Assembly: GCF_000003815.2 (NCBI RefSeq)
Contig: NC_049990.1
Span: forward strand, 12,546,715-12,610,714
Length of the DNA stretch: 64,000 bases
Origin: Branchiostoma floridae
Taxonomy: Eukaryota > Chordata > Leptocardii > Amphioxiformes > Branchiostomatidae
Reading direction: 5' to 3'
Below the pieces are notes generated by a model, which was given only the letters and a program-made list of their open reading frames with translations, did no database searches and was not told the origin of the DNA. A program made the position numbers and the translations under genes. Below are positions 1-64,000 of the stretch, in pieces. Positions within the stretch are counted from its first letter, which is position 1. Each line of letters opens with the position of its first letter.

Positions 1-31
1 TGGAGATATAACTTGTGTGATTTCTACTCAG

Positions 32-8541
<8,510 letters not shown>

Positions 8542-9930
8542 CTGTGGGAGTAGCTGTGTATTGGAACTTTATTTTTAACAAGTGTCGACAGGATTTCAAA
8601 TGGTGCTTTTGTACAGAGGGTAAGCTCATACCAATGATTTTAACTAATGCATCCCAAAGTTGCCTCAAGGTTATTTTATAAGAGTCAAGATAGATTTTAA
8701 AAAAACAAGTAGAACAATGTAGAAGAGAAGATGATGTAACATTAATTTTAGTGGAGCATTTTAGTTAGGGTAGTTATTTTTTCCAGAAATTGGCAAGCTG
8801 AGGATATATGTAAGCTCAGTTATACGTAAGCTCAGTTCACTTTTATGTCTATAACGAAATATGCATGGTGCAAAGCAACTGGGCATCGGAAAAGAAACGG
8901 TTGCTTCGATATGCGTCTTTGCTTTTTGGCAGTATTTTTAGCACCCGCTTGTCTAGGGAATGTAAATGGTTTTACTTTTAGTAAAAAAAAGGCAGTTGTG
9001 CCATCGAAAATGCGTACGATTATACCTACTTAAACGGGGAAGCAGTTATGATTATGATTAACTTTCCTTATGTATGGTGCTTACTAATTCTGTATAAAAA
9101 TTGCCCTAAAGCAAAAGATATTGTACAAGCTGACGTTATGTATAATGTGTGCAGAACTGTGGCAGTCTACCATGTCCTATGGTGCTATACAAATATGTCC
9201 AGCCAACTTTCTCAGGATCAGTATATCTAGACACATCTTTTAGACTTCTTTCTTCGTAGTCTCCTGCTAAAAAAAAGATATGAAAAAAAAGGTGCCAAAG
9301 TTTTCAATGAAATATTCACAGATATAGCCAGTTCTTAAATGTTTCATTTGTTTGTATTTTTATACAACAGTCATCTATATTTATATTCTAGCATTAAGAG
9401 ATAACGTTCCATCTTTGTAACCAGTGAGGTAAGCACATTATAAGGCTGATGTGTATAATTTACACAATGCGTATCCAGGCCTTCTGTGCCTGTTCCATAA
9501 GGCTAGGTGCATGCTGAAAATTTGTGTAGTATTTCTACGTTTGTCAATGTCATTTTACAAGCAGTAATCATGCACCAAAACAATCAAGTTAGACTAGGAC
9601 AAACTGTAGGATAGACTGTTTTCTCCCACTAATGGTATCCTTTGATAGACTTTCCCGTACTTAAACCCTACCGACCTTGACTGAAGGTCACCTGCAAGTC
9701 TGGCCCGTCCCGAGGGTGTAGTGGGCCGCTCCATAGTCATTCCATACGTTTGGCCCACCACAGCCCGGGAACTGTAGATGGCCTGGAGTCAACGTCATGG
9801 GAGGGTGTCTGTAGCTTCTCCCCTCCAACATGTTACACTGTGGAACATTGTTGATGACCAGAGTTTATTGTGTCAGCCCTGTTGTAATAATTTGATTGCA
9901 TTATCAATAAATCACAATCTTTGTGTAGAT
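8542..9930 (+). other. Probable 3' UTR of the collagen IV gene with polyA signal
   Basis: No coding gene is visible after the collagen stop at 8541. The stretch is AT-rich with many stops in all frames. A canonical AATAAA lies at 9906-9911, followed by T/G-rich sequence, and is the first convincing polyadenylation signal on the plus strand after the stop. It would give a 3' UTR of about 1.4 kb. The exact cleavage site is inferred. Confidence 0.5.
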
Positions 9931-11325
9931 TCTGACGTGCCTTATTCTATTTTCCTCTTTTGTGAGATATTGTAAAAGAAGTAGCTAGTTAGGTGAAAGA
10001 ACTAGGTAGGTAGATGAAAGAACTATTGTGCAAGAATTATCTATTAGAACAGTCTAGGACGGACTGATCCCTTTGCTCTGCCTACCTCAGTGAATGTCCA
10101 TGACCTTTCTCCATCTCTCCCTATCCTCCATAGCTCTCGGAAGGTCTCCAGCTCGCATCTTCACACAGTTAATGAATATATATTGTGTATGATCACTCAA
10201 CTCTTGCATGATCACGCTTTGGTACACATAGAAGGACATACAGATGATATCTCCCCTCTCCAAGAATACAAATAAATGTCATATACATACCTCCCTGACT
10301 TACTCCTGCAGGAATACATACCTCAGTTTAGACATACAAATGGTACAGATCTAGAGAAAACGCGTCAGTCCATGTTGGAATCAAGCATCGTACGTTATCT
10401 TTATTTGTGTCAAGGCATAACAAAAGGTACCCAGAAGGACAACTATGGCAGTCATGGCTTTAGTTTCCAAGTACAAGTAGCTTGGGATCCATTTCTCATA
10501 GTTGTGGAGAAGACAACAAGAGACCGACAGCTATAATAAGGATGGATAACAGGCTAGTTTACTGTACAATCCCTAGATACATGTTTTAAGATAGACCTGG
10601 AGAGAAAATGATGCACACATGATACAGTAATATGAATATCAAAATACTCAAGAAGAGGATATAAGGGGTGAGTGGCCTTACATAATAACAGTAGTCTAGT
10701 ATTTTACACGTACAATTGTAAGAGGCAGAGGTAAAGGAAGCCCACAGCCTATTTTGAGGCTATAGAGGGTTGTCATCCACTGTGTGTAGGGCACAGTATT
10801 GGAAGGCGAAGCCCATCACAGGCAGGTACCTAGACCATTTAACACCTGGGTGGAGTGAAAAGTGCCCTTCCCAAGGACACAATGTCTAGCCAGTACCAGT
10901 CTCAAGTCCTCTAGGTTCTAGCGCCACTCGGCCGTTAGATGTGACAAAAAATGTTTTAACACAAGGTTGACATACATAATATTGAACTATGAACACGAAT
11001 AACGTGTGGTCTAGCATAAATTTTTTCACATACTGCAAATATGAAAAAATTGCCATACATCAGTAGCTACATGTATGATACAGAAATACAAAACTCAGTA
11101 TATACTAGTTAAGGTACTGTATACCTATCCTCCAGTATCTTGTATCTCTTAGACTTTTGACAACAGGATTCAGGAAAAGAAATTCTAGAATGCTCCAAGA
11201 TCTGACAATGACTCACTAACAAACTTGTCCAAGTCCAGGTGTCTTTTCCTTTACAAATAGTCGGTTACAATTACTAGATTACAATAGTATCAAATCTTTC
11301 TCTCCCATCCCAGTAAGCTAATAGC
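9931..11325. other. Convergent intergenic region and SEH1 3' UTR
   Basis: No coding gene is seen between the collagen end and the SEH1 stop. Minus-strand AATAAA (plus TTTATT) at 10400-10405 is a possible SEH1 polyadenylation signal, giving a 3' UTR of about 0.9 kb. A SINE-like copy sits at about 10725-10940. Confidence 0.4.
10725..10940 (-). repeat. SINE-like element
   Basis: On the minus strand it runs from a tRNA-like head near 10930 (CGAGTGGCGCTAG) into a body with TGTCCTTGGGAAGGGCAC. The same body is recognisable at about 60205-60490 and 22560-22720. Probably within the SEH1 3' UTR. Confidence 0.4.
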
Positions 11326-14300
11326 CTAATACCACATGCTGCTCTGTCCTGACCCCCCTTGTTTAAAGCCTCTGCTCCCTCCAAAGTTCCCCCCGGTGTT
11401 GGTCAGACCTAGTTGGTTCCCTCCAGTGGAACTGCCGCCGGCATTAGTGACAGAGCCGTCACCACGCAGTACAGAGATGCACTTCCAGTTGTCCAGGTAG
11501 TTGGCTGAAAATTAACAAAAAAAAGTTAACGTGAAGTGTTTATGATCTGTTTATTAAGATTGACCACTCAAGTGGAAGGGGCGAGGGAACAGGTGGTAAC
11601 ACCTGTACTAGCCCTCCTCCCAACATATTAAATACAATGGACAGACTACCGAGCCCTAAAATCCTGGCAGGAGGCGCACTTACAAGCAGTAGACCAGGTA
11701 CAGAGGTTATCGGTTACAAAGTGACTTCTGAATCTGTCAACAGCAGATTTCACAAGAAGCTGCATTGGAAAGACATTCTAGTTCATCTGTTGAAACCCCC
11801 ACTCCAACAAGAATGTATTTTTGCTTCCCCCAAGTGGCATATTAATGTAGCGTTACCATAATCAATGCTGCAAGTGTTGTGGAACTCGAAAGGTTGCAAA
11901 GCAGTATGGTGTAATGGGAGAAGTCTGTCATTTCTAAAGCAGCAAAACGAACTGAGTTGCCGTTGTTGTGTACCATACATGTACATGTACATTTGTGCCA
12001 AGACGATAGACTCACCTTTCCACAGGCGCACACAGCCATCGTCTCCTGATGATGCCAGGACTGTTCCTGTGATATTCCAGCTCACACGCCACACCTATAC
12101 AACAAGAGTTACACAACAACAGTTACAGCTATATAACCAGTAAATATTTTTAACTTCTCATAGACTCATACAGTACTGGTTAAGGAATCTTTTCCTAAAT
12201 ATGTTTTTATCAAACCTCTTGCAAGAATTGTCAATAATATATTCAACCTGTTTGGGCTAATATGCATAAATTTGCATCACTCTGGTTACAATAAAGATTG
12301 ATTTGTTTGTAGTATTTCCCCACCTGAGAGCTGTGCTCATCAAACTGTGCAGCCTGTCTGATTTCAAACTTGCTCATTCCACCTGGGTTTGCACCAGCAT
12401 TGGGCTCCTTCCTGCGCAGACATACATGTAAGGTATCATTGTGATTGCTGATTATACATGTAACTACATATATCATGGACAGGTCAACATTCAAAATACT
12501 TCTTGTCTTGGCATAAAAGTAACAGGCAGTGAACTTAACATCACTGTGGTCTGACATGATGGAAAGCAGAGCCCATTTCTTTCTTTCCCTCAGTTGTAAC
12601 CTCCCCTATTACTGGTTAAGCAAAGCTAGGGAACAGGGAAAGCTAGGGAAAGTGCACACAATTTAGTCCCAAATAGGATTCAAACCAAGGGCTTCAAAAT
12701 CCTTGATCTTGCAACTCTCACTATTCTACTCTCTGGCTATTCTGCAAAGTTAACATTTTTAATCAAATACCATAGAGGATAATGTAGAACAAATGCATAC
12801 ATTTTCTCAGATATGTACTACATGTACAAATGTATCAGCAATTAAATCATAAGATATGTGGATACATATGCACACACACACACACATGCACTTACATACA
12901 CACATGCACCTTTGAAGCATTACATTACTGTTTAAGAAAATAAAAATAGGAGTAACTTTTGACACTTTGAACTGACCTGAGACACCTAAGTGTGATAATG
13001 CGGACATCCTTGGTAGCGATGGCCAGGAGGTGGTACGATCGGCCCAGGTTGGGCGCAAAGGAAATGTGGTGAACTGCATCGGTTATGGCCATCAATGTTT
13101 CCACTTTCTGCCACTTCCTGTAAAGTAAAATGAAAATGTGCACTGGTCAAGTTAAAGTTTACAGGTCCCAGAGCTCCTATAAAGATAGTGTATTTTACTT
13201 CTAGTGTCCAGACATGAAGTGTCTAAGATCATGAAGTGTCTAAGATCTGGGCAGCTGGTATATACTGTAAATGCCTTAAACTTTTTTTAAAAGTCTGCAG
13301 TAATTAAATTTTGCAGTAAGAAAAAAAAGAGTGTAAACTGTGGTTTTCAGTTCCCCATGGCACATACAGAAAAGGAAACACCGGTGGCTTTAAGTTCGAG
13401 GTGAAGCGGCCACCACAAAAATTTAACCTCTTAACTCATTCTATCTAACCTGTGTTCTATCATGTGCCTTACCCTTTGGTTATTTGAGCCGAGGACCTCT
13501 TTATACAGAGTTAGTCGGCCTAGTCACATGCACCTCACTTGAGTACTTTAAAATGGGGTTAGACAGACACAGATATCTAAATGTTTTACCAGTTGAGCAA
13601 AACCCACTGTACTAGTCATTTTTTCTGCAACTTTTGTTCTCACTATCACCTGCCATGTTGAATGACCACTCCACTGATAATAATGAACTTATGACCAGTA
13701 TTGTTAAGTAGATACTATGGATAGACACTGACCTGATGTTATCGTTGTACTCGTATATCTGAACCTTTCCACCAGCTGAAGGGTTGGTGTCATCACTGCC
13801 AACTGCCAACATGGGGAGGTGAAGTCTGAAACATGTTGTAACAGTCATATTTATCATTAACATCTTATGACATGTGTGTGTGTGTAGAATTATACACAGG
13901 ACTATGTTAAATCACAGTATGTTTCTACAAATGTGACAAATATGACAGCAAAGGAATTGCATAAGCATGCCTTTAACTTTTTCTAAGACGGTAAAGTTTT
14001 TCTTACCTTGAAGGGTTCCATGACAGACAACTGCAGCTCAGTTTGGTGTTGATCTCATGCTGACGAACAAAACAAGACAAATGATATTTAGCCAAAATCA
14101 CTGTCAGCAGCTGGCCACTTTAAACTTTTAAGACACCTACTAGTTAGGATTTTAGCTTAGATTGACAAGATAAGTTTCTTAAGAGGCTGAGCTAATGGCA
14201 CTACTAGAGAGCCTTGGGACATTCAATGGTACAACATAATAACTAACAACATCACTGAAAAGTATTAGTGTATGTCTAGCTAGGGGACCAAAGATTAATG

Positions 14301-17300
14301 GTTGCATCGGTACTGGCATAATCTCTTGCAGATCAATGACTTTCTTTTCTTTTCGTTTCTTTAATGCATTCCTTGTATCGTCATTTGGCATTCTACTGGT
14401 GAAAGATGTATTCAATTAGTACTCAGCCCCCACAAAAGTCATGTCCATAATGTATTTACCTGTAGGGACCACTGACTCAGGTTCATCACATCTGGAGCTT
14501 CATAGATCCTCACTACTCCATCAGCAGAACAGGTGGCCTACAACAAGGAAAATAAGAGGGTGTGTTTTCCACAGCATCTTTCACTTGAAAAATAATAATA
14601 ATGGCAATTTTTATCATATATGATATTCATCAAACTATAGAGAATAGCTATGTTAAGTTAACATACCAGCTGCAGTCCCATGTGTTTAGGACCAAACTTG
14701 ACATCAGTCACTGATGTTCTACTGTCCACCAAGTTGGCTCTCTTTACCTATAGTCAGGGAAAATCAAGTATTTTAATGATTAAAACAGACGAAACATGAA
14801 TTTCAGTATACATGAATACTGTTACACATATGGAAGTAGTACAATAGGTGACAAAGGGCTCAGTTATTCTCAGGCTGGTAGGAGTCCATCACATCACATT
14901 ATCTTTAGTTATTAGAATTATAACCAATGCTAGGGGTTATCATTAACATAAAGATATCATAATTGAAATGGTTTTAAGTAGTAGAATTAGAAGTACCGGT
15001 AGTTGTTATACCGACTATGTCTGTATGCATGTCTGTCAGTAAAAATGTGTCGATCAATGTTTGTGTTTTACCCAATGACTCTGTCCTCTTTGTGTGGATG
15101 CCAGTGATTCCCCAACTGCAAGAAAAACAAAACATCATCACCAAATAACTTATCTATTGCATTTCAAAGAATTTCAGGAGAGAAGAATAAAATTACAATA
15201 AGATGTGGCTGTACGAGCTAAAATAACTTACCAAAATGTGGAAAAGGGAAAACTTCATGGTGATCAATTTTCTCACAGCTCACATGTACAACCGTTATAG
15301 AATGCATCAGTTTTAAATTTCCCCATGAGTTTACATGACACTAACCAAGAAGCCCTGAACTGATTGTACTGGTACTACTGCCACAACAAGACATCATGAT
15401 GAATGGTAATGAAGTGTTTAAAATTCTTCAATAATACAATTTCTTTTGAGACAACATAGGACTTAATCAACTATCCTTCAAGAAGAGTCCTTTTTCCAGA
15501 GTCTTACCAACTTCCTCCCACACGGCAGCTGTGCGGTCAAAGGAACAGGAGGCCAGGACCTGCCCAAACTCAGGATGTGCCCACGTCACCTTCCACACTG
15601 AGCCACTGTGGGTCTGATGGGGAGAAACATAAAGTATTCATGACCTATTCATGCAAGGAGCTTCTTGATTCATGGCAAAAGAAAATGCTGAAAAATTATC
15701 ATGACATGAAGAAACGAAATGTAGTGACATGCGTGATTTACCTTCCAGCTTGCTGTGCATTGCCATTCTCCATCGTCTGTGAGGTCCCAAACCTACAAGA
15801 TACAAATCAACTGTCAACTGCCAGTCTGAGAGAGCTTGAGTATGAAAAATGTACAACATAAACTAGACTTCGACAACCTCGTACCTCCATGACACATTTA
15901 GAGCAGTAACTGTTATATTTTCAAAATTTATGCATTGTGATATCATGTTCACTTTTATTCGAACAAAATTATACGTCATAAATATGAAATTCCTATCATT
16001 TGCTACTAAGGGGTTGTGTCATTTTTGTATCAATTGTGAAAATTAGCCCCTTATCTGCAAGTAGTTTGTTGTGCTTTATGTGTTCCAGTGCAATAAATTA
16101 ACATCCATTGGCATAATACCGGCAGTAATACTTATACCGGCAAATGACATAAACGATAAATTTTCGGTGATCCACTAGCGCAGCAACAGTAATTTCCGAG
16201 GTATGCACACTTCAGACATCCACGTATTTCACACATTTTCAAAAAGGCTTCGATAACAGTGCATTCGAAGACACGGCCAGGCGACATGTACCCCTGGATA
16301 AATAAATAAACAAACAAACAAACAAAAGTTTTCAGTTCATTTTCGGGGCAGGCGAGCTTGTCGTGGGACGAACACACTGTCACGTTCATCGCAAGATTTG
16401 TAGATAATAATCACACGTGCTCACGGCACAAGACGAGCATGATTCAACAGCATTCTTGAATTTCTTTTGGTGACCAACAACTCGTGTAAAAGTGTGAAGA
16501 ACCGTTGCATTATCGCCCGGATCTACGGCTGAATGGGTCAAATTGAACGTACGCCGGCCATTTTCCCGCCATTTTTAATGCCAGCAGTAAAGTTTTACGT
16601 CATAGCGGTTGTGACGGACCAAAATTAAATGAAAATTCTTGTCAGTATACGCCCATTTTCTCATGACTTTTTGTGTGCTCACGCAGGTTTTGTTTTGTGC
16701 AATTACTAACAGGAAAGGAAGGAACAACAGAGGATGTATAAAGGTACATAGCGGCAGTTAATTGTGCCATGTTTGATCTGCCGGTATTATTGCACCCCCT
16801 TCCAACCACGCGCCCGTTCTCCGTGCAATTCCGCGGTGTGTTCCAATTACGATATTATGTTTTTAGGAGGACAAGAGAGACAAAAAAATATACACAGAAG
16901 AGGTGGCAAAGGTAAGCTGTAACAGCAACATGTAACTGGAGAAAATGATGCGTTGATCATTTGCCAAATTAGTATTGCTTGAGAAATTGCAGTAAACCTG
17001 CCGGTATTAATATTTTTATGCCAATGGATGTTACATCTGCTACAGCTACATGTATCTAAGTCTTACTATGGAAACATCATCAATTATAAAAATCAATTCA
17101 TTATTTGTATAACCTGCATCTTTTTGTGCACATCCCTGTTTAAATGAATTTAAGTTACCTTCATGACCAAGGCCAAGACTTAACATTTTAACCAAGGACC
17201 CCCTCCCAACCAAGGACCCCCTCCCATCCCAAGTACCTTTATGGTCTGGTCGCTTGAGCAAGTGGCCATCCTCCGGCCGTGGAAATCGTACGAGACATCG

Positions 17301-17347
17301 TGGATCAGGTCCTTGTGTTCTGCAGAAATACTGCGAGCGACAAACAT
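11326..17347 (-). CDS. SEH1L: Nucleoporin SEH1 (WD40; Nup107-160 complex and GATOR2)
   Basis: WD40 beta-propeller protein of the nuclear-pore Y complex and of GATOR2, which relays amino-acid supply to mTORC1. Twelve exons, from the 5' end: 17237-17347, 15742-15792, 15508-15613, 15072-15115, 14667-14747, 14460-14537, 14007-14059, 13733-13825, 12977-13117, 12324-12411, 12016-12094, 11326-11504; total 1104 nt, 367 aa (human about 360). Diagnostic stretches: [18 protein letters not shown] at the start, [63 protein letters not shown]-like [11 protein letters not shown], and [19 protein letters not shown]. All phases agree and no stop interrupts. The C-terminal tail after the propeller is rich in Gly, Ser and Asn and ends in SSMWY, diverging from vertebrates. 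It shares an upstream region with ELP2. Confidence 0.97.
12595..12742 (-). repeat. Degenerate SINE-like fragment
   Basis: Lies in an SEH1 intron. It contains GGATTCAAACCAAGG, a B-box-like signature on the opposite strand, and tRNA-like spacing similar to the other SINE copies. Weak evidence. Confidence 0.25.
16099..17033. mobile_element. Candidate non-autonomous TIR transposon in SEH1 intron 1
   Basis: An 18-bp perfect inverted repeat, TAACATCCATTGGCATAA at 16099-16116 and its complement at 17016-17033, bounds 935 bp. An inner block TACCGGCAG (16117-16125) is mirrored at 16998-17006, so the arm is about 27 bp with one 9-nt gap. The CCGGTAT motif also occurs inside near 16783. No transposase reading frame is visible. 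Target-site duplication not resolved by eye. Confidence 0.6.
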
Positions 17348-17705
17348 GTCTCAAACGTGGCTAAACCACTCTTTTAATGTGATTTCACTGCTGTTTTTAA
17401 CGAGAAGAACGCGCCAAAAAACACAGTATATCACCAACTTGCTTAGAGTAACGCATGACGGGAAGATTGGAGAAAACCATTACTACTATAGGGGTAACGT
17501 AAGTTATATATACCTTTAAATTTCAAAACATATGTCTATTTACAAGCATGAAATATAACTTACATGATATCAATTAATGTTTAATATATTTGTTTAAATA
17601 TAATGATATTTGCTCGGTGAATAGTATGTTGATAAAGTTGACTCATTTTACGAGATTGTCCCTAGTTATAATGGACTGGTCCTAGTTAGTTATCAGGTTA
17701 GCAAG
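17348..17705. promoter_or_regulatory. Bidirectional promoter region, SEH1L / ELP2
   Basis: SEH1 (minus, ATG 17345-17347) and ELP2 (plus, ATG 17706) start 358 bp apart, so both 5' UTRs and the core promoter(s) must lie here. No TATA box is convincing. The ELP2 start overlaps CAAGATGGCGGC (17701-17712), which matches the known YY1 consensus, often found at or just downstream of TATA-less start sites. Confidence 0.6.
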
Positions 17706-20700
17706 ATGGCGGCGCACGGTGGAGTAGAAACGTGTTTTATCTCGGCGGCCTGTAACCGTTCTCCGTTCAGCCTGTCCTGGGGACGGAACGGATTGATCCT
17801 GTACGGCAGTGGGAACCTGGTGGCCGTGTATCAACCCAAGGTAGTGTCACTGACAAAATCTATTCTATTGATAAAAGTATTAGAGAAACGATTGGAAATG
17901 AAGTGCACTTCCGGTTTTGAGTACAAAAGTGTTTAATTATGCATATTCCTGACACCTGTTTGCAATCTACCCCAAACTACTGTATTTTGATACTAGATGC
18001 ATATTTCACCAAGCTCGAAATTGTCAAAGAAAAGCTTACAGTTAACGTTCCCCTCTTTTGTGAGTTTTTTCTAGGTCTTGTGACACAGAAATTCATAAGA
18101 AGTCACTACATCACAGAGGCGGCGGCAGCAAATTTCGTATGGGGGGGCGAACTTTCCTGACAGAATTTTGCAGCACATGTAGCGCCAAAGGCGACAATCC
18201 TAGGGAGGTCCGGGGGCATGCTCCCCCGGGAAAATTTGAAATCTTGACCCTCTAAAACGCCATTTCCTGCGTTTTGACGGGCAAATTTTGCTGCCAGACT
18301 AAGCTAAGTTTGATGGCAATTCTGTAAGAAAGACACATGGTTTTTAGTAGCGAGGGCGATGCCCCCAAAATATTTTCACGATTTCGAGTACAGTCAAACC
18401 TGTATTAGGGGCCACCTCTACAGAGGGGCCACCTGTCCACAGTGGCCACTTTTTGTCGGTCCCTTGGGTATTTTATCTACAAGTTGCCACCTCTATACAG
18501 AGGCCACCTGTCTATAGTGGCCAAATTTGTCCGGTCCCCTGAGTGGCCGCTATAGACAGGTTTGACTGTACCGAAGATGCGAGCTGTCGCAAGGTTGGTC
18601 TGGGGAAATTTCAAAATCTGCACCCTCTGAAATGGCATTTTGTGTATTTTTAGGGACAAATTTTGCTGGCAGACTATGCTAAATCTAATGCCATTTTTGT
18701 CAAAGAAAGAAATTGTTTGAGGGCGATGACCCACACAAATTTTCGCCATGTCGTTGTGAGCGCCCGAGGCGCAAGTTATTGCTAGGGAGATTTTTGAGAG
18801 CGACACTCCCGCAACATTTGTCCTGCGCCAAAGACGCGGGCCGTCACAAGGGAGGTAACGCCATTTCTTGCATTTTCGCGGGTAAATTTGTCATTAGACT
18901 AGCTTGATTTAATGAAATTTTCATCAAAAAAATGCAAAAGGTTTCAGCTTACTTTTCTGGGGGGGCGACGCCCCCCCAACATATTTTCCAGGGGGGGCAG
19001 CCGCCCCCCTGCCCCCCCGGTGCCACCGCCACTGCATCAGGAAAACTACAAAGGAGTTGAAAGCCAGCTTTAGATTTACATTGGGAGAACCTGAAGTAAC
19101 AGGGTATACAACATGTGAAGCTAGAGGCTTACTTATAAGAGTGCAGACTGTGATACTACTGTTGGCGGCTCTCTTCCTGAAGATTTGTATAAAAAATAAG
19201 GGTAAATGCAGATAGCATTACGATATGTACGTTTGATCCCCAGAATGGAGAAGAGTCAGGATCAGTTCTGGAGACTCTCAGTCAGCACACAGCCAAGGTC
19301 ACCTGTGTCAGGTGGATCCCCAAGGGAAATGGAGGTAGGTTGTGTTTTTTGGCAATACCTCGGAGATGGATCCTGAACTGAATGAAATTATGATTCTGCT
19401 CTGCTCTGCTCTGCTCTGCTCTGCTCTGCTCTGCTCTGCTCTGCTCTGCTCTGCTCATAATTGAAAAATTCTTTTAATTAATGAAAATATCTTGAAAATT
19501 CAATTCGTGCATCATGATGTTTCAAGTTTCAATATTTGTATTGAAGAAGTGTAGCTTCAGGGATACCAAAGAAAAAAGAGTCTGTGTAACATGGCAACAA
19601 TAAGTAACATTATGTTTTGTGTTTTAGAGCCTTCTGATGAGTTTGTTGTTGGATCAGCTGATAAAAGTGCATCACTCTGGAGAAGAAAAGACTCAAAGGT
19701 AGGCCATATTCCAGTGTTTTCCTATGCCACTGCAGTGTGCTAACTATTGAGCTTCTCATGAATAAATAAAGGTTCAAACAAACAAAAAAATACAGTAATT
19801 AATTTACCTCTCTTATCCTATTAGGAAATGTGATTCTTTAATTGCATAATTAGGATTCCACTACACTTGTCAATAAAGCAAGGGTTCCCCCAGTGTGGTT
19901 AAATTGTTTGGAACATTTACACAAATTACAGGCTTACAGTTGTACAGGTAATCTCTCCAGTCATTGGTCACCCAGTTTTTTTTTTAATTTCTTGTGATGA
20001 AAGGTTGTCCACTTTCCTTCAGTTTGAGGTTGTGTCTGTGTTGAGGGGACACAGTGCAGCAGTGACCATCACTGAAGCCATGTATGTGCCGACATCTAAC
20101 AAAGACGAGTTCTGGACACTGCTGGTTACATCATCTGTGGACTCAACAGTCAGAATATGGGAAAGGAGACAAGGGAGTGGTATGTCTATTTGAAACGATT
20201 ATCTACATATCTTAAAGATTATCTACATATATAATTATCTTAACTACATATATAATTATCTTAACTATCTTATCATTTCTGAGTGTAACAGCTACGTTAC
20301 CACGCAATTTTTGTGGATTCTTCTAAGGGTGCTGAACTTAGGTTCAAAGAGTCCTAATTTGGTAACATGGTGTCTTGGGATTCCAAATTTGACTGGCTTA
20401 TAATCTGTATGATAGCTAATCAATGGTTGATGCATTATAAAAGTTTATCAGACTGTAACCTGAACTGAGTCTTCTTGATTTTTGGTCACACTGTTTCAGA
20501 TGAGGTGACCTGCCAGCAGACCGTGTGTTGTGGGAACAGTTTTGCCCTGGACCTTGCCCTGTCCACCCTCCCCACCACCTCTGTACCTATCCTGGCGTGT
20601 GGGTGGGATGATGACAGGATACACCTCTGGGTCAGGCAGGGGGAGGCTTTCCGAGAAGTGGCCACCCTTAAGGGACACGAAGACTGGGTCCGAGGGGTGG

Positions 20701-23700
20701 AGTTCACAGCCAATGGTGTGTAGTAAGCTAACCTTATTAAAGATTGCTTGCCATATCCCACCAATTTGCTTCCCTATTACCTAACCTAAGTGTTGTGCTA
20801 CAAGTGGTTCCACTCAATTTAGAAAAAAAAGAATCATGGACCAATGGGACCCAAGCCTGGATACCATACCCCTGCCCGATCTCAAAAATATTGATCTTGA
20901 GCTGGGGTATGGTATTCAGGCTAATGAGACCCATGAAGATGGAACTATTACTTTAGTTTGTTTGTTTGTCTTTGTGTGTGTTCAATTTCGTTCCTGCCGG
21001 AAACGAATGATGGCACATGGTCAAAAGCCTGATACACAAACCTAATGATAAAGAATAGGCAGAGACTCAACAGCTATTGTAATAGTAGATTCAGGCTTTG
21101 AGTACTAGGCTTTAAAAGTCAGGAATCTAAGCCTGACATGTGCCCAAGAGTGGAGCATGTAAAGTGTAAAATGGACATAGTTGTGTTGTACAAACTACAA
21201 ATGTGTACCATAAAGTGTCAAGAGATTTATAAAAACATTTCATGGAGGTATACATTTATATTCGATATCCTGTCATATCTGTTTAATCCCAGATGAAGGT
21301 GATCTGTTATTGGCCAGCTGTGGACAGGACTGTTTCATCAGAGTCTGGAAGATTACATTACAGCATGGGGAGGAACAGGTTACTGAGGATGAAATCAAAG
21401 TCAAGGAGAAGTCATTTAGCATCCAACATGGAGGTACTGTACAATTGTTACAGGAGCTGGTATCTTTTGAAGTCACCTGTCTGAAGAAAACTGAAGAAAT
21501 TAGATATTCAGAGGCTTTGTAAAAGCATTATTTTCTTCGGTTCTATAAGTGAGTCTTGACATATTAGGCAGTTTGATTTTTGCAGCGTCTCTGTGCCACA
21601 GTATTGTTTTTATTGCAAACTTAGATACTGCAAAAACTCTACAGTCCTACTGGAATCCCTGCAAAAATGAGTGAATTTCCAATAATGTACACTTTTTCTG
21701 GGAATATCAAATGAATAAATGCAATCAAACAAATGATCCCCTCTATATACATGTAAGGACCACCTGGCCAGTTTGACCACTTTTGCCAGTTTTGGTGGTC
21801 CTTTACTTTAGTTTAGATGATTTCCCCATTGACACAAGCATGAAGGAACCTGTTCATGGTGACCACCTGTCCACATATGCCAGAATATATTGCCTTGATG
21901 GTGCTTTTATTGGGCAGTTTTGACTGTACAATGAAATTTGTAGCCAGTACATGATTTCTTGCGTACTTTTTTACTAGACAAAAGCCAAAGTTATGCTGTA
22001 GTACTGGAGGCAGTGTTGGCAGGACATGAAAACTGGATATATGGAGTACACTGGCAACCTGCAGTCTTCAATGGTAAGAGTTCAGGTAGTTTGTGTACAA
22101 GAGAAAAATGCTTTTACATAACAGCACCACTCCAACCTAATAGCATGTCATATTTCACTCAGGTATTGAAGTTGTATTTCATGGGTTCAAATGCACTATT
22201 TATTTGTGTGGTGTGTTTGTGCTGCATATGCCAATGTCAAAAATTTGAAAAACAAATTCAGATGTTGGAAGATCTTTTGTTTGAAGACGCCAGATTTTCT
22301 TGGACTGGTACCTTAGATAATATAGATTACACCATGTAGTATTTTATATGTATGTCCTTTCTTGTTTGTTTGTTTTGCCTATCTGGTAACCGCCTTATGG
22401 TGTAACATACCAGGTTTTCACTAAACAGTTTAAGCTGCATATCCAGACAGATTTGTTTGATCCACTCTTATACCGGGAAGGACAGTCTTTTTGATAAGTA
22501 CGGTGGGTTCTTTAACGTGCTCTAGGTGTGGCTCTTTTCAAAGAAGGGACCTGGACTTATCTGATGGCTGGCCCTACAAGCCTACTAGTAGGTACTCATT
22601 TTCACTTGAGTGAAGTGAGGAAAGTCATGTTAAGTGCCTTTCCCAATCAGCAGATTTGAACCCAGAACCTCTAGGTTATGAATCAAACACCCTGCCGATT
22701 GCACCACACAACTCCACCCTTGTATGTTTCAGATGGCAGTAGACACCAGCCCCTGTCCCTGCTCTCAGCCTCCATGGACAAGACCATGATCTTATGGAAA
22801 CCTGATCCCACCTCAGGGATCTGGCTGGATCAGGTCAGGATTGTCCCTGATTTCTTGGATTCTTAGAATTTCTTGGATTATGCAGATTTCTGTATAATAG
22901 ATTACACACATACGACTTGTTCTCATTGTATTAATGGTAAACATGCAATATTCTTGACATTCATAAGAAATTTGAGAATTTAGGTCACACCTATTTAATT
23001 TGTTGGTTCACAGATTTTTTTAAAGTGAAAATATAGCAAGTGGACATCATAAATGCAATGGGCAGGGAGGAAAACTTGAATATGACCATGTCCACTCCAT
23101 AAACCTGAGTGCATCAAGGCATACACCTGGTCCTCGGGCTTTGTTTCATGATGGTTTTCAAATAAAGCATTTTTTTTTCCAAATCCTTGAACCAACAAAT
23201 TTTGTCGTGGCCTTATGGCACATTTACAAAATATTTTAGTACACATAGTATACATCTTTATCATGCATTGGTAATAATCTGTCGGGACCATAAACTAGCC
23301 AGAATGTGGACATCAGTACTAAATGCCTGCCATGTGTGTAGGACCGTGTTGGGGAGGTCGGAGGGAACACCCTGGGGTTCCTGGGCTGTCAGTTCAGCCC
23401 AGATGGCCAGTCTATCATCGCTCATGGCTTCCAGGGGGCGCTCCATCTGTGGCACCATGCTGACCTCACACAACAGGTAGGGGGCACTCTGGAGACGTAA
23501 GGCCACACCAATTTGATATCTTGGATACGGATGAAGGTTAAACATCTAGGTAGTAAGATACGACAAATAGCAAATACTTATATATATAATAAGCAACTGG
23601 ATATGATTTTAGAGATGGTCAGACGTTTCAGATAACATCCCTAATATCTTACGTCATGACATTCCTTATCTTGGATCACGGATAAGTTTAAGTTCAAAAT

Positions 23701-26700
23701 TTTGTAAAAAGACAACTTGAAAACAGTTTTGAGAGGAAAACCTAGATCTGACTTTATTCTCTTCCTAAAACTGCTTGCACAAAGGTACAGTTTTTTCCTG
23801 TGAACTGTTTTCATTCGTTCCAAGTTCAATTTATTTTTGAAGTCATAGAACCAATAAATGAAGTTACTTTGCCTAATCCCCCTTGTGACCACATCCCAAT
23901 CTGCACCAAGTAATATCTACATTTACATGTCAATAATCATATCAGTTGCTGTTCCTTGTATCAGGTTCATCTTAAGATTAAGAGTGACAGTTACAGGTTA
24001 ATGTAAGTAAGTTACAGGTTAAAGATAATGTTGTCCATACTGCTGCTATGCTGGAATGTGGTTTTCATTAAAGCGCTGTTTCTAGGTTCAGGCCAGTATA
24101 ATGGCCTGCAGTTACCTGTCTTTAAATGCAGTATAAGACAGTACTGGACCAAAAACACCCACAGGCCTTTCTGTGCCTGCTGTGGGTAATTGTTACCAGG
24201 CTGACCTGGTTTTTGTGTTTCAACTTGTACAAAATTTATGTTATAAGTAGTGAGCTACAATGTTAGCCTGGTATCCAGCCATTTCATAGCTCCCGAGTCT
24301 CTTCTATCCTTTCTGCAAATACGAAGAGAACAGAATTAGAAGAGACTCTGGAGCTTCCGGCTGGATACCTAGCCTGGGTACCATTCTCCGCTGGTCGGCT
24401 TTGGGGACTGCTTTAACTGGCCCAAGGCTAAGGCACCGACCTGCTTCTGTCAGCCTGTCTGATTAGCTGCCCTTTGAGATTTCGCCGCTAAAGCTTGTAG
24501 CCGGCCTTTTGAGTTTACGCAGGGAGGGCGCGACAAAATCTTACCTAACCCTGTTAGAACTACCCCGGCCTGCGCTAATTAACTGCACAGGTGGCTACCC
24601 CTACAGCGCCGAAGAGCATCTTGAGCGCCTCGATGGTATGGTTCTACTGGATACCAGGCTACTTACAGTAAATGTATGCCGCAATGGATAGCAATGCCAT
24701 TTACATGTTTACTTGTTATGAGTCACAAGATATGGAGTTTGATCCCCGCATGTCACTGTAGATGTTGACATGACAATGTTTTGGAAATAGATATATAGGT
24801 ATAGATATTGTTAAAAAACATGTCTGGTGTCTTGGATTGGACTCTAGGCCTTCACCAGAAAATGATCTGTTTCATTTCTTCCCCAGGCTAGTTGGGAGCC
24901 TGGTGTGACAGTTGGAGGTCACTTTGATGGTGTTGAGGACATAGCCTGGGACCCAGCCGGTGGGGAATTCCTGCTGAGTGTCAGCCTGGACAGGACTACC
25001 AGGCTATTTGCACCTTGGAGGAGGGAAGGACTCAAGGTAGATAGTCTATCCTCCAGAGACTAGGTCAAGGTTTCTGATGATCAAAAGGGACATTTGGTCG
25101 AACATGGTACACTGTTCAAGTCAACAAGGACCATATGGAATTTTACCACAGTGACTGAAATTTGTAGAGGATATCATTTCCAGAGAATACTACACCAGCT
25201 AGTCATTAATCCAATTGCCTAATTCATGACCTTATCTGCAGCCATTTTTTTTTTGGTCAGGAGGCCTTATCAACTTGATAGCACATATGGGTTTCATTTT
25301 ACATGTACCGGTAGCTCTGTTAGAGTGAGTGAGTGAGTGAGAGTGAGTAAGTGAGTGAGTGAGAGTGAGTGTTCGAGCATCTTTCCACATCTGGTAAAGC
25401 ATCATGAACATCATATGGTCACCTCCAGAAAATTAATGAAGAGAAGTGTCCTAGAAAGATCTTCATAATGACTTGAAGATGATCACATAAATGATGGCTT
25501 GCCAACCTACACAATGTTAACCTTCAGGAAAGAGGCAGTATCAAGATGCGGCAACTATGTGCTAGTACGTCTAACCCTCACACCAAGGAGGTTATAATAT
25601 AACCTCCTTGCTCACACGACGATAGACAAGATAGTGAGACAGTGTGAGATACGTACCTCCGATGAGATGATCAGTATCTCCATGCCTTCTGTTTCAGCCC
25701 CATTGGTACGAGCTGGGGAGGCCACAGATCCATGGTTACGCCATCAACTGTCTGGCCATGGTCAGCAGGTACCAGTTTGTATCAGGGGGAGATGAGAAGG
25801 TACTCAGAGTTTTTGATGCTCCAAAGAACTTCCTCCAGAACCTGAAGAATGTAGCAAGAGTGGACATCTCCAAGGACATGGTTGAGAGGGTAAAAAGTGT
25901 TCTGAAACCTCTGAGCTACCATTCCATTCATGAAAATTTTGTCTGTCAGAAATAAGTCCATAGCCTGGTATGCACAGCTTGTACACCTTACCCAATGGCC
26001 GCCTCCTTGCAAAGAAGAGTGGACAAAGGCTGAAAGTGGATGGATACAAGGTTATGGACTTATGTAGTTAGAGGAAAGGCTAGGAAGTCTATGTCTAGGA
26101 TGTCTTCATTTAAAAAGCAGAACTAAGTGAAGTAAATGCTAGGAGCAGATAATTAGATGCAGAATTTTCTAAGATTGATTGAAATAAAATGCATGCCAGT
26201 ATTCAGTATTGTTCTTTTGCGCTACTTAATTGATATGTACGTTTGATTGAAGGACAAATGTTCTGAATTTTTTTTTAGGTCTCCAATGTCCCAGAAGGTG
26301 CCAGTGTTCCTGCTCTTGGGTTGTCAAACAAGGCGTTATATGAAGGTATGCTTTCCAATACCCATCATTACATGGGTGCAAACAGCCCTATTTCTTTGTG
26401 GTTTACAACATTGTTTAAAGGAAAGTCACTATCTTACAAAATGTGCTTCTCCAGGAGAGCTGTCTGTAGCAGAGGATGCAGACAGAGAGATCCCCAGCAG
26501 TTTCAGTGAACAGTACCCACAGATGTACTACAAGCCTTCAGAACTACATAGTAAGTCCAACAATACAGTAAGTCTTACAATACTACAAATCAACAGACCT
26601 AAGGTCATTACATAGGGGTTACATGAATGGAATGTACATGTACATGAGTGATGGAATGATTTCTATAAGAACATTAGGCAATGGTAAGGTACGTATTGAT

Positions 26701-29700
26701 CCCGGATTTGAATCACTCAGCTTATTTTTATTGGGAATAGATCTGTGGGAAATATTCCGTACAAGACATCTTACTCATTGTGTCGACTGTTATCCTAAAC
26801 ATTGGTGTGTGTGTGTCAATGTGTTTCAGGGCCACCTACAGAAGAGCATTTACTACAAAACACTCTCTGGCCAGAGACTCAGAAGCTGTAAGTCATATCA
26901 TGCAAACATGAGCAATTATTGCTCTTTATTCAATCTTAGAGATATCGTAATCATTTGGTTGAGTGTGTTCATAATTTTACTGGATGGTGTCTCCTAGTTA
27001 GTATTGCCTGTTCACCATTGCTGTTACATTTGCACTGTATTTTTCCCTCTATATGCAGATATGGCCATGGGTATGAGTTGTTCTGTGTGGCCTGCAACAG
27101 ACAAGGAACCCTTGTGGCTTCTGCTTGCAAGGTGAGGACAACACCTGCAGACAGTGACAGGGGGCTTAGATCTTTTGATGTTCTATGGAACATACAATGT
27201 AGCACACAATTGTCAGTCGTCATTTATGAACTTTTTATTTGCAATGGTAACGGTAATGGTCATAGTCTAGAACATACTCAAGTTGAATACATGTACATGT
27301 AGTATAGGGACTGTTAAAGTAGTCCTATGTTCTGTATCACTCTCCAGACTCCTGCAGTCATAGCCTAGAACATACACAGTAGGGACTGTTACGGTGTGTC
27401 TGTACCACTCTACAGGCATATTCAGTTGTAGCCTAGAACACCAATAGTACAGATAACTACAGTGTGTTCTGTACCACTCTAAAAGCACTAATACACTAAA
27501 TCCAAGAATACAGACAGTGAGGATGACTACAGGGTGTTGTGTACCACTCTACAGCGACTATACAGTATAACCTAGAACACAGACAGTTAAGGATGACTTC
27601 AGTGTGTTCTGTACCACTCTACAGGCTTCTAAATCAGAGCATGCCGCCATCCTGCTGTGGGACACGAGCAGCTGGAGACAGGTGGGTCATCTAGAGAACC
27701 ACTCACTCACAGTCACACAGCTGCGCTTCAGCCACAGTGGAGACATGCTGCTGTCTGTATCCAGGGACAGGACCTGGGCACTCTTCAGGAGAAAACCTGC
27801 CGAACAGGCTGATGGTGAGGACAGTTTTGTGTGTCAAGAATAAAACCTCCTTGATGCACATCTTGGAATTTATTTTCGGGATTACATAAAGGTGCAGTGG
27901 TGCACCCAGCCAAAAGAATTGGGTGCAAATTTGGGTGCACCACATGAGATAAAGAATAATGTCACAAAATGTATATATAGAACTCAAATACATGCAATAT
28001 GTATGTAGTTTGTGGCTGGTGGAACATTAACAGATACCAATTATGTAAATATGTCCCTAATTTGCATAATTAATGTAAAAGTGCCATTATTCTTCTAAGT
28101 GGCAAATGATTGGACAATCAACATTGTGACCGGTGTAAGTTATCTAAAGGTGTTCATAACCAAGCATAGATGTAAATGTGTAAAAGTCTTAAATTTTTAC
28201 ATATTAATCAGACAATTTCATGGAGATATGAGGTCTCCGAAGTTTTGTTTTCATTTGTCTGTGATTTGTTTTGATGATTGCAGGGGAACTGTTCAGAAGA
28301 ATAGCCTACACAGACAAGAAGACCTCTGTCCACACCCGTATTATCTGGGGATGTTCCTGGTCCCACGATGACAACTATTTTGTTACAGCCTCTCGGGACA
28401 AAAAGGTATGGTCTTATCCTTTAACAAGAACCCACCTTTGCCAAAGCATAAAGAAAGAAGTGTGAAAAGTGCAAAATGTACATTATGCTACAAAAATCAA
28501 TTTGGTTTTTTAAATGCAAAAACTATTTTGTTGTGCCAAGTGTCAGTTAGCTAGTTTGATTATGATTGCAATTTGTGGTTAATCATCAGAATTTCCCTTA
28601 CTAATTTCCCTTACTAAGGTAATTAGAAAATATGTGGTTATTGTACTTCATGTTTGTGTTGTTTACAGGTGGTTGTGTGGGGGAGAAGACCGGACCATTC
28701 TCCAGCAGAGGGGTGTCTGGGGGAGTTCTGTGCTCGCTCCACCACTCTGGATGTGGGAGAAGCGGCGACTGCTGTAGATTTCGCTCCTGTACTGACTGGG
28801 TCTAAAAGGTAATCAACGTTTTTTGTCATAGAATATCAAGTGAATCATAGAAGTTTTCAAGTAGTAACTAATAAAAGTATATGATGATGAACTACTGATA
28901 TGTCAAGAAGTTCAAAATTTAATGGAAATTTGGACCAATATTTTCAAAAACAGATCATAGATTCTTTGCTGATATTTGATATATAATGAATTTATATTAA
29001 AAAAGAGATGGCATACATGTATGTTGGGAGGAATTAGGACTTGATACTTGTTTTGACTAAAGACATGTAAATGGTTTGTCTTGTACTTCCATGTGGTACG
29101 TCTTGATATGGTGTTGATATAGTGTTTTACTGGAATTAAGTACTGCTTTGATCAAGACTTTACAATTTCTACTTTTCTGGAAGCAGGTACTGCCTGGCCA
29201 TTGGTAAGGAGTCAGGTACTGTGGTGCTGTACTGTTGGAGCCCGGCTGGGGGGAAGGAAGACTGGACACTACAAACAACTATTGACAGAAGGTACATGTC
29301 AAGCTGTTGTGCATGCAGCATGAGTCATTTTTTTTTAATCATTGATGGTATTGGAACCATATTGGCATTGGCAGTCTTACACAAAGGTTTGCTTGTGTCT
29401 ATTTGATAATAACTGTTACAATAGCTGTTGAAATATGCAATTTTCAACCACAAATGAAAACCTATTTAATGAAAGTCTGTAAATGTTGGTATATTGTATC
29501 GACAGCCCAAAAATTTGGTGGGAATTTATATTGATCTGGATGCAGAAGTTGAGCTATACGAGATTGCAAAGTTGTTGTAATCGACTTTATTATCGCTTCA
29601 GGTTTTATTGTTACTTGTTGAATGACAGTTTGTTAAATGTACTAAATGATATGACCACAATTCTAAATAATTGTATTTTGACTTTTAGTAAATTGCAAAT

Positions 29701-30047
29701 AACACAATATCTAGGTTAACAAATATTTAGTACAATTTCTCTCTAAGAACACACAATTCAGCTCCAGGGTTGCGAGTTGCTCAATATCAATAAACCATTA
29801 TGATTATTATTATTATTATTATTAAACCTACATTACTATCTTTCTTACGTTAGCAATATCATATATCTGTGATGTTTGGTCTCTCCCTAGTAACCTGGGT
29901 CATTGTCTTGCTGTCCGACGGTTGGCATGGCGACCGACAACAGGGAACACGGAGAGCGAGGAAAGGAACAAGTACCTCCAGTTAGCCAGCTGTGGAGACG
30001 ACTTCACTGTGCGAATTTTCAACATCAGTGTAGACATTGTAACTTAA
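17706..30047 (+). CDS. ELP2: Elongator complex protein 2 (WD40 scaffold)
   Basis: Double WD40 propeller subunit of Elongator, which modifies wobble uridines of tRNAs. Twenty exons: 17706-17840, 19244-19334, 19628-19698, 20023-20179, 20500-20715, 21293-21433, 21978-22073, 22733-22833, 23342-23476, 24887-25036, 25698-25889, 26279-26345, 26455-26550, 26830-26887, 27059-27131, 27625-27814, 28284-28405, 28669-28808, 29187-29291, 29891-30047; total 2493 nt, 830 aa (human 826). Phases are consistent throughout. Family signatures: [112 protein letters not shown] and [13 protein letters not shown] near the end. Start chosen at the first ATG of the conserved N-terminus. The intron before exon 27625 is partly a minisatellite, and intron 1 holds nested repeats. 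Confidence 0.96.
18108..19040. mobile_element. GC-rich repeat element in ELP2 intron 1, nested
   Basis: The ends CACAGAGGCGGCGGCAGC and its imperfect complement near 19020-19038 look like terminal inverted repeats. Inside are repeated motifs of the type GGGGGCGATGCCCCCAAAA, each followed by ATTTTC, at about 18195-18240, 18350-18380, 18720-18745 and 18955-19000. Another inverted-repeat element (18389-18570) sits within it. No protein-coding content. Confidence 0.5.
18389..18570. repeat. MITE with TACAGTCAAACCTGT ends
   Basis: Perfect 15-bp terminal inverted repeats TACAGTCAAACCTGT at 18389-18403 and its complement ending at 18570; total 182 bp. The inside repeats GGCCACCT/GTGGCC blocks. Fragments of the same family are at about 21745-21930 and 32378-32415. 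It is inserted in the GC-rich element around it. Confidence 0.75.
19395..19456. repeat. Pentanucleotide microsatellite (CTGCT)n
   Basis: About twelve uninterrupted copies of the 5-bp unit CTGCT in an ELP2 intron, 61 bp after a donor site. Confidence 0.97.
20840..20932. repeat. Imperfect palindrome in ELP2 intron
   Basis: The arms around 20843-20883 and 20892-20932 pair imperfectly (GCCTGGATACCATACCCC against GGGGTATGGTATTCAGGC) with a short AT-rich loop. The core CCTGGATACC resembles the ends of the element at 24265. Confidence 0.65.
22360..22722 (-). repeat. tRNA-derived SINE
   Basis: On the minus strand the head near 22715 has GTGTGGTGCAATCGGCAG (A-box-like), then a B-box-like GGGTTCAAATC about 45 nt on. 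The body and tail share the TGGTGTAACATACCA / GGCATAACACACCA motif with copies at about 35470, 42190 and 50405. It lies 10 bp from the acceptor of ELP2 exon 22733-22833. Confidence 0.55.
24265..24662. repeat. Inverted-repeat element with TAGCCTGGTATCCAG ends
   Basis: TAGCCTGGTATCCAG at about 24264-24278 is mirrored by CTGGATACCAGGCTA ending at 24662. A third copy of the motif (GGCTGGATACCTAGCCT, about 24358-24375) makes the left quarter a hairpin of its own, so this is either a nested pair or an element with internal repeats. In the ELP2 intron 23477-24886. Confidence 0.65.
25324..25371. repeat. Tetranucleotide microsatellite (GAGT)n
   Basis: About twelve GAGT units, two of them interrupted by AGA or TAA variants, in an ELP2 intron. 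Confidence 0.95.
27278..27624 (+). repeat. Five-copy ~70-bp minisatellite ending in an ELP2 splice acceptor
   Basis: The landmark TCTGTACCACTCTACAG or a close variant starts at 27331, 27399, 27468, 27538 and 27608, that is every 68-70 bp. Between landmarks, CCTAGAACA and ACAGTGAGGATGACT-like blocks recur. The last copy ends with the AG that is used as acceptor of ELP2 exon 27625-27814. Earlier copies carry the same acceptor-like sequence. Confidence 0.85.
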
Positions 30048-30096
30048 GTTTCAGACTCCACTGGGCTAGAGAAAATCATGTTATGTTACGCGTGAC

Positions 30097-30184
30097 TTAT
30101 ATTCCTATATAATATGTTTATATAATATGCCACAAGTACTTTGACTAGTGGCATATTATATAAACATATTATATAGGAATATAA
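30097..30184. repeat. Perfect 37-bp inverted repeat (cruciform-prone) after ELP2
   Basis: The arms at 30097-30133 and 30148-30184 are exact reverse complements over 37 bp with a 14-nt loop. They are AT-rich (TATATAATATG core). It lies 50 bp beyond the ELP2 stop, within its probable 3' UTR. Confidence 0.95.
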
Positions 30185-30207
30185 GTGTGCTTTATCTATG
30201 TTTGAAC

Positions 30208-30213
30208 AATAAA
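30208..30213 (+). other. PolyA signal AATAAA, probable ELP2
   Basis: First canonical AATAAA after the ELP2 stop (30047). It falls just after the perfect hairpin and just before the inverted-repeat element starting at 30226. Confidence 0.5.
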
Positions 30214-30225
30214 GTATAACAGGAT

Positions 30226-30474
30226 ATAGGAGAATTCTTGTACACAACCAGGATGTACTTAGTAAACTTTGCATACGTTTCAGTGTCTATCAGACACCTT
30301 CATCAGAGGATCTGACTGAAGAACACAATTCACGTTTGGGATTGTGTTCTCGCCGCAAAAGCGCCTACATCGGCAACATATAGTGGCGAGAAGCAGAACT
30401 CCAGTTAGAAGCTCTTAGGACAGCGTAAGCAAAGTACTAAGTACATCATGATTGTGTACAAGAATTCTCCTATA
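30226..30474. repeat. MITE with ~45-bp terminal inverted repeats
   Basis: ATAGGAGAATTCTTGTACA at 30226-30244 continues with TGTACTTAGTA. The mirror ends at 30474 with ACAAGAATTCTCCTAT, preceded by TACTAAGTACATCATGATTG. Total 249 bp, few mismatches across about 45 bp. The inside contains GTTTCAGTGTCTATCAGACACC. Confidence 0.8.
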
Positions 30475-31479
30475 CATGTATCTTATATTCTATTTTGGGG
30501 AATTAAGTATAACTGCTTCTACCTGACAATGCCAATGAAAATAAACATTGATGCACCAGTGGCTTCAGTGAGCAATTCAGTACCTGTGTGTGTCCATATC
30601 TGTTTGTGTCACTGTGCTTATGTTTGCAATGCACTGCTGTTCATTTGAAATATATTAACATAATCCAAACAATATTTCTCCGGGAAAATATCAGACATTT
30701 GATATTGCCTAACAAAAATGATTCACCAACACAACAATGAAAGTAAAGTAGGCATAGGTTCTGTTCTACCTTTAATTTTTCCACAGAATGCTACACAGTT
30801 GTATAACAAAGGCACATGTAGTAAATGATAGACTCAACGTGTGATGACAAAATATAATTATAGTCATCGAGTTACCACAAAAATACAGAGTACTACATTA
30901 TACTTTTGGTACCTTCACAGTCTTCTAAAATCTCTTCATCAATGGCTGCATTGTAACCAGTACAATAATAATAAGCAAAAAAATTCTTAATTTCATTTAC
31001 TGACTTACTTCATCCAATGGTAGTCCACCACAAGGCTACCAAAGGTGCTGATATAATAATTTCATTATTGCTATCAACATACACATACATTTGGCTAATC
31101 CTTTTTGTCTTCAAGTACATACCCGGTGAGTAATGATACTAAGATAAATTCAAATAGATTTTTGATAAATAAATCTCATATTTCAACATAAAACTGTAAC
31201 ACCTGCTAATTTTTACCTGAAAGTGAGAAGTCGGCATCTGTGTACCTTTAAGTCCATAAGAGTCCTTTCACATTCATTGTACTACAATATGTTCCAACAG
31301 CAACTATTGGACACTTTTGAGACAATCCCCTGACATACAATCTTCACCTGTCTTGTGATGGGAAAAAGTTGCAGATCCTTGTCAATGCTTGGTTCTATTG
31401 TAACAGTTGCCTTTTCTAAAAATCTCACGACCAAATACTTGTAAGACAGATGTGACTGCGCCTTAAGTTTACTTCTTCA
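30475..31479. other. Convergent intergenic region, ELP2 / TMCO3
   Basis: No coding gene. It is AT-rich and probably carries the TMCO3 3' UTR on the minus strand. A minus-strand ATTAAA (plus TTTAAT at about 30771) is a possible polyA signal. Nothing else recognised. Confidence 0.35.
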
Positions 31480-34400
31480 TCATGTCATCTGTGGTCCACT
31501 GAAGGATCGTCGTCGGATGACCCGGAAGCGCCAGAGGGAGAGTTGCCACAAGGCTGGAGCCAGCAGTAGGCTTAAGGTGGTCACCCCGAGAACTAGCAGA
31601 TACACCTGCAACATAAGAACATAGACATACAGACAAGAACTAGCAGATACACCTGCAACATAAGAACATAGACATAGAGTTAAGAACTAGAAAGGCCGAC
31701 ATTTGCTTAAGAGCAAATACAGCATATTTCAGCCATACCCCTTCCCACGCAACATTGGACTGTTCCAAATCACCCCTGCGCAAAAATGGAACATCCTCTT
31801 AACAGTACATTATCCCCCAAAGTGGACTGGTATTGTGAATTGACTCCAGGTAAAAACAGAGCTTGCTTCTATTTTTCAGAAAATGACAATAATCACACCT
31901 TCCATTCAGAAAATTTTCATCATGACTGAAAATTGTTGAATGACTTCATGTAATGTCATTAACAATTTTCAGTACGATAACTAGGTGTAAGTTTAAAAAA
32001 GTATAAGCTCCTTGTGATGTGGGTACATTTATTATTGCAATGAACTTTTTTTATTCAAGTAGGGCATACGATTTAATAATTATCAAGCAGGTGCAGGTAC
32101 TGTAGGAGCGTTTGTTTTCTTCAAGCTGTAAAACTGTTAAACTGTTTTACTTTGTATGCAATCAACCATCGAGCCTATTCTTATTTTAGTTTAACAACTT
32201 CCTGCCAGACCCGGAAGATACTATTGAACCTTGTTCGAGGATTTATTTTCGTCTGTCTGGTCAGTCTGTTCATACCCTGGCGCTGAGAGTGTTTTATTGG
32301 GCTGAAACTCTGGCAGTTTAAAGTTACTTACAATTTAAATGTTCAAAGTTTATGCCAAACAACAACAGCACTAGGAAATGTGGCCACTATAGACAGGTGG
32401 TCACTATAGAGAAAATGCTGATCTATTGACTAGGAGCCATACGTTACACATGATTTCAGTACACTGATCATTAATCATATAAACATTACACAGGTAAGCC
32501 AATTGTTTAGATGTACAATTAAGTTCAAATAATTCTGAAGAGAAATATTGATGAGAAAATAATCATTCTCGCCACTGTCTAACTTATAATTACGTATCAA
32601 AACTAAACGCAGATTTTCTAACTAACGCACCTTTCGCCGACTTCATCATAGGACCGCCGGCTATCAATCAAACACGGCTGTTGATTAGACTTAGAGTTTC
32701 AAACAGTCATGTGCTGTGTGCCAGTTGACAGCGAACTTCATGCTACGTGATGTTTTACATTGCTTGGACCTTCTTTCCTACAGCGGTGCTTCTACAAAAT
32801 ATTTAGACTGTAACACTGAGTTTTATAGAATAGAATTTGACGCAGAACAGCGTTTTTTGCTGGGTATTTTTTTTGAAACATGTCCGTGGGAATATCAGCG
32901 AGGCGGCGACGTAGGGATATCAGACCGTCAACAAAAGTCGCACGGCGGCTAACGGCGCAGCGAAGATACTAGCGCTATAAATAAGCGCTTCAACTAAGGA
33001 TGGCAACCCGTACAATATTTTTGTATACTGTTGAGCTAAGTAAAGTTTGTTGTTTATGAGGTTTTAGTTGTCTTTGAAGCTTTGACCCGAAATATTTTAA
33101 AGTCAAACTGCTGAAGAGAAGTAAGTGACTGCTACGATTATCGTAGATATGGCCCTAAAAAAACTGATAAAAGAAGCCTTCTCAATAGCCTAAAATGCAA
33201 GAGCTTCCGGGGGGGCTTCGCCCACCTGGGTCCCCCCCACAGTGGCCCTGCCCCTGGACCCCGCCAGGGACATTCGGCGGCCCCCGGACCCCTGTCCGAC
33301 GCTTTGAAAAAATCCTGGCGAGAAGTCTGTACGGCCTGAGTCTTCAAGTTAACGTATTGTGTGGTCCCGCTTATGAATATTAATTAGCCTTCGCTTTCCT
33401 CTTCGCTGATTGGCTGAACCATTAATTGAATTAACTCTTCCTGCCGGCTAGACGCAGGTGCAGATGTCGGCTCTGTGGGGTGAACGTCCGAAAGGTCACG
33501 GCATGGAGAACGAAAGAAAACCAATTTCCCCTAAAAAAAGTGCTGTAATTAAGCCTTTTACAGTACTTTATGCCAAAAATTTTACTTGGATCATTTTACC
33601 AACTATCTTATGCCTATCTATACCAAATGTTACTCATACCAGGGTACAGGGGTGCAAAATATACCGTTATAAGACCGTCAACAACAGTCGCACGGAGCTA
33701 ACAGCGCAGCGAAAATACCATCGCTAGCGTTTCAACTTCGGATAACAAGTTATAAGTACTGTTGAACTCAGTAACGTTAAAGTTTGTTTTTAGTTGCCTT
33801 TGACGGTTTGACCTGAAACAGTGTTACGCTAAACTCCTGAAGAGAAGTTAAGTGACTGCTGCGATTATCATAGATATGCCCCTAAGAACTGATACAATAT
33901 AAAGCCTTCTGAATAGTCTAAAATGCGAGAGCCTTAGGCGGGCTTTGCTCCCCCTGGCGGGAACACTGCTATATACGGGATCATGAGGCCCCGCTTATGA
34001 ATATTAATTAGCCTTTGGCCTCCTCTTCGCTGATTGGCTAGGTCTTTGATTCAATTAACTCTCCGGCTGACGCGCACAGGTGTGGCTCTGTGCGGGGTCA
34101 CGGAAGGTCACGTCAGGAGGCCAAAAGAAAACAAATTTCCCCTCAGAAAAGTGCCAAAATTAATCATTTTAAAGTTGTTTATGTCAAAAATTTTACTTGA
34201 ATCTTGTTACCAAGTATCTAATGCCTATCTATACCAAATTTCAGGTCATTTAATTGTAATACCAGGGTACAGGAGCCAAAAGTGTCCTTTTTTGGTCAAA
34301 AATTGGCCAAAAATCGCAAAAATAAGCATTTTGTTGCACTGTACACCAAAAGTGTTATTGAATTTATATGAAGGGATTATCAAGGCACATCTGTGTCAAA

Positions 34401-37400
34401 TCAAGCTCATTCGGTTGCAATACCAAGGTACAGGAGCCAAAAGTGTCCTTTTTTGGTCAAAAATTGGTCAAAAAATCGCAAAAATAAGCATTTTGTTGTA
34501 CTGTACACCAAAAGTGTTCTTAAATTTATATGGGGGCATTATCAAGGCACATCTCTGTCAAATTTCAGCTCATTTGGTTGTAATACCAGGGTACAGGGGC
34601 CAAAAGTGTCCTTTTTTGGTCAAAAATTGGTCAAAAAATCGCAAAAATAAGCATTTTGTTGTACTGTACACCAAAACTGATATTGAATCTATATGGGGGA
34701 CTTATCAAGGCACATCTGTGCCAAATTTCAGCTCATTCGGTTATAATACCAGGGTACAGGGGGCCCAAATATACAGTTTTGGTCTTAAGATGACCAAAAA
34801 ACCTTAATAAAATCATTTAAGAGACAGATATGGAAAAAATGAAAAAAACACCCGAGGGTATTGGCCCTACCCTTGTGCCAAATTTCAAGTCATTCGGTTG
34901 AGGAACAACGGAGATACCGTGTTCTGAAGATTTGACAGGAGAAAGAAAGAAAGAAAGAAACATTACGAATACAATATATTTCACCATACCTATGGTATGG
35001 CTGAAATATAACTAGCAGATACACCTTCAACATAAGAACATTGGCATAGAGTTAACCAAACCAGAATGGCTGAACTTAAACTTAGATATAAGATTAAGAA
35101 AAGGTTTTGCAAGTGAACACATTTTTGCTAAATTTGACTTCTTTTTGCACTTGGGGAAGAACACAAACAACTAGAGGGGAAAACAAACAAAGACAAACAA
35201 ACAAAAAACAATACCTCTGTTTTTACGAGATAATAGATACACACCTCCCTTGAGATGATGCCCAGGCGGCGTGCTCTGCTGCCCAGCACAAAGGAAAACT
35301 CGCTGACCTGCGCCAACCCAGCGGCCACTAACCACTTCAGGAAGGACTGGCGGGAGGTCAGGAACAGGCCCAGCACTGCAACCCCCACGATGAACTGCAA
35401 CAATCATTAGAATTTGTCAGACTTTTTACTCTTTGAAAACCTGTGCTTATTTTTCTGTATTGCATACCTGGTAAATGGTTTAATGGTGTAACACATATTA
35501 AAGGTTTGTACTGAAGAGTAAGGTACATGTACCAGTTGCATATACAGACAAATTTATTTCATCAACTTACATTGTGACAGTCCCCTACTTTTTTAGATAA
35601 GGGCGGTGGTTTCTCTAAGTTGCTAGAGGTGTGGCTTTGTCATAGAGACTTGTCAGCAATTTGAACTTGGTACCTCCAGGTTCTGAGTCAATAGCCCTAC
35701 CCACAAGGCCCCTGTATGCATGCCACCTTGCTGTGAAACCACATACATGTAAAATGTTTCAAAACCATATCCAGTTGCTTGAGTAACTATTTTTGGCGCA
35801 CATACACGTACATAATGTAAACATGACGTTTATATTGATCAATGTTGTACACTCACTAAACTTACACTTGTCATGAGAAATAGACATCAAGTGTAAGTAC
35901 TTAACATGTACACCAAATTCACTACACATAAGTAGAATAATGTCCCTAGTTTCTTACCTTTAGTGAGACCACTACCAGTGTCATGATGGCGAGTATACTC
36001 AACTCATATACCACAAAGGTTGGAAAGACATGAAGACCTGCAAGTAAAGTAAAATCAGTTCTCTAACAACGGTCAGTCTAAGTGTTCACACGTTTTATTG
36101 TCTAAAGAAAATAAAAAATCAGCAAACTATGCAAGCTGTACATGGGTCATAAAAACATACTGAAATATTTGGTGACAATACGATATGAGCATAAAGATTA
36201 TATCCTTTACAGCTGTTAACAGACAAAATTTCTTCATACAAGGAAAGGTGGAGGACATATAAGAGATTAGGACTTGACTAAGTCTTTTAGTGTCTCTTCA
36301 GTGTTTTATGTTGAGTACCCAGGTTATAAACAATTATAGACAAACTGTGAGATTCTCACCTATTGTAGCAAAGAAGATACTGGCAAATATGTCCTTGACA
36401 GGGTCGATGAGACTGAGCAGTTCTTCCACCACCTGATGTCCCTGTGAGCTGACCAGTACACCTGCCAGGAAACACCCAACTTCCATGGACACACCCAGCA
36501 CATCCGTCAACTGACATGGGTAGAAATCAGACATGATAATGTTACCTACATATACTGTGTGGATTCTTTATCGTTAACCCTTTTATGCATATTGCTTTGC
36601 AACCGTTTATTCCCACAGGCAAAAACTTCAGCATAGAGGATGTATGATTGTGTGAGAGTATGTAGTTTGGGCAGCATATGTAGTGTTTTGGCACTAGTTA
36701 CTGTCTGTTTCAAGTGTCCCCTAGCTCTTTACGACAATGAACAGTGTACCACGGCTTCACGTCCCGACCTAAGGACCACAACCTTTTCCGGTAGTGTGCA
36801 TGTTGGGTAAACGACACAGCCGGAATCAAACTCACGGCATCTAGTTCCAGAGGCAGGGCCGCTAGCCACTGGAGTACAATGCTACTGACACACATGCAAA
36901 CACAGAGACTTACATAGACACACACAGGCACAAAGACAGGCACAGACATTGCTTACCTGTAGCATGAGGAAGCAGAGGGCCACTGTCCCCATCAGTAGCA
37001 TCTCCTTACTGCCCTGCAGGTGGAGTTTCCTGAAGAACGGGGACATGACGTACTTGGACAGGACAAAGCTGAGTCCCAGCACCACGACCACAGCCTCCAG
37101 CAGGGCCATGATGGCCTTGACCGTGTCCCAGGCCGAGCGGTGGTCAGTGGTGGACTGGCCGATAACGTCCGGCGGGCCTGACGGGGCCAGGGTGGGCATG
37201 ATGGCCATGATGAGGCCCAGCATCACATCCTGCATCACCAGTATGCCCAGCAGGATGGAGGAGTAATCCAGCTCACTGGAGACTGTGACACACACAGAAC
37301 ATGAAGAGGTACTATAGTACAGCTCACATTGGTCCCACAGTCTGTGTGTTTGTAACTTTTACTTCAGATGCCTTTGATTCCTTTTGTACTTTTGTACACG

Positions 37401-40400
37401 GACATGTGCCTTGGTAACATCTTTTACTCTTATTCACATATTACACATATTTCAGCTTGCAAGATCTCTAAAACTTCTACACTGCCAGTATCATAGTCTT
37501 ATCTGAAGGACAATATTACATGTATGAGTGCTTGTGCAACCAAGTTATTGCATATATAATACACAATTATATCCATAAGGCTGGGGTTCAAGGTTGTTTA
37601 AGAATATGGCCTATCAGCTTTTAGCACCCTTCCATTTCTATCCTTGCCTGTAGGAGGGTCACACATGAACAAAAAATTATATAAAAACAAAGGAGTAAGA
37701 ATATAATAGGAAAATCTGACTTAAGCAAAACAAGAAAAATGACTTAAGAAAAACAAGATAATATCATGATGCATTATGATCTTAAGAAAAATTGTTAAAA
37801 CAAGAAATCCCTATCCCTGATCTATTAATACCTAATGCAGGAACCTGTAATTATAGAAGTCCTAAAGCAGTGTTCAGCTCTGAATTTTACTAATATTAAC
37901 ATTAAAGAGTTTTTTTTTTTTAATAATCAGCATACTAGATTAAAAGGCATTCTATACAATATATCAATATATATTCTACATAATCTAACAAATTGAGAAC
38001 ATAATACCAGGTAATTGATATGGGGCTGACACATATAAGTTTGAAGCATATGAAACAACACACCACCATTGTAAGCGCTACCTTAAAACCCAAACAAGAT
38101 AGGAGATGACCATGTGCACCTTACAGCCATAGGGCCACAGCAGGTAAAGTTTAAGGATGACATCAGCACATGCATTGATTTTTCCTGATTTGGGGGGGGG
38201 GGATTGTGTACCCCTTTACTTTAGCAATAGTAAACAATGGATAATATTGAAAATGGTAAAATATCTGTGGTAACCTTTAGTGTTTCAATAGAAAAGTGAC
38301 TCCTGTGTCGAAGTGTTGGCAGGTAATACTGTGCTACCACACTAGCATCACTTTCTGCACTTCTCAAAATACAGGAATAAAACACTTGGTAGCTATGATA
38401 CCATGTTTTGTCACTTTAATTCTAGTTAATGCTCTTGTGATCTTGTTGTTGTTTTCTAAATCAAGCATCTTATTTCTTTTGCCCTTTCTGGTTTTTAGTG
38501 CTCTTGCATTAGATTTGGATAGCATGTCATCAATAAGATTTACTTGCTGTGGCCTAGTAGGGAAGAACAACTACCTTTGCCAATCCACTTAGATTTTCCT
38601 GATGGCTGTTCTGATTCGGCTGGACCATCATGCGGAGTAAGATCCAGACAGAGTTCCTCGGTGGGAACAATGTCTGTCACCATTGTTTAAAGCAAGAACA
38701 CAGAGAGCTTCATATTAGGAGCTAGTATAGTTAAGATAACTACTGATACCTACTTAAAGATTTCATTTCATAATTGCTATAGGAACCACCAAACTTCAGA
38801 CATAGTTCAGACAGATGTACTCATCATAAGGGAGACACCACCACTTTGATAGAAACTGTCACCAGCCAACTGCAATAATCGTGAAGGTGGAAAACAAACT
38901 TTAACTGTTACAGCAAAATTAACGTCGACAAAGAAAAGCAGGCCAAACAATCTACAGTATACACAACTTGTATGATGTGTATTTCTACTATAAGCGCTTG
39001 CTGTGCCTTGATATAACAAGGAAGCCATCAAACTCTGAAGCAAACAAAAGTTGTATATCAATGGCCCATTTGCTTGAAGCTGCATGTTGTTACTCTAAGC
39101 GCAATACAATAATTGTCAGCTGTAGAAATAATCTCCCAAATCACTGACTGTAGTAGAATTGCTTCTGTCTAACACAGCTGTGAACCCTCTCCCACCAATC
39201 TCATTTTATACTATTTTACTTATACCACACAAGAACTGCCAACCAGTTTTCTCCACCCTTCTTGGTTGTTCTGTTCTTCTCTGTGTTAAATTTAGCGTTA
39301 TGCCTGTCCATGCTCTGATAATATATTCCCATCTTTTCCATTGCCTATTCCTCTTTTTTCCTGTCTACTATGGTTCCTTGCTTGCTAGTTTTTTTTCTAG
39401 CTAGCTTAAGAAATATTTCTGAAGCACCTACTAAGTATACTTTAACTTGGGATAAAAAGAGCTAGACTAGATAACAGGCTTTGCCCTGTAACAAAATCTA
39501 TGTGTGGGTTATGTCATGATAGACTTCAATTCTTATTATGATATATCCTAGTAGTACGATCCTACAATATAATTATATTGCAATTATATAGATTCTAGAC
39601 ACATTTATGCTCCAAGCTATCTATCCAGTATCTTACCATGTACAGAGTTAGTGCAAAAACAAAAGTTTGACCTCCAGTTTATTTTGTCACACATTCTATC
39701 TTGTCATACTATCTAACTATCAGCCCAAAACAACAACATATTTCAACATGCAGTTTAGATTTGCCAACAGCCTATTACTACATAACACATTAGAAAGGGG
39801 TTTGCGAAAAATAATGGGATGTCTACCAGGCTAAGCTACCCTGCCAGGCCCAGAACTACATAAGGAATTGAACCATATCTTGCACATTTGATCATATGCC
39901 CTTAAAAATGTCTGTGACTTGTATCAAGAGACTCAACAGATCTAAAAGTAGCGGATTCATTCTTCGACAAAAACCAGAGCTGCACCAGTAACACAATTTG
40001 GTAAGATTCTCTTGTGTTGGGTTGAAACTTTGATTCCTCCTACATGAGCCAACATACAATGACTTGTAACTACAGATGAAGTTCTTATCATTACAAGATT
40101 TGAAAGACTTACCACTAGTATCAGGGTCGTCATGCTTGTGGTCCGACCGTGCCGACGTGCTTAAGAACCTGACCACCAGTGGGGTGCTGGACAGGGACAG
40201 GCAGGCCGACACAAACACACTCTGTTTCCAGGAGATGTTGAGAGGATATCCCCACAGGATCCCACACAACACCATCAGCAGCATCATGGCCAGGCTGCCC
40301 AGGACTGCTACCTTCCAGGTCTGGGCAACACAGAGGTACAGTAACATCATGGGGCAGTATAGGTAGGCATTCTTATGAATAGTTGTTATGGATGTACGAC

Positions 40401-43400
40401 ATGAGAAAAAGTAGAATGTAAGCAAAACCTGATTACTGTTACTCTTCATATTCATAGTTTGAACTTAAAGTTCTACAGCTGACTTCAAATTTGAAAAAGT
40501 AATACAACTATGGTTTATTATTGTTTCTGATGCTCAAATGTCAAGAATATACTGTATAGTTATGCACCTTTTGTACATAACATATTACATAACACAAATA
40601 TATACAAAATTATATCATATACAATATACAATATATGTACACCCATAATCAAAGATTAATACATGGCTCCAATTTCAGGTTCATAAATTTGCATGTGCAC
40701 CAGGTATTTCAAGATCTGCTAGGTAAATCAAAAGAATGATTGCACTTTTTCTCGTTGCATCCTTAAAAACAGCAAGCAGTTAATATGATTTCAAATGTAC
40801 CACTAAGAACTTTCAAGACTAACGTTCTGCAGACTCAACCGGTATTTCAAGCCCTGTTTGACATCACTGTAACTTACCTTTCTCAGTTTATCTGGGGAGA
40901 ACTCCATCCCAACGGTAAACAGGATAAAAAACACTCCAAACTCTCCCAGTGTTTCCACCTGCACAACTGCCTACACAACAAAAGGGACAAGAAACATGCA
41001 AACAGGATGCAAAATAAATAAACACTTCGAACCACTCATTGACTTGTCCAACATACAAACTACAAATGTGGCTGCACCTATCAATATCATGATGAGGAGG
41101 ATACCAACCAAGTGACAGATAAAATCTTAATAATATCAATGAAAAAGTAGTCACAATGGCCAGTTGACCCTTTCATAGGCGTACAAATCTAGTAACTTGC
41201 ACAGGTTTGATTGTACTAGGAAATTGTCCATACTAGCCCCCTGCTGTAGTGCCATCCAACACTGTTTGCATGGCCGTGTGGCCCAAAGTCTAAAGAAATG
41301 GAGTTGGGAAATGGGAGTTCCCCTATACTATAGCTTGTCACATAGTGGTTGAGCTTCAACTGAATGTGTTGATCACCATAGACTCCAACAGGTAATTCTT
41401 TCTTTGCCACACAATTCAGCCAATGCCGATGTGTGGCACAACAGCTTTTCACTTTCTTCTGTCCAGTGCCTGCTTTCTCCCAAAGGTGTATCCCAACTCT
41501 TATAATTTTTTACCTGAAAATCTACCCCATCACACTAGATAGGGCTTACACATGCACCTGTGAATATTGACTGATCTCTAAAGATCATGTGATGATAAAG
41601 AGAACACCAGTCGTACTACTGCTGAAAATGTCATTTAGAGCTCTCAGTCGCCAGCCTATTGATTTTCCTGCCATGTGATGGGGGCATGTATGATGTAGAA
41701 TGGACTTAAACTTAACATACCGGGTAATGACAACAATGAATTCTTATCTGAATACATGTAATGAAATCTTACCTTGATGATATTAAGTCCAGCTGGCCCC
41801 AGCACCAGTCCTGTCATGACGTAGCCAAACAAGGTAGGCAGATGGAGAATATTGCACAACCAGCCCCACAGGAATGACATGCTCAGGATCAAGATGATGT
41901 CCTGTGGGCAATAATAAACAACATGTAACGATGCAGCCCTCCATTGTCATAACATGAAAGATCTTTTAAAAAATGGTGACACATTCTCATTGTCTTCACA
42001 GAAAACTGGGTCTCAAAATATCAAATCCTGGCAAAGACATTTTATTTTTATTAGACTACACTGTACATGTATATATATTACATGTGAATCTACAAAAATA
42101 GAAACTTCAAATTTCTACATGACAGGGGGCTGATCCTGCCCAATAGGGGACCATTTTGTAAAGTGAGCTGCTACTAGCTAGATTGTTATTTTTTATTTGC
42201 ATAATTGGAAAATGCCTTAAGGCATAACACACCATTTGTAATGGTTCAAGCTGATTAAGACCTGACCGTTAGTGTAAGGTTTGATCCACTAACACCAGGA
42301 AAGACCCTGACTCGTTTCAATAAGTGTGGTGGGAATTTTCACATGCTTGATACACACTGTGCTTTAAGTTAAAGCCATTTTAAAGTGAAGAAATTAGGTG
42401 TATATTGCCTTTCCCAATGGCAATTGGGCCTGCTATGGATTTCAACCCAAAACTTTCTTTAACAAGCCTATCCACAAGACCTTGCCATCCTAGGCTTAGG
42501 TCCCATTTCAGAAATGGGGACCGGCCAGGATGTTTGCAGAAACGAAAAATAAGTGTTAATACCAAGTACTGGTACATGTACACAAATTATACTCCAGTCG
42601 GACTAATTATTTCATGTTCTGTGTGTTTTGTTGCCTTTCTTATTTTATTTTTGGTTTCCAAAAGCTACCCAGTTGGGACCTGGGTTGGTAATTGGGGCCT
42701 AGGCCTTAGTCAGGCTAACTTACACTGGCTATAAAATTCAATTTCAAACACAACGGACAGTTACCTGGATCAACTGCTTGTGTGCGAGTGGTGTTGTAGA
42801 GTCCTTGGCCTTGGTCAGGATGTACTGGTTATCCTTGGAGTCCACCAGCATGCTCATCCCACCATCATCTACTCCTGACTTAGAGTCATTCACCTTTCCG
42901 GGATCCTCTTTCACTCGCACGACAGCTTCTATCAGGGCACCCTGAGCCTGAAGGGAGAGGGAGCTTTGTCTGTCAAATTCAAAAATACTTCTTGTAGGAA
43001 GATAACTGAGGGAGCCCTTGTGTCAATAGCTTTGTAACATTCTTGAACTAGTTGAACTGTAAATTCCAACACAAAAATTATACTCAACAAATTTTTTGAC
43101 TGAAAGCACAAGCAGCGGATTGTTCATTCCTTGACAAAGACTGGTGCTGTTTGGTCAAAAATTTGGGTGAGTCTAACTTTTGTGTTGGGATTTCTAGTTC
43201 AACTATTCAAGAATGACTTCTACCAACACAGATGAACTTTCAAGTTAAGCTATGTAACATTTGTAGTTTAAGTATCAAAATTTACTTTGCAGTAGCAGGA
43301 GTAGTCCAACTCAGAGCCACCTCTTGCTCATAGTAAGAGAATATTAAAAAATGTGAAAACGATCACCTGTAGGCTATACATGACATTGAGCAATTCTAGC

Positions 43401-44215
43401 AACAGTGAAGCTTGCAACAAGGCAAACAAAACAGTCACACAGTTTACTCTTTGTCGAAAACATTTTGTTTACTCCTGCCAAATGAGCATACTAGCAATTA
43501 CAAATAATACAATACTCACCTTTTTAGATTCATCAAAAACATGTTCCTGCATGCTCTCTTCTAACTTGTCGGCAGCTTTGGCCACATCAGCGAGAATGTC
43601 TTCCAGAAAGGTGGAACTGTTAGCCTTGTGCGCCAGTTCTTGTACCTTATTCTCCACTCGGACCAGTTCACTATACTCTTCCTCTTCCTGTAGAGTAGCA
43701 GCTTTTAACGCATCTAATCTCTGTAAACTGGCTTCTCTCATATAAGAGATGTCTCTATAATTTCCCGACAAGGCGTGTTTCAAGCTGTGCACAGCCTGGA
43801 AAATGGCAGTTTCACTGTCGTTTAATTCTCTTTGGAAGACAACAAATGTGTGAATCTCAAATTTCTTCTCCTCTTCTGTAGCGTCCTTCTTTTTCTTGAC
43901 CGACTCGATTCCTTGGTTTAATCTGTTCATGATTCTTTTCTTCAAATCTAAGAGACCCTGTAGATGGTCGCAGGACTGACCTGTCCACTTGGTCCACCTG
44001 TCCTTGGCTCCCACTATTTTTTGGATTGGTGGTTTGATCGGTAACTGCACTGCCCTTCGCAACAGTCCATGATCAACATCTAATTCTCTGTTTTTCGGCT
44101 TTTCAATTTCCTTCTTGTTTTCAGCCTTCTTCTGCACACGTTTAGTACTGGCATGTTTTATCATCGCAACAAAAAGTATCAGTAAAAGCAACAATGTTAA
44201 ACGGTTAGAAACCAT
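31480..44215 (-). CDS. TMCO3: TMCO3-like membrane protein (coiled coil plus Na+/H+ exchanger-type domain)
   Basis: Putative monovalent cation:proton antiporter of the CPA2/KefB type. Exons from the 5' end: 43520-44215, 42765-42947, 41773-41901, 40878-40970, 40113-40320, 36957-37282, 36360-36510, 35958-36037, 35245-35394, 31480-31605; 2142 nt, 713 aa (human 677). The first exon encodes a signal-like hydrophobic stretch ([13 protein letters not shown]), basic residues, then a charged coiled coil to about residue 230 (VHTFEIF-like [21 protein letters not shown]). From about residue 294 come the exchanger membrane segments: [106 protein letters not shown]. Start set at 44215 (AAGATGG); ATGs at 44236 (CCACCATGA, also a strong context) and 44308 are in frame. 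A further in-phase exon at 38575-38673 would add 33 aa. Confidence 0.95.
32926..34275 (+). repeat. Direct duplication, two units of ~600-745 bp
   Basis: Matching landmarks in order: GACCGTCAACAA (32926 and 33676), GAAGAGAAGT.AAGTGACTGCT (33112 and 33838), CCCGCTTATGAATATTAATT (33366 and 33991), GCTGATTGGCT (about 33405 and 34030), TATGCCTATCTATACCAAAT (about 33609 and 34221), ACCAGGGTACAGG (about 33638 and 34261). The first copy is longer and GC-richer. Confidence 0.8.
34225..34805 (+). repeat. ~162-bp tandem repeats, about 3.5 copies
   Basis: The landmark ACAGG(A/G)GCCAAAAGTGTCC recurs at about 34269, 34430 and 34593, with a diverged copy at 34755. Each unit contains GGTCAAAAATTGG and GCACATCTGTG blocks. 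The array makes a long open frame of 257 codons whose translation is itself repetitive, so it is not called as a gene. Confidence 0.85.
34940..34961. repeat. Short (GAAA)n tract
   Basis: Four to five GAAA units between the 162-bp repeat array and the right end of the composite element. Confidence 0.9.
35470..35722 (-). repeat. SINE copy, degenerate
   Basis: Shares TGGTGTAACACATA, the GGTGTGGCTTTG block and the B-box-like TTGAACTTGGTACCTCCAGG with the copies at 22360 and 42190. In a TMCO3 intron. Confidence 0.45.
36700..36892 (-). repeat. tRNA-derived SINE, second type
   Basis: On the minus strand: CCAGTGGCTAGCGGCCC (A-box-like), then GAGTTTGATTCCGGC (B-box-like). The body then contains GGACGTGAAGCCGTGGT. 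The body differs from the other copies. It ends 65 bp from the donor of TMCO3 exon 36957-37282. Confidence 0.5.
38575..38673 (-). CDS. TMCO3: Candidate cassette exon of TMCO3 (33 codons)
   Basis: On the minus strand an acceptor GTGACAG precedes 99 nt open in one frame, followed by the donor GTAGTT. The exon is phase 1 at both ends, the same phase as the flanking junction (40113 to 37282), so it can be included or skipped without shifting frame. It encodes an acidic, Pro/Ser-containing stretch beginning [12 protein letters not shown] and ending SKWIGK. It would sit just after [23 protein letters not shown]-type sequence and before ELDYSS, in a loop between membrane segments. Human TMCO3 has no equivalent segment at that point as far as I recall. 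Splicing is inferred. Confidence 0.55.
42190..42490 (-). repeat. SINE copy
   Basis: Contains GGCATAACACACCA, TTGATCCACTAACACCAGGAA, AAGTGTGGTGGGAA and the tRNA-like 3' blocks seen in the copies at 22360 and 50405, in the same order. In a TMCO3 intron. Confidence 0.5.
42490..42712. repeat. MITE-like element with TAGGCTTAGG ends
   Basis: TAGGCTTAGGTCCCATTTC at the left and GGTAATTGGGGCCTAGGCCT at the right form imperfect terminal inverted repeats. The inside has AACGAAAAATAAG mirrored by TTATTTTATTTTTGGTTTCC. The same family recurs at 58596-58788. Confidence 0.6.
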
Positions 44216-44434
44216 CTTGTGAACTTTAACTATCATGGTGGAATGAAACAGTTTTTTAAGTAGTCTAGTAATTGTTAGAACTGGAAACAATCTCTTGACA
44301 AATATCATTTACATGGAGGTTACTCGATTTGTCATCACATAAGGAATAACGGATTGCACATTAGAACATCACTACAATGAAATATCATAAAACACAGTTC
44401 AGCCAATTGGCTGTCTATCCATTTGGTGGGATGT

Positions 44435-44560
44435 TTATGTCCAGAGGCTGTACACAAAATTCATCATGTTGGTCACAACTAGCATGAGGCCCAGGACTAT
44501 TCCCATTAACACTACTGCACTGATGGCATTGTTGGCCATGATGTTGGAGGTGTCTGCCAT
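44435..44560 (-). CDS. 41-aa single-pass membrane microprotein ORF upstream of TMCO3
   Basis: Not recognised as any family I know. The ORF starts at ATG 44558-44560 in a strong context (AGCATGG: A at -3, G at +4), follows an in-frame TGA 15 nt upstream, and ends TAA at 44435-44437. It has a short polar N-terminus (MADTSNIMANN), one hydrophobic segment of about 20 residues (SAVVLMGIVLGLMLVV), then TNMMNFVYSLW. A good acceptor (CCCTGCAG) on the same strand at about 44618 makes 44617 the start of an exon containing the whole ORF. No polyA signal separates it from the TMCO3 start 219 nt downstream, so both may share one mRNA. It could instead be a uORF without a stable product. Confidence 0.5.
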   Translation of the reverse strand: MADTSNIMANNAISAVVLMGIVLGLMLVVTNMMNFVYSLWT

Positions 44561-44617
44561 GCTGGATAGGACTGTTCACACTGGCTGTGGCCGGGATCGT
44601 TCGTGGGTGTTGTCTCA

Positions 44618-45951
44618 CTGCAGGGCAAGAAAGACATTATTATTGTTACCTCAGGCATTCGAAAGGCAAAGACAGAGAAATACTGTTTACGACAGTCTAG
44701 TAGCTATAATACAGTCTGTGTTAACAGTGTTTGCTTGCAACCTACGTAAAGTTGGTGAAGTCTGCCATCTCCGATTGCCCAGTTGTCTATGATTCTTTCC
44801 TATGAAATTGACGAGTCAACTGCAGCTGTTGTTATTGATTCTTCAACAGGCTTATATCGTGCTGTACATACACAGAAACCAGTCACATGTCATGTAAAAA
44901 ACACAAATCCGGGAACATGTTCTCAGACGATAAGCAGAATTGTACATCGTACACACCGGTTGTTCAACTCAAGACCCTTAAGTATTTAATTAGCTGACCC
45001 ACCTAGCCCCTTTAATTTCAGGTCAATACACAAAGGGCTGTTCCAATAAGGACAGAAGGGGGTTATGGGTGGAGAAGGGGTTAGGTGACAAGACAATAGG
45101 GAAATAGGGGTCAAGTTTTAACATGGTGAGACTGGAAGTCTGTGACGGCCAGCATTGGACAGAAGGGCATGCTTTGAAATCAACTGACAGGGGAATAAAA
45201 GTGAAAGTTCTTCAACCTGCTTCCACATATAATTTTTGGAACAGTCCAATGACAGAAAGAGCCCCCCACCCACTTTCACTCAACTCAGATTACAATCTTT
45301 ACACTAAAAATTCACACAATGAAATTTTGTGAATGGTTACCAACGGCTCCAATATAATGTGCTCTATCTTTTTTACATAATTTAACGAATACCAACCTAA
45401 ATCAAACCGTTGTCATTCACACATCAGCACAACCTGGCAACCTTGACTTGTTTGGAACGAACCACGGTATGCTAAAGGGGTTAGAAATGTTGGTAACGTT
45501 ATATGTTGTTGTTTTATACACGTTATTTTTATCATCAGTAATGTAACCTATCGATTTCAAGTTTGCTTCATTTACTTAGTTTTGTGAATTTTTCTCATTC
45601 TATATAATTTTAATTTGCGAATTTTCTGAACGCCAATAAAGATGTTTTATAAAATATTCCCCCCTCTAATTTTTTTCTGTTGAGCTTGTCCGGCCATTGG
45701 TGTTGCCGATCGTCAGATTTGAGATTTTTGAGCGGCAATTATCGGTGTTTTTCGCACATTTCTCACTTTAGGAAATAAACGGGTGCTAACAACTGAACTG
45801 GAAACATTTGTATATCCGTTTCTTCACATATTATGGCAAAAGTTTAACAAAAATCGTCTGAATTTTGGAGTGATATCTCGGGTAACCTCTGACCTCTCCT
45901 GGAACGCTTGCGCAGTGTTGGCTGAGGTTGAACAAGGAACTCCATGGGAAG
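44618..45951. promoter_or_regulatory. Divergent upstream region, TMCO3 (and microprotein) / DCUN1D
   Basis: Must contain the 5' non-coding exon(s) and promoter of the TMCO3-side transcript and the promoter and 5' UTR of DCUN1D. A reverse CCAAT (ATTGG at about 45694) and TTGCGCAGTG (about 45908) are possible promoter motifs; no TATA box is convincing. An inverted-repeat element (about 45034-45249) lies inside. No other coding content seen. Confidence 0.45.
45034..45249. repeat. Possible MITE with GGNCTGTTCCAA ends
   Basis: GGGCTGTTCCAATAAGGAC at 45035 is mirrored by TTTTGGAACAGTCC near 45234-45247. A similar end (GGACTGTTCCAAAT) occurs at about 31749. Confidence 0.45.
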
Positions 45952-48900
45952 ATGGTATGAGCTGCGCAATTCTTGGTATTTTTCCTTTCTACAACATTAC
46001 CTGACGTAATTTGATAGCGCTAAATAACACACACCACTCACCTTACCTTTTTGTCGTTCAAAGCACAAGCTGAAATCGTCGCAAAAGGAGAAAGTCCGCC
46101 AGTTCATCGCCTTTACTCAGACTGGTGAAAAGACCGCCATTTACTGTTTGTCACAAAACGACTGGAAACTCGACATCGCCTCGGACAACTATTTCCAGAA
46201 CCCAGAGGCGTACTACCGAGAACACAAGCCCGCCGTCGACAGAAAGAAGCTAGAGCAGCTTTTCAACCGATATAAAGGTGGGCACATGGCCTGTTTTGTC
46301 TTGATTTGAACACTAAACATCAACCATACTAGTCAGGTCATATTTTTGTAATCGTTGAGTCATCTTACTTTTCTTAGTGCAACAATCTTGAGCTAAGGAC
46401 ATCTGTGTTTGTTTTCGTCAATATTATTTTGGCCAAGGGTTGAAGTTCAGGATATTATAAGGTTATGACAAGACCGAGGACTAGGTTTGATATATGCACA
46501 ACTGTTTCGTGAAGTCAGTTGTTTGACAATTACAAAATTTATCAGTCCACTCCTGATGTCATTTATGAATTTTGAAGAAAAAACATAACACTGGTCTCAT
46601 ATGGCTGTTGTTAGATCTCAATATCTCTAGAAGTCTTTTTACCCCCTTATAGTTTATAGATTGTAAAAAAAATCGTCATGACACATTAATTAAAAAACAA
46701 TTTCAACCAAACCTAGATGACCTATTGAATTTTTAAAAAAATATGATTTGCATATACAAAGCAATGATTGTTATTTGTTACAACTGGCAGCAATACAGTC
46801 ACAGCAAGTTTATTGCCCTTATGAATATGCACATTACATGTGAATGTCTTAACCAAAATGCATAGTTTTTGTACCTGAAAGCCCAGAAAACTAAACTATA
46901 TTTTTGTGACATTTTCTGACAGAATCAAAGATGTTTGAGTGTTGTTTTTGATATCCTGCAAATTTGGTGATGACAGTGTGTCATTTTCCTTGCAGTTTAT
47001 CTTTGTATTACGACATATGATTATGAGAACCATTGAGCAACAACAACTAGACCATCTTTATTCACCCCTTTACCCTCTTAAACTTGTTCTTATTTTGAGA
47101 ATTTGATTATGATTCGATATCCAACTCTAGTAGGAGCTAGATTCAGTTACATCTGCTGGGACTTACTTTTGTGGTAGAAAAATTTGGATTTTCACTGATA
47201 AGTAGTACAGCAGTGATACATTGGAAATGCATATTGTATGTACATGTATGGATATGTGGATATGTGGTTATGAAAATATGTTTGTCTCATTTCTTCTTCA
47301 GATCCTCATGAAGAAGACAAGATTGGAGTGGAGGGGGTGGCCAGATTTTGCGATGACTTGAACCTGGACCCCGCCAGTAGAGCAGTTCTGGCCATAGCAT
47401 GGAAATTCAAAGCGGCAACACAATGTGAATTCACTAAAAAGGAATTCCTGGAAGGAATGACAGAGCTAGGGTGAGTTCTACCATTCATAGTGCTTTCATT
47501 CTTAGCTAGGCATCAGCCATCTGGAGGGATACATATTCTACCTTTCCTTACCATCTACAAGTTTTACGAAGGAAAAAGAAGATTAATAAAAGTTTGTGTT
47601 TAAGACCAAAAATGTTTTAGTGCAACCACAATATATGGACTGCACCAAATTGTCGCCAATTGTCATCTAGAATTGCAAATTTATAAAGACTTTTAAAAAA
47701 CTGGCAAAATAGCACGGTATAACACCATGTCTATGCTACTAATACTAGTGCAAAATGCCACAATTTATATATTTTATTATCTTACCTATGTAAACATCCT
47801 TTTATCACTGCAAATCTCTCTTTGATGCACTTTGAATCATTGAACATGAGTGTGATTTTCTGACCTTCATACACAAATGCCTTTTATGTCAGTGCGACTA
47901 CAAGGAAAATTGGCAAAGTTGGTGCAATTTTCTGGTGGCTAGTGCTATTTGGCACAGTCCAGTTTCGGTGCATGGTTTTAGAGGCAAAGTCACTTACAGG
48001 GCTCGAAATACTGGGTGCATGTGCACCCAGGTGCACCCAAAATTGGAGCTGTGCACCTAATTATTTTCTGTGGGTGCATAGGGTGCACCCAAATATTTTC
48101 TTAGGTTTATGTATGTAATACTAGTATACAACTTATTCTTGACATCTAAGTTAGAAAGATGATGGAAATGTCTGTCATGGTACTTGTTTAAGAATTTGAT
48201 AGCTTGTAACTAAGTTTTTTATTATTAGGCTATTACTTAAATTTAAGTGGTGCACCCAAAATTTTTTTAGTGCACCCAATTTTTTAAGCTGGGTGCACCA
48301 GTGCACCTAATCCCAAAAATGAATTTCGAGCCCTGCACTTAGGTGATGATGGACACTGGAAAAATTGTTGGGTTATGGTAGGGCTGTTAGACTCAAAGAC
48401 TAAATTAGAGCTAAAAGATTTGATTTGGGCAATAACATCAGAGGACATAATTATGTTTGGGCTTAGTCACTGTCAGCACTTAGTGGCTGGCCATCATATG
48501 CATCATCCAAGCCTATTGGGTAGGTATCTAAAGTCAATGTTGTGTTGTGACAGATTTTAAAGGGTAAAAAGATTAACATGGATTTTGTTGTTAAGTATTC
48601 AATTATGTGAATATCAAAATAAAAACATGTCATCTTTGCCACTGTAGCCATTGGGTAAACATAATAACTGCCCAAGGCTATGGAGGATAGGGAAGGATGG
48701 AGGAAGAGAGTCATGTCCATCCGTGCAACCAGCATGCCCGGATGATGATGATGAAACATAATAGCAGTAAATACTATATACTTTTTATGTAATAAACAAA
48801 TCTATATTAGTATTCAAGGTAAAAAAAATCTACGAGTTACAAATGATACTGGTAATCTAAACCAATCAAAATTTGCCTATCAATACACATATTTGTATAT

Positions 48901-51200
48901 TTTTGTCCATATTCATGTATATTGTCCCATGCAGGTGTGATGGAATGGAGAAATTAAAGAATAAACTTCCCATGGTTGAAAATGAACTCAAGGAGCCCAG
49001 CAGATTCAAAGATTTCTACCAGTTCACCTTCACCTTTGGAAAGAACCCAGGACAGAAAGGAATGGGTCAGTGTGTTTGTTTGTTTGTTTAACAAGTATGT
49101 ACCAAACATACTCTTCAGTCTGTCATCTGCAGGTCCCAGTAATAAAGTTGGTACAAAACATGACCAAGGTTTTCAGGGACAAGCACAGCTGATTTACATT
49201 GTCCAGCAGCTACCAACAATAAAAATTCAAAATCTAATAGTATTTTTCACATTTTGACTTTGAACATCACCAGTTCTATACTACATGTTTACATACAAAT
49301 TTGCAGTCACTTGATCTTGTTGACTTTGGCCCTCCACGGTTTTCTGTTTCTAGCATACAAGTATATGATAACAGGGGCATGTAATGTATCAGTTACCTGT
49401 AGTGCACACTGCCCTGTAACACTCAACACTACCTCATAACAAGTGACTCTACTACTGGAGACAATGTTTGAATCGTTAACTGTTGTTTGGGGTTGGTTGG
49501 TTTTCTTCCAGATTTGGAGATGGCCATTGCCTACTGGAACATAGTTCTGGCAGGAAAATTCAAGTTCCTAGATCTATGGATCAGATTTCTCAAGGTATGT
49601 TCAATTTCTTACCCTAAACATTGCAAGACACCCAACCTCATAATATACTGGTATTATTCTTGTCTATGGCTAGGTATTTATGTACTATGTTTTCCAGATG
49701 AGCTATCAGTACAACTTGTATTGACTGTACTTGTATTGTGTAAATGCATTTACTTTTGTGGTTGTTTTATTTCATGATACTTGGGAAAAAGAGGTTTTTG
49801 CAGTGTTTTGAATTCGTGTTTGAAGCTATTTTGATGTATAGTAGCCATACAAAGAAGACATATTCACAGAGGAGATATCTCCACTGGATTAAATCCATCA
49901 TGAAGGAGGAAAAGTTTTACGATATAGGGATTATTTCCTTTGCTAGGTTGTCAAAGTTATGTTCTTATCAATGTACTGGTAACGAGAAATAATGACATTG
50001 GCTGTTCTATCTTAGGAGCATCACAAGAGGTCCATACCTAAGGACACGTGGAACTTGCTGCTAGACTTCAGTAACATGATTGCAGACGACATGGGTAACT
50101 ATGATGAGGAAGGTTTGTACATGTCTATATTTATAAGGGGCATTGAGGGTTTGGGTACATCAACCTTGTACCAATGGAGTTAGATGTGTGGCTATGTGAA
50201 GAACAAAATACATTGCCTCTGCGAATATTTTCATCAAAAACGGTGTAGATCACTGGATAAAAAGTTCCTTGTATACAACAAAAAAGTTAATACCTTGCCT
50301 AGTTGTTGATGTCTGTTACTAAGCATTAACTCTTTAGTTGTGTACAAAGAACTTTTTTATCTTAAGGACATTACAGCTGCCTTTTGTTGTTTTTTGTTTG
50401 TTCCACATAAACTGGTAAACTGCTTTTAGGCATAACACACCAATTTTGTGTTCATGTGATTGTGACCAAACTGTACAGTTTGGCCCACTCACACCAGGCT
50501 GGACTCAAACTCTTTTTGATAAGTGGGATAGCTCTTCTCAAACATGAGACAGTGTACAAAATACTTTTCTGAGCCAGGTTACACAGTGTGCAACCTGGAG
50601 CAAAAACTAGGTTGCACAACAGAATTTCAAGTTGCACCACCTACAATTCTTTAATTTCTGAAAAAAAAGTACAATACATAGTACAAACATCATAACCTAT
50701 AACTATCATTTTCGGCTGATATGAAATGGAGCTGCCTCGGTCCATTTATTTCTTCCAAGTAAATTGACAACAAAATCGAGTTCTGAGGCACAAAATCTAA
50801 GTTGTCCCTGTGCAACCTGAGTTTAGAAGTAAGTTGCACCAAGCAAAAAGTGGTTGCAGTGTGCAAGTGTGTATTTTGCATGCTGATGAGACGGATTTAC
50901 GTCCAAGCTTATCAATAACTTGGTGCCTGTAAAGTAATTCATACCATCAGCAAAATTAATATAATTCTTTGCAACCATGGACCTCAGTTTTGAAGATTGT
51001 GTGTATGAATACAGCTCTGAAATCACATCTAGCTTGTAGCTTGCTACAACTTAACTTCTTAAAGTAAAACCAAGGAAGTCCCTCCTTGCCTAACCCTGTA
51101 TTGGATTCTGTGTTACGCCACAGGTGCCTGGCCAGTGCTGATCGATGACTTTGTAGAATGGGCCAAGCCATTTGTTCAGGGGAGGAGCACAACTGTCTGA
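45952..51200 (+). CDS. DCUN1D2: DCN1-like protein (DCUN1D1/2), cullin neddylation E3 co-factor
   Basis: Binds cullins and N-acetylated UBC12 and promotes NEDD8 transfer. Exons: 45952-45954, 46064-46277, 47302-47470, 48935-49065, 49512-49594, 50016-50112, 51124-51200 (stop TGA); 774 nt, 257 aa (human 259). The first exon contributes only the ATG (donor GTATGA), as in vertebrate orthologues. The protein starts [16 protein letters not shown], closest to DCUN1D2, then a UBA-like N-terminus ([17 protein letters not shown]) and the PONY/potentiating-neddylation domain: [105 protein letters not shown]. It is probably the pre-duplication orthologue of DCUN1D1 and DCUN1D2. Divergent from TMCO3. Confidence 0.96.
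47997..48335. repeat. MITE with CAGGGCTCGAAAT ends and CACTTA target duplication
   Basis: CAGGGCTCGAAATAC at 47997 and GAATTTCGAGCCCTG ending 48335 are terminal inverted repeats. The direct repeat CACTTA flanks both sides (47991-47996 and 48336-48341). The interior is built of GTGCACCCA blocks in both orientations. In a DCUN1D intron. The same family is at 53357-53689, with a fragment near 27888-27946. Confidence 0.85.
50405..50560 (-). repeat. SINE fragment followed by GGTTGCAC repeats
   Basis: Carries TAGGCATAACACACCA, GGCCCACTCACACCAGGCTGG and GATAAGTGGGATAGCTCT in the same order as the SINE at 42190. The tRNA-like head is missing. Just downstream (50575-50860) are scattered GCAACCTG / AGGTTGCAC blocks like a diverged inverted-repeat element. 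Confidence 0.4.
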
Positions 51201-51960
51201 CCATCCAATCACAGGCACCGAGAGATGACAAACTGGTGCTGAAGAGAACAAAAATATAGGACTTTCATATTGGCAAGAGGACTCTACTCTCCTGTAGAGT
51301 ACTCTGTGCTGTTTTCCTGGGGACAGACAAGCACTATCTGAATACTTGTGTCGGGTACTTCTATCTAAGTTTCACTGTCGAATTGTTAGTAGGCTATATG
51401 AGAATGTCCCTTGGCATGATTTACGTTTTATCAAATTTTGTTTCACACAGCTCTGTTGATGGTGGTAGCGTTTCTCCTCACGAAATGTAGTGTTTTATTT
51501 GTAGCCGTCACTTCCTGACTATCCCACAAGCCTACTGTCTAGTGGCCTTTTTTGTCAACTCAGAGGATAATACTAAAATAAAGCTTGTATCTTCCAGTTG
51601 TTCCTTGATGCTTGTTTGCATGTATGAGTTCCAGATGCATGGTGAGACAATACTGATGGAGTGTTGTTTTTAATATCCTCAGAAAATAGAAAACAATGGG
51701 ACTGTCACTCCTATGTAGCAACTCAAGCTGTGTTTCTGTGTTCTCGTGTATCCAGCTGACCACTGTCTTGCTTTCTGATGTATCGTTGGGTCAGATTTCA
51801 AAGACAGCCCCCTCCCAAAACGCTCCCTTGAAATGTTGAGTGTCAGTACTACGCTTATATTGGTATATCCATTGGTTGTATGATGGTCTTGATTTTTGTT
51901 GTAATCTCTCTATATTGGAGGTGTATGCAATAAAATCTTGACTATGCCTTTACATAATAA
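51201..51960 (+). other. Probable DCUN1D 3' UTR with two polyA signals
   Basis: No coding content. AATAAA occurs at 51577-51582 and again at 51929-51934, giving 3' UTRs of about 0.4 or 0.75 kb. Confidence 0.55.
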
Positions 51961-52237
51961 CTAGTGTCTGTTATGAATGGGCGTTGTGTGTTTATGTTGT
52001 TTGTTTGCTATCGCCAAGAAGGTTATGTTTTGGGTGCAGTTTGTGTGTGAAGTGCATAATGCGAGAAGCTGTGGATGGATTTTGTGATATTTTGGAGATG
52101 TGTTTAGTAGAACTGGTGTGCACACTGAGTGGTTGGGCTCAAAATGACCTGCAAGATATATATTGATCAAGTGGACTGTAAACACATGGACTACAACTTC
52201 ACATGCAGTAATACCACACCTGAAGATTTATTGCTAA

Positions 52238-53047
52238 AATCTTGAATATACAAAGTAATTCTTAAAGTATTTGCCAAATCCAGATATTGTCCTTCCATTG
52301 GTACAGTCAAACTTTGATACTACTCATGTGTGTGATTACTACACACACAGGAATGCATTTTTTTCTGCTCATAGTTTCCTATTCGTTAGTATTTTGTTCC
52401 TATAAAATTCTTGAGTAATGAGTTTCTCTACATCTAACGTCTAAGATATTACATCACACATAATTGAGAAAATGTTTTTCTTCTACAAGTATTGTGTCTT
52501 CTTCAAGCCATGGTGTTAACGCTTCGCAACCCTTATTTTAGGGAACCAAATGTCTTCTTGATCTTAGTCATGCTGCAAGTTTACTCACAATACATCTACA
52601 TGTACTGCTGTATATTTACTGGTAAAACCTTGAATATTGTATAGTGTATACAAAGTAATTCTTAAACTTAGAAGTATTTGCCAAATCCAGATATTGTCCT
52701 TCCATTGATACAGTCAGACTTTTATGCCATTCACGTGGGTGATTACTACACACACACACTCCCATGTTTTTGCTCATAGTTTCCTGTTCATTAGCATTTT
52801 GTTCATACATGTCTAAAGTCCATGAGTAATGAGTTTGTCTACATATGATACTATCTAAAACATGATATCACACTTAGTTGAGAAAATACTTTTCTTCAAG
52901 CCATGGTGTTAACACTTTGCACCCCTTATTTTAGAGAAGCATGAATTATGCCTTCTTCTGTTCATCAGTATTTTGTTCATATAAAATCCTTGAGTAATGA
53001 GTTTTTCTACATCTAACATTGTCTAAAATATGATCATATCACATTTT
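52238..53047 (+). repeat. Tandem duplication, ~2.3 copies of a ~385-bp unit
   Basis: Copy 1 (about 52238-52550) and copy 2 (about 52628-52935) share TTGCCAAATCCAGATATTG, GATTACTACACACACA, TGCTCATAGTTTCCT, GAGTAATGAGTTT and CAAGCCATGGTGTTAAC in order. A third partial copy (about 52950-53047) holds the TTTGTTCATA and GAGTAATGAGTTT blocks. Intergenic; no coding content. Confidence 0.85.
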
Positions 53048-53136
53048 TATGTATGCAGCTGTGTACAGACATGCCAGTGGCTCCATCCATGGAGGCAGGA
53101 CATCTACACAGGCTCAGCTGCAGGCTCTGTCTTTCC

Positions 53137-56100
53137 TCACATCTGGTAGGCTTTGTTGTCCATCCCTGAAGTAAAACAGTACCATTTAGGATATGGGTTG
53201 GAATGGTTTAATACCGGTAGGGGTGGGTACTGGTATGAAATGCTGCTTTACCAATCCACACAATCCTTAGCTGATGTCTTCAACACGTACAACAAGAACG
53301 TTTCCTCATCACTAGGACCAGATAGAGCACCTTACCGATAACCCTAACTCTGTTATCAGGGCTTAAAATACTTTTTTCTGCATACCTGCACTGGTGCAGG
53401 TAACATTGAAAATTACCTGCACCAGACAAATTTTACCTGCACCACTCTGAATTTAGGAAGTATGGATCATACTGGAATTGTTCAGGAACCATTGCTATTT
53501 TTTCTTTTATGCTTATTAGGCGGTAACAGTCAATGCAGCTACTAACAATTCACATACACCTACATCATAGCACATTTATGTATAAAAGCTAGTACATGGA
53601 CCAGTGCATTTTAGGTGCAGGTAGACATCAGAAATACCTCCAATTTTACCTGCACTAACCTGCATTTGCAGGTGGTATTTCGAGCCCTGGTTATACAATA
53701 GAAGCCAGTTGACTGCACAACGTAAAACTGCACACTTCTGTTAACTGCATGGAATCCCCAAATCCTGTTGTGGTGCTGTGTAGCTGGATAACTTCGCTTT
53801 GTTGCACCACCCGGATAATTGCACGAAATATGCTGGCAAATGGGATGTGTAATTAAACGGCTTCTACTGTACTTACCCATGACGTCCTCAGTCGGGGCCT
53901 TGGTGACCCATGCATTGCTCTTGGTCACCATAACCACGGCAGCAGCCAGCAGTAGGACACCCATCAGTGCCCCAGCGGATCCTATGGCCACCCCCACGGT
54001 GGGGAAGGCAGCAGCGTTTTTCCCCTCACCCCCTGTGGGGATGGTGTCATCTGTAGAATGGAACAGAACATACATGAAAAATGTAGACTTTTAGGTGGCA
54101 TCTCACTGCACTTGGGGCACTGGTGCGGCACTGTTGTGTTATTTTCGCCTATTTTTTTATCATTTAGATATTGTGTAATACGTAAAATTATGACTCAGAA
54201 GACAACAAAATACACAAAACATCAGAAAATTTGTTCTTTATCTCTGAAATTCCTCAATATTTTTTTTAACCCCGTTGTGCCGCACCGGTGCCCCAAGTGG
54301 CACTACGGGGTTAAAAACTGTGCATGCAGTGAGATACCACCTTTACAACCATGATGTACTTTAAGCCTAAAAGACGTGAGCTGGCTAAACACCAGTTTTT
54401 ATTTTAATCTTAAGGTCACTACAAAACTAGGGTCAAAAGGCACTCATGCTGTTAAAGAAGAACTGGGTGGATGAATGAGTGATTAGGAGTGCAATAATGA
54501 TTATAAGATAGTTGATATTGACATCAAGGACTTAGTTGGCCCATTTTCACTGTAGTTGTGTCTGGTATGCCTTTGCCGAGGAGGACACTTTTGGTATTGG
54601 GTTGCACTGTTCTTTATGAGCAGTACACAGAATTGCAATGTAAGATAATCATCAACATCGGCCTCCCAGTTCATATTTGATCCTGTATGGCTTTCCTATA
54701 GAAAAATATAACATGTCTTAAGTGCGACGAAAACATTGATGTCTTTTTTTAAGGATCTGTTGCCACTCTGATAGAATCTGAAGCTTCAGCAATAGATCTT
54801 ATAGAAAACATTAGTTATACTAAATTTAGTAGACTGATGACAGTGTTGTTGTTACTCTCTACCTGTTCCTTGACCGCTCAAGATACTAAACGGTCCCCCA
54901 GTGACAGACATTTGACGGTCATTGCTGCTTGTGCGTCGGAAACGGGCCTCCTCTACGGCATCTCTACGACGCCTAGCGGGGATGCATCCCTGCCTGCATC
55001 GGGAGTTTGGGTCATCCTTCGGACACACCACCATGGTGCAATGGAGATACACCTGTCATAGAAAGGAAAACACGGTAAATTGTCTTGATGCGATAGGTAT
55101 CATGATTGACATGCTTCTGGATCCTTTAACAAGTTGGCCATGGACTATCTCAAGTATAGAAGAGCATCCATTCTCTTACGCAGGGCTTCGTCCCAAGAGG
55201 GACCAGGCTGAGGGTCAGCCAATCAGAGAATCGGCTCTACCTAACAAAAACATTTAGGCAGTTGTCTGATTGGCTGGTTAGAGATCACACCCACAAAAGT
55301 GGAAATCTTAGCCCAGCTTAGCACAGCCAACTCGAAGTAAATTGCTCTTGTATGGAAACGGGCGAGGTTCTGCGTAAGAGTATTTCAGATAGATACAACA
55401 GTACGTGATACACATTTACAGCCTCACTACACCTTCATTACTACCCAACCATTACCCCACCACCAAAGCAATGTTCTTTGATTTCTACCGTACCAGACTG
55501 GGATCGACAGCGGCGGGGAAAGTGAAGGCCTTGATGGAGAAGTACAGGGCCATGTCCGTAGAACGGGCACTCTTCCTTTGCAGGGTTGGGTCGAGGTCGC
55601 ACCTGTAGCGGGACATTCAAGACTCAGAGGATGAAAATAAGTGACATACATCCCACAAAGGAATAATGATCCAGCATGAATATGATAACATGTAAATCTA
55701 ATACATCATTGTCAAAGGCAAACACACATATTTTCAACCTACTTACATTGTATGTCATGTCCCGAGTACCTACGTACTTAGGCCAATACATATTATGTAA
55801 CGCTCTAAAAAAATAGAGAATGTATTGTTTAATCTGTATATCACAGTATGTCAATACTTCATTTATGTCCATATTCTTTTAGCCGTAGACCTTAGACGAG
55901 ACGAGTATCATTGTATCAATTGATTTGTCATTTTTGCCTCACATTGTACCATGTACAAATGTCGTGCAATAAAGTTCATTCATTTATTTATTCTATCAAA
56001 AAAGTGTGGAATTGATCTTTAAGAGAATACAAACGACAGCCACTAGGTCCATAACATTGAGGACTGAAATGTTGCGATATCCCGATAGAACCGTGCTAAC

Positions 56101-59100
56101 CCGTTCTGAATGATGAAGACTTGTGGCAGGTCATCAGGGTCCATGGTGGGTGTGGAGACACAGTCCTGGGCAAACAGCTCCAGGTTGTTCAGCGGAGATT
56201 CAACGCTCAGGCCGTAGTAGAGACGGTCAGACGGCAACACCTGATCACATTAAAGCACACATTGGGCATGATACTGTACTAGCCTCTACCAGACTGACTA
56301 ACAGAGAGAATGATGTACCAGGACAGTTTTGCTACCAAAAGGATTGAACTGCCGCACAGCCATATGTAAAACTTAGCATGGCCTGACTCTCCTGGCCAAT
56401 TGTTCCCCTTTTGCCGAATTCTACCATCCACCCCGCCGTAGGAAGGCCTGGTGAAGGCTAGCATGATACATCGATAGAAGACCGTCTTCTTAGCACATCG
56501 AAAACGCATACACAAACACTATCCTTCTGATGAACATGAAGTCGTTATTTTAAATGGAGGAGACACTTGCGCACGACTAAGACTTAAATGAAGGATGGCA
56601 TATCAACACATACATACATATATACATACAGCACATCGATATACGCTCATGTCAGACCAGAATACAGTATACTTATACTTATACAGTATAGAAATGAGGT
56701 ATATTCTTACCCGTAGAGGGAAGTTAGCTGAGCTGTAGGTAGCGCTGAAGGCTGGAGACGTGAAAATGTTCATCTCAAAGACGAAACTGTTGTTCAGCGC
56801 ATCAATGAGTTTCACCCTGTGAGAAAAAAGATAAGAGTGGTCACTGCCACTGGCAGGTTATAAAAGATGGGAACATCGGGAGATCATTTTCAATAGGACA
56901 ATGAAAAATCATGTCTTTTGACCGACAACGCTAAGGCCCCAATTCCACTAAGGCTTAGGTCCCAATTGCACCGGTGCCCGTCAGGGTTGTAGCGCCGGAC
57001 GGGCTCCGAAGGCACAAATTTGTCCCGGCGGACTGCCGGATACCGGGGGTACCCCTCGGTGTTCCACACGGGTAGGTCACGGCGTCTATCTGTCACCGGG
57101 TCTATTCTAAGTCCGGTTTAAATTTAACCCGGTGCCCGGCCGGGCCCAAATATACCCTCGGATCTACGAAATTCGCAAAGGCGCCCTTTCGTAGCATGAT
57201 CGCAGCTCTGCTAACTGGTGGAAATGCAGGGGGTGTACTGAAGTTCACTGACTTACCGAGGGGAGGGGATGTTGTACAGGATTTCTCTTCCCTGTGAGAC
57301 CACATACTGACGGAGGAACTCACACTGGAACCGTTTGCGGAAGGGCGTGGCCCTGACGGCGCCATTCTCATACGTCACGTGGCTGCCGATGACCTCGTTG
57401 ATGTAGGTGAGTTTATCAGCTGACGAAGTCTAGGTGAATTGAAGTTAACATCAGTTTCAGGTCAAACGACTTGATGACGGATTGAGTTTATCCAACAGCA
57501 CATATGAAAAAGGAGGTGATGCGTGATGTATTTCAGTATTCGATGACAAGCGTATGCATTGAGACGACGAAGAACCCCTATCGACAATAAGGTAGGAAGT
57601 TAACATGATTCCAACATGCAACTGGCCTCTTAGACCACACTACTGGGCCCACATAGTAAGTAGCATGACCCTCGACAATCGGCATGACACACTTTATAAT
57701 ACACCTGCCTTTACTCCATGCTAGTAAACGTGAAGAGAAAATATGTGGCAAGTTATGCAGTATTAAGAATGGTTTTCCCCACAGAGCATATATGGCTCAA
57801 GCGCCACTTGAGGGATGTCTTTGTAGTTTTCGGTTACAGCTGCACCACTCTTTCGGGAGGGACGTAAAATGGGGGTTACAGCTGCACCACTCTTTCGGGA
57901 GGGACGTAAAATGGGGGTAGTAAAATGGGGGTCCCGTGTTCGTGGAGGTACCTCGAGCACGTCAAAGCACTAGCGTCAAAGCAAAGCACACTGTAAAATA
58001 TACCCTGCTGCTGAAACAGCAATATTCCTTGCTGCCCTATGTGCTACTAGGCATTAAAAGGGTCTGAACGAACGAAACTAAGGGCGCGGTCACAGAGGTA
58101 GTGCAATCGTCGTACGATTTTGATGCCATAGGATTTTCAAGCCGGCTCACGTCGGACAGAACCAACCACGGAGAAGGATCGAAAACAACCTTTTGAGTAC
58201 CAAGACAGATGAACTTTGCAAGACACGTACATGTCTGCCCTCCAAATGCCTGAAGCCAAAGGTAACGATCGCACGACGATCGCACGACCTATATGACCGC
58301 GCCCTAACTCACAACTGGGATGGTTCCGCACTCCTCCAGTCCGGTCTTCACCGTCACCTGTGTGGGGCTGACGGTGGCGCGGCAGGTGTCGTTCAGCAGG
58401 TGCATGTTCTCCACGTCCACACCTGGTAACGCCGCTCTGGGGAAGGACACCTGCATCTGTCCATTGTCACAAACCACGTTCACTTCCACCTCATCTATAA
58501 CACGATAAACAGTAAACAGTTTTTCTTTTATCCTTAACAGTCTTATTCGTTCACAATGTTTTACGAAGGACGTTATGTAGAATAATGTCTTTGGTTTTAG
58601 GCTTAGGTTCCAATTCCCAGCCCGGGGCCCGGTAGGGTAGCTTTCGGAAACGAAAAATAAGAAATGAAAGGCAACGAAAGACACAAAACGTAATAGTCAT
58701 GAGCATAATTTGTGTATATTCCTCGATAAACACTTTTAATTGTCCGTTTCCCAGCCGGGGCCCGATTTGGAAATATGACTTAGGCCTTACAGAGGCTGGG
58801 CATCAGCCATTAAAACGTTTCAGTAGCCTTTCTGTTACGCTAAAGTTGAGCTGTCGATTTATGCATTTACCATGCCATTCCTTTATGCTCATAGCTTCAC
58901 ATGCTCATAGCTTCCAAATTTCTCCATAAATAATAAAGTTCAACGTCTAAATAGAATGACCTGTCATCTGCATCCCGCTGATTTCTCCGTTCTCCTGGTC
59001 GTTCTCATCAAAAGAGGTGATAGTGAAGGTGTACTCCGTGTGAGCCCACAGACCCCACACGGTGGCCATCGTGCTGTTAGCGAAGGGCGGCGGGTGCAGG

Positions 59101-62100
59101 TCCTTGTGTGTGCCGCCTGTGCGCTGGTACCGGACCCGGTATCGGCTGATGGTCAGGTCGGTCGGTGCCGTCCAGGACATCGCGACGTAGTCCATCCCCA
59201 CATCCGTAAAAGTCAGGTCAGCGAGGGCTGGGAAAGGAGTTATACTGGCTCAAAGAAATGACCTGTCTCGTCTACTGGCCCAAATAAATTATCTTTGAAA
59301 TATGCATTATAAAAACATATGGAATGGTCCTCATCACCTGACTTATTTTTATAAACATGCAGTTATGTCTCCTACAACAAGTTCTCTGGTGTATAAAGAC
59401 GTATACTGTAAGTAAGTACTGCGCAGCGTTTGTACGTTAAAACATGTGCTCCATTGAGATGCATTGAGGATTGGCTAAATGGGTCGTGGCTTCTATCTAA
59501 TGCACGGTCCCCCGGTGGTTGGTTATACCCATCAAAGTAACCAAACGTTATATAATTACTGACGTAGACATTTCAAATAACACCCATCTTTGCTACAAAC
59601 AAGTACCAGCCAATGGCACGTCCTTACCTGCACATGACATACCGTCGCCCCTGTAGCCCGAGTTACAGGTGCATGCGAAACTGCCGTCTGTGTTGGTACA
59701 GAAGGCTTTGGAGCTGCAGTTGTGGATACCGGTCATACATACATCGATATCTGTGGAACAAACACATCATTCAATCAAAACTTCTTATGTAGATATTAAC
59801 TAAGCTTCGAAGTCTGAAATACGTACTGTCTACTTTAAAAACCTTGGAAACTTCCATACCGGTACAGTTGACACCGTCTCCGCTGTATCCTGAGTCACAA
59901 GCACAGGTGAAACTGCCAGGTGTGTTGGTACAGGAGGCATGAGGGCTACAGTTGTGGCTGCCATTTGCACATTCGTCGTTGTCTATAAGAACACATGCAT
60001 GCTTTATATCTCGCCTGAAACGCCTATATCTCAACAACTCATACAATATTGTACCCAAAATAAAGGATCTAGGAATGAACAGTACACTTCCATACTAGTG
60101 CAGTTTTGTTTTCTATTTGCCTGTACGACAGACGTAAACGATGTGGTACTGCACTCAAGTGGGTAACTTATTTATTTTGAGAGTGCCACATGGAAAGGAC
60201 ATACAGACACAAGGTAAAGGTAGCCCCATGCTCTTTTTGGGAGGCTGTAAGGACAGTATGTTGTTATCCACTGTCTCGGGCATGATATTGGAAAGCAGAG
60301 CCCGACCCACTCCTTCCGTCGCCTTTTACCGCCCAACCGAAGTCAGGTACCCATGTTTACACCTGAGTGGAGTGAGGAAGGTCGTGCAAAGTGCCTTTGG
60401 CAAGAGCACAAAATCGGTGACAGGACAGGATTCAAACCTGGGACACCTTGGTCCTGAGCCAAAAATTCTGCTGTTACACCACACCACACCACACGACATC
60501 ACAAAGTACTTGTAGCTTACCTGTACAGTTGAGACCGTCTCCGCTGTAGCCTGACTTACAAGCACAGGTAAAAGTGCCAGGTGTGTTGGTACAGGAGCCA
60601 CGAGGGCTGCAGTTGTGGGTGCCATTCGCACATTCGTCTTTGTCTATAAGAACACATGCAAATAGCACTTGACCTTCGTCTTCCCAACCCCTACCTACAT
60701 ACCAAATATCATAGTAGTCCATCAAGAGGTTCTCAAGTTATGATGACCACAAATATGCGGACACACAGACACACACACAAACACACACACAAACACACAC
60801 ACACACAGACACACTCAAAACTATACCTCCATTTTTTCATGGAGGTAACAAAACACCATACCAGTACAGGTAACACCGTCACCGCTATAGCCTGAGTCAC
60901 AAGCACATGTGAAACTGCCTTCTGTGTTGGTACAGGAGCCTTCGGGGCTGCAGTTGTGGGTACCATCCGCACATTCGTCATTATCTGTACAGGTAAACCA
61001 CAAGTAAGCTTTCCTGTCTAAGAATGTTCCTTAATAATATCATTGTAATATCACGAGTGGGCAAAATCATTTGTGTACCGAATCTTGTCCTCCAGAACAA
61101 TTATAAGCATCCTTCCATACCGGTACAGGTGACACCGTCTCCCGCGTAGCCTGAGTCACAAGCACAGGTGAAACTGCCAAGTGTGTTGGTACAGAAGCCT
61201 TCGGGGCTGCAGTTGTGGGTACCATCCGCACATTCGTCATTATCTGTACAGGTATAAACTACAAGTGAGCTTTCTTATCTTAGAATGTTCTTATAAGCTT
61301 AATAATGTCATCAATCACGAAAGGACACCATCATTTGTGAACTGAATCTTGTCATCCAGAACGTTAACAATTATAAGCATCCTTCCTTACCGGTACATGT
61401 GACACCGTCGCCCGCGTAGCCTGAGTTACAAGCACAGGTGAAACTGCCAGGTGTGTTGGTACAGGTGGCTTCAGAGTGGCAGTTGTGACTCCCATCTGCA
61501 CATTCATTGATGTCTGTATAAACACATGAACGTAGCTGTTGACCCTGTACTTTAAAACATTCTATGACGTTACTACATAAGGTCGTTTAACTTTAATTGA
61601 TTACTGTGAACTAATCTTAGTTAGCGCTGGGTAACTAAACCTGGTACGTGTAACTGTAAAGTTGTTTAGGTACAGGTCCGGACCTAAACATCCGGTACAG
61701 ATAGAGATAAATGTCCTGTAACGAACCATGTGTACCTATACTTGTGCCTAAAATCTGTTTAGATACACAGCTCTAAGCTTGGTTAACAAGAAGAGATGGA
61801 AAAATACACTGTCAGCTGTGTACATGTACTTTACACTACTTTCTATCATACAGAAACACGAATTTACGTCTGTTGACAAACTGTTCTAAGGATAAATCAT
61901 GATGGAAATACGCAGTCACATACCGTAACAGTAGGCACCATTTCAACTGTATCCTGTGTTACAAGTACAGGTGAAACTGCCGTCTGTGTTGGTACAGGAA
62001 GCTTGGGAGTGGCAGTTGTGGGCACCAGTCGTACATTCATTGATATCTGTATACAAACAAGTGACAATTAATCTTGATTCTTTACTTACTCACATAACGT

Positions 62101-63645
62101 TATATTGTATGACTCCTGTAACTCATACTAAAGAGGCGTACAAATAGGAGTGAAACGTAATTTGTAATTTCATAATTCTTTCCATTACATATCAGAATAT
62201 CATACCCAACGTCACAATCTTGTACTGTATAGTTCCTACAATGAGTTAAGGAATAATTGGACACTGAGATACCATAACAGTAGGCGCCATTCCCGGTGTA
62301 GCCTCGGTTACAAGCACAGGTGAAACTGCCGTATGCGTTGCTACAGGAGGCTCGGGAGTGGCAGTTGTGGGTACGTTCTGCACATTCATCGTCATCTATA
62401 GATATGAAATATGATATGATATGAAATATGATATAGATATGAGACATGAAAACCAACGGGATATTAAACCGGCAGCTCCACTGCAGTACCTTATACATCC
62501 ACTAGGAGGCTCATTATCGAACTTGAACCTCATTTTCCGACCATACCCACATACCAATATTGTAAAGATCCAGCCACAGCTTTTCGAGTTACAAACAAAC
62601 GGCACTGGAAACATTTGGGCGAAGGTAATAGCAAAGAATATGTGATGCATCTATAGATATGCAAGTTTAAGATTTAAGATTTGATGAAATTACAACAAGG
62701 CAATACAGAGGGCATTCGAGGCAGCATTTAAGGGTGTTCAATTTTATATGCGGCTTGATCGCGCGTACATAGCCTTACAATTTAAAATTTACAGTCATAA
62801 AACTGGTAGTTTACCTGTCTCACAGATGTATCCCCTGGTTTCGCCGCATGAGAGATCGTTCCAGTTGTTGCTGGGATCCAGAAGGCTTGCGCAGTCTTCG
62901 TTACCGTTAGAATCGTTCGGTTCACCATCGGCCCATTTCTTATACACTCCCAGCAATTGGCCGTCCGCAAACCTCCACGTGCCTATGGTATGATTATTTC
63001 ATATATTTCTGTTTAATATGATTATTTCTGTTGATACTATTATTTCACAAGTTTTCTGTTCATAGATTATTTCATAGATTTCTGCAGATATGATCATTCA
63101 TATGATTATTTTACAAGTTTTCTGTTCATAGATTGTTTCATGGATTTCTGCTGATATGATTTAATTTCATACGTTTCTGTTCAGTTCATTTTTGTTCATT
63201 TTCATATGAAGATTTCAAAGTCTGTTTGTTGATATTATTTCATATGTTTCTGTACAACATATGATTATTTTATATGTTTCTGCTGGATATGATTATCTCA
63301 TACACTCTTGTTTTGTACTTGCTGGATGGTTCTCATACTTTAGTTTTGTTGAATAGAATTAATAAAAAATGTAAAAAAATTAAAACAAACGGTCGCAAAC
63401 TATACTATTAGGCTCGCCCCTGAGGCGTCGCCAAAAACAACTCCACGTGCCTTCGCTGCTAGAGTCTGTCAGCCCGATCCAGCGCTCTGCGTCTGCCAGG
63501 CTGGCAATGAACGTGTTGATCTCCTCGCTTTTTGGCATGGCCAATCGTCCCGGCCAGCAGCTGTCACTAGCCTGGCTGTGTGTCTTGGCATCACCAAAAT
63601 CCCTGTAGCAAACTCCATCGGACTTACTATAGCCTGATGGGCATC
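53137..63645 (-). CDS. Cell-surface CTLD-EGF(8)-FN3-ZP transmembrane protein (5' partial)
   Basis: Type I membrane glycoprotein by architecture; partner unknown. Exons from the 5' side: 63451-63645, 62815-62982 (C-type lectin domain); 62273-62395, 61924-62046, 61391-61513, 61121-61243, 60862-60984, 60521-60643, 59860-59982, 59628-59750 (EGF repeats, each exactly 123 nt); 58961-59227 (FN3); 58313-58494, 57257-57429, 56711-56816, 56101-56240, 55494-55602, 54863-55052 (ZP domain); 53877-54050 (transmembrane); 53165-53137 (tail DNKAYQM, stop). Phases agree throughout, giving 904 codons in the window. ZP evidence: [49 protein letters not shown], and a furin-type ARRRRDA site. The transmembrane segment is about [23 protein letters not shown] exon 61924-62046 contains an in-frame TGA, and the lectin-domain intron appears to use a GC donor. 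Probably continues upstream with a signal peptide outside the window. Confidence 0.88.
53357..53689. repeat. MITE with CAGGGCT ends, GTTAT target duplication
   Basis: CAGGGCTTAAAATAC at 53357 and GTATTTCGAGCCCTG ending 53689. GTTAT flanks both sides (53352-53356 and 53690-53694). The interior repeats CCTGCAC/GTGCAGG blocks. Same family as 47997-48335. Lies in the last intron of the ZP gene. Confidence 0.8.
54093..54342. repeat. MITE with AGGTGGNATCTCACTGCA ends
   Basis: AGGTGGCATCTCACTGCA at 54093-54110 is mirrored by TGCAGTGAGATACCACCT ending 54342. An inner pair (GGGGCACTGGTGCGGCAC and its complement near 54273-54296) is also inverted. In the ZP gene intron next to the transmembrane exon. 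Confidence 0.8.
55170..55383. repeat. MITE-like element with CTCTTACGCAG ends
   Basis: ATTCTCTTACGCAG at 55170 is mirrored by CTGCGTAAGAGTAT ending at about 55383. An inner pair AGCCAATCAGA / TCTGATTGGCT is also inverted. In a ZP gene intron. Confidence 0.7.
56930..57135. repeat. Diverged MITE-like element
   Basis: CACCGGTGCCCG on the left and CCGGTGCCCGGCCGGGC on the right, with repeated CCGG blocks between. The ends resemble the TAGGCTTAGG family. Boundaries are uncertain. In a ZP gene intron. Confidence 0.35.
57829..57917 (+). repeat. Two-copy 43-bp tandem repeat
   Basis: The unit starting GGTTACAGCTGCACC and ending GGGACGTAAAATGGG occurs twice head to tail with essentially no differences. 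In a ZP gene intron. Confidence 0.9.
58081..58305. repeat. MITE with AGGGCGCGGTCA ends, next to a splice donor
   Basis: AGGGCGCGGTCACAGAGGT at 58081 is mirrored by ACCTATATGACCGCGCCCT ending 58305. Inner CGATCGTCG-type blocks are also paired. Total 225 bp. The right end lies 7 bp from the exon boundary at 58313, just beyond the GTGAGT donor. Confidence 0.8.
58596..58788. repeat. MITE of the TAGGCTTAGG family
   Basis: TTAGGCTTAGGTTCCAATTC at the left; GGAAATATGACTTAGGCCTTA at the right is its imperfect complement. The inner CCAGCCCGGGGCCCGG / CCAGCCGGGGCCCG blocks also pair. The same AACGAAAAATAAG core is found at 42490-42712. Confidence 0.65.
60205..60490 (-). repeat. tRNA-derived SINE
   Basis: On the minus strand: a tRNA-like head near 60480 with a B-box-like AGGTTTGAATCC, then TTGCCAAAGGCACTTTGC, CACTCCACTCAGGTGTAAA and GTACCTGACTTCGG blocks shared with the copy at 10725-10940. 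Inserted between EGF exons. Confidence 0.5.
60764..60818. repeat. (CA)n microsatellite
   Basis: About 50 bp of CA/AC repeats with AGA and AAA interruptions in an EGF intron. Confidence 0.95.
62815..63645 (-). other. C-type lectin-like domain with EPN and WND motifs
   Basis: Two exons (63451-63645 and 62815-62982). The N-terminal half has [25 protein letters not shown] and [12 protein letters not shown]; the C-terminal half has [19 protein letters not shown] and GYICE. The EPN and WND residues are those that coordinate calcium and mannose-type sugars in the family, so sugar binding is plausible; this is inferred. The domain is of the long form, with extra N-terminal cysteines. Confidence 0.88.
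62985..63300. repeat. Degenerate short tandem repeats in the lectin-domain intron
   Basis: Variants of ATGATTATTTCATATATTTCTG recur more than ten times, and the block TTTTACAAGTTTTCTGTTCATAGATT occurs about twice. They fill most of the intron between the two CTLD exons. Confidence 0.7.
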
Positions 63646-64000
63646 CTACGGAGAAACAACATTTCTGACTTAAGCTGACGTCTGTATCAAATCAAATTCA
63701 ATACCGGTAGCCATTTTCATGAAGTGACTTTAAGGGCCGGTTTACACGAGGCAACTGAAAAATGACTTGCCCGGAGGTGACAATGCGGCGCGCCGCAGCG
63801 CATTGTTTTCGTTTTTACACGGACAAAAAAGTGTCCTAGGATACGCGCCGCGCGTCGAACGTCATGGGACGTTTTATACCCCCCTCACATTAGGCGCGAT
63901 TCGATCGGACGACGAGTCTGTGAGCTCTAATTTACGAGGAGGCATGACCCTGATGCCGACGAAGAAATGGCAGAGTTCCCCCCTTCCCGTCAGGGTCATG
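63646..64000. other. Upstream intron of the ZP gene with part of a MITE
   Basis: No exon is visible. From about 63735 the sequence resembles an inverted-repeat element (GGCCGGTTTACACGAGGCAAC) with a palindrome GCGGCGCGCCGC, cut by the window end. Confidence 0.35.

Follow-up and report, generated by a model that had tools for sequence, protein, structure and literature searches.

The window analysed here, a stretch of 64,000 nucleotides of the Branchiostoma floridae genome (GCF_000003815.2, contig NC_049990.1, positions 12,546,715 to 12,610,714), holds on its minus strand a gene that we take to be TMCO3 and, head-to-head with it, DCUN1D on the plus strand. The first coding exon of TMCO3 has no Pfam match over the cut-off, and pieces of two later exons hit Na_H_Exchanger at E values of 3.7e-05 and 3.8e-04, in each case short of the curated Pfam cut-off; the first coding exon is found once in its own genome, with no second haplotype there. 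DCUN1D is assigned to DCUN1D1/2 by its PDB match (DCN1-like protein 1, E 2.2e-30) and by UBA_4 and Cullin_binding, both over the cut-off. Among the neighbours, SEH1 was recognised from the top PDB matches of an exon piece, and a WD-repeat gene was read as ELP2, ELP2 chains being among the PDB hits for the piece searched but not first. The genes dcun1d2 and tmco3 are described as adjacent in tetrapods and several teleosts (PMC11026864), and bidirectional promoters are reported to be common to 25% (3,950 of 15,884) of neighbouring amphioxus protein-coding genes (PMC6292497). No Rfam match at gathering scores was obtained in the window. Tandem repeats were also seen: a 47-bp unit at 31589-31690 (2.2 copies, 94% match) that spans the acceptor end of the final coding exon of TMCO3 and apparently leaves this acceptor sequence in two copies; a 163-bp unit at 34235-34760 (3.2 copies, 90% match) within a TMCO3 intron, across which a plus-strand frame is open for 257 codons (34034-34804); and a 259-bp unit at 60856-61505 (2.5 copies, 84% match) that takes in the greater part of the exon stretch at 61389-61514, judged EGF-like by eye, and may reflect duplication of an exon. 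The features around the TMCO3 start are the following:

45400-46199, no strand: CpG-rich stretch, candidate shared promoter of DCUN1D (plus) and TMCO3 (minus); observed/expected CpG 1.17 and 0.99
45952-45954, plus strand: likely DCUN1D start codon, by inspection; gtatga directly after it, next exon at 46064 (HKLKSS...)
45767, minus strand: candidate 3'-terminal base of a non-coding first exon of TMCO3 (TAAA/gtgagaa, donor score 6.8)
44561-44617, minus strand: 5' part of the micro-ORF exon, without ATG; acceptor directly upstream (ctgcag/TGAGA)
44560-44435, minus strand: micro-ORF of 41 codons plus TAA, a putative single-helix membrane microprotein (from the ORF list, codon score and helix model)
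44434-44216, minus strand: spacer of 219 nt from the micro-ORF stop to the TMCO3 ATG; codon score negative in the three same-strand frames
44215-43520, minus strand: first coding exon of TMCO3; start resembling a signal peptide on inspection, donor score 12.3

An earlier note on this DNA had pointed to an ORF of 41 codons whose start context is strong and whose product has one hydrophobic segment; its exon has a good acceptor, it lies 219 nt ahead of TMCO3 with no poly(A) signal in between, and it resembles no family known to the author of the note. In all these respects the note agrees with the results below, for which the ORF, its coding signature, the acceptor score, the single genomic match and the helix were computed here. 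The micro-ORF opens with an ATG at 44560 in the context TCCAGC/ATGG (A at -3, G at +4), closes with a TAA ending at 44435, and encodes the 41-residue peptide MADTSNIMANNAISAVVLMGIVLGLMLVVTNMMNFVYSLWT. Its frame carries stops at the exon start and immediately before the ATG, and therefore begins within the exon. The part of the exon lying 5' of this ATG has no other ATG; being first in the exon and in strong context, the micro-ORF ATG is expected to be translated, provided that the mRNA includes this exon and that an upstream exon brings no strong ATG of its own. The ORF holds no CpG where 6.7 would be expected, a depletion deeper than that of the adjoining TMCO3 exon (18 observed, 30.0 expected) and one that would fit gene-body methylation.

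The peptide is strongly hydrophobic, its best 19-residue Kyte-Doolittle mean (KD19) being 2.65 over residues 12-30, and it contains a single acidic residue and no Lys, Arg or His, which speaks against a classical mitochondrial presequence. An AlphaFold2 single-sequence model folds residues 2-40 into one helix (pLDDT 92.8); with almost nothing beyond the helix, the peptide is probably tail-anchored. It has one GxxxG (Gly20, Gly24), and Gly20, Gly24, Asn31, Asn34 and Ser38 lie on a common helix face. Such clustering was matched in 101 of 20,000 permutations for G/N/S/T and in 365 for G/N within residues 16-40, and in 768 for G/N/S/T and 2,046 for G/A/S/T/N within residues 12-40; the stripe is weak evidence, because the ranges were picked after the pattern had been seen and the outcome varies with the residues and range chosen.

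The micro-ORF exon has 44617 as its first base and lies directly behind ctttcttgccctgcag; its acceptor, gtctttcttgccctgcag/TGAGA, scores 10.3, the top value among the acceptors listed from 46000 to 43900. The best sites near each of 27 marked exon stretches have a median of 6.8; these sites were themselves selected for high score, and the 27 include the start exon of TMCO3, which should lack a true acceptor. All splice scoring used generic position weights. From 44618 to 44314 no donor scores above 3. For the non-coding first exon, donors at 45894 (6.4), 45003 (8.8) and 44957 (8.3) compete with that at 45767, and any of these four candidates may be the one used; a first exon ending at 45767 would, if it started above 45829, include two upstream ATGs (45829 and 45807). 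To our knowledge lancelets lack spliced-leader trans-splicing. Just upstream, at 44768-44746 on the minus strand, is a second ATGGCAGAC start (MADFTNFT) that resembles the start of the micro-ORF and is followed by a weak donor (4.1). Considered as an upstream exon, it was rejected, since joining it to the 44617 acceptor leads into another frame that stops, by eye, after about 42 codons.

A CpG content near expectation (observed/expected about 1) is found at 45.4-46.4 kb, the sole CpG-rich part of 43.0-48.2 kb: the 400-bp segments starting at 45400 and 45800 give 1.17 and 0.99, and between 9 and 55 kb a value of at least 0.9 is reached by only 6 segments in 115. The segments over the micro-ORF give 0.30 and 0.34, and those starting at 44000, 44200 and 44400 range from 0.30 to 0.62. 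TMCO3 begins on the same strand 219 nt beyond the micro-ORF stop, with its ATG at 44215; a second in-frame ATG lies at 44236 in a CCACC context, so that the gap may be 198 nt if TMCO3 starts there. A scan for 11 poly(A) hexamers found none with its start between the micro-ORF stop and the TMCO3 ATG; a weak CATAAA (44439) overlaps the micro-ORF stop, and the first ATTAAA (43922) is already within the TMCO3 coding exon. No acceptor scoring at least 4 occurs from 44446 to the TMCO3 ATG. Taken together, the CpG content, the splice scores and the missing poly(A) signals suggest a promoter shared with DCUN1D and a single transcript for both ORFs.

The spacer itself holds eight more ATGs, spread over 44422-44308, and six of these have T or C at -3. 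That at 44308, the last of the eight, shares the TMCO3 frame, as does the one at 44236, and a start at either would make TMCO3 longer; the other seven do not extend TMCO3 and would hinder its initiation on a shared mRNA, so that in this respect a separate transcript fits better. This burden on TMCO3 translation is the main argument for a separate small-protein gene overlapping the 5' end of TMCO3, a gene that would use the same or its own promoter and have its own 3' end or run on, TMCO3 mRNA starting downstream or splicing past the micro-ORF. The coding signature set out below would suit such a gene too, and a TMCO3 transcription start within the micro-ORF exon is possible. Against it stand the same CpG values, low here and near 1 at the candidate head-to-head promoter, the empty poly(A) scan between the ORFs and the want of an acceptor scoring at least 4 from 44446 to the TMCO3 ATG, and we regard a separate gene as doubtful. 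The earlier note had left two readings side by side; that of an upstream ORF (uORF) on the TMCO3 mRNA is now favoured, on CpG, poly(A) and acceptor evidence, and the separate gene less so.

The coding signature was assessed against 1,490 marked codons from exons of TMCO3, ELP2, DCUN1D and the EGF/FN3 gene in the window, exons that were chosen by eye and include TMCO3. The synonymous codon score of the micro-ORF (0.157) is close to those of held-out TMCO3 (0.150) and the EGF gene (0.150), with DCUN1D at 0.107 and ELP2 at 0.018; since true ELP2 exons thus come out near zero, the score discriminates weakly. When each gene in turn was left out of the codon table, the micro-ORF still scored 0.135-0.164. 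Its stretch scores negative in the other five frames; these include the three antisense frames, on which ground the 108-residue antisense ORF at 44466-44792 (plus strand) was rejected. When codons for this same peptide were sampled at non-coding triplet usage, 5 of 20,000 controls reached the synonymous score, and Markov controls of local composition reached the micro-ORF score in 25 (ORF), 7 (leader) and 93 (exon, the weakest control) of 5,000 each. Among 286 other ATG ORFs of 30-200 residues, beyond position 9000 and outside the marked exons, seven reach the full codon score of the micro-ORF and four its synonymous score (0.126 in that version). Two of these seven overlap a ZP-N and a C-type lectin match respectively, and so appear to be unmarked real exons; a third lies antisense to that with the ZP-N match, a fourth is near marked EGF exons and three are without assignment. 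Equal hydrophobicity was met in 3 of the 286, in none of the 148 ORFs of 35-60 residues, and none of the 286 combines the full codon score with a KD19 of at least 1.8. Among 20,000 leaders simulated with the leader's dinucleotide composition, 1,860 had a first-ATG ORF at least 41 codons long, and only 58 and 3 had one that also reached a KD19 of at least 1.8 and at least 2.6. The length by itself is therefore unremarkable; in codon choice and in length combined with hydrophobicity, two separate signals, the micro-ORF exceeds chance expectation. What was found is an upstream ORF with a coding signature, as a microprotein uORF on a bicistronic mRNA should have.

Searches for relatives were made to E 10, at which HMMER filters remove most matches above about 0.1. 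No Pfam family reached its cut-off with the peptide; Syndecan (PF01034; 12.6 of the 25.2 bits needed) and Coa3_cc (PF09813; 11.8 of 27 bits) fell far under theirs and were rejected as probably due to membrane-helix composition. NCBIfam and PDB gave no match, and tblastn and blastn within the window returned the locus itself or else E 2 or worse. In its own genome (513,431,437 bases) the micro-ORF was found once in both peptide and DNA searches, which score the best candidates only; no second copy or haplotype was found, and such a single match does not point to a repeat or to paralogues. The reading as a chance ORF in the TMCO3 leader, perhaps a regulatory uORF making no functional protein from a peptide that is not conserved, draws on this absence of homologues in Pfam, NCBIfam and PDB, on the ordinary length and on the exon-composition control. 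The synonymous codon choice, the two other local controls and the rarity of comparable hydrophobicity weigh against it, and it is unlikely. It is very improbable that the apparently complete ORF is really one exon of a longer protein made by different splicing, be it from another gene or as an added N terminus of TMCO3: the micro-ORF does share the frame of TMCO3 (chance 1 in 3), but in-frame stops lie directly upstream of it, no donor above 3 follows, and three in-frame stops, its own included, precede TMCO3.

Codon usage, hydrophobicity, start and splice context, the single genomic match and the predicted helix together bear out the membrane microprotein proposed in the earlier note, and it is likely that the micro-ORF is a real protein-coding small ORF, be it bicistronic or a separate gene. 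On the more specific reading, in which a uORF of the TMCO3 mRNA encodes this single-helix membrane microprotein and tunes TMCO3, we are evenly divided. TMCO3 transcription would then begin at the head-to-head promoter common with DCUN1D, and a non-coding first exon would be spliced to the 44617 acceptor, giving one exon with the micro-ORF, the 219-nt spacer and the TMCO3 start. The micro-ORF, in the TMCO3 5' leader, would be translated from its strong AUG into a 41-residue, probably tail-anchored, single-helix membrane microprotein, and TMCO3 would be made by leaky scanning or reinitiation across the spacer, partly repressed, so that the micro-ORF may also dampen and gate TMCO3 output in the manner of SLC35A4/STREMI. 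Translation, localisation, TMCO3 regulation and any antiporter partnership of the product are inferences. That the microprotein is a small subunit or regulator of TMCO3 as a CPA2-type antiporter, binding it through the Gly20/Gly24/Asn31/Asn34/Ser38 face, is distinctly unlikely. We know of no small subunit of TMCO3.

Few human bicistronic transcripts survive strict filtering (14 by the account in PMC13303939), and TMCO3 figures among the orphan solute-carrier-like proteins in PMC9333335. In the literature we found nothing linking TMCO3 with a uORF or micropeptide, and the main texts of PMC13303939 and PMC5932603 do not name TMCO3. A second protein on the TMCO3 mRNA, if true, would offer a concrete handle on TMCO3 regulation; the subunit reading, if true, would mean that both parts of a complex are always co-expressed from a single animal mRNA. 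As the neighbours at this locus are linked in vertebrates too, the pair would let one ask when bicistronic pairs arise, and a peptide that proved not to be conserved would make this an ordinary uORF. The peptide has the look of a genuine single-helix membrane protein not described before, and one RNA here may encode two proteins.

Sarcolipin, phospholamban and the regulins are single-helix membrane micropeptides. They resemble the present peptide in having a short polar N terminus and a single C-terminal hydrophobic helix containing polar residues, and differ from it in that its Asn-Phe pair is near the C terminus and not at the helix start; the phospholamban/sarcolipin family is absent from its Pfam and PDB matches at E up to 10. 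The pairs MIURF-MIEF1, PYURF-PIGY and ASDURF-ASNSD1 likewise have two proteins predicted per mRNA with the small one upstream, as given in the main text of PMC13303939; they involve other genes and passed that paper's long-read, Ribo-seq and conservation filters, whereas the present pair is a prediction from sequence. The closest comparison is with the SLC35A4 uORF (STREMI), reported to encode a membrane microprotein and to tune the downstream transporter (PMC13303939). STREMI (SLC35A4-MP) is described there as a 103-residue protein of the mitochondrial inner membrane that has two membrane segments, its ORF lying close to SLC35A4 in jawed vertebrates and, by the main text, not with SLC35A4 in lancelets (PMC13303939). 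The present peptide, with 41 residues, one predicted helix and a place upstream of TMCO3, differs from it in length, helix number and locus, and identity of the two was rejected on these grounds. Both are nevertheless upstream ORFs in the mRNA leader of a membrane transporter (in our case a predicted one), each for a hydrophobic microprotein with a GxxxG, and in both systems the upstream and the downstream ORF are expected to be protein-coding.
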